DNA from: Microbotryomycetes sp. JL201
Taxonomy: Eukaryota; Basidiomycota; Microbotryomycetes
Reading direction: 5' to 3'
Length of the DNA stretch: 64,000 nt
Assembly: GCA_033819885.1 (NCBI GenBank)
Contig: JAQYUZ010000005.1
Location: forward strand, 1-64,000
Shown: piece by piece, positions 1 to 64,000 of the stretch
How the letters are laid out: every line of letters begins with the position of its first letter
How positions within the stretch are numbered: the first letter of the stretch is position 1
The notes under the pieces: model-generated
Databases searched by the model: none
Told to the model about the DNA's origin: nothing
The model's input: the letters and a program-made list of their open reading frames with translations, nothing else
Position numbers and translations under genes: made by a program

Positions 1-1501
1 CAGATAGATAAATCAGTTTTTGGAATGTTAGAGATAGACAACGCGATCGCCCAGGTCGTGCACACGTCAAGTCACGACTATAAAATGATACGAGCACGAG
101 CGTAAAATGCTTGCAACCATAATGACTAGTGCGGCCAAGCGGAGCGACTATAAACAATCGCGTTCACACCCTCCTCCATCTCGCAGACATGAAATCGCCT
201 CGCTCGAGTCGTTGGCATGCAGAACCCATCTTGATTGTCCGGTCGCATCAAAGGTCAGAGCAATACACAGCAGGGCTGCACGCACAGGCTCAAAGGCAGC
301 GCTCATGCAACAATCCAGGTCGTACGCGATCAAGGCCACTTTGCGCGTTGCGCAATCCAGAGCTCTGCGCGCAACAAGGTCAAAAGCGTGATGAGCAGCT
401 TTGTTGCAGCAAATAGCGATTTCTGGTCGTGACAATCTGGTAGCAAACACGTTCAGGTCGGACAACGTGCAGTGCCTCGCAAAACGGCTCTGCGCCCTGA
501 CACACTCGCGCGAGATACATATTTGCGGGCTTTGACACGCTCGCGAAGACTTGCAGAGTCCGATGTGGCTGATTCGGCTAGAGTCAAGATCTGCAAGCGC
601 GCCAGAGGCAAGACCGACGAGTCAGGTCAAAGTCTTCAAGTAGTGTTCAGCACGCAGAATAGCCGTAAACGGTCAAAATCTTCAAGTAGTGTTCAGCACG
701 CAGAATAGCCGTAAATACTTACAATACGAGGAAGGTGCGCTCTGTCCAGTGAGAGCAAGCAAAGAGAACAAGTCACACTGATTATGAATCGCGGCCTAGC
801 AAACCAGAATGTCAGACGTTTGAGCAAGAACACAGAAAATAGAAATGAACAAAAGACTTGCCTTGCAGTGGTGCAAAGCACTGAGTTGTATATCAAATGA
901 GCAAATGTCCTGACCGGCCTACATCGCCTGCCGACGACATCGAGAGACGACAGCTGACGACGAGACAAAGTCAGACGGATGAGCCAGCGTGAGGATGTGC
1001 CGCGATGCTATGCTCATAATGACTCGTGCCGAGGAGCATGACGAGCCAACCGGCTGAGCCAGCAACATCGACAGCGGCGACAGCGGCGAGGAGAACAAGC
1101 CAGAGCGGTGAATCAGCGCGACATTGCAAGAAAGCGTCGGCTCGGATTACACTAAGACTGTACAGCGGTGCGGATCGCGCTGCGGTTCGACAGCAGGTTA
1201 CCACAGCGACCGACGGCCGGGGTCAGCGTCAGCGATTGCGACAGTTCCAAATATGCAGGCACTGGTATGCTGCATAGTGTTGAATGCTCTAGGAACCGCC
1301 GCGCTGAGAGTACGCCGGCGTTGGTCCTTGCCAGCACACTCTGCTGCCTTGTTAGAGCACCTCAACTCGTCCCTCACCTAGACCAGCTTGCGCTCGCGCC
1401 CATGGCACAAGCAGGCGAGTCGCATCTAGACTCGTTAGTCGACTCGCGAATGATGACTTTTGAATTCAACAGGGTATACAGCTGCATTTGCGGGCTTTGC
1501 G
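1..1501. other. gene-poor left edge
   Basis: No convincing gene was found in this stretch. The open frames are short, mostly lack an ATG, and have no recognisable family or plausible splice structure. The sequence is rich in short degenerate words such as GACGA, GTCAAAG and CGAGCA. It contains one clear tandem duplication (listed separately). The stretch also includes the 3' flank of the THO1-like gene that ends at 1502. It could be long intergenic DNA, a decayed region, or the 5' part of a gene outside the window. Confidence 0.5.
625..716. repeat. 46-bp tandem duplication
   Basis: Two adjacent copies of a 46-bp unit occupy 625-670 and 671-716. They are identical apart from one visible A/G difference near the start (CAAAGTC against CAAAATC). 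Each copy contains TTCAAGTAGTGTTCAGCACG. The near identity suggests a recent duplication. No reading frame runs through both copies in a recognisable protein. Confidence 0.85.
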
Positions 1502-2482
1502 CTATACATCCGTCTTGGCCTTTTTTTCTGCGGTCTTTGAAAGACGACAGTCAGTTGGTGGCTGAAGCGATCAGAAGAGACAAGCGTACAGGTGCACCAA
1601 ACCTTTCTGCTCGCTTGCGCTTCTTTTCCTCTTCCTCTGCAAGCCTGAGCAATGCAATCAGCCGTCCGAAGATTATCACAGACATGAGCATTCCAACGCA
1701 CTTTTTCTGCAATTCTGGGTTTGGTGCTTGTGCAATCTTGTCCTTAATTGCGACATTGTCCTTGGGCGCAGTGTCCTTTTTTGTTGCCGCAACGGCGGCC
1801 GGTTTGTCCTTGCGCGATCCCCGCTCGCGTTTGCCCGTGAGCGCTTGGTCGAGCTTGTCGAGCGACTGCACACTATCAGTTGTAAGCACGGCTCGCTTTG
1901 GGCGTATAATTTGCCGCACCTTTTCGACCGAGCCCTGCGACGTCGAGTCGGTGGCGATACCGAACCGCTCTGCCCTCTTTGCGAGAGCATCCTGACTTGG
2001 GGCGGCCTGGGCATTTCCCTCTGCAGACAACCCGAAGCGTGCTGCTCGAGCTTGGCGCTTGTCCTCTTCCGTCTTGATGCGTTCGGCGCGCTGCTCGGCC
2101 GTCAACTCGGTTTGCGCCGGCGCGGAAGGCGCTACAGCAGACGTCATAGCAGTCGTCGGCGTCGGCGTGGACGTTGTTACTGTCGATGCGGGCGCATCTG
2201 TCGACTGTGTGCCGTTGGCCGCTTCGGTGCCCTGCGCAGTCGCCGACGTCGCCGAGGAGGTACTGGCAGTGGTGACGGGCTGCGATTGACCATGCTGAGC
2301 CTCCAGTAGGCGCGCAACGAGCTCATCTTTCTTGCCGGAGACGGCAAGGCCGCGCTCGCTCAGCATCTCCTGTTGCGCAGAGCGACGCCGTCAGCGCGTA
2401 ATCTTGCTCAACACGTCATTCTCACCTTGAGTTTCGGCACCGTGAGCGCCTTGAGAGACGCCTCTGTGTGTTGCTCGCTCAT
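1502..2482 (-). CDS. THO1/SARNP-like SAP-domain RNA-binding protein
   Basis: The predicted protein begins MSEQHTEASLKALTVPKLK. A 56-nt intron (2370-2425) follows, and then EMLSERGLAVSGKKDELVARL completes a SAP domain at about residues 8-42. A low-complexity Thr/Ser/Ala/Pro linker leads to three copies of an R-A-x-R-F-G motif (ARAARFG, KRAERFG, KRAERFG). This motif is typical of the RNA-binding tail of Tho1/SARNP (CIP29). Two further introns near the 3' end give a C-terminus of FGAPTAEKKAKTDV followed by a stop at 1502; the unspliced frame would instead stop at 1551. Family members act in the nucleus in mRNP assembly and export with the THO/TREX complex. The start is 138 nt from the end of DPL1 on the same strand. 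Confidence 0.85.
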
Positions 2483-2619
2483 GACGCGTGCACGGACAGG
2501 ATGGCAAAGCGGCGCGCCACGTCCCCAGGCCCATATTGAAATATCAATAAAATTCGAGTGATTGCAACAGGAGAGACGGCGACGGCGGATGAGAGTCATG
2601 TACAGAAAGAATTCGCAGA

Positions 2620-5215
2620 TCATGCATACAACTGTGGCAGAAATTGTCAGACTTGTCCTTTTTTTTTACGCAAGACCAGAAACTTACAACGTCCATGTCT
2701 GCGACGTGACCCGACAGCGTCAGCGACAGCCAGAATTGTCATGACAAGACTCACATCGCGAGGCCATCTCTTCCACGAGGCCGGGTCCGACCGCGCTCGA
2801 AGAACCGAGACCATCTACCGCGCGGTCAGCACTCACATTCTGCTACGGAGCAGGACTCGACTCACACAGCGTGACCATTGAGCCGTCTCCGGGCTTGTCG
2901 AGCACCTTGACGTCGTTGACAGCCTTGCGCAGGTCCTTCAAAAGGTCCTCGACCGCATTGACCGTCAATCGAGTGCACGCAATGTGTAATGCAGGCGGAT
3001 TCTGCAGCGCATTAACTGCAGATGATGCGATCAGCAAGGGCGCTGCCGACCGGTGCACGTGCGACTCACGATGCCACCCTGCTTTGCTCATCCGGTCTCC
3101 GACTTCATAAATTGGCAGTGAATCCGAAGTGAACGCGACCACCGACACGAGCGGGTCACCGAGCACCGACAACTCTGGGAAATCCTTACGAATACCGAGG
3201 GCAATGCGTTTGGCGGCTCCGACGATTTCGCGGCACGACTGCGTATAGCCGTCGACGCCCATGTGTTGCATCGCGGCCCACGCACCGGCAATGACGGCAC
3301 CTGGTCTGACGATGGCGATCGAGGAGATGTGAGCTTGTGCGCGCGCTCGCGCAGGGGCTATCTACTGACCTAGAGCCCGCCATTGATGGCGTTGCGTCTG
3401 CACAGTGTCAGTCAGCCGCTGCCGGGACGACGGTCGCGCCACAGCTCACAGACGCCACCAGGCCACGAAGACATGACAGAGTATTGGTACTTGCGAATAG
3501 CCTTGGAACGATACATGATGACGGACGATCCTTTCGGAGCAAAGCCGTCTGTTTGAAGCCCATATCAGTGGCTGAGCGGACGTGGGCGGAGCCACACACC
3601 CACACTTGTGCGTGTCACACGAAATGGACGTTACGCCCTGCGCAACACAAGTGTCAGATGGTTGTCAAAGCGCTCAAATAAACGACTCACCGGAACTCGG
3701 AAATCAAATGGGTCAACAGGAAAGCCGCAGCGTTCGAGGAACGGCATCAAGAACGAGCCGAGGCAGCAGTCGACGTGTAATCCGAGCTTGTGACGGACGG
3801 CGAGCTTGCCGAGTGCGGCGATGTCGTCGATGATGCCTGCGCGCAGGTGTCAGATGAAAATTGCATTGCAGAACAGGTCGACGTACCATCAGGAAAATTG
3901 GGCTGTTGGCTCAATGTCAGCTCGCATTTTGGGCTGAACGAACGCACTTACTGCCGAGCCCACGAGCATGATCGTATTTGGGTTAATCGCGCGCCTGACG
4001 AGATTCAGCTTGACCTTGCGCGTAACGCTGTCGACCGGAATGATATGAATCTTGATGCCAAAGTACGATGCAGCCTTGGCAAAAGCGGCGTGCGCCGACA
4101 CTGGAACGATCCTTTTCGACTCGAGGTCAGCGCCGCCTCAGACCGCGACGCGCAGACATACATTTCAGGCTTTGTGATACCGCGTTCGGCTCTAGCACGG
4201 TCACGATAAGCCTTGCACGCCATCAAAATCGATTCCGTGCCGCCCGACGTGGTCGTGCCAACGCCACCCGCGTCGTCAATAGGCGAGGACGGCAAGGGCG
4301 AATTGTAAAGCTTGAGGCAAATATTGACAACTTCGGCTTCCATCTGGCGAACACCTGCAATGGCAGACGTCAGCAGGACTCTCGACAGCTGACGAGCGAT
4401 CCCACCAGGAAAGACGTCGGCGTGAAGCGGGTTGCTAAGCGCGTGTGCGAGTGTTAGCTCATTAGAGAGCACGACAACTGCTTGGAACTGACGAAACAGT
4501 AAATTTGGCAAACGCGTCTTGCCAGCATGTGGCCATGTCTTGGCCGCCATGATACACCGCGCCCGAAACTCGGCCGGTCTCCCACTTTGTGTTTGGCAGC
4601 TGGCTGAGCTTGGTCAAAGCTTCCGAGACTTGATCAGTAGACAATCCTCGGGCTGGCAACTCGTTTGTTTGCGGTACATCATCGTAGGCCGGAGCGATCT
4701 GGCAATTTTGACAGCGGCAGCCAACGTGAGCCACGCACGCAAAAGTCGACATGATTAGCTGACCTGTCTCTGAATGTCGAGCGTGACCTTGTCGAGTTCT
4801 CCTTTAACCTTTCTGCGTGCGCTCGGGATGAGCATCGCCATTGCAAATACGCGCTGCACATTCGAACGCCGTCAGTCCCGTTCGTCAATCCTTGATAGTC
4901 CATCACGCTTGCCTTGACAATGGCCATGTACAATGCGTGGGCAGTTGCGCCGAGGCCTGTCGCTCGCACATGGCGCCACGCTCCGACGGCTTGGTGGTAC
5001 ACCACGTACCTGCAGCGCACAGGGTGTCACTATTGTTGCATTCTAGCATGAAACGTCGCCAGTCTCACCAAAAGACGATCTGCGCGCGCGTTCGTGGGTG
5101 AGCTACCAGTCTTGTCGCTGCACGACGCTAGACTGACCGTCTTGGCATGCTCGACAGTAACTTGCGACCAGAGACTTTTGATGAGCGCCACGCGTGACTG
5201 CAGGCTGGACGACAT
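2620..5215 (-). CDS. DPL1: sphingosine-1-phosphate lyase
   Basis: This PLP enzyme of the ER membrane splits long-chain base phosphates into a fatty aldehyde and phosphoethanolamine, the exit step of sphingolipid breakdown. Visible blocks in order are: a hydrophobic N-terminal part, [24 protein letters not shown], the [20 protein letters not shown] cofactor loop, [16 protein letters not shown], and HVDCCLGSF. Next comes the Schiff-base lysine region [15 protein letters not shown], whose Tyr codon is split by an intron. GDGSMVTL and a short tail ending MDVLYA close the protein. The tail needs three small introns to align and then matches the usual LDMLY-type end of the family, which puts the stop at 2620. 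The ATG at 5215 opens MSSSLQSR. No key residue is missing. Confidence 0.92.
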
Positions 5216-5347
5216 GTTTGCGACGATACAAGAGTCAGATTCGCGACGCTCGCGTCGTCAGGAGGGCCTCGGCCGCTCGGCGAGCTCAGTTGCACGCCGA
5301 GCGCGTAGGACAGCGGGCGTGTGAGCTTGCGAGCTTGCAGTCAAACA

Positions 5348-8300
5348 TTACAACAAGGCCGAATCGGTCAGCTCAAATAGTTGCTCGCCAATGCCCGCCA
5401 CCGCCACCGTGTGTCTCGAGCCAGCCGAGCACACGTCCATTGCCGAGCAGTCACATACGGACGTCACAATACTGTCAGTGATGTCAATTCGATTGCTATT
5501 CATTTTGTACACGTTGACGCGCTGGTCGACGGCCGACGATACGAGGACGTCTCGAGAGATGAATTCGAGACCTGCAAGGGCGTCAGAAGCACTCGGAAGC
5601 ACACATCGGCGCGCCCAAGCTCACCTTGAATAGTTGATGCGTGTGCAGACGCCTTGACGCTTGATCGTGTCATCCGGACATCGCCGCTGCCGAACAACTC
5701 GTAGAATTGCACGTGTATAGCGTTATCGTCACCAGAAGTTGCAATGACGAGCTCGTCGCCTGCAAACGTGTGTGAGTGCGCGTGCATGCAACGTATCCCA
5801 AGCAGACGAGCCCACCTGAACTCCACACTGCAAGCCCGTTAATGCCAGATTGGTGCACTCGCGTCGACAGCAGCGGTAACAAGTTCCGGGGGGCGTCGCC
5901 ATCTTTGCGCAAACACTCGGTCGCGTCGAACATGGACACTCTGAAAGTCATCCGTCAGCGTCTCGACTAGGGCCGTGAACCGTGTCGTACCTGCCATCCG
6001 ATGCGCCCGCCACCAACCAGTGTCGGCCACCGCTCGGGACGTGCTTGATCGAGAGAGTACAGGACCCACACTCATTCATGCGAGCGACCACTTGGAAGCT
6101 TTGATATCTCGCGTCGTAAAGCCACGTCTGACGGCACGCCGTCAGCAGTCTTCTTGCGAAACTTATGAGCACTGCGACTGACCGTAAGAGTGCCATCAGA
6201 AAAGGCACAAGACACGGCAAATGTTGGCACGTCGACATCAAGAGCGACTACAGTCATGTCCATAGCGCGAACCGCTGCAACATCGTCTTGAACTTGGCCG
6301 CAAACACCAGCCGAGCAAACATTGATGTGGGCTGGTTCCGTCGACGAGACCTGGACTCGCCAAGCCTGTACTCGGTCGCCTTCCCCCGAGGCAAACAGGT
6401 ACAAATCGTCTTGACGCGATTGTCGTGCCCAAGCGACAGTCTTGACGGTTGCAGTGTCGAGCTTGGCCGAGAACACAGTTTCGAGCGGGCTCCCTGGACA
6501 GACTGTGGACAGACGGCGTAAGCTATGATAGAGACGCACGGTCGATCCAACAGACATTTTGCAATCTTGACTGTCGCATTTTCTGCGCCGGTTGCCACGA
6601 GAACGACGGGGGACAAGTCTTGCCGGTCAATTCGATTTAATCTGATCGAACGAATTTCGCGACCATGGCGACCGGAGACCACGACTTGGCGATCGCTTGA
6701 GGACGCCTTTTGGACGTGGAGCTGGCGACGAGCAGTTCAAAATTGGCTCGTCAAGCGTGCGCGGCCCACTGACCTTGCCCGCGCTCAAGCGATAGAACGA
6801 CACTTGGCCGGCGCCAATGACAATTTGGGCAGGAACGTTGCGACCTGGACTGTCGAAGGAATGCATCTGGTTCCAAAGCTCGTTCGTCAGTGTTTCGTAG
6901 AGAAAAGACGCCACAGCGCACCTGGTTGCCGTCGCGATCAACCACGACAGCCTGCGTTCCGATGGAGCCGAGGTACAAGCGTCCCAGCTCGGTATCTAAT
7001 ATCTGCTCGGCGCACGTGCCGTTAGGCTTGTAAATTCAGGGTGCACGCGTGCTTACCCGAGACAGCGGCCCCTTATTGAGCTTGACTTCGCTCGTCGTCT
7101 TGATGGTCCACGTCGCGGTCTCTATGCGTCTCTCCACTTGATGAGAGCGGTAATGACCGTCCGACGCTGTGCTCTCGATCCGAAAAAAGCATTCGCCAAT
7201 TCTTTCTACGCACAGGTCCGTGACACTGTCTGCTGCGACGCGCTCCAAAGCCAACACAGGTTCGTCGTCCCCGTCGAGGCTCAGCAACAACAAGTCTCCT
7301 TGTCCATTGCCGACAAGCACGAGCTTTCTTTCAAACGACAGCAGGGCGAAAGCGGAAACATGACGCTGCAACCATCCCCAAGATTGAGGCATGTCTGCGC
7401 GAGCGAGGATCCTCATCTGTCAAGCTCCGGGTCAGTTTCAGAAGAAGACGTGAGTTGCCAGGCTTGCCTCTGAGCCCGACGCCATCGAAAGCAGGTTGAT
7501 CGTGAACCTTTGCCTGTCAAACACGAGCGCAATCTGCCGTTCATCATCGACAAGTACCTTGTTGGCCGATACGCCGGTCGAGTAATGAACGCAAAAGGGA
7601 CCGACGTCGGTCAGCGAAACGCAAAAAGCGTCACCCCGGTTCGTAAAAGCCCAAGCTTGAGCTTGATCTGGCGTGACGTGCAAAACAGTTGACGTTGCCA
7701 GTAGAGGAGAGTGGATGAGGTGTTTTACGTTGGGTGTTGCAGCTACGTCCACGTCGCGAAACAAAAACATCCCGCTGATATAGACAGGGTCAGCCATGTC
7801 CGAGAAGCGTTCGAGGACATCTCACCCGTCTTCGCTATGTACGACTGCAATCGGGCCAGATCCCGCGCTCTGTGCGACAAAGAGCGTCTTGAGTCGCGTT
7901 TTGGGCGGCAAATCTGCCTCCCCAAGTGCGGCTCGCTCGCTTTTGTGCCCGTAGTGTTGCGATGGCATGTGCACGGTCCAGCCGCGAATCCCGCCGTCGG
8001 CGCCTCCAGTAAAGACGCGATTCGGCAACGTTGCCAAGCTCCATATGCTCCTTCCGTCGTGTCCGCCGCGGAAGGTGTGCAACCGCTCAAACGAGGATGT
8101 GTTCAGATCGATTGACCAGACGATACACGAAGCATCCTGCAAAACAACTGCCGCTGAGCCAACGTGCCTATCGCAACGCCGTGTTTCTCACCTCGCCACA
8201 CGTCGCCAGCGTCGTCTCGTTTAACCACTCAACGCGCCAAATCCGACCTTCGTGTCCCCACAACGTCAATAAATCCGACATTTCCATTACGCCGTCTCTC

Positions 8301-9150
8301 GAGCTCGTTGCTTGGGCGATCGCGCTCGCGTCCCATAGTCTGACTGTGCGGTCGTCCGATATGGATGCAAGCAGCTCGCCTTTCGGCGAAAAGGCTACGC
8401 TGTAGATGCTTCCCTGGTGACCCTTGCAGCGCTTGATCGTCGACTTTCCGTCCTCTTGAAAAGGCCGCCACAAGAGAACGTCACCGAGCATAGAGCCGGC
8501 TGCGACAACGACATCCGCCTGGCTGTCGAACCACGTGCGGCTGAAACGCGCGCCCCAGAGTAGAGGCCGAAGTGGTGCATCGAGCGCACTGACTCGTTCT
8601 AGGCCAGGAGAGGCTAGGCCAAGGTTGTACATGAGAATTGAATTGTGCGCAGAAATGAAAGCACATTGAGACGTCTGGACCGACAGTCAGCTTGGCAAGA
8701 CCTTCAGACTCGTACATACTCACGCCGACAAAGGCTCCATCGTGAATCCAGTCTGGGAGCGAGATAGTGCACGAGACGCGCAACGAGCACTCTGCAACAT
8801 CACCACTGCGAGACGACATGGTCAGCCTGTCGTCCAATTGGACGCTTTGTGCCGTGCCTGCTTGACAGCACGAGTTCGACGAATGCAGCCTCTTTGCCGC
8901 CGACAACGAGCAAGTCGGCCCGACCGTCATGCGAGCTCTTGACAATTATCCTGTGTATTCTGTCTCGTTCTAGTACTCGCACAAGTCGAGTTGCTGGTTT
9001 TCCTCGCTCAGTGTTTGTGAGGAGCAGCCATGTGGCCTGAGCTGCAACGAGCCACGGCGACTGAGCTGCTCCTGGGCTATCGCTCCCGGTCGAATGTTCG
9101 AGTGCGAGCAAGGCCGTGACCGGTGCCGAACATGTCCGCGACGTTAGCAT
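5348..9150 (-). CDS. RTT10: WDR6/RTT10-like WD40 protein
   Basis: A large multi-exon WD40 protein of roughly 1,000 residues or more. Diagnostic parts are LWGHEGRIWRVEWLNETTLA followed by TCGE, SVAFSPKGELLASISDDRTV followed by RLWDAS, GGHDGRSIWSLA, FTGGADGGIRGW, and a C-terminal SSAVDQRVNVYKM. These fit the WDR6/Rtt10 family. Family members bind the methyltransferase Trm7 (FTSJ1) and direct 2'-O-methylation of nucleotide 34 in tRNA anticodons; yeast Rtt10 has also been linked to endosomal recycling. The first ATG in frame is at 9150 (MLTSRTCSAP). The stop at 5348 follows LTDSALL. The start lies only 54 bp from the ATG of the divergent histone-fold gene, so the two probably share a promoter. 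Confidence 0.85.
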
Positions 9151-9204
9151 CGGCAAAGAAAGAATCTCGGCTCTGCGTGCTGCCTTGACGCTCCTGCCTC
9201 ACGC
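9151..9204. promoter_or_regulatory. 54-bp divergent promoter gap
   Basis: This is the whole space between the start codons of the WDR6-like gene (minus) and the Dpb3/CHRAC-like gene (plus). Both 5' untranslated regions and core promoters must fit here or overlap the neighbouring coding sequence. No TATA box is visible. Confidence 0.5.
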
Positions 9205-9821
9205 ATGGACACAGATCAGCTCGCAGACGTAGAAACGGCCCCAGAAACAATACAGGAGCTGCCTCAGACTTCATCGAGACCGACAGCGGCTGGCCCGACG
9301 CGCGGAGTCAGCCAACTGCCCGTCTCGCGCGTCAACAAGCTCATCAAGCTCGATCCAGACGTCAAACTATGCTCGAAAGAGGCCGTGTTTTTGATAGCAA
9401 AGCTCACGGTGCGCGCGTCCCTTCCTGCCAATCTGCACGCGCGCGCGCGCGCGCAATTCACACTGTTTCCGCCGCCTGCAGGAAGGAGCGATCGGCAAGT
9501 TGACGAGCTCTGCTCAACAAAATGCTCGACTGAGAAAACGTAACAAGGCCGTGCAGTATTCGGACCTCGGTCCGTCCTCGTATGACGCGTCGCGACGCGC
9601 CCAAACTGACTTTCGCCGTAAAAGCACAAGCCGTACAACAGAGGCCAGAATGGTTCTTTCTGCAAGGTGACGGCGCGAACGCTATGCTACGAAACATGCT
9701 GACACCTGTTGCAGATGTCATTCGGCCAGCTGCTCCGCTCGCAACCATTCCCGCTGCCCAGGCAGAGCCGGCTCGAGAGAATAGCACAAACGAAGCGCCT
9801 CTAACGGATCCGCAACGATGA
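9205..9821 (+). CDS. Dpb3/CHRAC15-like histone-fold protein
   Basis: Four exons were reconstructed: 9205-9408, 9482-9569, 9625-9666 and 9715-9821. The spliced protein carries an H2A/NF-YC-type histone fold: LPVSRVNKLIKLDPDVK, then SKEAVFLIAKLT, a helix after the first intron, KAVQYSDLAQAVQQ, and EWFFLQDVIRP. The YSDLA and FLQDVI signatures match CHRAC15/POLE4/Dpb3 proteins better than NF-YC. Such proteins pair with a Dpb4/CHRAC17 partner in DNA polymerase epsilon or in ISWI-type remodelling complexes. Which complex applies cannot be told from sequence. The first intron contains a (GC)n tract near 9439. The gene converges on the Vps3844 gene with 79 bp between stops. Confidence 0.85.
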
Positions 9822-9900
9822 ACCGAACGCAATGTAGACTTGGCGAATCATGCTTGTTGTCATCAATAGTTATATCTCTTCATTGCTCAGATTGGGCGGC

Positions 9901-11644
9901 CTAATCCCTCTTGTGTCCCGAGCCCGCCCCAGACACGCTCGACAATGTGCCTGGCAGTTCGACGTTGCCGACGCCGTACAAGAGTACGACAGAAGCGACC
10001 AAGATCAGCACCAAGCCGAGACCTGAAAAGAAGAGCAAGACGAAATCGCTGGCAAAAGATGGCATCAGTCAAATCCCAACAGAGCCAGATGCGAGGCCTA
10101 CCTCGACAAGTCTTGTTTTTCGCAACCTTCGCCGGCCCACTTTTGCACCTTGCCGTTGTCATCGCGCGTCGTGCCACACGAGCACACCCAGCATTCTGCG
10201 CCATCGTCGAGCTTGCGCGTCGTGATGCCCTTGACGGCACGTCCCCTTCCAAGGCAACTCGCGGTCAAGTTTTTCAACTCTTTCTCTGAAGTAAAACACC
10301 GGCGCGATTGAGCAACGACGGGCACAGGTGTCCGGTCGGCGGCCGCCGCCGCGCGAGGCGAAAACACGGTCGACCGCTTGGACTTTTTCGTCATTGATCG
10401 AGCCAGCTTTGGTCGTGCAACGCGAACATAGGAAGCCGACGGCGCTTGAAACGGTTGCAACCAGTTTGTCCGCTTTGCGAGCCAAGGCTGCTTGTACGGG
10501 GGCAATGCGAGCAAGACAAATGTCGGCTCGTCGGTAGAGGTACGTTGAACGGCAGACATTGTCGCCGACAGCGTTTGACGGAGCAAAGTTGCCGCTCGAT
10601 GGTACATGTCACTGCTGGGCGAGTGGGCGCTTGCGACCTTCTGCTCACACGCCTCGAGTTCAGTGTCTCGTACAGCCATCGAGATGCCCCGCCGTAGCAC
10701 CACTCACCGCGAGTCCCTTGATGTGCAAAGCAATCACTCGAGCCGACTCGCTCTGCGGCCCATCGTCGTCTGTCGTACGCTGACCCAGCGAATCTGCCAG
10801 TTTGGCCAGATTTTGCAGTTCAAACACGAGATCGTTCGCGCTCTACAAGACACCGGCGAGGCGCCGTCAGTAACGCATTTCCGACGATTGCAAAACACCC
10901 ACCTTGTCCAACAAATTGGCTTCCGTGAGTATGCCCATGTCGTCCAAGACGGGCTCGACGGCCGCCTTGACCGTGTCCTGTCGAGCATGTCAGTCTATAC
11001 GCTCACTGTCGGTAGATTGTAGCCACGGACCTTGAGTCTGTCCCATCCAATGCGCGATCCGAGCTCGTCGCCAACCCATCCGGCCCACCCGTCCAACGAC
11101 TTGAGCGCCTTGGCGAGCGAGTCGACACCGTACACTGCATCGCTGTTCTTGTCGATGCCGAGGGCCGATGTCAGCCTGTGCAAATGCAGTGTGACTGCGC
11201 TCAACCACGAGTGAACTGGCAATGACGGCAGCTCGGCGACGGGTCCGCTTTGCGCGTCAAACTGCTCTGGTACGATGTCTTTTGCAGTGACGTGAGCATT
11301 GATATAATGTGAGCTCGTCACACTGACGTACCTGCGCAGGCCTGCGACGTTGGACACTCCACAATGACGGCCACGCGCGGCCCGTCGCCGAGCCGGGGCG
11401 TCAACAGCTCTTGCCACGCCGTGTCACCATTCTCCAATGGCATATGTTCGTATTGAGAGGCACCGAGATGGTGCGCGAGGACTGCGTTGGCCTGGGCAGC
11501 CGTCAGCGGCGCCCGGGTCGACGAAGCCGTCGCAGGCGCCGGTGACAGGTACAGTTGCGCGGCATCACCACGACCAGCGACGACACATGTCGTAGCGGAT
11601 ATGGCCAGCAGCGCCGCAACGACGAATGGTCGTCGTGCCAGCAT
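9901..11644 (-). CDS. Vps3844-domain ER membrane protein
   Basis: The N-terminus is a signal peptide (MLARRPFVVAALLAISATTC). A lumenal region follows with LTAAQANAVLAHHLG and VAVIVECPT. The C-terminal domain has CFTSEKELKNLTASCLGRG, then ECWVCSCGTT and GEGCEKQDLS, an EGF-like cysteine pattern. A single membrane span (FVLLFFSGLGLVLILVASVV) precedes a short tail ending GSGHKRD. The last exon is joined by an intron that splits a Ser codon (DLS-S-DFVLL). This layout is that of fungal proteins with the Vps3844 C-terminal domain (DUF3844), single-pass proteins of the secretory pathway whose biochemical role is poorly defined. The final tetrapeptide HKRD is not a typical lumenal retrieval signal and lies on the cytosolic side. 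Confidence 0.85.
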
Positions 11645-11818
11645 GACGCAGAGTGGTTGCTGTTCAAGAGGCGGCGCCTGTTGTCATACACTGACTACCC
11701 ATCAACAGAAAAGGACTGGAATAATTGCAATCTCACATCACCATACAGATCACGAAAAAAATATCGACTCGATTCGCCACACACGTGCCGTCCGCGCGCA
11801 CAGCATCGACCCCGACAT

Positions 11819-13314
11819 TCATGTTGCGTTTGTCGACAGGTCATCGACCCACACAAGCTCGTACCCGTCAGCAGTCTTGACGCAACGAATGTCTTGCAAG
11901 TCTTTGACGTTGACGTGAGTAAAGTCGACCGTCGGATGAACCTGCGCGCAATGCCATGCAACATGTCAGAACAGAGGTCAGCGTTGTCGAGATTGACTGA
12001 CGACCATGTGGCGCTTCAGGTTTGAAAAGACAGAAAACGGTCGTCGACAGTCGGTGATTGGACACGCAAAAGCTGTGTCGAATTCTATTAGTTGTGAAAG
12101 CGCGACCGCTTGATACTCACGCTTTGCTCCATCGTGCGTGCGCATATGTGTATGAACTGCCGACGGACGACCGACTGCGATCGCGAGGTCAAAAAGTGGC
12201 ATCGTCGTGCGCGCGTGACGACTCACAAGTCAAATCGCAACCATCAACCGGACACGTCCACAAACGGCGATCTGCATCCTTTGGAGGCCACTGGCGTTTG
12301 CTGATCGCGCGAGTGGGCTTGCCAGTGACGGGAGAGATGCGACGACCCGTCTCGGGATCGATTTCGTTGACCACGGTGCCTCGCTTGCGTTTCGCATACA
12401 TCTTTTTCGACGCGGAAACATCCGGAGAAGACGACAGAGACAGAGCACGAGCTTGATCGGACTTGCTTGCGACGACTTGAACCGGACACAAATCATGGTT
12501 CTCCAAGCTGGAGGCCGAGCCGCATGGCGAGCCAAACATCGACATATTGTCGTCAGATACAGAATTGGGCGACAGTTGAGGCCGGATGGCGCCTGCATTG
12601 CTCGGCAGCAAAGGCGGAAAGGGAGGCAGAACGCTAGACGTGACAAGTTCGATCGACGGAATCGACCACGGCGAATTGGCAAACGTGGCTGGCGCGGACG
12701 CGTGCCTCGACAGAGACGACGAGAGAGCACTGTTGGAAGGCCAGATGGGAGGCCCTTTCGGAAACCCCACTGGTTGAGTCGGAAACAAGTTGCACGAACT
12801 GATCCCAGACTCGAGAAAGCTGCTCGCCTCGGGCGCCGACATTAACAATGACGGCATAGCATTGGCAAGCGGAGGAGAACTCGAGAGCTGCCAAGAGCTC
12901 AAAGGCGTCCAAGAAGCACTAACGAGTGAAGTCTGGCACGGCCACGCTTGCACCCTGAGCATCAGCCTGTGCATGTCAGGTCCATCCGGTCCAACGATGC
13001 TCACGCTGGTCACCGCACAGCTGCGAGTGCGGCGTCCATGGTCCAAATGTTCGCGCTTCTTCGTCCGACAAAAGCGAGTCGAGGTTCGGAAACGCGCTAA
13101 ACAATGGGTACGACTGCACATCGTCTCGCGCAGGCATCGTAGACTGTCGAGAGGGCGCGCTCAAAGACAATGGTACAGGCCACTCGGGTTGGCCTGCGCG
13201 AAACGAGTGGGGTTGCTGACTCGGACCTTTCGCCACAGCCTCAGACAAACTCTCTGATGCTCGCTGTCCGATGTCCCTGGACTGCTGTCCACGTTCATCA
13301 GTACGAGCAGACAT
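11819..13314 (-). CDS. C2H2 zinc-finger transcription factor
   Basis: The protein starts MSARTDERGQQSRD and has a long Ser/Pro-rich, presumably disordered N-terminal half containing SRQSTMPARDDVQSYPLFSA. A basic stretch (KKMYAKRKRGT) could serve as nuclear localisation signal. Two zinc fingers lie at the C-terminus: CPVDGCDLTFGRPSAVHTH with MRTH, then ACPITDCRRPFSVFSNLKRH followed by MVVH. Both are interrupted by introns, and the donor GTCAGT before VHPTVD gives the expected H-x3-H spacing. The tail VHPTVDFTHVNVKDLQDI ends at NAT and a stop at 11819. The RPFSVFSNLKRH finger is common in basidiomycete regulators, but no specific target can be named. 13314 is the first ATG in frame. Confidence 0.78.
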
Positions 13315-13687
13315 GACCAGCAGGTAATTAGGCAGTGGACAAGTGGCGCGCTGAAACAAAAGCAGGCTGTCTCGTCGAAGAGTGGGGACCACCTACTTGA
13401 TGTAAGGCCTGCGTGCGTGTGCTTTCGCCTCCCGAGCATTCCGACGGACCCCGACCGGTTGAAAACGTCTTGTTCGGGATGCAGGTGAGCGACGATGACA
13501 GCGAAGCGTCTCGCGCGGGTCTGAATATGTTGCTCCATTCATGACATTGCTCATACGTTCACGTGCCCGACAACCTCACGAGGCCGACTGTGCGTTTCGC
13601 GCAGGCTAAATCTGCTGCGTTGATCTTCACAAGGTTCGCGGACTTGGCTTTACAACACGTGTTCGTTTTCGATTGCACGTGAAAAAC
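13315..13687. other. intergenic, no gene seen
   Basis: This 373-bp stretch lies between the start of the zinc-finger gene and the end of the dienoyl-CoA isomerase gene. It presumably holds the zinc-finger promoter. In-frame codons continue upstream of the chosen ATG to about 13392 without another ATG. No RNA gene or repeat is visible. Confidence 0.5.
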
Positions 13688-14923
13688 TCAAAGCTTGGAT
13701 CCTTTGTAAAAATCGTTGAAATTTGGTGGCTGCTTTGTGGCAAATCTAGTCACCATTGTCAGTACGAATCTCGCACGAGCTCGAACTCGTCTACTCACGC
13801 GGCCATCGCTTTGACCAAGTCCTCGGACTGCAACATGGCCATGTTCCTGTTTACACACACGGGGTTTAAAATATGAATCCGGCGTCATCTGAGAAACGCA
13901 CCAAACGGCGGTATAGTCGAGACCTTCTTGCACAGTGTGTTCCCGCGAGTAATTCAGAATATGCTTTGTGCCAATAACGGCGATCGGAGACTTGCCTGTA
14001 AGACAACGTCAGCGAGATAGTTGAAGATTCTGCGCGCAGTAACGCACTCGCGATCAACTTGGCAGTCTCGAGCGCCGCCTTCAAGACTCCCTCGCGACCG
14101 CCAGGGACGACTTTGCTGACGAGTCCGAGTTGGCTAGCCTCGTCCGTGCCGAAATTGCGCGCAGTCAATGCAAGCTCGTACAAGAGAGATGCGCCGGCCG
14201 TTGTCTTCGGCAGTCTTTGCAGCGACCCCACATCAGCAGCGAGGCCTACGTCGACTTCCTAAAGTGAGGTCGCCCTAGTCAGAGTGCATATAACAGATCT
14301 GCAAAACGCAAGGCTCGCCTTGATCGAGAAAACTGAGCCTTCGGCAGCGTAGCGAATGTCGGCTGCCGAGATGATGTCAATTGCGCCACCCAGTGCGAGG
14401 CCGTGGACGGCGGCAATGACGGGCTTTTGGCAAAGCTGGACGGCAGAGACTGCATCTTGCAGCTGTTTGATGTACTGTTGGGCCACGCATACGTTAGTGC
14501 AATTGGCAAAGATTCTTCCCCGGCAGGCTGACAGGCTTGAGCATGATGGCGGTACGGCCCACGTCATCGCCGGAATGTTCAAGGTTGTTGTCACTGCAGA
14601 ACATCATTTGTGAGGGACAAAGGTATCCGACTCGACCAACGGACAACCCACTTGAGATCAAGTCCGGCACAGAATATCTTGTCTAGGCTGCTGGCGAGCA
14701 CGACCACTCGAGCTTGCGGGTCTTGGCTGGCTGCGTTACAAGCATCACGGACTTCGAACCAGAGGTCTGCTCAAAGTGTCAGCGCGGGTTGACCCGAGGG
14801 AAGAGCCACTGGTGTGCTGGGCTGACCGTCGTTGAGCGCATTGACCTTTGGACGGTTCATTGACAGCAGGACGACGCCTGGCTCCGGATAAGACACCTTG
14901 ACGAGCTTGTTTGGGTACGCCAT
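13688..14923 (-). CDS. ECH1: peroxisomal delta(3,5)-delta(2,4)-dienoyl-CoA isomerase
   Basis: A crotonase-fold enzyme of the ECH1/Dci1 type, which shifts conjugated double bonds during beta-oxidation of unsaturated fatty acids. Exons encode MAYPNKLVKVSYPEPGVVLL, NRPKVNAL, KIFCAGLDLK and QKPVIAAVHGLALGGAIDII. SAADIRYAAEGSVFSIK is joined to EVDVGLAADVGSLQRLPKT, the acidic block that carries the catalytic Glu/Asp pair in this family. KSPIAVIGTKHILNYSRE and MAMLQSEDLVKAMAA follow. After a final intron the tail reads NFNDFYKGSKL: a C-terminal SKL peroxisomal targeting signal. In-frame codons upstream of the ATG are Arg/Ser-rich and presequence-like but contain no ATG. Confidence 0.92.
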
Positions 14924-15403
14924 GCTGGAAATTGAACGGCGTGCGCTTCGCAGGAAGGACGCCGACAATGGGGCTCGGAACGCACGAGAGCCGGAAGCCG
15001 ATGGTCCGCAGCACTTGCTATTGCATTGCCTCTGTGGTCCATGCAGCCGATAGTGTGAGAAGCTCGCACGACGCTCAAATACTGACTCGCAATGCACGCA
15101 AGACGGTGCAATGTTCCGACCATGCGAAAACTATCACATGGACTTTGGGATCGGAAATGCATCAACACCACGTCCTCGCAAATTTCCCTTTTACACTATT
15201 CCACTTTGCCACTCTTCTCTTCGCAAACTGTCGCGCATTCCGATTCGACTCGTCGCCAGAACCACCCACTTGTTTTCGACGCTGCTTCGCCGCCGTCTCT
15301 GTTCGGTCGGGCCGACTCTTGGCTGGGCGGCACACAACTGCCCAGCGCCTCGCAAGCACCGTACACCATCGCCGCCGCCGCCGTCGCCCGCCCGCGTCAA
15401 GTC
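14924..15403. other. divergent region between isomerase and RNase Z
   Basis: The gap between the chosen start codons is 480 bp. An uninterrupted plus-strand frame with real ATGs at 15092 and 15122 runs into RNase Z. An uninterrupted minus-strand frame without ATG runs into the isomerase. Part of this region may therefore be coding for an N-terminal RNase Z extension. The shared promoter must lie here. Confidence 0.5.
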
Positions 15404-16861
15404 ATGCCACACGCGATCGACATTACTTTTCTAGGCACGGCAGCGGGCAGACCGTCTTCTACTCGGAATGTATCTTCACTCGTCGTGCGCGCAGATAGCG
15501 ACTTGTAAGCACAATCTAGATCTAGCAAAGCGCGCTCGAGCCTCTGACGGGTACATGCGCGAAATGGCAGATGGGTCGTTGATGCTGGAGAAGGAACACA
15601 ACATCAATTCATGAAAAGCAAACTCAGAATGAGCAGAGTGTCGCACATTTTCATCACACACATGCATGGTCTGTCGTGACAACCTCTCTCAGCTCGACAG
15701 CAACCCGAGCTCACCCTGCCACTTGCAGCGGACCACATCAATGGACTTTCCGGCCTCTTAAGTACGATCAGCGCAGGTGAGGGCGGAGTTCTGCCAAGTC
15801 AGAATGATCCTCGTGTGGCTGAATCAGAGCGCCTTGTAAGCAGCCTGCGTCTCTCAGCAGCCAATCCACTAAAGCAATCATCGGCCGCAGAAGCCGACAG
15901 AGATTTACGGGCCGTCTGGCCTAAGAGAATTTCTGCGTACAAACTTTCGCTTGACGCACAGCGTCTTGACGCGGCCTTATGTCGTCCATGAATTGTTATT
16001 CGACGATGAGGAAGCGTGCGGCGGTACACTACATGTCAGTGAGAGAGCTGGCCGCGACATTAGGCAGCAGAATGGCGTCTGGCCCAATTTTGCCCCGAAT
16101 CTGAAGGGTGTCGACGTTTCGGCTGGACCGATCCTGCATACGAGTGAGCCCAGTCTTCAGGATAGTTAGTGCACAGCTCATCTATGCCATCGACAGTCCC
16201 ATGCCTTGGTTACGTCTTTCAAGAGCAACCAAGACCTGTGCCACTCGACCCCGCGAAATACGTGCCCCATCTCAAGAACCCGACCAATGCTGCTGCCTTG
16301 GCCGGCCAAGGCATTGCAAATCCAATGTCAGTTCTGTCTCGTATCACTCGAGACCGAGAAACCATCACTTTGCTGGACGGCACCGTGCTCGAACCTCCAC
16401 CGATGGGAGCCTCAGGCCGCAAACTCGTCATCTTGGGCGACACGTACGATGCGTCCGGGTGCGCTTCGTTGGCCCAAGACGCCGACGTTGTCGTACACGA
16501 GTCGACAAACGCATACCTGCCCGATATTGATGAGAGCCAGCAACGAGGCAAACGCAGAGGTGACGGCGTTGAAATCACTCGAGAGAGCGTCCGAGAGCAA
16601 GCGCGCGAGCACGGTCATTCAACGCCAGAAGTCGCGGGACAGTTCGCCAAGTCTGTCAACGCCAAAATGCTGCTGCTCAACCACCTGAGCGTCAAATATC
16701 CTGATTTCGGAACAGAACCGCAAGAAGGCGAAGGGGAAGGGACCAAAACGGCTCGCAAGGCGCTCGTAGATATTGCCAGGTTGGCAAGCGTGGCGTGGGG
16801 ACAGGGTCAAGCCGTCGTCGCCAGAGACTTTATGCAAGTGGACGTGCCGAGGCGGGACTGA
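15404..16861 (+). CDS. ribonuclease Z, short form (tRNA 3' processing)
   Basis: A metallo-beta-lactamase endonuclease that cuts the 3' trailer from tRNA precursors. The sequence reads AIDITFLGTAAGRPSSTRN, DLWVVDAGEGTQHQF (Trp codon after an intron), SHIFITHMH plus ADHINGLSGLL for the HxHxDH metal motif, and EKIYGPSGLREFLR. Further on are KLVILGDTYDASG, DADVVVHESTNAYL, and the late histidine region GHSTPEVAGQFAK and LLLNHLSVKY. The size and single catalytic half resemble the ELAC1-like short form; yeast Trz1 is a fused long form. MPHAIDI at 15404 is the conservative start. In-frame ATGs at 15122 and 15092 would add about 94 or 104 residues with few acidic residues early on. The gene converges on MVD1 with 89 bp between stops. 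Confidence 0.9.
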
Positions 16862-16950
16862 TCTTAACGCAAAGACGCTCTTATTACGATATCTTCTCGA
16901 TTGCTACCGTTTCACATGTTCCATTGTTGTCATACATCCCCTCATTTACT

Positions 16951-18379
16951 CTAATGCTTCAAGCTCTTGGGCATGCCTTGCTCGTTGAGCAAACTCGCTT
17001 CCGGTCCCAGCGTCCTCGGTCCGTCGCCAACCTCGGTGTGAATGATGCGAGACACGCTGTCTCGAGGGAATACTGGGATGACCTTCTCGTTAAATCCGGC
17101 AGGCAAAGCGGCCGACGAATCTGGCTTGAGCGAAAAGGGGTCGGGAAACGCTGACGATTGCGGAAAATAACGCAAGACGAGTTCGAGAATCGGCTTGATG
17201 TCATCTCTGAGCGCATAAATGACGGCGTTCGGACCGGCATCGTACGTGTATGCCGCCCTCACGCGACAGTCGTTGGCGACAGACGCGCGATTGTACTCGG
17301 TAACGAGAGAGATGATTGACCGCGAAACGTCATTCATGTAAAAGATGGGTGGCTCCGTGTCGAGGCAGACGGCGTGAAATTGGTTAGAGTCGGCCATCGT
17401 GTGCTTGGCAAACATGCCAAAGTCGCGATCTCGGATCGCCTGCTCCATCGTCGCCATGCGCTCTGGCACGACGTGCTTGATCCGATGCTGCAACAAGGCC
17501 GACGTTTCGACTGTCCGTTGCATACCCGACGTGGACGACGTGCCCTTTTTGTGATCAGAGACGACCAATATGAGCGCCTGCATTTCCGGCCAGTGTGACC
17601 GTTCGGCAACCTGGTACGCGACCGAGTCCGAGCCGTCTTGCTTTTGTCCCATCTCCCAAGAAACAAACCCGCCAAACATTGACCGACATGCCGAGCCGCT
17701 GCCCTGGCGCGCAATGCGCGACAAGTCTGATGTCGAGATGCCGTTCTCTTGCAGCTCGTACAGCGAGGCAAGCGTGGCGATCAATGCCGAGAGGCCTGAA
17801 GCGGATGAAGCCAGGCCTGCAGCGGTTGGAAAATTGTTTTCGGATGCAATGTGCACCGGCAGGTCGGCAAGCTTGGCCAAGGACGGGTTGTTGGTCTGAG
17901 CCGATGACGGTATCAGCATGGGCGTGCGCTTAAAGTGGCTGCGGCACAAACCTCGATTTGTTTGCGCATGGCTCTCATTTCTGCCAAGCATCGCTCCGTG
18001 CGTCCGCCTTGTATGATGTCTTCTTCATCGCCATTAAGCCAAAGCCTGTCGCCGCCGTTCGAGCCTTCGACGACCTTGGCGCTCGTCAATGACCGCAGGT
18101 GGTCTTGCGAGAGCGTCACAGACAGCGACGAATTTGTTGGGAGGATCAGCTTAGTATCACGTTTGCCCCAGCTGCACAGGCAAAGGGAGCGTACGCTTTC
18201 GATCAGTGCACAGGCCATTGCACGACGGCGCGGAGCAACTGACTATTTGACGACGGCAATGTTGACCTTTGACAGCCATTAATAAGCAACTGTCAGCCGA
18301 GAGTAACATGGTGCATCGATCGTATGATCAACGCGAGCGAAGGAGGGCGTACCGGCGCTGTGCATGTCGCCTGGGCCAT
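16951..18379 (-). CDS. MVD1: diphosphomevalonate decarboxylase
   Basis: This is the ATP-dependent last step of the mevalonate pathway, making isopentenyl diphosphate for sterols and prenyl groups. A tiny first exon encodes MAQATCTAP. It is joined to VNIAVVKY and then WGKRDTKLILPTNSSLSVTL, the family's N-terminal signature, with two small introns splitting it. The GHMP-kinase loop is PTAAGLASSASGLSAL. Also visible are SGSACRSMFGGFVSW, DHKKGTSSTSGMQRTVETS, FAKHTMADSNQFHAVCLDT, FYMNDVSRSII and AYTYDAGPNAVIYAL. The protein ends GMPKSLKH at a TAG at 16951. All expected blocks are present. The ATG at 18379 is supported by the alignment to the family's short N-terminus. Confidence 0.95.
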
Positions 18380-18887
18380 GACACGCTACGAGACGCGAGG
18401 TTAGATCAAACTCGGACAAAGGCTTAGTGCTTGGCTCACAGTTGGACTTGGTTGCAGACCAAGGTAGACTTGCGCGGACGCGCGCACACAGGCGCACGGA
18501 CGCAAATCCGCAGCAAATATCAAAGTGATGCAAATGGGTGCTTTGACATCACAGGGATATTTGTACATGGAAAGATAAATTTGGCCCTCTTTGAGCACCT
18601 TTTGAACCGGCTAGCGCACGGAATCGCGCACAGCTTCAGATGGATCCGTGCACACAGCCCATTGTTCTCCAAATTCGGCGACGCTTTGCCTTGACCTCTC
18701 TTGAAGTTCTACCCAACCCTTCGCACTTGTACATTGCGCCGGCAACCCCCGTCCAAGCTTACAACTTTGAGCGATCCACTGCTGGACAGTGGTGCCGTCC
18801 TGCCGTCTCCTGCACGCTGCCCATTGTCTTGAAAGTCCATCGAAATCAATCTTGGGACCTCTACGTGGCTTCGCGAGCGAGAGCAAC
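18380..18887. other. divergent intergenic region
   Basis: A gap of 508 bp separates the start of MVD1 (minus) and the membrane-protein gene (plus). It presumably contains both promoters. I saw no gene, repeat or strong hairpin in it. The open frames here are short and family-less. Confidence 0.5.
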
Positions 18888-19980
18888 ATGACATTCTTCT
18901 CAAAGCCGTCCATCTTTTTCGTCGCCACCAACAGTGTGCGCCTTGTCAGCATCGTCGCCATCTGTCTCGCGCTGGCAGGTACGTGCGTCACAATGGCAAA
19001 CGATCTCCGGGGATACCACAACGTCAAATCGTCAGCGCCATCTGCGACCGCTAGTTTGAACGTGCTGCCAGTGCGACGTCATTTGAGCGCGAACGCGACC
19101 CAGGCAACTTTGAGAGCAAGCGTTGCGAATGCTCATCAGACCCGCGGAGCCACTTCAGCGACTCCGATTGGAATGCACAAGCTCGTTCGCCGCCAAGCAA
19201 GACAATCCACCATCGCGGAGATAACCACCTCGACTACAAGACCTCGCAAGTCGACCACTACGCCGACGCAAACCTCCACACGTGTAATGACGGCGACTCC
19301 TACCGCGACAGCTATCCCTTCTTGCGCTTACATCGGGCAAACTTCCGTGCCTCTGTCTCGCGGCGGTCTCTTGTTTTCGACGCTTGAAAAGGTTTTCGGC
19401 AGTAAGCTGGCCTTAGTTCATTTTCTCTAGAGTTACTCATTCTACCCGCAGTGACTATATTGCTGCTGTTGCTTGCAAGTGAAGTACCGCCACCGACGCG
19501 CTATACGCAAATGTTTTGGAGCTACGCCTTCCCACCTCTGGGCAATACTTTCGGCGTCGGAGTGCTAGGCACCATTCAAGTATTTGTAGGATGCACCGCG
19601 CTGTCGCATGCCGTTGGAGGCTTTGCACTCGTCGCCTATTGGTTCCTTTGGATTGTTGGCTTTGTCAATATCCTTTTTGTGAGTGTGGACAATTGCGGTC
19701 TGTCGTGCTTGGTCATGCTGATGGCGCTAGCGTTCAGGGCCTCGCTTTTGGTGCGCGAATCAAGCAGATTCGTTCCATGGTCGCCACCGACCCGACCACG
19801 CTCTCTGGCTTGGACACGATGCGCAACGCACAGGCTTCCTCATCTGCTTACAAAGAGTTTGACAACCAGCTGAAAGAGACGAAGAGGTCCGCAACGGGGC
19901 GCAAGCTCAAGCCGATCGTGATTTCGCCGCCACAGCCCGCGCCGCCGATTTACCAGAGTCAGGGGAGGGCAACAGAGTAG
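18888..19980 (+). CDS. four-helix fungal membrane protein
   Basis: Three exons: 18888-19401, 19452-19678 and 19738-19980. The protein starts MTFFSKPSIFFVATNSVRLV and continues into a first span (VSIVAICLALAGTCVTM). A Ser/Thr/Pro-rich extracytosolic segment of about 110 residues follows, then SCAYIGQTSVPLS. Three further hydrophobic segments come next: TILLLLLASEV, FGVGVLGTIQVFVGCTALSH, and FALVAYWFLWIVGFVNILFG. A cytosolic Ser/Gln-rich tail ends PPIYQSQGRATE. It looks like a conserved basidiomycete membrane family whose members begin similarly (FFSKPS...VTN.VR) and place a GVG-LG motif in the third span. No function is known to me. The Thr-rich stretch between spans 1 and 2 is longer than I recall for the family and may be O-mannosylated. 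Confidence 0.75.
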
Positions 19981-20126
19981 GGCGGCGGACACTGTTTAAT
20001 TGTCATAATATCAACAATTTATTGTCTCTCGACTGGGCCGGGCTCACGCGAATTTGCACGCGGGTGCACGGTCTCCCTCATGCGCCGTAATCGGCACTGC
20101 AAAGACTCTTGAGCACCCTTCTCAAC

Positions 20127-23100
20127 ATGTCTCCTCGGTCATCGCCGCGTACAAAGGCATCTGCGTCGCAGCAGACTGGCGCCACTTTAAGCGCCAAACC
20201 GTCGTCGTCGCCTGCAGCGTCACCGGTGGCCGACAAAGGAGAAGCAGCAGCGTCAGACACTCTAAATGACGCAGAAGGATGTCCTGTGTGCACATCAGCC
20301 ACCAGGCCACCGTCTGCGCGTCGTCCGAAACCAGGCGCGGTACGCATCTCGTGCGCCAAGTGAGTGACAAGCTGGAAGCGCGTGAAATGGGCGTGGACAG
20401 CCTTTATCGGCTGCAATCAGACGTTCTGTAGCCTTGTTCGCGCTGCTCAACCCTTTCGTGTTGCCCTTGGCCGACTGCGGTTCTGCCACCATTGTCTGTG
20501 CGCAAGTAACAGAGTTTGCCTTTGTTCGGTTGTGCACCAGACGGTCGTAGAAGCTCCGACGAGGCCCGAGCGGAACTTTTGCATCACCACTTGCCATAGT
20601 CCCGAGTGCTCAAGCGCCTGCTGACTTCTCGTGACTTTCTTATAGATGCGAGCGGTCCTTGTAAGCCAAGCCATCGGATCAAAGGTCGGTACTGACTCGA
20701 CGCACAGCCATTGGCAGTGTGTGGCCGCACGGAATGATTGTGAGTTGTCAGACGCCACCTGCTTTCACCCGCGCCAGCTCACTCTAGCTCTCGCGCAGCC
20801 CTTGAACTCGTCGACAAGGTGAGCGTCCAGCAATCAAAATGCTGAGAGTTGGCCGCCAAAGCAACATCATCCACAGTGGTACTGCTCCCAATGCGTGGCA
20901 GAGTCTTCCAAATCGGGACAGCGGCTCAAGACTGTGTACAAAGCCGCAATGCGCAAGTCGGCCCGTACGAGCACAAACAAAATCAATTACGCCAATTTGG
21001 ACAATCACTTGCCGGCAGATGTTGGCAAATGGCTCAAAGTGGCCGAAACTCGACCGATGGTCGAAAACGCTTTCAAATCGTACAAAGGCAGCGAGATTAC
21101 GAACGACTGGGTCTGGAACAATCCCGAAAGCTTCAAAGAGCCATTCTTGATACCAACGCCAGACGGTCTCGACATGAGGATGCCGCCGCGGGACACTTCG
21201 ATTCAAAAAATAGCGCAGCTCGTTGGTAATTACGCGATGTGCACGGCGATCACGGTTTTGATTTCTCTGACATTGCTTTCTAGGCCCGGATACGCCACTA
21301 GAAGTCATCGGTGCGAGCGGCTTCGGTGATTTTTCGGGACCGCAGCTCATGATCCGTTCAATGCAGACGTCGCATCGCAATCAAGTTTGGCGCACTGGAC
21401 ACTGCAGCAATGGGCAGATTATTATGATGATCCGTCAAGAGACAAGATCCGCAACGTCATCTCGCTCGAGATTTCCGAAACGCCGTTTGGTGAAATGGTC
21501 GACGCGCCTAGATTTGTCAGGCACGCTCGCCGTCCATTTCGTCTTGTGCGTCCGTCGTACTGACTCTAGTCCCTTGCAGAGACATGGATTGGGTTGAGAC
21601 GGTGTGGCCGTCCACATTAAAAGGCACAGGCCAGTATCCAAAGGTTCAAAAGTATTGCCTCATGTCGGTAAAGCGGTGCTGGACCGTAAGCTTTGCGAGA
21701 TTGGCGTACTCGTGATTGTGCTTATAAGTGCTTGGCAGGACTGGCACGTTGACTTTGCTGGATCGAGCGTCTACTATCACATTCTGCGTGGAGGTAAAGT
21801 CTTTTACTTTATTCGACCCACCCCGGAAAACTTGGCGGCGTATGAAAGGTGGAGTGGCAGTCAGGAAAAGCAAGAAAACACGTGGCTGGGAGACGATGTC
21901 GACTGCGTTTACAAAGTGACGCTGCAACCGGGCAATACAATGATTATTCCGACAGGGTGGCCGCATGCGGTTGTGCGTAGATTTATCGGTACCGCACGTA
22001 GCTCATCACTCAAATTTCTACTCCGGCACAGTTTACGCCGTCGGATTCTCTGGTCATTGGCGGCAATTTTTTGCACTCGCTCAACATTGGCACGCAATTG
22101 CGTGTATACGCCATCGAGCTGGCCACCAAAGTTCCAAGGAAATTCCGGTTCCCACACTTTGTCAAGATGCTTTGGTTTGCCTGCCACGCTTATGCACATC
22201 GCATTGCGTACGCCATGTCGACAAAGACGCGTCAACTCCCGATCGACATCAATGCTCGAGTGCTCGAAGGCCTGAAACAGCTGTCCGAGTTTCTGATTGA
22301 GCAATCTGGTCGGGTTATGAAGTCGGCGCCCGTGTCTGCCGAAAGGCGCCGGATCGCACGTGAAAATGTGCCGTGGGACATTGTTCCTGACCCGATCGCG
22401 CTGTCTCGACAGTTAAGGATGCTCGTGCTGCAAGCACGTGGAGAGCCAGTTGACGATCTGTGCATGCCGCCGAGCGAGTACGACGAGATGTATTCGTACG
22501 GCGTTGATGCTTCTCGACCGACGTCTCGCAGCGCGTCTGTCGTCAACTCGTCTCCAAACAAGGCGGCAATGTTGACGACAAAGCCGACAAAGCGTCAACT
22601 CGACAAGATCAACAATGCGATCGAGGCAACCGTGAGCAACGGTCGTACGGACGAGGCATACTCTATTGCAACGTCAGTTGCTCCCGCCCCGAAACGTCCG
22701 CGCAAGGATCCTGGCGAGGTCATTCAAAGGACTTCCGCGCCAATGTCGACGATCGAAAAGGACGAGATGCGAGTTGATCCTACCAATCCGGCTGTCGGGC
22801 CCCAACCGGCGCACGTCAAGCACACTCAAACTGCCACAACGACGGTCAAAAAGTTTGTTGAATCGACGGGCGAGGTCGTGATCGAATCCAAGATGGTCGT
22901 CACGACGGTCGAACGAGTCAGATTTGCTTCGTTGACACGGGCGCCGACGGCGCAAGCTCACAGCAACGGGTCCTACTACCCGCATGTGATGAATGACCAT
23001 GCGCCATCGGTGGCCCGGCCGCCTCCTCCGCCCCCTTACGGCTACTATGTTCCGTACGCTGTGCCTTATGCCCATGGGCCTGTTAGTCACGCATCATCGC

Positions 23101-23576
23101 CGCCGCCATCCTCAATGTCTTCGGGCCGTCCTCAGCGCGCGACGTCTTTTCCTTCTGATCGCATGCAAGAGTACGACGTCAGAGACGTGCCGCCTTCAGT
23201 CAAAGGTTGGGTGCCGATGGCGCCTGTCCTGCCCGTGTCCTCGATGGCGGGACCTGCACCGATGAAGAACGGACACGGCTATCATCAGCATGACGAGACT
23301 GTCATGTCGAGCGTTTCCCCTGGACTGGATGCGATCAAGGAGCAGCAACTCGCTCAGCAGCAACTTGAACAACGTCGGTCGTCCTTGCAACAACAGCCGG
23401 TACTCGAGACTCGGGAGCAGAAGCATCAACAAGAGGCATTAGGCAGTGCGCGCACAGGTCCAGTGTTCAATCCAGCAAACGCGCCCGTACGACCTCTGAA
23501 CGTGAGCGTGCCGAACGATGTGGCGCTGCGTCCGCCCGTCCTGCCAGAGTCGGCGTCGGCGTCGGCGTCGGGGTAG
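20127..23576 (+). CDS. JHD1: JmjC histone demethylase with PHD finger
   Basis: A nuclear Fe(II)/2-oxoglutarate dioxygenase of the JHD1 family, which removes methyl groups from H3K36. The PHD finger is spread over several exons: [24 protein letters not shown] and WYCSQCV, giving the Cys4-His-Cys3 pattern. The pre-JmjC part has [17 protein letters not shown]. The JmjC core reads [47 protein letters not shown] (with the metal-binding His-x-Asp) and [40 protein letters not shown] carries the third metal ligand. From about 22300 the C-terminal half is long, disordered, Pro/Ser/Gln-rich and encoded in one exon ending SASASASG. The intron inside the PHD coding part (about 20362-20644) is unusually long for this window. 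ATG 20127 is the first in frame. Confidence 0.9.
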
Positions 23577-23794
23577 TGCATGTGTTGTCTTCTGTAATTG
23601 TTTTGATGTCGTTTTTTGCATAGTGCGTGCTTGTTGTGGAATGCGTTCATGTCGTTTCAGTGATCCGTTAGCGCTCACCCGAACGGGTCCATGCCCGGGT
23701 CGACGACGGACGACTGCGCACGGCGGACGTGGTCGAGCGCGCGCCCGCCGAACGACGCACTCACCGCCCGCCCACCCTCACACACACACACACG

Positions 23795-25208
23795 AGTCAG
23801 TGCCCGTCTCTGATGAACAATCTGTGTGGATGCACTGACACCTGCTCGTGCGCTCACGTACAGTGTCTGGCGTCTTGTTGGCCGGTCGCCAAACCGCGCG
23901 CGCCGCCGTCGCCTGCAGGTCATTCTCGACCTCGCCGGCGCCCCAGGCGACGTTGCGTGAACTTGAGTCTCGCATCAAGTCGGTCAGGAACATTGGTGAG
24001 CTGGCCTTCTCGGCTCGCGTTACGGCAAGCGTCTCGTCGACGTTGCGTTTTCGCCCGAGTCGACGATGACATTGGGCGTGTGCCATGTCGTCGCACGGCA
24101 CGCGGGCTTGCACGCGCGAGAGAGAGACACGACGTCTGACCCTCGTGTGACTGGCTCCCTCAGGCAAGATTACAAAGTCGATGAAGATGGTCGCCGCGTC
24201 GCGCTTGCCGCGCGCGCAAAACGCCATGAAGAGCGCAAAGGTGTACGGCGAGGCCAACAACGCCGTCTACGAGCAATCCGAAGTCACAAAGGCAGAGCAA
24301 AAGGTCGAAAAGATCTTGTACATTGTCACATCGAGCGACCGTGGCTTGTGCGGAGGCATTCACTCGTCCGTCGCAAAGTGGACCAGGCGCGACATTGAAA
24401 TCGGCGAAGGTCAGGGCAAGGACGTGACCATCATCGCGCTCGGCGAGAAGCCAAAGCAGCAGCTCAGCAGGGGCAAGCTCGTCAACGACCTCGCCTTGTC
24501 GTTCTCGCAAATCGGAAAGACGGTCCCCACCTTTGCCGACGCGCTCTCGATTGCCGACAAGATCGAGTCTGAAGGCATGGAGTTTGACAAGGTACGTCCC
24601 GCCCGGGCGCAATCGTCCACTAGAATGCTGACGTGTGCGCGCCTGGTCTTTGCTCGGTGTAGATCAAGATCGTTTACAACAAGTTCGTGTCCGTCATCTC
24701 GTACGAGGCCGCCGTCCTCGAAGTGTATCCCAACAAGGTCCTCCAAAACTCTGCCGGCTACGCCGCATACGAAGTCGAGGGTGACGAGCTCGCCGGCGAC
24801 TTGTCCTCGTTCGCCTTGGCCAATGCCATTTACGCTGCCTTGGTCGAGGGCCACGCTTCCGAGGTCAGACTGGGCTTGCTTTCACAGCTGTATACGCCCA
24901 TTGCTCTGACACTTGGCAATCTTTTCGACAGATTTCGGCTCGCCGAAACGCCATGGACAACGCATCAAAGAACTCTGACGAGATGATTGACAAGTTGTCC
25001 ATGCAGGTGCGTCGTCCTTACACGACAGTCGCAGCATAATCAACGTACTGACGTTTGATGAACAACAGTTCAACCGAATGCGTCAAGCCGCCATTACCAA
25101 CGAGCTTGTCGACATTATCACTGGTGCTTCTGGTGCGTCATCTCGCAGCTCGTTCGCGTTCTCTTCCGTAGGGCTGACAAAGCTATTCTCACTTGTGCAG
25201 CTCTCTGA
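23795..25208 (+). CDS. ATP3: mitochondrial ATP synthase gamma subunit
   Basis: The central rotor stalk of F1-ATPase in the mitochondrial matrix. After a presequence (SGVLLAGRQTARAAVACRSF) the mature part reads ATLRELESRIKSVRNI. A 168-nt intron follows, then GKITKSMKMVAASRLPRAQN, ILYIVTSSDRGLCGGIHSSV, KIVYNKFVSVISYEA, ISARRNAMDNASKNSDEMID, and FNRMRQAAITNELVDIITGA plus SAL at the stop (25208). The N- and C-terminal helices that form the coiled-coil axle are both present. No ATG opens the presequence frame directly. The cleanest model joins an A at 23795 to TG at 23864 across a 68-nt intron, so the start codon itself is split. That 5' end is inferred; the rest is firm. Confidence 0.9.
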
Positions 25209-25504
25209 GCGTCGAGGCAACACATGACTCTCGCGTTTTCAACCCGATCGTGCTACATTGACGTAGACGGAGCCGAGCGTGGTGCGAGCGCTGCCAGTTT
25301 CTTTCTCTCCTTTGTTTGTCCCCCCTGGAAAAAGGCTTCTGAGCCATCAAGTCGAGTCGATGCAGCAGAGGAGTGTGAATCAGAATTGTTTTTCTTTTGC
25401 AAAGCAAGAAATTTTTGGAATGCATCCGCAGCCTTCGCGTCCTTTTGCGTCTCTGCGCGTCTTTTTTTTTCGCCAGGCCACGAACGGCGTGTCACCGCTC
25501 AACA

Positions 25505-27296
25505 ATGGCGCCTGCTCTCGAGTTGGAAGTGCTCGCCAAGTGCAGCACGACGCGCGCGCGCGTCTGTCGAATGCGGTTGCCTCACGCGACGACGATGCTG
25601 CCTACGTTCATGCCAGTCGGCACGCAAGCGAGTTTAAAAGGCACGACATACGCCCAGATCGAACAACTCGAGCCCAAAATCAGCTTGATCCTCAACAACA
25701 CATACCACTTGAGCTTGAGGCCGGGCACGGACGTTCTCGATGCCGTTGGAGGAGCGCACGAATTGCAGAAATGGACGGGCAACTTGTTAACAGACTCGGG
25801 TCAGTTGGTCTGTCTTCTCTTTAGAAAAGGAGTTTGTACTCATGTGTTTCGTCTTTTGACATTGTGAAGGCGGCTTTCAGATGGTTTCGCTGTCAGTTTC
25901 GCCACCCATTTCCTCAAACTACAGTGCCCTCGTAAACTGACATGTGCTTTGGCTTTGTGGACACTAGCGTCAAGTTATCAAAAGTCACCGAACAAGGCGT
26001 CGTGTTTGCAAACCCGTACGACCCAAATTCTCAGTCGCTCTTGACGCCGGAACGAAGCATGCAGATTCAGCATTCGATCGGTGCAGACATTATGATGTGC
26101 GCATCAGAAGAGCGCAAAGTGCCCGCCTCGTGTGCTCACAAGAGCTCTTTTTCTGGGACAGGCAACTGGACGATGTTGTATCAAGCTTGACGACAGGCGA
26201 ACGAATGGAAGAAGCCATGCACAGATCCGTCAGATGTGAGCAACATTGTCCACAAAAGCAACAAGCGCAGTTCTCATGACACTCTTGTCTGTCACAGGGC
26301 TAGACAGGTGTCTGGCCGAACACGAACGGTCAGGTCGAGCATCAAAACAAAACTTGTTTGCCATCGTCCAAGGCATGTCCTTTCCACCAAAAATTACGAT
26401 CCAAACTGAACGCTGTCCTCTTTTTTTGAACGGCAACACAGGTGGTCTTGACCCGACTTTGCGCGACAAGTGCCTCGACCAAATGCTCGAGCCGCAAAGA
26501 GAGCAACAGATTCCTGGGTACGCAATCGGAGGTCTCAGTGGCGGCGAAGAGAAGACAGTCTTTTGGAAAATGTGAGCAGCGAGCTGGCATTCGAAGACCA
26601 GTAGCGGAAGCTGACTATGGATCTCAGTGTCAAGCAGTGTGCGGCGCGCTTGCCAGAAAACAAGCCGAGATATTGCATGGGCATCGGCTACGGTGAAGGT
26701 CTGTCATCGCGATCGCAATCTTGTGGCGCACCGAGCTTACCGGCCGTTCCTTGTCGCTTTCAGATCTGCTCGTGTGCGCCGCGCTCGGCGTCGACATGGC
26801 AGACTGCGTGTTTCCGACTCGGACAGCTCGGTTCGGCGTCGCGTTGACGTTTGACGGACCGGTCAACCTGCGTCAGAAACAATACGCTCGAGACCATTCA
26901 GTCATTGACAAAGATTGTCCTTGTCCGACTTGCGAACGAGGTCAGGGTTTACCGAAAAGTCAATTACACATTTTGGCAGGAAAAGAAACGACTGGAGCTC
27001 ATGCAGTCACGTTGCACAACCTCACTTACCAAGCGACATTAATGTCAAACGCGAGAGCGGCAATCTTGAGAGACGAGTTTCCTCAATACCTCGTCAATTT
27101 CTTTGCCAGGTTCTTCAAACACAAGGACGCGTATCCGTGAGTCCGTTTGCGCACACAGCACGATGAAGAACTCATGTCTCTTTCGCACACGCACGCTGGC
27201 CGTCAAAACAGAGCTTGGGCCGTCGACGCGCTGCAAAGCGTCGGTATCGACTTGATGACGGCCACGCCAGACTTTTCCAAAACGTGGTCAGAGTGA
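25505..27296 (+). CDS. queuine tRNA-ribosyltransferase catalytic subunit
   Basis: Eukaryotic TGT (QTRT1-like) exchanges G34 for queuine in GUN anticodons (Asp, Asn, His, Tyr), normally as a dimer with QTRT2. The protein starts [20 protein letters not shown]. It contains [29 protein letters not shown], the substrate aspartate in [13 protein letters not shown] (Gly codon split by an intron), and [33 protein letters not shown], and the nucleophile region [17 protein letters not shown] follow. Zinc ligands are CPCPTC plus the later His in [10 protein letters not shown]. The last exon gives [14 protein letters not shown] and ends KTWSE. All expected catalytic residues are present, so it looks functional. 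Many fungi, including baker's yeast, lack the gene. Confidence 0.92.
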
Positions 27297-27510
27297 CGTG
27301 TCTCCGGCGTCGCGCGCGACGAAAAATGTTGTTTCAATGTGGAGAGGACAAATTTCATTGTTGTACAACCAAAGAAGAAAACCAGCCTGCAAGGCGAGGC
27401 TACCCAGAAACTATTCACACTTGTACAACCGTCCCCGTGGCGCAGTGACAGAGCCGGCGAAATATGAAATGCGAAACATGACCTCCTGCACAGGTGGGTG
27501 TCGCGCCGGA

Positions 27511-29317
27511 TCACCGTCTATCAACGATGCGAGCACGACATTTACCTGTCCGCCTGTCAATCTTGTGTGTAGATTCGCATGCGACTGGTTTGCCACACGA
27601 CCATATCAGCTCGTGATCCGAATATGACGACAATTGATACTCACACGCGACGCAATGTCCCTGAACGCAACCAGCGGCGACGACGCCTTCTTGTGCGAGA
27701 CAATCTCTGCCTGCGCTCGGTCCCCTTCCAAGACCGCTCGACAACGGGTATGTGCAACCTCCACAGTGGTGCACGCTCGTATCGGTATCAAAGCAACCAA
27801 ACTTGTTGCGACCGGTCGTCAGACCCGTTTGGGGACATGCGGTGTGACCTGCCGGACACTGAATCGCAGACGCCTCGAGCGACAAGTCGGCCTGCGACGG
27901 CGGTGCGGCTTGTGGTGGCGGCGTCGGAGGTTGTTGATGAGGACTCTTGTAAGACGCTCTGAACGCCTTGTACGCCGCATATTCTGCATCAATGTCGCTG
28001 TCCGTCAATGGGTCACTGCCGTCAAAGTAACCGTCATCGCCGTTCAGGAGGTCGAAATCGAAATCTTCATCGTCGTCGTCGTCATCGTTGTCGTTCACGC
28101 TACCGCTGCCCGACTCGTGTCGATCTGCCAAGTCACTCAATTGGTGCCATTCGACTTCCGACATTGTTCTGTCATCACCGTCATCGTCCTTTGCTCCTCT
28201 GAAAGGTGGCCTCGCCTGAGACCTCGCGTCTCCGCGTCCGAGCATGACCTGTGGCCGTCGACCGTCTTGGTCGTCCAAGTAGATCTGCGGTGCTCTGTCA
28301 CGCGCGTAATCGACTGGCGAGTCTTCCTTGAGCGGCCTTCTTGACTCGGCACATCGCAGCGTCCTCTTGTCGCAGAATCCTGCAAGCTGACGTCAGCGTA
28401 CGATCCTACACACTACACTTTGATGGAAGTATAAAAACTCACCTGATACGCAAGCAGCGTTGTTTGGTGTGTCGCCAGGCACATAGTCGCCCGTGTAGAG
28501 GCACTCTGCCCCCAAACCGCCGCAAACCGGACTGCCGTACTTTGACAAAGAGCACCCTAGGTTGCCCAAGCACAACGAGTCGTCTGCGCCTTCCACGCCT
28601 TCGCACGGGTCTCCGAGTCCTCCTCTGCCGTGGCCGAACGAGAGAGGCATGAGCGTGCGCAGCCCTAGACCGAATCCCTTTGTGCACTTACAAGCATTGT
28701 CCAGGTCTGTCAGGGTCGCCGGAGCATTTGCCGAAATCACATTGCGAGTCTGACGTGCATCTGCAAATTCGATCGACCAGGTCACGGGAAGCAGACGGCC
28801 GGGAGGCAATGAGTGGGTCAGCATTAGAAGCTCCTGGCCCGAGATTTTTGAGATTTGCAAGACCGAGATGCGCATCGCCGACATGCACGACATTGCGGCG
28901 CCAATGTTGGATGATGTGCAGTCGAGTGGATGCGGCGCATGTGCGGCGATCTCGCATGCCAGCGTTGCCGAGTCGAGCCGCGCGCGCGCGCGTTCAGGCA
29001 TTTAGCAAACCGACGCGCGAATGTGGGGGAAAAGAGGCTGGACCTGACACGGGGACGACTGACCTGGCGCCGGCGTATCCACAAAAGTATTTTCGTGTGG
29101 TCGAGTCTTGGACGCATTCGCTGTCTGCTGGCGCACGGACCATGCGCCGGGTGCGTGCCAGGCGGTCGCACACGCCTTGGTCGGGCGCGGTCGTGCCGCA
29201 CGCGAACCGGCCAGGCTGTTGCACAGCTGCATGGCATGTCGCGGCAGCGATGCACAACGCAGCCAACGTAAGCTTGAGTGTCGACATACACGTCGCCGGT
29301 ACAGTGTTGCGTCGCAT
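27511..29317 (-). CDS. secreted CPL1-like cysteine-rich protein
   Basis: A signal peptide (MSTLKLTLAALCIAAATCHA; ATG at 29287, with an in-frame ATG at 29317) is followed by Cys-rich modules. These include GRFACGTTAPDQGVCDRLA, NACKCTKGFGLG, DSLCLGNLGCSLS, PVCGGLGAECLYTGDYVPG and a spliced FCDKRTLRCAE. A very acidic, Asn/Asp-rich linker comes next, and then the CPL1-like domain: CPAGHTACPQTG, KFGCFDTDTSVHHCGGC, GRDCLAQEGVVAAGCVQGHC. After a 60-nt intron that keeps frame, ACESTHKIDRRTGKC ends the domain. CPL1 domains occur in many basidiomycete secreted proteins; Cryptococcus Cpl1 is needed for capsule and is secreted. Whether this protein acts in wall, capsule or host interaction is unknown. 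Internal exon borders near 28300-28450 are approximate. Confidence 0.78.
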
Positions 29318-30764
29318 CAGTGCAGGAGGAAACGCAACCGATCAGCTGAGCAAACAACCACAAATTCCGGGGAAAATGCGCAGTCGTCAGACCCTAAACC
29401 TCTTGGAGCCGAGCCAAAACTCGAAAAGGGTTTCGGCCACGAGCCAGCGAAATGGAACAAAGTTCATAGAGCGCATCCGTACCTTCCGGTTCATGATGCA
29501 TTCCATTAAACCCCATCATCGCAGCGTCATCCATGCCCGCCCTGCACATGGTCAAAGCGGCCGACTTGGTCCAACAGACTGTTGATAAAGACACATTGAT
29601 CTTCGAGTACAGCCGCCCAGCCGGCCGGAACCAGCATTAATTAAACAAAGGGCCTGGCTGCGCTGCCAGCGAGACTCAAGACGCAGCAGCCGGATATGCA
29701 CAGCTCTACTGGCTGTTATGCCGGAGCAACACACTTACTGCAACAGTTTGCCTCGAATTAAACCGACCCTAAGCCAGTTTGGAAAATGTCTGATCCAGCT
29801 GCTCGGGCTCGCGCGACTCGTGCGCGCAGTGCTGAGCGAATACAACAAGTCTGGCACGTGTTGACAATTAACCCACACGATCCATCTGGAAACAACTTCG
29901 GCTTGCGGACGGCTTGCGTCTGCGATTTGATGCGCAGCCCAGCCTTTCTTCGGTCAGGCGTGTGCGCTTAAAGGCTAGCGCACGGCCCGGCGCTCCGGCT
30001 AACCCCCCTATGACAAAGTAAGGAAAGTTTGCCGATCTACGCTCGCAGGTCCAGCCATATGGCTAACATGACTGGTTCACCCGCTGATTCCAAACGAGCG
30101 GGTCAGGAGGAATAATCACGGCAAGCAAATCACTTGAGACCGCGGATGGGGGCCCATCGTTCAAAAAATCAATAAGAACCCAAGTTTGAACACACACATC
30201 AAGACCCGATCTGACCATCGTGTGCCGTCGTTGGATTATCCCTCTTGACTTTGAAAAAGGGTCATCTGTAGCGCCCAAACCTTGTCGAGCGCGACTCGCG
30301 GCTGTTTGGGCGCTGCGAGGCATGCGCGCGACGCGCGTGCAACCAACCTTCGCGTGCAGATCTTGATTACAAAAACACGAAAGGGTCAACTCCCTGACAG
30401 GTGTCGAAGGTGTCGCATACACGCATTCGTTCCGTGAATCATCACATGTAGTACGCAGTCGCGTATCCCACGCGACTGCATTCAACATCAGCGCAAAATG
30501 TTGCACAAGGGCGGTCTTCGACGCGCACGCGCCACGTACGCGTGGCTAGAAGCTCCAGAATCGCGCTTGCATAGTATTTACAACACTGCTTTCGTTGTGC
30601 ACTACCGTTTCTGTCATGTTCACGTTAATTCTTTGCTCAACCTGTGCTAGCCCGACCCTTTATTCGAGCAGGGACGGTCTCAGTCGTCGGATGACCCAAC
30701 AACGACGACGTCTCACTGTCATTTCCTTCTTCATCTGCCCATTGCAAGTAAAGGAACGCGCGCG
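29318..30764. other. long intergenic region with hairpins
   Basis: Nearly 1.45 kb without a convincing gene, in a window where most gaps are below 500 bp. A 61-codon frame at 29786-29971 begins MSDPAARARATRARSAERIQ; it has no family and low credibility. Several inverted repeats lie between 30079 and 30546. The stretch could hold a non-coding RNA, 3' and 5' flanks, or an unrecognised short-exon gene. I found no tRNA cloverleaf. Confidence 0.5.
30270..30314. other. strong inverted repeat (hairpin)
   Basis: AGCGCCCAAAC at 30270-30280 is the exact reverse complement of GTTTGGGCGCT at 30304-30314. This gives an 11-bp perfect stem, extendable by wobble pairs. The 23-nt loop itself contains CGAG...CTCG. 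Two weaker hairpins lie near by: ACCCGC/GCGGGT at 30079-30103 and GCCACG/CGTGGC at 30531-30546 with a TACG loop. Confidence 0.6.
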
Positions 30765-33700
30765 TCAATACAGAATCAATCCAACGAGCGACAACACCGA
30801 CTGACCGAGAAACGAAGCTCGTCCGAGCACAACAACACCCTCGGGCACGTCATCTTGGTCCTTTGCCAGATGGACATTCTCCATCAAACAGACTGCCACC
30901 AAAGCTGGTACCAGAAACAACAACGCCATCATGTTCAAGACATGTTGAGTCTCGTAGTAAGCTTCATTGATGGCGTTACGAATCGGCGTGTTTGGCTCAA
31001 ACGACATTGCGAAAGGTAAAGAGGCCATAATCTTGGGAATCAAGTCGGAATGATCAACCTCTGGCGGAAGACGAGAAGCGAGTCGGTTCGGCAACAACGT
31101 CGACCAGACTGCTCCAGCGCCAGCTCCTCCGACGGCGCCACCGATTTGGGTAATCGTCAAGAAAATGGCCGTCGCAATCGCAACGTCTGTGCGGTCAAGC
31201 AGCTCTCGTCAGCAGTCGGCGCTTGGCCGATTTCGAAGCTAGTAGCTCTTACCTTGATGCCTCACCACGCTCTGACAACCAATCTGGGCCGCGATCGTCG
31301 TGAAACCGCCACCGACACCGCCAATCAACTGACTGAGAACGAGCACAAACGTCGTGCTGTCCAAGTCCCTAGCTTTCATCATGAGCCACACTCCAACGAC
31401 GTGAACGAGTACGCCAACGACGCCGATCCATTTGTAGCGTTGAGTTGCTTTGGCACTCCATCCAGCCAAGATGGCGGCGATGCAAGCGGCAAAAATATAA
31501 CTTTGACTGATGTAGGACGCGTCCTTTGGTGAATGTCCCCGTGCGACTCTGGCCAGAGATGGCTCCCGTGTTAGATCAAGTGACCGTGTGTGCGAGCATG
31601 AACAGCTGGACTCACTGTAGAAAACTCGTGAAGAAACTCTCGTAGGAAAATTGGCTAAGAAAATGGAAGAATCCAAGGGCTGAACCAGCGACAATCGTCT
31701 GATTCCTGAGCAAGCGAGGCGGCAAAACAGGCACCGAGGCGATCCGAAGTTCGTACAACCCGAAACAAAACAAGACTGCCATGCCCAAGACGATCAAGAT
31801 CCAGACTTCGGCTGCACGCAAACGGAAAGAAACAGGCCACATGACTCAGCACGACTTGTTGTAAGCAAAAAAAAATCCCAAACGGTCTCACGATCTGCCC
31901 AACTCTTTTTTGTATGCGTCGCAATCGTGAACGGCAGCAAAAACAAACCGCAACCGATCGTCAGACAAGCGAGGCCGATAATGTCCAGCTCGCGCCAGCA
32001 TTCGAGAACTTTGCCCTTTGTTGTCAACCTGGCCCGCCTGGCTCTTTCGGCATTCAAGATGGCTTCAAAAGCGTATGCCGATCGCCTTGCAGATTGCGTA
32101 TCGTAATCAATGATTCCCCCTGGTCCGATTGCTCGCTCGACAATGTCGACCTTGTCGACCCAGTCGCCCGTCAAGGTTCCGTCGTTTGTCGCATGAGGGT
32201 TGAAATCTGCCGTGCTCGGCGTGTACCCCCGACTCATACCAACTCGTCTGACTTTGCGCCATTGTGCGAGCAAAGTGCAAAAGAGAAAGCCGGCGACTGC
32301 GGGCAAGAGGATGCCAAAGGTGACGTACGCGGCTCTGTAACCTGGTTCACCGTGCTTCTGGAACCAAGCGCCTAAAGGAGGGCCGATCCATGTCGTCATA
32401 AGCCAAGGCAAGGATATAGTTGACGTGATCAGACCGCGGTTGGTCAAAGTTGTCGTGTCGGCGACAATGATTTGTTGAGCGAGCTGCAGTCCCTGCCCGC
32501 CGAGTGAAGCGATGGCACGTGCGACCATGTACACGGGCGCGTTGGTAGCTGCCGCCGTCATAAGATAGCCAACAGAATACAGCACCGCGGCGAGAAGGAC
32601 ACCTTCTGCTCGACCAAACACATCCAGGATTTTCGTGAACGGCGGCTTGCCGACTGCGAACGCAATCTGTAATTTTTTTTCGCAAACAAGTCAGTCGAAC
32701 AAAACGTCTTTGCGCCCTCGCTGACCCAACGTCGACCGACTCACGCTCGTAATGATAACGACTGTTGACAGCATCGAATGAGAGCCAAGCATTGACAAAA
32801 AGTACGGTTCGATCGTCGGTGTCGTGTTGCCTTCCAAGCTCGTTAGAGCCGAGATCAGGTAGACGCCCGTGTATATCAACGTCAGACCTTTTCTCGACCA
32901 TACTGCCGACATGAGCTCCATTTTTTGCACGCCCCATTGTTTGACAGCCTGTTCTCTCATCTTGCCTCTGCGCTTTGCCGCCTTCCAGGCCGACTCGTCG
33001 TTGTCGTGCTGTCTCCTCGGAGCGCGATGCGCGCTGTCGTCATTGTTACCATAAGCATCCCCCGGACTGTCGTCTGCCGCTGCCGGTCCCCACAGCTCGT
33101 CGTACTTTGTCATGAGCGGGTGAGGACGATTGGAAGAGTTGCGGGCTGCTGATTGGCGAGTTGACATTGACGACTGCTCGTCGTCTCCCGAATGTCCGGC
33201 GCTGTCCAAATCTGCATCAGAGTCGAATACATCATCTCCTTGTGACGAATGCAAGAGGCGTTCCCTGCTGCGCTCGAACCGTTGCGTGCGCGAGGGTTGT
33301 TTCGGTCGAAGACGTTTGGCCGCAGCTGCTTGTGCCATCGTCCGGTCATGGTAGGATTGATCAGAAGAGGACAAGGACGACGAGTAGATTTTGTGTACGT
33401 GTAGCTTGTCGAGCAAGGCGTGTTCGAGCGAGTGGCGGTCGTCTGACGGCGGAAACGAGCCGTACCGAGTCTGCGGCGTTGCACTGCCGCTTGTCGACCC
33501 AGTTCGCCATGAAGCTCGGAGAGAAGGCCGTCCTCGGGATGTGCCGGCTGTTGGCAGCGTGTGCGCGTGCGTGTATGATGTGCTAGCTCGTCCGTCGCCG
33601 GGTTCGTCGTTCGCGTCAACAGGCTGGTCCTTTGACGACGCGCTGGACGAGCGGGACGTGCTCGTGGACGGGGGTACGGCTGATTTGGCGTCATCCGGCG

Positions 33701-33779
33701 CCGCCAAGCGATCTGTGGCGCTCAGCTCTGGCGGAGAAGGCGAGCCCGGGCGGGACCAGCGCGCCCGCGCGGCATCCAT
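30765..33779 (-). CDS. MFS siderophore-iron transporter
   Basis: A major facilitator protein resembling the fungal ARN/SIT siderophore importers with about 14 spans. Recognisable parts are SAVWSRKGLTLIYTGVYLIS, FLSMLGSHSMLSTVVIITS, DVFGRAEGVLLAAVLYSVGY, RAIASLGGQGLQLAQQIIVA, RGLITSTISLPWLMTTWIG, and SVPVLPPRLLRNQTIVAGSA. FGFFHFLSQFSYESFFTSFL-type wording, QLIGGVGGGFTTIAAQIG and TQIGGAVGGAGAGAVWSTLL follow. Late segments include RNAINEAYYETQHVLNMMAL, as in SIT proteins. The stop follows SLVGLILY. Residues 1 to about 280 are hydrophilic, Ser/Asp/Arg-rich and probably cytosolic, much longer than is usual. ATG 33779 starts MDAARARWSRPGS. The substrate is inferred from the family only; a general drug or organic-anion MFS role remains possible. 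Confidence 0.8.
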
Positions 33780-34389
33780 GCAGGGCCGAACCCCTTCCTC
33801 TCGATCGATACTGGCCCGTTCAACTGACGTGACAAAGTAGATGGGTCCGCTGCGGTGCAGTTCACGCGCGCGCTACACGGTCAGGGCTTGTCGGTTGTCG
33901 GCTCGGGCGGAATGACGCATCAAACACCCGCCGCAGCCGGCGTCGTTGTGTATCGAGTTACAGTTGAGCTCACGGCAGAGTTGCGAAATGGTAGACGACG
34001 ACGCGCCTGTCGCTGGATGTCGAGTCGAGCAAGCCGTGTGTTGAACAAGCAGGGGCGAGCGAATTTGGCGCGGGTGCGGGCGCGGGCGCGGCCCGGCGGG
34101 CGTTATCTGATTGCTTCGGCAATTCACGCTCAATCGATTCTGGACACAGAACAGGTCTCGGAGGGAAAATGCACGATCTAAACTTTAAATTCGGTTCAGA
34201 CCGCAACGCAAGTCAAAGCAATAAGGAACCTGGCTAACGACAAATTGCTGCCGGGACGAAATCTCATCCGTGACATGCAATCTCTCGAACACGAAGCGAC
34301 ACAGGACGAGCATTTAGATTTGCAACAGCGAGATTTGCGTGTCCAGGTCGACCGCACCGAGCTCACACACGCGCACGCTCGCACGCCAC
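33780..34389. other. intergenic, promoter of the siderophore transporter
   Basis: A gap of 610 bp between the transporter start and the stop of the small membrane-protein gene. It is GC-rich around 34060-34100 (GCGGGCGCGGGCGCGG-like). One GATA-type element is listed separately. No gene was seen. Confidence 0.5.
34103..34108 (-). promoter_or_regulatory. candidate GATA-factor site (AGATAA)
   Basis: TTATCT on the plus strand is AGATAA on the minus strand, about 325 nt upstream of the transporter ATG. Basidiomycete siderophore genes are repressed by GATA factors such as Urbs1 through (A/T)GATA(A/G) sites. A single hexamer is weak evidence because such sites occur by chance. Confidence 0.25.
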
Positions 34390-34953
34390 TCATCGTTTCC
34401 GCCGCCTGCCGCCAGCACCGCCACTCGCTCCCTGCTGCTTCGGCAACCAATCTTGATCCACACGTTCGGGCACTCTTCTAGTCCTTTCAATTTGTCCCGC
34501 ATGCATTTGCTGTTCTTCTTGCTGTTGTGCTTGCTTGTCCAAAGCAGCCGTCACTTCTTCGGCACTAACTTCCTCTCCCCTCTTGATTCTAGCCACTAGC
34601 TCTGCAGGCAATTGAACCTTGCGCGTGTTGGTTTGAAATCCAGGCGCTCCTCTGCCTATACCCGTTGCAGGATCGTACGGTCTCGAAGACGAGGACGAGG
34701 ACGGATTGACGAGCGCGTTGTACAGTCTAGAGGCGAGCAGGTACGCTGGGATACTGAGGATGATGAGTGGTGGTATCAAACTGGCGTCGATCGAGGGCTG
34801 GCACGCCGAGCATGCGCAATCACATAGGTCGACACGCGCGGCCACGCGAAGGGGAAACGACGAACGACCATCAGGCAGACATGTCAGCTGCAATCACATC
34901 ACATTGAATCGATAGCGAGGCAGAGCCAGTCGCGAACGTACAAAGCCGACCAT
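34390..34953 (-). CDS. small single-span membrane protein
   Basis: The firm part is PSIDASLIPPLIILSIPAYL followed by LASRLYNALV: one hydrophobic span after a short N-terminus. PYDPATGIGRGAPGFQTNT, RKVQLPAELVARIKRGEEVS, a short Gln/Glu coil and a basic end (GGRRRKR) follow. The ORF upstream of the span has no ATG. A first exon ATG at 34953 (MVGF, donor GTACGT) joined in phase 0 to PSIDAS gives a compact protein of about 130 residues. I know similar small basidiomycete proteins only as hypothetical. The orientation is probably N-out with a cytosolic basic tail. Function is unknown. Confidence 0.65.
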
Positions 34954-35114
34954 GACGGGCGAAACTTCGGGATAACGAGGGCGGGATCGCAAGCCACGTA
35001 CGAATACACACAAACATCGTTCAAGAAAAAAAGTTGAACGAAATATCGTCATAAAAAAAGCAATACAAGCACTCCCGCCGAGACCTTGGATCCAAACCAT
35101 ACCGACACGGTCAC

Positions 35115-38100
35115 TTAAACCCTCGCTTGCTGAGACTGCTGCTGCTGCTCAAAGTTCTTTTTCAAGTTTGAGAGCAAAGAAGTCCTCATCCTGTCCATCA
35201 ATAAACAAAAGCCGTCAGTGATATCCTTACAATGCAAATGCTCGCGCGCGCGCACACACGCACTTCTTCTCAATCTTGGACTGGTTCGACTCGCTCTCTG
35301 CTGCCAGACCCGCAGCGCCGGCGGCGTAGGTCGCACCAGCAGACACTTCACTGTCGAGCAACAGCTTGTTGGTCGCCAACCTCCTCATGTCTTCCTCAAG
35401 AGAATCCTTCGTGATGAGCTTGATGATGCGCACGTCCCGCTTTTGACCGATCCGATACGCGCGATCCTCGGCTTGCTTGTCATTATGGGGGTTATAGTCC
35501 TGGTCATAAAAACTGACATTGACGCGAATCAGTGATCAGCCGCGGAGAAATGAAGAATTTCTACAACCACACACGCACATGACAGTATTGGCAGCGACAA
35601 GATTCAGTCCAAGTCCACCAGCCCGCGTCGACAATACTGCCAAAACGACGCTCCTAAATCAGCCACACCCCCGCGTAACACTTGCAGCCACAGCCTACTC
35701 ACAGAAAACTGTTATCTCGGGATCTTTGGTGAACGTGTCGACGAGTCCTTGTCGCTCAACGACATTTGTCTGACCAGTCAACTTGAGATACTTGATGCCC
35801 ATCGTGTCGAGCACAACCTCGAGAATGTCGAGCACTTGAGTGAATTGCGAAAACAGCAGAATCCTGTCGCCAGCGGCCTTCATGCGAGGCAACATTTCTT
35901 TGAGCTTGTCAATTTTACCGGCCGACATCCATTCGTCGTTTGTCAACGCAAACTTGCTCAAGTACTGTTCGCAAGGCATCATCGCATGAGCAACAAAGGT
36001 TCATCAATCAACTGGCCAACTTACGCGGTAGCCGAGACAGAATCTGTGCAGTTCAAAGTCTGTCATAATGTCCATGTCTTCGTATATCAAGTCCGTATTG
36101 CGGTCCGCAAACTCGAGCTCCTTCAAGCATTCGCGCGACATTTCTCGCAACTTTTCGTCCGTGTACAACCTCCTAAACAGCATTGGATGATTTGACGCGT
36201 AGTTACGTCAACAAGCACAGTCAGGACGGTTGCGCACAATGACATCCGAGCCTCTCAACTCATCTTTCGCAGATCCGTAAGCACGTGTGTGCTCGACGCG
36301 TTGTCAGCTCTGTTGCCCGTCTTTGTGCTCGCTGCAGCCTTTCTTCGCCGACCGGGTTTGGGCTTTTCTTCATCGTTCGAGCCGTCTCGAGACACATTGT
36401 CGTCTTCGTCGTCAAGCTCTTCGCCCTTGTCGGCAGCCTCCAACAAAGCTTTTTTGCTCCTCGTCAACGCTTCTTCGTATACCTCGCGCTGTAACGGTGT
36501 CATGTCGCACCATTCGATCGTCTCGGACTTGTTGGGCAAGTCTTGCAACACTTGGGCCTTTTTGCGACGAAGCACAAACGGTGTCATCATGCGTTTGGCG
36601 CGAGAGATGCGCTCGCGAGAGAGCAAGTTGGCTTGTTGACCCGGCGCAACTTTGAAAATGGCTCTCAACGACTCGCCGGCGTCGCGAAACTGTTCTGGCA
36701 AGATGAATGAGAGCAACGACTGGGCAGAGTACGAACAAACCGAGGTCAGAACAGCAAGCCAAGAAGGATTGTGGGGGAGGGAGATCCAGGAGAAGACAAA
36801 CTCACGACGAGCTCTTGCAAATTGTTCTGAAGCGGCGTGCCCGTCAACAATAGACGCCACTCTGCCTTGATCAACATCAAGTCTCTGTACTTTTTCGATT
36901 CCGAATTTTTGAGCTGGTGACCTTCGTCAAAGACAGTCACTTTAAAGTCCATGCGTTTACGTAAAAATTTGATGTCGTCGGCCGAGCTCGTCGCAATGTT
37001 GTAAGTCGTCACGACAACATCCAAATCGTCCATCGCTCTCAGCTCGTGGCGCAAGTCTGCTCGGTCAGCTTGAGAACCGTAGTAGCTTCGAACGTTGATG
37101 TCTGGCGCAAAGATCGAAAACTCGCGCAACCAATTCTCGAGCGTCGACGACGGTACTACGACAAGGTGCGGCCCTGGCTGGTTCGTCTCTTTGATATGTG
37201 CAATCAAAGCAATGACTTGGACCGTTTTTCCGAGACCTGCGCACAACGGAAGACGTCGTCAGAACCTTGTCGACAAACCCTTGACCGAGTCGTTCGCTCA
37301 CCCATCTCGTCTGCAAGAATGCAAGACGTGCGCCTAGACCAGAGCAAATTGAGCCAGTTGAGACCGAGCATTTGGTAGTCCTTGAGCTTGACAGATTCGG
37401 GAACGCCAGCAGGTTGCTTGCGAATGTACCCTTCAAACGCCGCTCGCACGACTGGGTCCTGAGACGTGTCGACACGCTCTCTGATTGTCTCTTCCGAGAT
37501 TGCTACCATGTTCAATCCAACGTCGTCCGGATTTGCTTGCTGATGAGCTGCAGAATTTGTGACTGCGGCGCCACTCTGCCAGATTCTCATCACCCTGGAC
37601 AGCTCGACGCCAATCTGCTCGCAGCGCGTGAGAACCTTGTCGACTTCACCCATGCCCGTAACAACGTCTAGATACGTCTCCATCATCATGTTGCCAACGC
37701 CTTTCTGCTTGCGAGTGCGCGATTTGAAATCATCAACGTCGGCAAACGGTCGCATCTTGATCACGGTCGTTGCTTGTGCAGCCGTACAGCCTGCAAACAG
37801 ATCAGTCATCATCTTTACAGTAGTTCCGCAAAACAATCAAGGGACGCACCTGCCAGCTCTGTCAGTTCCTCCTTGTCGGCCTTGTTGAAAAAGTCAAGCG
37901 CGAGCGCCATCCGTCTGGCGGCGACTGCCGGCGACTCGATCGAGTCGAATTCTCCGTCACTGCCGCCCGAGTCGTATGCACCTCCGTCGTCGTCAGACTC
38001 ATCGCTGGCTGTTGTTCGCCGTCGTTTCTTTTTCGTCGTCGACAAGCTCGACGCTGCGGCTAATTGCCTCGCAAGAATCTGACCTGTAGTTTGAGGCGCT

Positions 38101-39717
38101 TGGTAATGCTTGTTCTGAGGTCGACTGTTGACGGCGTATTGCGAATACATTTGAGAATGTGGCACGGGTTGCCGTTGCAGGTTCGATCTTTGTGCGTTTT
38201 GGCTCGCCCTCGCCTGCTGCTCGTAGATCATGCGCTGGCGCTGAGCGAGCTCGGCGGCGTACTGTTGAGCATGGCATCAGTAAACGCCGCGAGAAACATT
38301 CTCACAGCGTCTCACCATTCGACTCATTTCCGCTTGGTCACGCTAGTTTGGAAAAAGCACTACGTCAGCGCTGCCACGAAACATGGATACGGACGAGCCT
38401 GACCATCATTTGTTCCTGCTGAGCACGTTCAGCGTCTCGCTTCCTTGACGTCGCGACCTGGATGTATTCGTGGTACTTTCTTAATCGTTCTTGGTCAAAC
38501 GGCGACAACATTTGACCCATCTCCCTCGTGCGCGTCAAGTCCAAAAACGCTCGAGCGTGCTCTCCCGGCAGATTTTGAGCCATCTCGTGAATCGTGGGTC
38601 GTCGTGGCGCTTGATTTGGAATTTGAGGTCGATTGTGGCCGTTGAGCGCGGCTGGCCCAAACCCAGGGAGCGTGAACGCTCCAGACTGCTGCATTGCTGG
38701 TTGCACCGGACCTTGCTGGGGTGAGGCGTATCCGTAGGCCGCTCCCGCCGCCGGTGGCGACTGCGAGTTTTGGTGCGCAGGTTGTGGGGATTGTGAGTTT
38801 GGCATTGGCTGTTGTCGTTGATACGCCTGAACAGGACCTCTGCGTTGTTGTGCTGCCATTTGCTGCTGCTGCGTGTACAGCTGCTGCTGTTGCTGTTGCA
38901 TATGTTGCTGCTGAATTTGTTGCTGTTGAGCTTGCATTGCCGCCGGTGTGGCTAGCGGTGAGTTGACTCGAGCATAAGAGGCCGCCATTTGAGGCGACAT
39001 TGTGCTCGCGGGAGAACCCGTATTGACCCGCGCTTGTGGTGCTCCGGCATTGACCAGAAAACCAATGGCTGTCACATAGTCTTGTCCCCCCTTCATCCAA
39101 GCGTGCCAAGCTGCTTCTCGCGCAAAGTTTGAGCCAATCGTTTGAGCGAACCGATCGAATCCTTCGTCCTGGCCTAAATGAGGTGCGGCTTGCGGAGCGG
39201 GTGTGCTCGAAGGTGTCGAGTTGTAACTCGTTGAAATGTCGACCTGCGACACATTGCCATTCGTTGGAGGAGCAGAGACGGGTATACTGCCATCGGACGT
39301 GGACCCGCCTATTGTTATATCACCGTTTGCAGCGCCGTTGGTCCCGTCGTAAACTGATGATGCCGAAGAAGGCGGACCTGAATCGACGTTGAACGACGAG
39401 AGCCGACTTTGAAGCGTGGCAGTGAACGATGCCGGCTGTTCTGAGGATGAAGCGCCCGCATTGGCTGACAGTTCGCCTTCCGCTGGCGTATTGAGCGACG
39501 ACACACCGCTGTCATCTGCTGTCTCTGCAGGGCCTCCGCCTCGTCGTAGGCGCTTCCGAGCCGTCGTCGTCGATGTCGCTTGGTCGGAAGGGGTTTGAAC
39601 TGCGCTGTTTTCGTTTGTGGACGGCGCGGAAGCCTGTTGTCCCAGACCTGTTGATCTCGGTGCAAAATACGTCGAGTTGATGCCAAAGTCGTCGCCATCA
39701 TTGCCGTTCACGTCCAT
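35115..39717 (-). CDS. FUN30: Fun30/SMARCAD1-type chromatin remodeller
   Basis: A Snf2-family ATPase. The N-terminal third (from MDVNGNDGDDFGINSTYF) is disordered with a Gln-rich block around 38870-38940 (runs of Q with M). A CUE-like helical part precedes TVIKMRPFADVDDFKSRTRK. The motor reads VKLKDYQMLGLNWLNLLW, CILADEMGLGKTVQVIALIA, FKVTVFDEGHQLKNSESKKY (DEGH, the Fun30-type motif II), LLLTGTPLQNNLQELV, SNHPMLFRRLYTDEKL, DRILLFSQFTQVLDILEVVL, STRAGGLGLNLVAANTV and AEDRAYRIGQKRDVRIIKLI. The protein ends QQQSQQARV. Homologues act in heterochromatin silencing and DNA-end resection. The ORF opens at 39780 without ATG; 39717 is the first ATG, and an upstream exon remains possible. Confidence 0.9.
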
Positions 39718-40615
39718 GATGGAGGGACTGTCTGACTGCTCGCGCCCCGAGTGCTTCGTGAGGGAGCCAAGACCCGCCAAGCTCTAGTGTTGAGAGTCTA
39801 GTCGGTTGCCGTTGCCAACACACGAGGATCCGTGACTGTGACACTTGGATGTGCCGCCAGCTCCTTTGCCGCAAGCAGCCAATCTCTTGGTGGCAGAGCT
39901 CTGTGAAAATGCAACATGGTCACCATGTCAGCGGAATGAACACTTTGTCACTCTGTGAGTGTCTTGTGCGCGCGTTGGTTGTGTCGTACATGGGGCCGCA
40001 GAAAACAATCGCGCGCGACGGCGGCGACGTCGATCGGGCCAGTCCCGCTTTGCTTTGACGAGGCCGAGTCATGGAGGATGCTTGCTACCACATAAGAGGT
40101 CGCTGCGTCGCGTCGCTGCTGTGCGCCTACGTTGTTGTGTGCGCCGCCGTGGTGTGTACGCGCGCGAAGCTCGTCCCGCTGCACGACAACAGCGTCACAG
40201 CGAGCGACAAGGCTCCTTTGACCGAGACTTGCTAGTTCACCTGGCCAGACCCCGTTGTACGCGACTTACTCTTGGCTTGACGAGTGTGAGCAGTCGGGGA
40301 GCGCGCGCGCGCGTGCTGCAGCCGAGTCACCGCCCGTCCTCGAACAGAGCAGCACGAGTCTCAAAGGCGCGCGGACAAGCAAGAAAACAAGCACAGACGG
40401 CCAAACAGGCAGCCCGTGATGTCCAAGGCGCGCTCGCGAGTTGACCCTGATGCGACAAACGTCAAACCGGTCACGTGCAAGTCACGCGTCCGCGTCCGCC
40501 CTACAAACATACACATCCCAACAAGACGCAGCAAAGTTGCAAGAGAATACTGTCATGAACCACGGACAACGACGAGCACGTTCGCATACAATCACAACAA
40601 TCCGGATCAACCTGT
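39718..40615. other. intergenic region upstream of FUN30
   Basis: About 900 bp between FUN30 and the stop of the DUF1765-like gene. It should contain the FUN30 promoter and 5' untranslated region. A 54-codon plus-strand frame at 40071-40235 (MEDACYHIRGRCVASLLCAY...) has a hydrophobic middle (SLLCAYVVVCAAVV), but there is no family match and no sign of splicing. I do not annotate it as a gene. The stretch around 40280-40320 is rich in GCGC. Confidence 0.45.
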
Positions 40616-43600
40616 TCAAGCACCCTCTTCAAAACTCTGAGGCCACGACACGGCCAACCGGGGCACGCTGTACGAAAGAGTCAGCCGGCGAGCCAGCCTC
40701 ATACAGCCACGTATCACACTCACGTGTCGACAAAGCCGCGATTGTGCTTGCGACCTTCGTCTTCCTCTTCTTGCAACCGAGCCACCCAATCGGTCCATTC
40801 ATCTAAAAGCGTCTACAGGTCAGCAGTGTCCCCTCTGCAGTCGCGGTCAAACGAGATCAGACTGACCGAGAGCATCTTCATAATCCCTCAGCCCGCGCAC
40901 GGCATAGGGATGTAGCTTGCGATCATAGCCTCTAGGCCGATCTTGCCTGTACTGCGCCGGAATCGGAGGTACTGGCACACCTTCCTTGAACATCTCAAGC
41001 GCAGCAGGAGGCAAGATTGAGATCCTTTTCGAGAACCTCGCAGACACTCGAGGCGAGACGACGGCGGCGTGTGGTGGCGGAGCAGAATTGGGATCCAATA
41101 AAGTCGACCGACCCAGTCCAGACGCCAGCGGAAACACAGTGTCTGACGTACCCGTGGACACGACCGAAGCCGCGTCAGAATGGCTCTTTCCGGTCCGAGG
41201 CGTCGGAGACTCTTCATCTGGCATGTCGGACCGAGGCGACAGGCCATTCTCAAATTCGAACGCAAAGAAGGCCGGCCCGCGCGAAGACCGCTTGGCACGC
41301 TTCGACATTGTGTCTGGCGTCGAATGGGGAGCAAGATCAAATTCTGTATCGGCCGTCGTCGGAGCTGAAGCTGTCGTACTCGATCTCGTGTCTTCGGACG
41401 ACTCGTCAAATCCACTTTGACCCGAGGCACCGTCATCTTGCGCGTCCGTCCGAGGTGAGGAATTGAAATCTTCTTCGGCATACAGCTCATCTCGGCGAAC
41501 AGTGCCGCCACCTGATCCAGTCTTTTTACCAAGACCTCCCTTGAGCCACGAGACGACTCGAGCAACGGTCGCGACTTCCTTGATGCCGCCGGTACTGCTG
41601 CCGGCGCCGAACGCGCCGGTCGCCTTGCGTCCGTTCTCGGCAACCGGAACGTTCGAGTTGACGAGTTCCTGCGAATCGTCTTCATCATCTTCAGTGTCAG
41701 ACTCGAAAAGACCGGCCAACTCGTCCACCGTGAACGGAGCTTCCTTGACACCTCGTGTCGAACAAATAGTCGATCGTTTTGGTTTGAAAAAGTCGTCATC
41801 TTCAGGCAAATTTTGTACTGGCTCGAGCTCGTCGTGACGTTTGCGAATTGCTTCGAGTCGGACGTTCATCAAGCCAAAAATCGCCAGGATCCGAGGGTCA
41901 CGAGGTCGATCGGGATGTTGTTCGGCGTCTGTAATGCCCAGGCGCGACAAGCGCCACACGAGCAATCGAATAAAGTAACCTCGCACGCCCGCATTCCAGT
42001 GCAGATACATGCGCTCAAACAGCGTCTCATCGAGAATGACATGTTCGCACAATTCGTCGCGATCAGCAGGCCGAAGCGTGAAGCTGCGACGTTAGACTTA
42101 TCAGCACGATCGCACATGGAAGCAAACAACCAAAAAAGTAATGAGGACTCACATCTCGAAATGCGCATAAATGAAGGCGATTGTCCGCATGAGCGCGACC
42201 GTATTGTCGGCGTTGCCGAGAATGATTTTGACGCAAGAAAAAATGAAAGGAATGTCGAACAAATCAAGCGAGGACTCTGACGGTTTGGGAACGATCAGGT
42301 CCTCGTCCGAATCGCGCGTTGACGGTGCGGGATAGCTCAGAGTATAAATCAGGCCCTCTGTGCCGGTCACAATTGGTCAGCCGCCGTCTCGTATATTCAG
42401 ACACCCTCAAGAAACCGTACGCACCGATCAAATCCAGCAAGATAAAGACGCTTCGAGTGTCCCACATGGATGTCCGTTTCATGCTTGCCCTGATCCACAG
42501 AGGCAACATTCGACTGAAAGCGTGTCTCCGAACGTCCGTGTCTGCAGAAACGTCATGTTCGCTCCCCGCAGTCGCAGGAGGACCGCCAACGATATCGAGC
42601 ATCGTTTGCACCAAACGCCTATTGGCCAATTCGAGAATCTTGGGCTTTTGACCAAAACTGAGGTTGGCAGAATCGTTTGTATTAAAGTTGTTATTGTTTG
42701 GACCGATTGACGTGACTGAGCGCAAGTTGCGATGCACGAGTGAGTCACATTTCTCAAGCAAGGACGCCGCCAGGAACAGGGCGCCCGGAGCCGTGACAAC
42801 CGACGCTGGGTCGAGCGGATGCTGGTTCGCCAAATACCGTCTTTGATCCATTGGTACCAGATGGTGTGCCAATTGACGATGGTACGCTCGGTAGAACGCA
42901 AACGGCAAGTCTGAATCGGATGCCGTCCAGCGAATTAGCCAGTTGCCGGCCATTTCAACAACGTCGTTTGCGTCTCTGACGAGCGCTTCATCGTCTACAT
43001 CGGCAGCCGTTTGCGACGATGATTTGCGCCCCGATGGCAGCAACAAATCGAGGTACGACTTCATGTCTCGCAGACACAGGCTCCACAAGTGCGCCGGGAA
43101 CAGCTCCAAATTGACAGTTGGCAAGTTGTCCTCCTTGATGCCAGCCTCGGCGAGCACTCTCGAAAAACATTGCCTCTTGACGCGAGGAAGAGCTCGCAAA
43201 AGTTTGAACGCGACGCCCTCGATCCGGAAGAAAGCAAGAGCTAGACCATCACGTTTCATCAGCATCGACCGGCGTAATTCTTTGCGGTGCTGTGCTCACC
43301 CATGACGCGACCGGAAAACACAAGAGTGTTGGCATAGACGGCTATTAAAACATCACTCTGCCGTCAGACTGTGAGCACTGCTTTTGCAGCGCCAGACTTG
43401 CCTTTTTCATTCAACTTTTCGACAGCGAAAGACAAAACCTCGACGATCGCCGCCCTGTACCTTGCTTGAGCGAATGGATCGTCTTGTAGCGCTGCAGCAG
43501 ACAGAAAATGGCTGGACGAAGTGGACTCAGCATCGCAGAGATTAGACGGTCCTGAGAGCGCAAGACAAACCTTTCGGCAATAGCGGCGACAGACTCGAGG

Positions 43601-46600
43601 CAAGCGCCTCGATGTGCAGGCTGCATCTCTCGCAGCTCTGTTGTCAACAAGCTAAGCCTGCAGACGGTAACAAGAACGACTTAGGGACCTTTTCTGCGCT
43701 CGAACGTGTGGCCTCTCGCTGCTCACCAGCGAAAAAGAATGTCTCTTTGAATCGAAGTCACGCTGGCAGAAGACCGTCGGGCTGGGCTGGCTTCCTCTCG
43801 CTTGAGGAACGGAATCAAGACATTGACCAGAACGTTGCCTCTCTCGGCGACATTTCCAACCATTGCAGATGTGTACCTGCAACCACGGATCATGTGAGCA
43901 CGTCAAATACGAAATTTGCTCGACGAAGCTTACTCGGTCAGTGAATTGTCAAGCATCATCCACTCGGCCGTCAAGGACGTCTCGACGGCAAACGGCCCTA
44001 AAGTCGTCCTGTCCGTCTGGGCCGTGTCTGGAGTCTGGATCAATTGAGGAGTGCTGAAAATGTCGGATGACCTCGAAGTACTGCGAGCGGCGTCGGTATC
44101 CGCATCTGTCGCATCCATTTGTGGCTTGTCGATTTGAGGGGTTGTGGTCGACAAGGACGAGGTTTGCTGTTGTCTGAGCATGGCACTTTGCACAAGCACG
44201 GGCGTCGCAGATCCTCTTGACAGACTTGGGGACACATCAATTTTCGGGCTTGCAGAAGATGATGATGTGCCGTCGGGTCGGACCACTCGCTGAGCAACGG
44301 CGACGGAGGCGTGGGACGGTAAAGCGGCCCCGTACACGCGTCGATCTATCTCATCGTCATCGTCGTAGCTAACGTCTTCGCTGTCCGATGATGTGACACT
44401 GCTTGGCGTCTCGGGCCGCGTGCTTCTCGAGGGCGCCCTGAACCCGGGCTGCACCTTCGTGTCACTCCGGTGTTGGACAGGCGACAGTTTCGAAGACGAA
44501 AATTCCTGTTGTCAACCTCGTATCAGCATCTTAGAGCGAGAGGACCTTGTGGCGCTCTGAACCTACTCGGTAGTCGTCACTGCCACTTTTGCGAGCTCCG
44601 TCTTTGCGCGACGACAACAAGTCGAATGACCTCCTTTCGCCTCTGTCCATACCACGGTCTCGGTTTTCAGCCTGTGTTGATTCAGTCTTGTCCTTTTTCT
44701 GCCAACTCGTCAACATGTCGGCGCTCTTTCTTGCGGCTGCTAAACTCATGCCCAACATGCTAGCTCCGACAGGGCCGCCTAATTTCGCTGCAGACGAGCG
44801 CCTTTGACTAGTCTCGCTCGCGTTTGTGCCACCTCCATTCAACAAGTTAGAGATGCTCGATCGTCTAGGTCGCTTGCCAAAAAGCTTGCCCGAAAGTCCA
44901 TTTCCGTCTTTGTTCGAGGCAGCAGATTTATCATCGACAGACATGTCTGAAGCAAACGCCGAAGACGGGTCGTTGCTGTTGCTGCCTATACTTCCGGCGC
45001 TGGACTTTCGGTTTCCAACGCCGCCGAGCTTGCCAAGTAATCTACGGCCAACAGACGTCGAAGGTTGACTTGCTGACGTGCTCAATTCGCCAAAACCTTT
45101 GTCGATTGGTACCGGATAAATAGATGCAGCTGAATTTGCTGCCGAAGAGCTCGATTCGGCCTCTGTGAAAGGCTTGCGTGTCGTCGTGGCCGAAACAACT
45201 TGAAACCCAGACGAACCACCGCCCTGATTCGCTCGAGCCCGTAGTTTGCTAAGCTGTTTACCGATAGATGTTCTTGAAGGTGAATTGCCAGGTGCTGCGT
45301 CCGTGGTGTCACCAGCACGTGCTTGTGCGCTATAACTCGTCCTTCTTTGCGGCGGCGGCGCGACAGAATTAGTTGGGGGCGGCGGGAGAGACTTGTCGAG
45401 AGACATGCCCGGCCGTCCATGGGATTGCGACGAAGTCAAAGACCGACCGCTTGTTGATGACGTGAGATCAGTCGGCCTCGAGTCGAAAGAACCCGCCATA
45501 CTTGACTCTAGCCTCGAACCAGTCCCAATGTCCACCGAAGGCCTCGTCGTGCGATCATCGCGGCGCGGAAGATCGAAAGACTCATTGTGGCGTCGACTGG
45601 ACGACTCGTCAGATGGTGCGGCTGATGAAGATGCAAATGACAGTAACGACGCGAGTGAGTTTTTGCGTCTTTTGGGAGCAGTCGATTGCGTTCGTGGCTC
45701 TTGTCTAGACGCAATCTGCTCCGAAGAGGTCGTCAATGCCGTCGCTGTCGGCGCAGACAGTGCAAGTTTGGGTTCGGGCTTGTTGAGTGCGATCGATTTT
45801 TCCAATTCGAGTTCCAACTCGAGCATCATGTCGACTTTGGGCGGTTCTTTGCGGCCAAGAGGCGTCGTGGCTCCACCTCTGCTTGGTACAAGACTGAGTG
45901 CTGCTCCGTCTGGACGCTGGAACGGCGGGTCCTGAACGATCGACGTCGTCGTCGGCGTCTCGACCGGGTTCGATGAATCAGCCGCTGCCAAATGCACCGC
46001 GTCAGGTCGACGTTCGGCCCTCGGAGTCGTCGCCGCCGCCGCATCCTCGTCGCCGCCAAGCTTGAGCAGGCTTGTCAAGTCAAACATCGTGCTTGAATTT
46101 GAAAAGTCGAGGTCAAGACTCAAGGTCGGAGGCGCCAGCGACGATAGGGCTGAAGATGACGAAACGCCGCTTGTAGACCTCGGCATATCAGAGCTCGGCC
46201 GCTCAACATCTCTTGCACCTCTGTATGACTCGATTCGCCGATTCCAGTCACTCGCTGCCGACGGACTTTGCGCCGGCAACACTGAACGTTGTTGCAGCAC
46301 AGGCGACTGCGTCGTCATGGTTGGCGAATTCGCTGGACTCGTGAAAGGAATCATTGACGGTTTTGCCTGGGTGTCGAGTGGCGCCCTGGAAAAGCTCGGC
46401 GGCCGTGGCAACGAAGTGCCTTGAGGCTTGCCGAGGCCGAGCTTGGAAGAGGACGTCGGAGAAGGACGATTGAGTAACACCTGTGCGTCTGGGGTCCGAG
46501 GCCTGGGTCGATCGAGGACAGAGCCTTTCCATTCCTTTGCAGGTGATGGAGCGGGCGTCGAACCGAGTTTGGACGGCGTCGAAGCAACAGATGGTGGTCC

Positions 46601-47683
46601 CGATGTAGACGCGTCGCTTCTCGTGGGTTTCGATGCCCGAGCAGGCGTGACGTGAGTGGTTCCAGCAAGGAACGTGCTTGCCAAATCTGGCGTCTTCGGC
46701 CTTGGCCTGTCCAAGACGGATGGCTTTGATGTCGAGGGCGACCTTGCTACGCCTTTGTCTGCCGCTTCACCGTCCGGCAATCTGGGTACTGTGTTCGTCA
46801 CGGTGCTTTGCGTGTCACGGCCGAATGAATCTTGCCGTCGAATCGGTGACGCTTGCGCTTCAGGTTGGAGCGATAAGTCGAGCGACTGATCTCGTGCCGT
46901 ATCGAATGAGAACGTTGGTCTGAGCAAGCCATCGCCGCCAGAGTTGTATTCAATTCGCGATGAACTGTCCTCGGCCCGGTCGGCTTGAATAGTCGTTTCG
47001 GCAGACGTACTTTGGCGAGAAGTTGCCGAGTTCGACAAAGTCGCATCTGGCGTTTTTGGGCGAGGTCTGTCGAGCACGGACGCTTGCAGAGAACCTGTCG
47101 CTGCAGGAGTGACGCTACTTTGTGGCGCGACCAGTCGGTCACGAGACTGCCGCCTGTCGGCCTGAAGACTTTTTGACATTGGTGCGTCGCCGTTCGTTCT
47201 CGAATCGTTTGACGTGCGCCGAGATGGGCGAGGTGCCTGAGTCGGTGACGGCAGCGGACTGCGCCTGGACGAATAGTCTGAGATGCGGGCTGGCAAGTTG
47301 ACAGTCATTCCGTTAGGGCCTTTCGACGAAGAAGGTGATACTGGCACGCCTGATTCGTGTGTAGATGAATGAGCTGTGCCGGGCACGATCGAATTGCTCG
47401 AGCGGCGAGGAGTCTGCGCACTCGTCTTGCTTGACAAAGGTTTCGGCCTCGAGCTCTGAACGCTCGTGCGCTGAGCCGACCTCGCGTTGTAGTTTGATGG
47501 GAACATGATTGATGATGGCGACGGCGAGGGCGACGGGCCATTGCTGGCACCATCTGATGGCGAATGGAGCGGACTGACAGCTTGGCCGTTGCTCAAACTC
47601 GCATGTCGCGTCGTCGTCGTATGCGTCAAGTCGAGCGCGGCGGGTGGACCTTTGCGTGGAGACTCGTTCGCTGAGCGGTACAT
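40616..47683 (-). CDS. giant DUF1765-like (UPF0592) fungal protein
   Basis: The longest gene here, probably over 2,000 residues. From MYRSANESPRKG (47683) one exon of about 3.1 kb encodes a Ser/Thr/Pro/Arg-rich disordered region. Phrases of the type SVLDRPRPKTPD recur about four times. Later exons hold YTSAMVGNVAERGNVLVNVL, EMQPAHRGACLESVAAIAE, KRDGLALAFFRIEGVAFKLL, AHLWSLCLRDMKSYLDLLLP, FSRMLPLWIRASMKRTSMWD, TRSVFILLDLIGAY, and ERMYLHWNAGVRGYFIRLLV followed by WRLSRLG. The tail DEWTDWVARLQEEEDEGRKH runs into a last exon ending SFEEGA. The helical C-terminal half resembles the fungal DUF1765/UPF0592 family (S. pombe SPAC7D4.03c), of unknown function. The linkage of all exons into one gene is inferred from phase and continuity. 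Confidence 0.72.
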
Positions 47684-48600
47684 GACCAAATCAGGCGCGT
47701 CAGGTCGGCGTCGGCGGCGGCGAGTGTGGCCGCGCGCCGCGTCGAGTCGTCCCCGTCGTCGCTGACGCAGAGATTTGAATACTCGGCGGTCTCTGTCAGG
47801 TTTGTACGAGGCGTGTTTGCTGAGTCGAGTGTGGTTCGCCCTGAGTATCGGCCGAGTGACGAGGCAAGAGTGCGAGGTGGCACGCCCGCCAATGAGCCAG
47901 AGCTGCAGCCCACTCGAGCGTGCACACAGCTGCAGACAAGCGAGCACAGAAGCATCATGTCAGTATCTGGCTATCTGCCAAGCTCTGTGTCTCGAGCTGG
48001 TGTGTGCAGTCGTTCAGGCGACGCTATCGCCGCAGACGCCTTCGACATTCATGCACAACTGACTGACCTCCGCAACAGAGCTGAACGATCGATGAAGCAG
48101 AGAGCGCAGAGAAAGAAGACGTGTGTGACGAGGACGAGAGCGAATGGCAATCAAACACCCGAGACCGGGAGCGGCGGGGACTTGGCTCCTGCAGTCGTCA
48201 TTCAGGTTTGTGCATATGTCATTTCAATCATTACAAGCTCGCCTGTGCGATGCAAACAGAAATACGGTACTCGACTTGACTGGACATCACCTTGTGACAA
48301 GGGGTCGACATGCGCAGCTCACTCCCGCCTTGCCATGACCCCATGATTAAAAACAGCCACGCGACCAAGGCGATCGTGGAACGCGCCGCGTCCAGGTTCC
48401 GCCGCTCGACTGATCTTTCGACAATGCACTACCTTTCGTTGCACTCAAGTCAGACTATATGTTATATAAACAAGTGTGTGATTGTGAACAAACTTGTAAT
48501 TCGTCAAAAGCAAAGAAGTGAAGGGGTATCCCTGCAAAGTCTATGTACAAGAAGTGGAGAATGCTCAGATATCAAAGGCACATAGGTCCTGGTTCGTTCT
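47684..48600. other. intergenic region, one doubtful frame
   Basis: 917 bp upstream of the giant gene and downstream of the Kex2 repeat gene. A plus-strand frame from an ATG near 47957 to 48346 begins MSVSGYLPSSVSRAGVCSRS and includes a basic helical stretch (RAERSMKQRAQRKK). It has no family and no clear splice signals and is not annotated as a gene. The stretch near 48440-48540 is AT-rich, as expected for a 3' flank or terminator of the minus-strand gene. Confidence 0.45.
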
Positions 48601-50582
48601 TTACAGTCGTCGGCGAGTGACACCCATGTCGAGACCTTCGAGCATGTCGGCCAAAGCGCGAGCGACTTCTTGGTGCGCGTGCTGAAAATGGACGATGACC
48701 ACACAAGTTCAGCTGCTGCTCGAGCTAGAAGAAAACAATTTTGTAATAAACACTCACGTCATCAGATCGTCGCATGACTTCTGACAACTTGTCAGCCAAA
48801 GCCTCTGTTCGCTTTGACAAGGATGCGAGAGAGACTATAAATCGCAGACAGACCAGGTCAGCCACTGTAAAGGGGAAGCGCACAGCGCTTCAGCATATGC
48901 GGAACATGAGACTGACCACCACCAACAGTCGTCTCCTCGGCTCGCTTCTTGATGGCGAGGATGGCGGCCTCGTCAGGCACAAACGAGCGTTCCTTCAAGT
49001 TGAGGCTGCCCTTCAAGTCACGAGCTCCGAGTCGACGAATGCCAACTTTTAAAGGACCCCAGTCGCGTCAGTAAAGTGTTGCCGCGCCAGCGTACGATGC
49101 GAGCTCATTCGACTCACGACCGCCCAACAATTGGTTCAAAAAGTTAGAGACTTCTTTGGCAAGTTCGACGTTGGCGTACAACGGCAAACCGAGAACACCT
49201 CCTTGGGGCACTGTGATGACGTCTTCAACTGCGCGTTTGCTCAAGTCGGCATCGAGAGCGGCAAAGTCGGGGTGGAAAGTGCGCTTTTCGACGTCGAACG
49301 TGCCAGGAATCGAGTCGCGCTTGCCAAGGTGAACTAGTGGGCACGTCAACAATCAGCTGACGAACTAAATCAAACTTATTGTATCTTCTCGCCGACTCAC
49401 GACCTCCCAGCAAGGAAGCGAGCACGTTTGAAATCTCTTGAGCCAATTCGACGTTGACGGCCAGAGGCAAGCCCAAAACTTGGCCTTGAGGGACAGTGAT
49501 GACGTCCTCGACAGCTCGCTTTGCCAAATCTTGACCAAACTCTTCAACAGATCGCTTGGCAATGTCGACAGTGACTGACACGGCCGGCAACCCATCGTGA
49601 GACATTGGAATAAAACGCAATAGAGAAGAAAAAGAACAACTCACTCTTGTCGGTAGGGTTGGGGCCGAGAGGAATTGGAATGTACAATCCAGTGTTGTTC
49701 TTTCCATCGCTAAAGATTTGAACATTCAGTGGCAAGAGATTGCCTTGAGGTGCGCCACCAATGATCTTGCTCAAATCGAGACCGAGCAAGCGCTTCTTGA
49801 GAACTTGGACATTGCCTGGATTCAGAACAATCAGAGATATTATTATGAACGGAAAAGAATTTTGTAACTGACCGTCAACGAGTTGGTTGCCGCCGAACTG
49901 AACGTCGAGGGGAAGTGTGATGCCGGTACCCAAGTTGTTGTCACCTAGGATGGCACCGTTGATGTTGATCGGAGGTTTGGTCGGGTCAGCGTTCGGGCCA
50001 ATGTTGATCAGATGGTTCAAGTCGAGGAACAAGGCGCGCTTCTTGAGTGCATCAACGGTGACTGTAACAAAAAGATTTGGTCAGAATTCAAGACGAAAGC
50101 CAAGCGACTTGATCCTGCCACGTACTCTGCTCTTGACCAACCGGGATTGGCAAATACAGACCGGTATTCTTGTTGCCATCGCTGAGTACTTTGATGCTGA
50201 GCGGTAGCAGATTGCCTTCAGGAGCTCCACCGACAACCTTGCTCAAGTCGATGCCGAGCAAGCGCTTCTCGTTTTGCTTCGAAAACAATACAGATGAGAT
50301 CCCCACAGTAGGTTTGACGAATGGAAGGATGCAGACACACCTGGACAGATTCAGGATGGACACGCTTGTCAAGTCGCTTGGGTCCACCATGGCGGCGCTG
50401 AACTCTTGCAAAGCCAGACTTGGCATCGGCCTGAACAACGTCGAGAAGTCAGCACGCAAGCGTCCAGTTCGGATCCCTGTAGGCCGACCTACTGAGCGAG
50501 CGACGTTCTCGTGCGTGGCCTCGGATTGAGCGACGGCAAGCGACGCGAAGGCGAGCGTGGCGAGCGTGGCGAAAGCTCGCAT
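48601..50582 (-). CDS. secreted Kex2-type repeat precursor
   Basis: Nine or so exons encode about 450 residues. The start MRAFATLATLAFASLAVAQS is a signal peptide. A pro-region follows with VQRRHGGPKRLDKRVHPE, three dibasic sites in a row. Modules come next, most bounded by KR. EKRLLGIDLSKVVGGAP and KKRLLGLDLSKIIGGAP are near copies sharing GNLLPL and NTGLY(L/I)PIP. KKRALFLDLNHLINIG is a diverged relative with GTGITLPLDVQFGG. AKRAVEDVITVPQG and SKRAVEDVITVPQG are another near-identical pair sharing VLGLPL. Short spacers such as KRSVEEFGQDLAKR and GKRDSIPGTFDVEKR lie between. Late KKR, SKR, MRR and TRRR sites precede the TAA. The modules contain no Cys. This is the plan of fungal Kex2-processed repeat proteins (Rep1-like repellents, pheromone-like precursors). 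The products are unknown. Confidence 0.82.
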
Positions 50583-51542
50583 GACGAAAAAAAGAGAATG
50601 AAGTGGAGATCGGATTAGAGGTCCAAAGGAATGTGATCAGAGTTGGATTGGTAGTCGAGACAACAGCTGATTGCGCGAGTGCGAGCAAGAATGAAGAAAA
50701 AGAAAGAGAGGAAGGACTGGAGCGAGCTTGGCATGCTTGCTTTCGGGAATCCCGGTCGCAGCGACATGACAAGCTTTTGCTCTATGTACTAGTCGAGCTT
50801 CTCGCGTCAGATCTTGCTTGGTCGTGCAGATTACCCTGAGTAGCAATCCGTCAAGAGAGCGGGTGCAAGACGGGCAAATGGACGATTGCCCGTTTGGGAA
50901 AGTCGAGTCCCGTTTGAGCAATTTTGTCATTGAGCTTGTTTCTCTGGCAGGCAATCTTTCAATAAGCATGTATGGTGCGAGCGCAGAACCGGCTCGTCAT
51001 CGGTTAGATGGCTACAGACGTGCGCAAGCCCGAACGTTTATCCGCCGAGAGAGTCGGCGCCACTCCCGGGCCCGATACCTGATTGATACGGATGCCGGAA
51101 TGTATCCGTCATGAAATCCTGGAAACAATTGTACATTCCGATGACAAAACCGAGGCGCATCAAGCTAGCAGGTCTTGTCAGAGACGTGAACACATTTGTC
51201 GTCGAGATGATGCACGCAAAATCGCGATGTTTGATTAACCCGGCGGCGAATGTACGCCAAGCATCGAAAGAGAAGCGACAATGACCTGACCTGATAATCA
51301 AAGCCATACCATGCCTCAATTTTGCGAGTCACGTGCGGCGTCGACTGCTCTCACTGGCTTTGTCCCTCCTCGTACCCTCATAGATCTGGGCCGTGCCATC
51401 AGTCGAACCGTTCGTTTCAGTCGCTCAGTAACTGTACAACAGGGACTCTGTTCGTCGTCTGTCGCCGCAGTCGCATCGCGACAAACGCAACCGCGCTCGC
51501 CCAGTCATCGACTTTCCCGCCAGTCTCGATACGCCTCCTGCG
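50583..51542. other. divergent intergenic region
   Basis: 960 bp between the Kex2 repeat gene (minus) and the PRKRIP1-like gene (plus). It contains a purine-rich tract on the plus strand around 50685-50725 (AAGAAAAAGAAAGAGAGG). On the minus strand this is a CT-rich tract about 100-140 nt upstream of the Kex2 gene's ATG, a common feature of strong fungal promoters. No gene was seen. Confidence 0.5.
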
Positions 51543-52509
51543 ATGGCCGAGCACGGATCTGCATCGTCGTCCAAGCCGGCGCCGTTGCGTCACGGTGCAT
51601 CGGCGGCAGAGCGTCAAGCTCACGCCGTCCAACGACTGCTCAGCAACCCAGAAAAGCCAGTACACATCCCGCAAGGACCAAAAGTGACAGAAGATGGCGT
51701 CATCTTGTCAAAGCAGCTCAGAGCGCCGAGAGAGATGATGAGAAACGTCCAAGGCAGTTCGGCCGGAGCAGGCTCGGGAGAGTTTGTAAGTTCTGCGCGT
51801 TCAAACACACGATTTTGCGCGTCATGGTATGAAACTATGAGTCGTTTGCTACACGATCTGCTGTCAGAGAGCCACTCGCCGCCACTGTCCCTTCGCGAAG
51901 GTTACGCACCCGCGCCTGGAAACCGCTCGCTAATTAGCCTAGCCTGTTATCAACAGCACGTCTACAAACAATCACGACGACGAGAATACGAGCGCTTGAA
52001 ACTGATGGACGAAGAAGAGAGACAGGTCAGGCAACCTCGCTCCCTCTACCCGTTCCAACGGACCCTTTTTGTTGACAAAATCTGAACAACGTGACATCAC
52101 AACACTTTAGAAAAAAGAAAGAGAAGAAGCTTTGGAGCGACAGAGGCAAAGCGAGCAAGCAGCTGAAGCGAAAGCGGCCAAAAATAGGTTGAAACGTCAA
52201 CGTAAAAAACAGCACCGCAAGGGGAGCAACAGTGCCACAGGAGGTGGAACCAGCACAAGTGAACACAACAAGGGAGGAAGGGATTGCGATGACGGAGATC
52301 GTCAACTCGACAGTGACAAGAAGCGCAAACTGGCTGGTGGACAAGTATTCAAGTTCAAGACGGCAGAAGAGAGGGATGCAGATGACGATGACGACGACAA
52401 TGAGCACGCACAAGAGCGCTCGAATGGTCAGACGGTCTCGACACAGGACGAACAGCAAGACGTTGCACCTGCAAAAGAGGCTGGCATCGTGATCCAGGAC
52501 GACGATTGA
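51543..52509 (+). CDS. PRKRIP1-like (DUF1168) splicing protein
   Basis: Exons are 51543-51785, 51957-52025 and 52111-52509. The protein reads MAEHGSASSSKPAPLRHG, then the family core NPEKPVHIPQGPKV, SSAGAGSGEFHVYKQSRRRE followed by YERLKLMDEEERQ, and a long basic coiled segment (KERE...KAAKNRLKRQRKKQHRK). GGQVFKFKTAEERDADDD precedes the stop after VIQDDD. The core and the following charged helix match PRKRIP1, a nuclear RNA-binding protein found in activated spliceosomes. The first intron (171 nt) is longer than most here. It converges on GCP2 with 98 bp between stops. Confidence 0.9.
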
Positions 52510-52607
52510 CCGGCGAGCCTCCGTGTACCTTTGTTGTAACGGGCGATGTTTGGTGATGCTGCTCACGAGGCAACAGGATAGATTTACAACAAGACTGCCC
52601 GCCTCTG

Positions 52608-55600
52608 TTACTGTTTGCTCGAACTTGTATTGACTGCATTAGCAAAGAGTATAACAGATCAGCTCGGAACGCCGCTCGCGCCTCTTGACAAGACTGAACA
52701 GACCGACTCACCGAAATGGTAATTGTAATTGAGCCTAACGGACAAGAACCTGGCATCGAGATCTGGTGCCTGACCGAGCTGCGTGATCAATGTGACGCTC
52801 ATCGCTCTGAATTCCGTCGAGTATTCCTCGAGTCGGTCTCTGATGCCGGTCAATTCGTCTGGATTCGAATTAAAGCCCGATGAAGGAATCGGAGAGTCGA
52901 TGCCCTGTAAAACAGACCAGAATTAGATTGCGCGCGCAGCTGACAGCCTTCGAGGTGAAACACTCACTCGACCGACGTCTCGCATCGTCTCTTGTCGTGA
53001 TGCCTCGGCCAAAGCATGATTGCACAACGAGTCCTGTAAAGTAGCAAGCGATCAGACGAAAAATTCTCAATAGTATGCAGGACACTGACTGCTGCCGTTC
53101 GATACTGCAGCATGAGTCTGAAAATTTGTCTGACTTGATCCAACAGCGGCATCGTCTGCGCAACAGTTCTTTAGCCAACCAAGTCTTGGTCCATTTTCAC
53201 ATCCGATCAGGCAACGACCTACGTCTCGCTTTGACGATTTTCTGCCATTCAATAACAAGGCCTTGCTGATCAATCTTTCCAAATAAGTCTGATGCGCCTC
53301 GATCAAGCCGTCCAAGCCGCCTTGCTTCTTGTCAACAAAGTCTTGCAAACTCTGCCACGAGCAACCGATCACTTCCAAGTGACAGTAATACTGCAATTGC
53401 CGAACGAAAAACAACATTTGTTGCAAAGCGATCCGAGTGCGGTGAAAGTCGTCGACCAAGTCTTCGACTCTGAGAAACGTTCGAGCGCCAGTCATCAACC
53501 GTCGTTGAACATTGTTAAGCGAGTGTTCGACTCGTTTGATTTGCCACAAGTGTCGAAACATTCTCTGATAGCCAAGCATGCTTTTCGGGTCCAAGACCGT
53601 ATCAAGTGGCGCCTCGACTTTATACTCGAGGGTGAAGACATCCCAGCCAATCTCGCCTTGATTGAATTCGAGCATGCGAGCGTCAAGGCGTCTGACAGTG
53701 TCTGATTGATAGTCAAAATCTGCCATCGAACCTTTGAGAGCCGTTTCGAGCGTCCCGGTCAAGTTATGGCGATACAGCAGGTTCGCTGGACGGTCAAGTG
53801 ACGGCCTATCCGAGCGAATACGTCAGGAGTCGGCGGGCGACGAGATAAGTTGCGGTCTCAGACATTGACTGACCCAAGATTTTCCATCAATATCTCGACA
53901 AAGTCGCCCTTGCCAAGCAGCAAGTAATCTTTCAAAGCCGCAAGGTGATCCATGAGGCGAAACTTGTCGAAAAAGATGTCGAACAGTCTTTGCGATGCGC
54001 TCGAGTACGCGAGCGAGATAGATCTTTCGAGTCCAGCCATGTTGTCGTACTCGAGAGCTGACAAGAAGCAAGTCAGAGGCGCCGTTCTACCTACACAGCC
54101 GGATTCAAACGGCTTACTGTGCCTGCCGTCCGACATGTTGCGTTCAGTGACCCAGGCCGCGTCCTGACAGCTGTGCTTCATAAAGTTCAGTGACTTGCCC
54201 GTTGAAAAGATCTGCGCAAACATGACGCAACAAGTGAGCAAAATTTGTCCGGTCCGAGCGGGCCAGATTCAGCACTGACTTTGCGGCCGAATGCCTCTTC
54301 TAAAAAGCTCGGCAGCATCTCGCGTCTGAATGTGAATTTGCTTTCCCACAATTCGTGCGCCTTGACACCTTGACGGTCACTGAAACTTTGATCATCGCCT
54401 TCTGCACCGTTACCAGCACCACCACCTCTGATTTCTCCAACCTCGCCCAACCCAGGCTCGTTCCACCTTCGTTCGCCGCCGTCCAGCGCAGGGTTCAATT
54501 CTACAAAAAACTCGTTGAATGGGTCCTTGAGCTCTCCTTCGTAGATCCAGGCCGACAATGTCCCGAAGAATGGTACGCATACAGTCTTGAGCAACCGCGA
54601 GCTGAACTCGCGAACGAATGGGTCGCCATTGGACGTATGGGCGTGGATGCTCGACAAGAGTGCTCCACCGACGTTGTTGCCTAACGATATGAGATCGTCT
54701 TGTCTCAGTCACATTCAGACAAGTGACATTTGAGACGGCATGGCTTACCACCAGCTGTTTCTACGAGTGCTCCCATCATGCGCATCCGAAGCTTGACATC
54801 CTCCGTCCATACGAGCAGCCTTCTCAACGTCAGCCCACTGCCAAAGCCGGATGGTGTCGCGTCATCGTTCTGCTCTAAGGATACATCGTCTTGCGGATCG
54901 TTTTCGAGCTGTCCTTGCAGGATCGCCACCAATCGGAAATACTCTGTCATCTCTGCCTTGAGAGCCGCATACAAGCTTTGTTCCACAGCTCCAGTGCTCT
55001 GAGTGGGTTTCACACCCGTGCTCGTAGGCATGGCTGCTTTGCCCAGTCTGTTTCGTCGCAAGGGCTTTACGTTATCGTCATTTGCACCGATCCTGCTCTG
55101 CACTTGTCTGTAAAGCCCACCCATCTCTGCCAAAGTTTGTAGCAAGACCTGTGTCGGAGGAGTAATGTCGTAACCCGTTCCTTCAAGGTGCAATTCGATT
55201 CCGTGACGACTTTCTTGCTCGACATCATTTTGGTCAGCAGGTTCCTGCTTCGATCGTTTTGAGCGTCTGGCAGTCTTTTTGAATTTGACAAATTGTCCGT
55301 CGACGCCTTGCAAGATGTACAAGACATCACGCAAAAGGAGCTGCTCTGGCACGAGCGGCAACAAGCTCGATTGTCCGCCCTCGCCCACGTTTGGGGTCAT
55401 GATTCTTTGCCCTCGATGTTCGGCAATCAATTTCGCCATTGGCATCTTTGAAGCTCTCCGTCTGGTCAAGCTGGGCTGATCTGGCATTGCTGAATCCGTT
55501 GGTCTGTGCAGTGGAGGCTGCGAGTTGCTCGATCCCGTTGGGGGATGGAAGAAAGCAGGCCCTTCACGTGGCAGACCAGTGTGTAGAGCTGACTTTGACG

Positions 55601-56071
55601 CCGAATCGGCCGTATTGCGAACGTGATCTGTCGAGCGTCTCGAGCTAGCCGTTGTCGTCGATAACGGTTCTGGATACGAAGGACCAACAATGTGGACCGA
55701 CGACGATGACGAGGCCAATGGCTGACGATGTATCTGAAAGGATTGTGCGGAACACGAATCAGCGCTAGGCGACGAGGCGAGTGAGAAGGCCGCACATTCG
55801 ACGAGGCGGACGCGGTCATCTTGGATGAGCCCTGTGCAACACCACTGCCCGGTCTGCGGCCTGAATGGAGGTAAAGGTGTCAGATCGAGTGCTTCTTCTG
55901 TCCACCTGAGCGCAACAGTGCCGTCGAACGATGACCGCTGCCCATTGTTGACACAACTGCGCACGGGCCTTGTCTCCACAACAGGTGATTGCAAGCGGGT
56001 CGGGACTTGCCTTGGCCTGTACCGTCACTCTTTTGCGAGTAGTTGGACGTTGCAGAAGGAGGTCGCGCCAT
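52608..56071 (-). CDS. gamma-tubulin complex component 2
   Basis: GCP2 (Spc97/Alp4 family) nucleates microtubules with GCP3 and gamma-tubulin at the spindle pole body. A Ser/Pro-rich N-terminus leads to the GRIP1 region: LLLRDVLYILQGVDGQFVKF, QTLAEMGGLYRQVQSRIG, KAEMTEYFRLVAILQGQLEN, LLVWTEDVKLRMRMMGALVE, SRLLKTVCVPFFGTLSAWIY and GKSLNFMKHSCQDAAW. GRIP2 has FDKFRLMDHLAALKDYLLLG, GDFVEILMENLG, WDVFTLEYKVEAPLDTVLDP, YQRMFRHLWQIKRVEHSLNN and LNYNYHF near the end. The last small exon gives VNTSSSKQ and a TAA at 52608. An ATG at 56071 (MARPPSATSNYSQK) is the likely start, but its junction to the next exon was not resolved. Confidence 0.9.
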
Positions 56072-56420
56072 GATGATGAGACGCACGGCGCTCGCCGAGG
56101 ACGCGTCGAGGCGCGTTCAGTCTGCGAGCCTTGCCACGCCTACAGCCGCCGGAGCCAGACTGCAATGGGCGCGCGATGGCTGTTGCTACAGAATCGTCCG
56201 CGATGATCTCGAGTGCCGGCCTCCGCCATAAGCGCATCGCCCCCCATCAAATTGATCCCAGCCAAATTTAACTCGATAATGTGCTTATCCGTGTTGGTGG
56301 TGATGATTTCTTAATTTGATCACTGAGGACACATGTAACCAGTCTGACCATCCTTGGAGTTTCCGAGAGAAATCGGGCGTTCAGGCGTGGACGCTTTACC
56401 CTTGAACTGGCGTCGTCGCG

Positions 56421-57055
56421 GTGGCTGCGCCGTGGACAAAGGGCTCGAGCGGTGTGCGAGACCACTACGCCACCCTCGGCGTATCTCGCCATGCCTCGCA
56501 CGACGAGATCAAGGCGGCGTACCGGCGTTTGATCCTCCATGCTCATCCCGACAAACAACAGCCGTCGCACAATCAGCAAGCGGTTCCTCATCTTGCAAAC
56601 AACGATGGAACTGCTTCGGCTACGGCAGATCAGGTCAACGAGGCGTGGAACATTTTGAGGGACGAAGCTCTGCGCCATACGTACGATAATGAGCTTTGGG
56701 CAGCCAAAGGTGCGCAAGTTGATCGGTCGACGCCGCTGCAAGTCACGAAAAAAGGTCACATCATATAACCATGTGTCTACGGCCTGCAGCATCTACGCAG
56801 TCTCGAGCAGCTCGCGCAGTGGCGCTGACGCTCGATCTCGGCGAATTTGAATCGGTGTACGCCTCGAATGTCGACCCATACACCGACGTTGATGCAGAAC
56901 CGAGCTATTATCAACACGAGTGTCGCTGCAGCAGCTCGTACATCGTCACAGAGGCGCAATTGTCCGAGGCAGAGTCGCAAGGAAAGAGTCACGTCGTGTT
57001 GCAGTGTCAGGGATGTACTGAGCGATGTCGAGTGGAATTTGCTGTGGCATCGTAA
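56421..57055 (+). CDS. DPH4: diphthamide biosynthesis J-protein Dph4
   Basis: A J-domain protein with a CSL zinc finger (Dph4/Jjj3). It supports the first step of diphthamide formation on elongation factor 2 by supplying electrons or iron to Dph1/2/3. The J domain reads DHYATLGVSRHASHDEIKAA, YRRLILHAHPDKQQ (HPD present), QVNEAWNILRDEALRHTYD. After one intron the tail has QHECRCSSSYIVTE and VVLQCQGCTERCRVEFAVAS, with the paired C-x-C and C-x2-C of the zinc finger. The stop is at 57055. The readable frame goes back to GTG at 56421 with an in-frame TGA shortly upstream and no ATG. A small 5' exon is probably missing from my model. Confidence 0.85.
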
Positions 57056-57310
57056 TAAAGGTTTCTTTTGTATTTTGGAGGGGCCCGGTCACGTGCTCTT
57101 GTCGATTCGACTGGCTTGTCGCCCGTTCCTCGTCCCGTGTCCGACCGTGGACCTGACCTCTAAGCATGGCAAACTGATTCGAGTAAAGATTCCTGCTGGC
57201 TGATAACTCTGGGCGAACACTGATTGTTGAAGTGAGCTCGCGACGACGTCAGTTTTCGCAGCTGTGCAAAGCGCCGACCTTTGTGTCGCTTCGCAGGTGG
57301 CCGCACAACA

Positions 57311-59035
57311 ATGCATCGTCCAACCGATCCCAATGATTCGGGGACACTGCTTGGCTTGCCGATCGAGCTATTAACGGTCTTATTGTCAGACTTTATAGAC
57401 CTCGACTCGCTGCTGCAGCTCAGGCTCGTCTCTCGGTCGCTCGATAGGCTCGTCATCGATTCTCTCCTGCCTCTGTACCTCTTGAGAGCGGCATCAATCG
57501 CATCGATCGCATCCGTCAAGCAGCGAGTGGTAAATCTGCCGCTCGCGAAACAGGCCCGCTGGACACACGACGTCTCACAGAATTGGACAACATGGAGCGA
57601 CGTCAGGGCTCAATCACTCAACGGTCTCGTCAATGGCGAATGGAAACAGAGGTGTATGCCCATCATCAAACTTTGGAATCGACACTGTGGCGAGAACCGC
57701 GTTGTCGTTGCCAGAGGTCACGAGCTCGACTTCATCCAAGTGCTGCCGGATAGATCACATACGCGGAACGAGTTTGTTCAAATCGCTCCGGTTGTGCAAG
57801 AGGCAATGCGCAAGCAAGGACAGTTCTTGTCGCCACGGCAGGTCGTCGGTGCGGCGGATATAACAGGATTGTGCCCTCTCACCGATTCCGACATCGTCAT
57901 TTCACGCGTCTCTGGCCATGTACAAAGACTATCAGTCAGCGAGCCTACATGGACAGGGCCGGGTACTCGTTGGCAACCTGGATCGCTCGTCGAAAAGGCG
58001 AGGTACTCGGTAGTTCCTGCCGACGTACCGTCATCACATTCAGCTACAGTGCAAGCGATCCATGCAGTGGACAGTATGCTTGCTTCAGCTTTCACGGCGC
58101 GATCAAAGCCGCCACAACGCAACCGACGTCGACCTCTCTCGCCTCGAGTCGTCTCTCGCGACATTGTCAGTCTTGGCGCCGCGCTCGCCTCGAGAGCGAT
58201 CGAACAGAAATACGGAGTGTCTTTGACAAACCTCAATAGCCCTTGGCAAGCACCCCAAGGTATCAAGTTGCCGATGGACGCTGGCAAACCTTGGTGTGTT
58301 TTGTTGTCGCCTCGCACGTCACCGTCTCGATGGCTTGCAATCGGTTCTACCTCATCTCAACCGCTGTCTGTCGTTATGATAGACGGAAACGGCGCAACAG
58401 CCGATTCGAGCGTAAGGAGACTTGGTCAGCCTCTGGCTTCAAAATCGTCAGTCTACTCGATTTGCGTTCCTCAACCTTCATCCACTGCTCTCAACCCACA
58501 CCACACTCTTGTTGCCGCCTATTACGATTCATCTACTCGAGTGTTTGATCTGCGTGTCAGAGACGAGTTTGGACCGGCCGTCGAACTGAGAGACCCTTGG
58601 TCTGATGACGCAAGTTATAGCGTTACCACTTGTGGACATCAAGGTGCTTACATAGCCTGCGGGACATCTCGAAACGGATCTGTCAGGTTGTGGGACATTA
58701 GGAATTTTCGTCAAGCCGTCCATCATCCCAACGAGCGAGCGAGCACAAAAGTGGGCGAAGACAACGCGTACAGAAAGGGCAGGACAATGTTCTTACCTGG
58801 AAAAGATCGGTCTCCTGTGTACAGTCTAGCGGGAGAGTATTCGAGGATGTGGGCCGTGACCGACAGGAGGACGGTCTGCGTCGATTTTGATTCGAGCGGG
58901 TATTCTAGATGGAGGACGTCTCCACGACATGTCAGTCGACCGAATGCGAGGTCGCAACCGGAGGAAGAGTGGGACGAGGCGGTTTGGTTTTGCGAGCACG
59001 AGCAAAGTGGCGAGATGAAACGGAGTGGGGTATAG
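57311..59035 (+). CDS. F-box protein with WD-like repeats
   Basis: A single uninterrupted frame of about 575 residues, unusual here because nearly all neighbours have introns. After MHRPTDPNDSG comes an F-box: GLPIELLTVLLSDFIDLDSL and LQLRLVSRSLDRLVIDSLLP. The rest looks like a degenerate beta-propeller, clearest near the end: HHTLVAAYYDSSTRVFDLRV, GAYIACGTSRNGSVRLWDIR and SRMWAVTDRRTVCVDFDSSG. Such proteins usually bind Skp1 through the F-box and bring a substrate to an SCF ubiquitin ligase. The substrate is unknown. ATG 57311 is the first in frame; the open frame extends to 57281 without another. Confidence 0.8.
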   Translation: MHRPTDPNDSGTLLGLPIELLTVLLSDFIDLDSLLQLRLVSRSLDRLVIDSLLPLYLLRAASIASIASVKQRVVNLPLAKQARWTHDVSQNWTTWSDVRAQSLNGLVNGEWKQRCMPIIKLWNRHCGENRVVVARGHELDFIQVLPDRSHTRNEFVQIAPVVQEAMRKQGQFLSPRQVVGAADITGLCPLTDSDIVISRVSGHVQRLSVSEPTWTGPGTRWQPGSLVEKARYSVVPADVPSSHSATVQAIHAVDSMLASAFTARSKPPQRNRRRPLSPRVVSRDIVSLGAALASRAIEQKYGVSLTNLNSPWQAPQGIKLPMDAGKPWCVLLSPRTSPSRWLAIGSTSSQPLSVVMIDGNGATADSSVRRLGQPLASKSSVYSICVPQPSSTALNPHHTLVAAYYDSSTRVFDLRVRDEFGPAVELRDPWSDDASYSVTTCGHQGAYIACGTSRNGSVRLWDIRNFRQAVHHPNERASTKVGEDNAYRKGRTMFLPGKDRSPVYSLAGEYSRMWAVTDRRTVCVDFDSSGYSRWRTSPRHVSRPNARSQPEEEWDEAVWFCEHEQSGEMKRSGV

Positions 59036-59167
59036 ATTAGAGTCAGGAGGTGCCACGACCTTGTTGTCAAACTCAAAATACTACGATTTTGCTAAGCTTG
59101 TAAAGTAGATTAAAGGGCTCGGTCGGGTTTGTCTGCGCTAGTTGGTTTGTTACGTTGACTGCCCGAG

Positions 59168-59856
59168 ATGCGCATGGTACGTCACGTCCGCATCGCGACG
59201 AGCATGATCACCATTTGTGACTCAACTGACGATCCCGCGGCCTTGGGCGTGTCATCGCTGTCTGGCTGTGGTTGGTCGTTTGCAGCTCGAGCACGACGAC
59301 GCTGATGCAGACGCGCCCGTCACGCTCAAAGACCAGCAATCCATCAACGCTTTCAGCAGGCTCAACTCGCGTTACGACGAGCTCGTCATCGAGCTTCAAG
59401 ACGTCAAGCAACAGCTCGAAGACGTTGACGAAGTAGAGACTGAACTCGAACTTATGGACGACGACGAGATTGTGTTGCAAGTTTGACTATCTATTTCCCT
59501 CATTGATCAGGGGTCGCTCACGCTTGGGACTGGCGCTCTCTCAAACAGATACAAACTCGACTCGTCCTTCCTCCACTTAGCCGCCTCTGAAGCTGTCGAA
59601 AAACTACAAGAGACGGCAACAAAACTCAAACAACAGACTGAGCTGTTAGAGAATGAAAGGGACGAGAGCGAGAGACAAATGGACGAGCTCAAAAAAGTCT
59701 TGTACGCGAAATTCGGTAGTAAGTTCGGTGTGCCTGATCTCACTTGTTCGGGCAATGTCTTTTCGGAGACAGCTTGAACAGTCGGGGGGTTAATATGTGC
59801 GATTGCTGAGTGTCGTCTCGGTGTCTCTAGAATCAATAAACCTCGAAAGGGATTGA
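59168..59856 (+). CDS. GIM3: prefoldin subunit 4
   Basis: A beta-type prefoldin subunit, part of the hexameric cytosolic chaperone that hands actin and tubulin chains to CCT. A three-codon first exon (MRM, ATG at 59168) joins LEHDDADADAPVTLKDQQS. INAFSRLNSRYDELVIEL and a coiled coil follow, then ELELMDDDEIVLQ. After an intron, YKLDSSFLHLAASEAVEKLQ and a second coiled coil lead to DELKKVLYAKFG. A final intron with donor GTAAGT gives KSINLERD and the stop at 59856. YAKFG-x-SINLE is the family's typical end. The segment between LQ and YKLD (GSLTLGTGALSNR) looks like an insertion and may reflect an alternative splice choice. Confidence 0.88.
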
Positions 59857-60175
59857 GACAGCTGTCGATCGAGCGGGCTCGATCGCCGACGCATGTTACT
59901 TTTGTTCTACCTTGTTGCAATCATAGTGTACCGAGCACCCTTCAAGTTGTTGCCGAATGCCTTTCCTGTCTCGACATGCCGCTTGTTCGCAAAGGCGCCC
60001 GGTCTTTGCCTTTTACGCGATGGTCAAAGTGAAAGTAAGATGGTACAGAGAACGCGTCTGATTCCAATACATGCATCAAGATTTTGCTTCCACTAGATCG
60101 CTATGAGATTCAAAGGTAGCATTTAAATCGGGTCAGAGCTCTCTGCGTCACGAACCATCGGAAAGCTTTACTTGC
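59857..60175. other. convergent intergenic region
   Basis: 319 bp between the stops of the prefoldin and DAP1 genes. It should contain both transcription ends. No RNA gene or repeat is visible. Confidence 0.5.
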
Positions 60176-60878
60176 TCACCCGCATTGGATGTACTTGTTG
60201 TTAAAGTGAGCTGGATAGAAACAGATCGGAACAGTCAGCGTCCGAGGCAATCAGAATCACGCTTGGCCGACGCGGTTTCCGCTGCACTCACATTCCCAAT
60301 CTCGAAGGTTGTCCCACTCTGACTGACTCAGATCTTTCAATTCGTCAATCGGCTCGTCTACCGGTGTCAACATTTCCGGTTCAAAACTTTGTTTCGCCAT
60401 GCCTCTCGAAGCATCTCTGCCCGCAAAGATGGCATAAGGTCCACCAGGTCCGTAGAAACCTCTTCCAGATGACACGTCATAGACTTTACGCCTGATCGCA
60501 AATAATATTCGACCGTTCTCGAGCTGACTGTTTGTTCCATCGTAAGCTCGCAAGTCTTGAGGAGTGTACTGCTTCCATTCGGACGCATCGAGCGTAGAGT
60601 GACGACTCGGACGCCAATTGTAGTCCTTGTCGGGAGACGTTGGCAACGGAACCTGTGGGACAGGTGATAGTGTTCGTGTTGTGAATGATGACGGGAGGAG
60701 TCGGGCTGCGAGGACGATGCAGACGATCACGAGCGCGGTGTTGAGCGGATTGTCGAGATGCAGAGTGTGAAGCACGCCCGACGCCGCGTGCGCCGAATCA
60801 AGATCTCTGCAGCAGTCGTCACTGTCAGCAAAGTTGACGGAGTAGGCAGAAGAGAGCGAAGACGGACAGTGCAGACAT
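60176..60878 (-). CDS. DAP1: Dap1/MAPR haem-binding protein
   Basis: A membrane-associated progesterone receptor family protein. Its cytochrome-b5-like domain binds haem and supports the P450 Erg11 in sterol synthesis. A first exon (MSAL, ATG at 60878) is joined across a 61-nt intron to DLDSAHAASGVLHTLHLD. A membrane span follows (NTALVIVCIVLAARLLP). The domain reads YTPQDLRAYDGTNS, ILFAIRRKVYDVSSGR, FYGPGGPYAIFAGRDASRGM and AKQSFEPEML, with the Tyr residues that ligate haem in the family. SEWDNLRDWE is spliced to SHFNNKYIQCG at the stop. It converges on prefoldin subunit 4. All core motifs are intact. Confidence 0.92.
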
Positions 60879-61614
60879 GGTCGCCGGAGGCGAAGGAAGC
60901 CTCAAGCGCGCAGAAGCGCGAGATGTGCCCATGTTCCGACCGGAAGACCGTTTCAAAGAAGAATAGGTATTCACACCCATACTGCCGACGCCTCAGCTAT
61001 TCTCATAATTAAAAGATCAGATGCGACAATCTGGACAAGGACGGGGGCAGCAAATCGCGGCATTCTGGCAAATGATGAGGCTTGGGCGACTAGAACGTGC
61101 TTTATCAGTCGCAGTGGTGCAGTGCGTCGCACAGCGGGACAACGGCTGGCAGGAGCTACCGTGGCGGGTCCTGTATGCTGGAAAGTATCTCTGAGGCATG
61201 GCAACAGACATTGGACATGTGCGCTCTGCTTTGACACGTCGTGTCGGGCTATCGACATGTGTTTTCGCTCTGGTGATTCCACGTCACTTAGTCACGTGAT
61301 CTGGTGTCTCACTTCGTCAGGCCGTGACCTGCTCAAGTGACAGAGCAATTAGACGCTGTACTGCGCTACAGGTGCCTCGCTTGTGTATGTGTGAGCTGTC
61401 CGGATGCGCTCGTGGCGCGAACTGGGAGTCTGGTGCAGCGCCAAGCGCTCGGGCTCGTGTGTGATCGGCTCAAAGGTGGGGCGGAGACGAGAGCACCGCT
61501 TCCGCTCTCGCCACATACACTTGCTCCGCTGATCCGAATCCGCACGGCTTGACCTGAGACCGCGTTTGAGAACACGGTATTGTCTGCATTCCTTTCGCCC
61601 TCCGACGACAAAAG
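60879..61614. other. divergent intergenic region
   Basis: 736 bp between DAP1 (minus) and the cupredoxin gene (plus), holding both promoters. Open frames here are short and family-less. CACGTGAT/GTCACGTGATC-like words near 61280-61300 (CACTTAGTCACGTGATC) include an E-box, which could bind a bHLH factor; this is a weak observation. Confidence 0.4.
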
Positions 61615-62658
61615 ATGCGGTTCGGTGCGGGCGCGTGTGCTCTCGCAGGCCTCGTGGCAGCTCAAACGGCCGCTGCGTTCAACTACACGGTAAGCGCGCG
61701 CTGCACAGACGCGTTCAACATGGTTGGCTGATCCTCCAGCTGCTCCTCTCAACCATGTGACCGTTCTCTGGCCCCGTCACCCAACCGCTCGCCCCGCCGG
61801 ACCGCGCGATCATTCGCTCGTCTGGTCTCGCCTGACAATAGATTGGCGTCGGCCGCGATCCGGTCGTCGGACCCAACCTCGGCGTCGGCTTTAATCCGTC
61901 GCGCACAGTCACGCGCGGCCAGAACGACAACCTCGTCTTTGTCTTTCTCGCAGGCAAGTCATCCCTGCCTGTCCGTCGCTGGCCGGACCGCCTGACAATG
62001 TGCTCACTCTCGCGTCTCCATGTGTACACAGGCTCACACCGTGTCGTTCAGACTTCACTTGAAAACCCTTGCACGCCCTCGTCCGAGTTTGACTCTGGCC
62101 TGAGGACAATCCCAGCCAATGTGACCGCTTTTAACCAGTCACCGTACCAGATCAGCTTCACTGTAGCCAATCAAAGCACTGTCGCATAGTGCGTATTACT
62201 GTGTCGGGCAGTCTACGTCCTCAGTCTGACTTGACGGCTCGCCAATGCAGCTTTGCCGACATCGGCCCGACCTCTGACAACTCGGGAACCCAGTGCCAAC
62301 AAGGCGCCGTTTTGTGAGTTCATCTCTAGGTGCGCTCTCTTCATTAGGCAAATGTTGAACGACGCCTTTCCTTAGTTGCGTCAACACCAACGAAGGCGGA
62401 TCAACTTCGTGTGCTCAAATGCTTCAGAACGCACTCGCTCTCGGCGCTCAAGCCGGCGTCACGACATCGTCCCGACCTCCTTACACGTTGTCGACGAGCA
62501 CTTCGTCAAGCGCAACACCTTCTCGCACGGCTTCGGTAGTGTCGACGCCTGCGCCTAGCGCATCCGCTCAACCGACGAGTGCAGCCTCACACCTCGACGC
62601 TGGCATCGTCGGCGCAGTCTTGGCAGGCGCAATTGTCGCTGCTCAGATCTTGTTATAG
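61615..62658 (+). CDS. GPI-anchored cupredoxin-like surface protein
   Basis: A signal peptide (MRFGAGACALAGLVAAQTAA) is followed by a plastocyanin-like domain: IGVGRDPVVGPNLGVGFNPS, NDNLVFVFLAGSHRVVQTSL, ENPCTPSSEFDSGL, FTVANQSTVAYFADIG and GTQCQQGAVFCVN. A Ser/Thr/Pro-rich stalk leads to AASHLDAGIVGAVLAGAIVA and a hydrophobic end, a GPI-anchor signal. The domain keeps a candidate His ligand in GSHRV and the CTP and GTQCQQG blocks of fungal extracellular cupredoxins, but the usual second His before CQQG is Gln here (T-Q-C). Copper binding is therefore doubtful. One intron begins with GC rather than GT. These proteins are abundant at basidiomycete cell surfaces; their roles are mostly unknown. 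Confidence 0.85.
61954..62031 (+). other. GC-AG intron
   Basis: The exon ends CTCGCAG and the intron begins GCAAGTCATC, the classic AG|GCAAGT donor of GC-AG introns. It ends ACACAG after a CTGAC-type branch site (CCTGACAATG). Removing these 78 nt joins FLAG to SHRVVQT exactly as the cupredoxin fold requires. No GT donor near by gives the same join. Confidence 0.75.
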
Positions 62659-63740
62659 ATGTGCCGGCACTTGAGATCTAGTAACAGACCCTGCATGCAC
62701 GAATGAGACGAAACACGGACCTTTCGAACTGGCTTTTTTAGTGCTTCCCTTCTTGATGATCCATCACAAGGCTTTGTAAAGCGTAAACACAAATCTAATA
62801 ACCGGAATTCCTGTGGGTTCTGAGTAGCAGTGCAATGAAGTGCGATCATGTGTGGAGTGCGAGCGAGGAAGAATAAAGCGCACGTGTCAGCGAGAAGCAC
62901 AATGGACGCGTCTTGAGGGCGCCTTGCGATTCCAGGGATGTTTGTCTCTTTGTGCTCAAACGTTTGCCAAGTGAAAACTCGACAAAGGTATAACCTGCTC
63001 GGGCGCTTTATGTGAATGATCGATCGATTCGAGGTGCACGAAAGCAAAGTTACAAACCAACGTCATTTCTATACGAGCACGCGTAGCAAGAAAAGAGATG
63101 GAAATTGTTTCGAGGCTTGCTTGTTGCTTACGAGCTCCGCTCACTTCTATGTGCACATCGTATCCGAATGACCGTCTAACCTTGGGTCCACAAGCGGTGC
63201 GCTTTGTCAGGTTTGCCCCATCGAACTCCCTGTCGCCCCCCTCCATTAATCTTTTTACTTGATTGGCAAAGAACAGAAAGAAAAGGTTTGATCAGGGCCG
63301 AGGAGCTGGCATTGCGTCAAGCGACAGAAAAAGGCTCTTTGCCACCGCCTAATCCCTGCATTCCTTAATCATTCTCATGTCGGATGACGTACCAAAGAAC
63401 CTATCACTCGCCAAGGACGGTCATTCCAATCAACCTCTTACAGAGTCAAAGAGCGAGGGACGATACCGGACTCTTCAAGCCACGGTTTCGACATCCTTAG
63501 ACTTTAGAGTTCCACCGCGCAGGCGGAAAGACAATACAGAAGGGCAGTGAAAGACACATCTTGCACTAGAAGCCGAGCTAAAGCTTTCCCGTGACACTTT
63601 CAGGGTTTCCGCGCATTGTCCCACCCGGCACGCATCAAGACTCTGCATTTACTGCTTGCTTCATTTCAGTGGCATACTGCACGGCTAGATTTAGATCCGC
63701 GTGTTTCGAGATAAAAATGCATCCATTTTACTTGCGCTCC
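62659..63740. other. intergenic region with a doubtful small frame
   Basis: About 1.08 kb without a recognisable gene. One 57-codon plus-strand frame from an ATG at 63378 reads MSDDVPKNLSLAKDGHSNQP and on to RRRKDNTEGQ, charged and soluble in character. It has no family and is left unannotated. No repeat or RNA gene was seen. Confidence 0.45.
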
Positions 63741-64000
63741 TCAAGAAGCAGGAGCCTTTGAGGATTGCCTTTGACCGTACGCCTTTGTGGCGTAATCACC
63801 ATTCTCGACAATCAAGTCGGCAGGGTTTTGAGCAGAACCAGAGTGCCAATTTTCGATAATCTTGATTGTTCCAGCAGCGTAGCGAGCTTGAGCGTCAAGC
63901 GACGTGCCTGTTCAGAAAAGAAAATTTCATCGGAAACAATGTCAACTTTTTCAAGTGGACGAATGGCGGGTCAAGTCCGGGAGAGCGCACCAGAGATGTG
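63741..64000 (-). CDS. partial unrecognised gene, 3' end
   Basis: The terminal exon reads [40 protein letters not shown] and [15 protein letters not shown], then a TGA at 63741. It is joined upstream across an intron (acceptor CTGAACAG, donor GTGCGC near 63990) to a few more codons before the window ends. The even codon use and clean splice signals argue for a real gene. I do not recognise the family. The segment is mixed hydrophilic with no membrane span. Confidence 0.6.

Follow-up and report, generated by a model that had tools for sequence, protein, structure and literature searches.

Kex2-framed peptide precursors that carry a leader are a known class, the KEPs (Le Marquer 2019, Umemura 2020, and Vogt 2022; PMC6339444, PMC7329392, and PMC9769878). 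The class includes pheromones, mycotoxins, and candidate effectors (PMC6339444), and the function of most members is unknown (PMC9769878). No homolog was found for 2560 of 7878 KEPs (PMC7329392), so an unfamiliar module is by itself unremarkable. Likewise, among 1193 precursors, two core types were present in 77 and three in 2 (PMC6339444), so two core kinds in one precursor are not new. Both surveys (PMC6339444, PMC7329392) require at least three similar repeats. In Ustilago maydis Rep1, 12 imperfect amphipathic repeats of 34 to 55 aa with Kex2 sites give rise to surface-active fibrils, and Hum3 has imperfect amphipathic repeats of 31 to 36 aa with Kex2 sites between them together with a hydrophobin domain (PMC4617103). 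The Rep1 repeats are called strongly conserved (PMC2515848).

The locus described herein lies in the first 64,000 nucleotides of contig JAQYUZ010000005.1 of Microbotryomycetes sp. JL201 (GCA_033819885.1), a stretch referred to below as the window. It holds a frame with dibasic sites and repeated modules, among which there are two clear duplications, and the same genome holds a kexin-like gene. Most probably, as judged from these features, the gene product is a Kex2-cut multi-peptide precursor. In common with KEPs, it has a likely leader, cores framed by KR or RR, a kexin-like gene in the genome, and a core length within the survey limits; unlike them, its modules are long, diverged, and each largely on its own exon. 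Rep1 is the closest parallel, the likeness to Rep1 and Hum3 being one of build (imperfect Kex2-framed repeats). In contrast to both, the locus has fewer copies, five, and these are of two kinds that are not detectably related. In addition, the repeats of Rep1 are strongly conserved (PMC2515848) whereas the modules here are diverged, and the hydrophobin domain of Hum3 has no counterpart in the five frames that we scanned. Ascomycete alpha-type pheromone precursors share the leader and the Kex2-framed repeats, but the peptides here are far longer and lack Ste13-type X-A or X-P starts. The precursors of dikaritin (ustiloxin-type) RiPPs also consist of a leader and Kex2-framed cores; dikaritin cores are short and cyclic, whereas the cores here are long.

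Layout of the predicted precursor

The coordinates of the locus are collected in Table 1. Splice sites were picked by hand from the sequence alone, giving nine introns (57 to 82 nt, all GT..AG) and 10 exons that join into 455 codons without a stop. This continuity supports the proposal that the region is one gene, and we take it to be a single real gene on the minus strand. In the splice model used, the product contains neither cysteine nor tryptophan, in agreement with the expectation of Cys-free peptides. Its N terminus is a hydrophobic leader with an AVA/QS end, read by eye, as expected for the signal peptide that had been proposed.

Table 1. Features of the locus on the minus strand. aa, residues of the 455-residue product.
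Feature	Position	Strand	Basis or comment
Whole coding region	48601..50582	-	10 exons, 455 aa; ATG at 50582, stop codon ending at 48601
Exons 1-10	50582-50493, 50430-50341, 50276-50126, 50061-49873, 49815-49645, 49574-49401, 49333-49118, 49045-48917, 48834-48758, 48681-48601	-	hand-made splice model
Likely signal peptide, residues 1-18, MRAFATLATLAFASLAVA	50529..50582	-	by eye; cleavage expected before QSEAT
Pro-region with QRR, PKR, DKR, and EKR, containing introns 1 and 2	50262..50528	-	frame and site count
m1, type A, aa 66-119, LLGIDLSK...DALKKR	50036..50261	-	across intron 3
m2, type A, diverged, aa 120-182, ALFLDLNH...VLKKR	49790..50035	-	across intron 4
m3, type A, aa 183-238, LLGLDLSK...DIAKR	49552..49789	-	across intron 5
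Spacer peptide SVEEFGQDLAKR, aa 239-250	49516..49551	-	cut at dibasic sites
m4, type B, aa 251-294, AVEDVITV...LGKR	49317..49515	-	across intron 6
Two spacer peptides, aa 295-306 and 307-322	49233..49316	-	cut at dibasic sites
m5, type B, aa 323-365, AVEDVITV...GIRR	49032..49232	-	across intron 7
C-terminal segments c1, c2, and c3, aa 366-426, candidate segments between dibasic sites	48767..49031	-	
C-terminal segment c4, aa 427-453, across intron 9	48610..48766	-	17-residue piece like C-terminal part of m4

The dibasic sites argue for processing. All three sites that the original prediction named in the pro-region are present, and a fourth, EKR, lies beside them. The 437 residues that follow the leader contain 17 [KR]R sites, as compared to a mean of 3.1 and a maximum of 10 in 20,000 shuffles. 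For KR alone, 12 sites were counted against 1.6 expected and a shuffle maximum of 7 (20,000 shuffles). The fragments considered here result from cuts after every [KR]R, and it is therefore true by construction that each starts after a site and has no site inside. It is not by construction that paired modules begin at the same residue after KR, with LLG.DLSK at the start of two and AVEDVITV at the start of two others. Several peptide cores are thus framed by dibasic sites, as in KEPs. Including the basic residues, m1 to m5 measure 54, 63, 56, 44, and 43 residues (260 of 455 in sum).

Two kinds of module and the growth of the array

The modules fall into two kinds, A (m1, m2, and m3) and B (m4 and m5), between which relatedness is not detectable. 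The 21 pairs among seven segments (m1 to m5, c1, and c4) were aligned and compared with 2000 shuffles. The scores of m1/m3 and m4/m5 are far above the others, and m2 groups with m1 and m3. The m1/m2 score was reached by 17 and 8 of 20,000 shuffles of either partner and the m2/m3 score by 64 and 121 of 20,000, and a gapped alignment presents m1, m2, and m3 as three related copies. All six A-B pairs score at a level that 265 to 934 of 2000 shuffles also attain. When the profiles of A and B were compared, the aligned part was a PQG..LPL piece of 12 columns, with a probability of 1.2% and an E of 0.043. A and B may share an origin, although neither the profiles nor the pairwise scores establish it.

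The original prediction had derived all five modules from one ancestral module with a common LPL core. The five cores that it quoted (NLLPLSIKV, NLLPLNVQI, ITLPLDVQF, GLPLAVNVE, and GLPLYANVE) are all present, but this derivation found no support, since the A-B pairs score at shuffle level and the LPL register differs. Specifically, ITLPLDV of m2 aligns with the LYLPIPV end of m1 and m3 and not with their NLLPL, and the supposed common core therefore mixes two places. The tripeptide LPL itself occurs five times against 0.49 expected, a count reached by 2 of 20,000 shuffles. Four of the five lie within the two duplicated pairs; a count of three was reached by 259 of 20,000 shuffles.

Duplication itself is backed by sequence for the clear pairs. 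Two close pairs do exist, but to call them near identical, as had been done, overstates the identity, which is 29 of 42 residues for m1/m3 (ungapped part) and 31 of 39 for m4/m5. At the codon level, first, second, and third positions are identical at 30, 41, and 16 of 42 codons in m1/m3 and at 27, 34, and 18 of 39 in m4/m5. Third positions hold 26 of the 39 base differences in m1/m3 and 21 of the 38 in m4/m5. NG86 estimates gave a dN of 0.16 for m1/m3, with dS not calculable, and a dN of 0.22 and a dS of 2.18 for m4/m5. Since the differences lie mainly at third codon positions, both pairs appear to be coding duplicates under constraint, and we regard the third-position pattern as the best evidence that the module exons are real. 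Type B perhaps has a scrap in the last exon as well. A 17-residue piece of c4, encoded mostly by exon 10, aligns with m4 at a score of 43 that was reached by 0 of 20,000 shuffles either way; the match of c4 to m5 is weaker and in another register (168 and 547 of 20,000 shuffles as good). Of the three segments before c4, c1 and c3 were aligned with modules and gave no convincing match.

The arrangement of the introns suggests a route by which the array could have grown. Each module is largely on its own exon, and the six consecutive introns from the exon 3/4 to the exon 8/9 junction are all in phase 1. Both m1 and m3 are interrupted within the Ile codon of ITVD, and both m4 and m5 within the Leu codon that follows LLGG. 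Exons between phase-1 introns would be units that can be copied without damage to the frame, and from this layout we infer exon duplication as the simplest history of the array. The introns at like places bear no trace of duplication (601 of 2000 shuffles are as alike for introns 3 and 5, and 125 of 2000 for introns 6 and 7). Exons 4 and 6 begin with similar protein sequence, yet their DNA there is not alike (887 of 2000 shuffles as good). The donor sites of introns 6 and 7 both lie within a 21-nt repeat (49110-49130 and 49393-49413, 90% identity). The copied unit may have reached into the intron, but the likeness of these two introns ends after 8 bases, most of which belong to the donor consensus. 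In general, an exon-by-module layout with phase-1 introns suggests how such arrays grow.

To place the locus relative to the published surveys, a Le Marquer-type rule was imitated with an assumed background, single-sequence motifs, and two one-residue fragments dropped. This approximate imitation returned groups of two plus two only, where three repeats are needed; m1 matched m2 at p 0.001, short of the limit of 1e-4. Such surveys may therefore miss this gene. The repeat length of 43 to 63 aa, basic residues included, is within the 8 to 100 aa of the Umemura rule (PMC7329392). Strict survey membership among the KEPs is not claimed, the imitation being approximate and of the Le Marquer rule only. 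More broadly, precursors built from a small number of long and diverged modules that belong to two kinds may be undercounted.

Processing machinery and searches for relatives

The genome assembly (17.15 Mb, 92 contigs) was searched for enzymes that could act on such a precursor. The proprotein-convertase P-domain typical of Kex2 has a single match, in a frame (L003, 40-2487) that carries Peptidase_S8 together with the P-domain. The best PDB match of this frame is yeast kexin (E 4.9e-160), to which its D, H, and S stretches align; these presumably hold the catalytic residues. A stretch resembling a transmembrane segment and an acidic tail can also be made out by eye; the frame as listed shows no leader. 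The Kex2 protease expected in the genome of a KEP producer is thus represented by this kexin-like gene. The kexin, together with the short introns and the size of the genome, points to a fungus. Serine carboxypeptidases (S10) matched in three places, and a Kex1 may be among them. One place matched a dipeptidyl-peptidase IV-type gene. The modules start with LL, AL, LL, AV, and AV, and as none of the five begins with X-A or X-P, the form seen in pheromone precursors, Ste13-type trimming is not expected.

The proposal that the module belongs to no described family agrees with the searches of known families, but it lends the locus little distinction, new modules being usual among KEPs. The five frames covering exons 3 to 8 (exons 1, 2, 9, and 10 lie outside) matched 0 Pfam and NCBIfam families at E up to 1. 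Against PDB profiles, type A had one match at E 1.1 and type B three at E 0.48 to 2.2, with none below 0.48, and these were disregarded. Within the genome, where the best candidates were scored and m3 and exons 1, 2, 9, and 10 were not among the protein queries, no second gene copy was found with m1 (E up to 0.001), m5 (E up to 1), or m2, exon 8, and m4 (E up to 10 for these three); every match was to this gene. The query m2 finds m3 at E 0.105 only. Neither hydrophobin nor UstYa (DUF3328) had a match in the genome, in searches run without a positive control, and this absence is given no weight.

Relatives of the modules would be in fungal proteomes, and we do not claim orphan status from searches of the genome and of prokaryotic and viral contigs. 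In prokaryote genome contigs, type A gave 37 stretches with 0 confirmed, and in viral contigs type B gave 29 with 0 confirmed. Type A gave 27 stretches in viral contigs, one of which was confirmed (L010); this 25-residue match runs antisense to an open frame in a contig that looks phage-like by eye, and it was set aside as chance. Modules A and B were not met in the part of the literature on KEX2-processed repeats since 2020 that was covered, and their absence from print is not claimed.

Predicted fate of the peptides and alternative readings

From the features above we infer a route of expression, cleavage, trimming, and secretion. The precursor would enter the ER by its leader and be cut by Kex2 after KR and RR in the late Golgi, and a Kex1-type carboxypeptidase would then trim the C-terminal Lys and Arg residues. 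Five linear Cys-free peptides of 41 to 60 residues, three of type A and two of type B, would be released along with short spacers, from an array that would have grown as exons flanked by phase-1 introns were copied. The idea of a Kex2-type multi-peptide precursor, as originally put forward, is supported by the dibasic sites and the kexin-like gene.

The job of the peptides is less certain. The most likely one would be structural, with acidic, rather hydrophobic peptides settling on the cell wall or surface as Rep1 peptides do; this role is a guess that draws on composition and on the analogy to Rep1. The net charge of m1 to m5 ranges from -1 to -4 and their GRAVY from 0.21 to 0.90. We give the combination of a Kex2-cut precursor with a wall or surface role an even chance, and the prospect that the peptides have measurable surface activity falls somewhat short of even. 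Precursor and cutting would be the same if the peptides instead acted on other cells, whether as signals, as secreted effectors, or as antimicrobials; this alternative, which the range of functions reported among KEPs favors, is less likely.

The amphipathicity of the segments bears on this alternative. Seven segments were put through two tests each. A helical amphipathic stretch was detected in the second half of m5 (p 0.001) and m4 (p 0.036), and another in c4 (p 0.005), all with 1000 shuffles and uncorrected. Type B may therefore end in an amphipathic helix. Helical amphipathic stretches are common in membrane-active peptides, which speaks for action on other cells. Most membrane-lytic peptides are not net acidic, whereas the peptides here are. 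In addition, their 43 to 63 residues exceed the 9 to 24 aa of alpha-type pheromone peptides (PMC6339444), and an X-A or X-P start occurs in 0 of 5 modules.

The peptides had also been described as beta-prone. Beta amphipathicity was above shuffles in 0 of 7 segments (lowest p 0.133; p 0.13 to 0.33 for m1 to m5), and m4 and m5 have the helical signal instead. An amyloid reading accordingly has no direct support, because beta amphipathicity is no higher than in shuffles. Aggregation-prone stretches in m1 to m5 number 3, 1, 3, 3, and 2 on an aggregation scale applied without a null.

It is improbable that the protein stays uncut in life, as one repetitive secreted or wall protein in which the dibasic sites are linkers or in which the pro-region alone is cut. 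Some dibasic sites do lie in the non-modular C-terminal part, as this reading would allow, but it does not account for the excess of sites over expectation (17 vs 3.1) or for homologous modules that begin at the same residue after KR, and the genome has a kexin-like gene. Returning to the cut precursor, a specific version of its surface role is a film of two components at a fixed 3:2 ratio of A to B. Here, two unrelated peptide kinds from one gene would assemble together: A would form the sheet, B, sheet-forming at its front and helical at its tail, would be the anchor, and exon duplication would set the ratio; we hold this picture to be quite doubtful.

The weak points of the splice model are the acceptors of introns 7 and 8. 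The acceptor of intron 7 is unusual (TTTAAAAG), and intron 8 has two possible acceptors, of which the alternative one adds a short stretch that includes a cysteine. It is nevertheless very unlikely that a wrong splice model has fused separate genes or pieced together a decayed pseudogene, as the hand-chosen sites, these two acceptors, and an exon 6 frame that is open upstream to 49725, with methionines there and in intron 5, might suggest, since the ten exons hold the frame without a stop, no obvious hydrophobic leader follows any of those methionines (by eye), the upstream frame mostly overlaps exon 5 in another reading frame, and codon positions are conserved between modules. Intron 4 (49816-49872, 57 nt) is itself in frame and stop-free; if retained, it would lengthen m2 by 19 residues, among which Ile, Leu, and Phe are abundant.

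The window contains no tRNAs and no Rfam families. Downstream of the gene, an uninterrupted minus-strand frame at 44531-47947 encodes 1138 aa, is Ser-rich by eye, and has no Pfam match. On the other side, a divergent neighboring frame at 51543-52085 matches DUF1168 (PF06658, E 9.8e-17), and two minus-strand frames at 53067-55994 match gamma-tubulin complex component domains, C-terminal and N-terminal.
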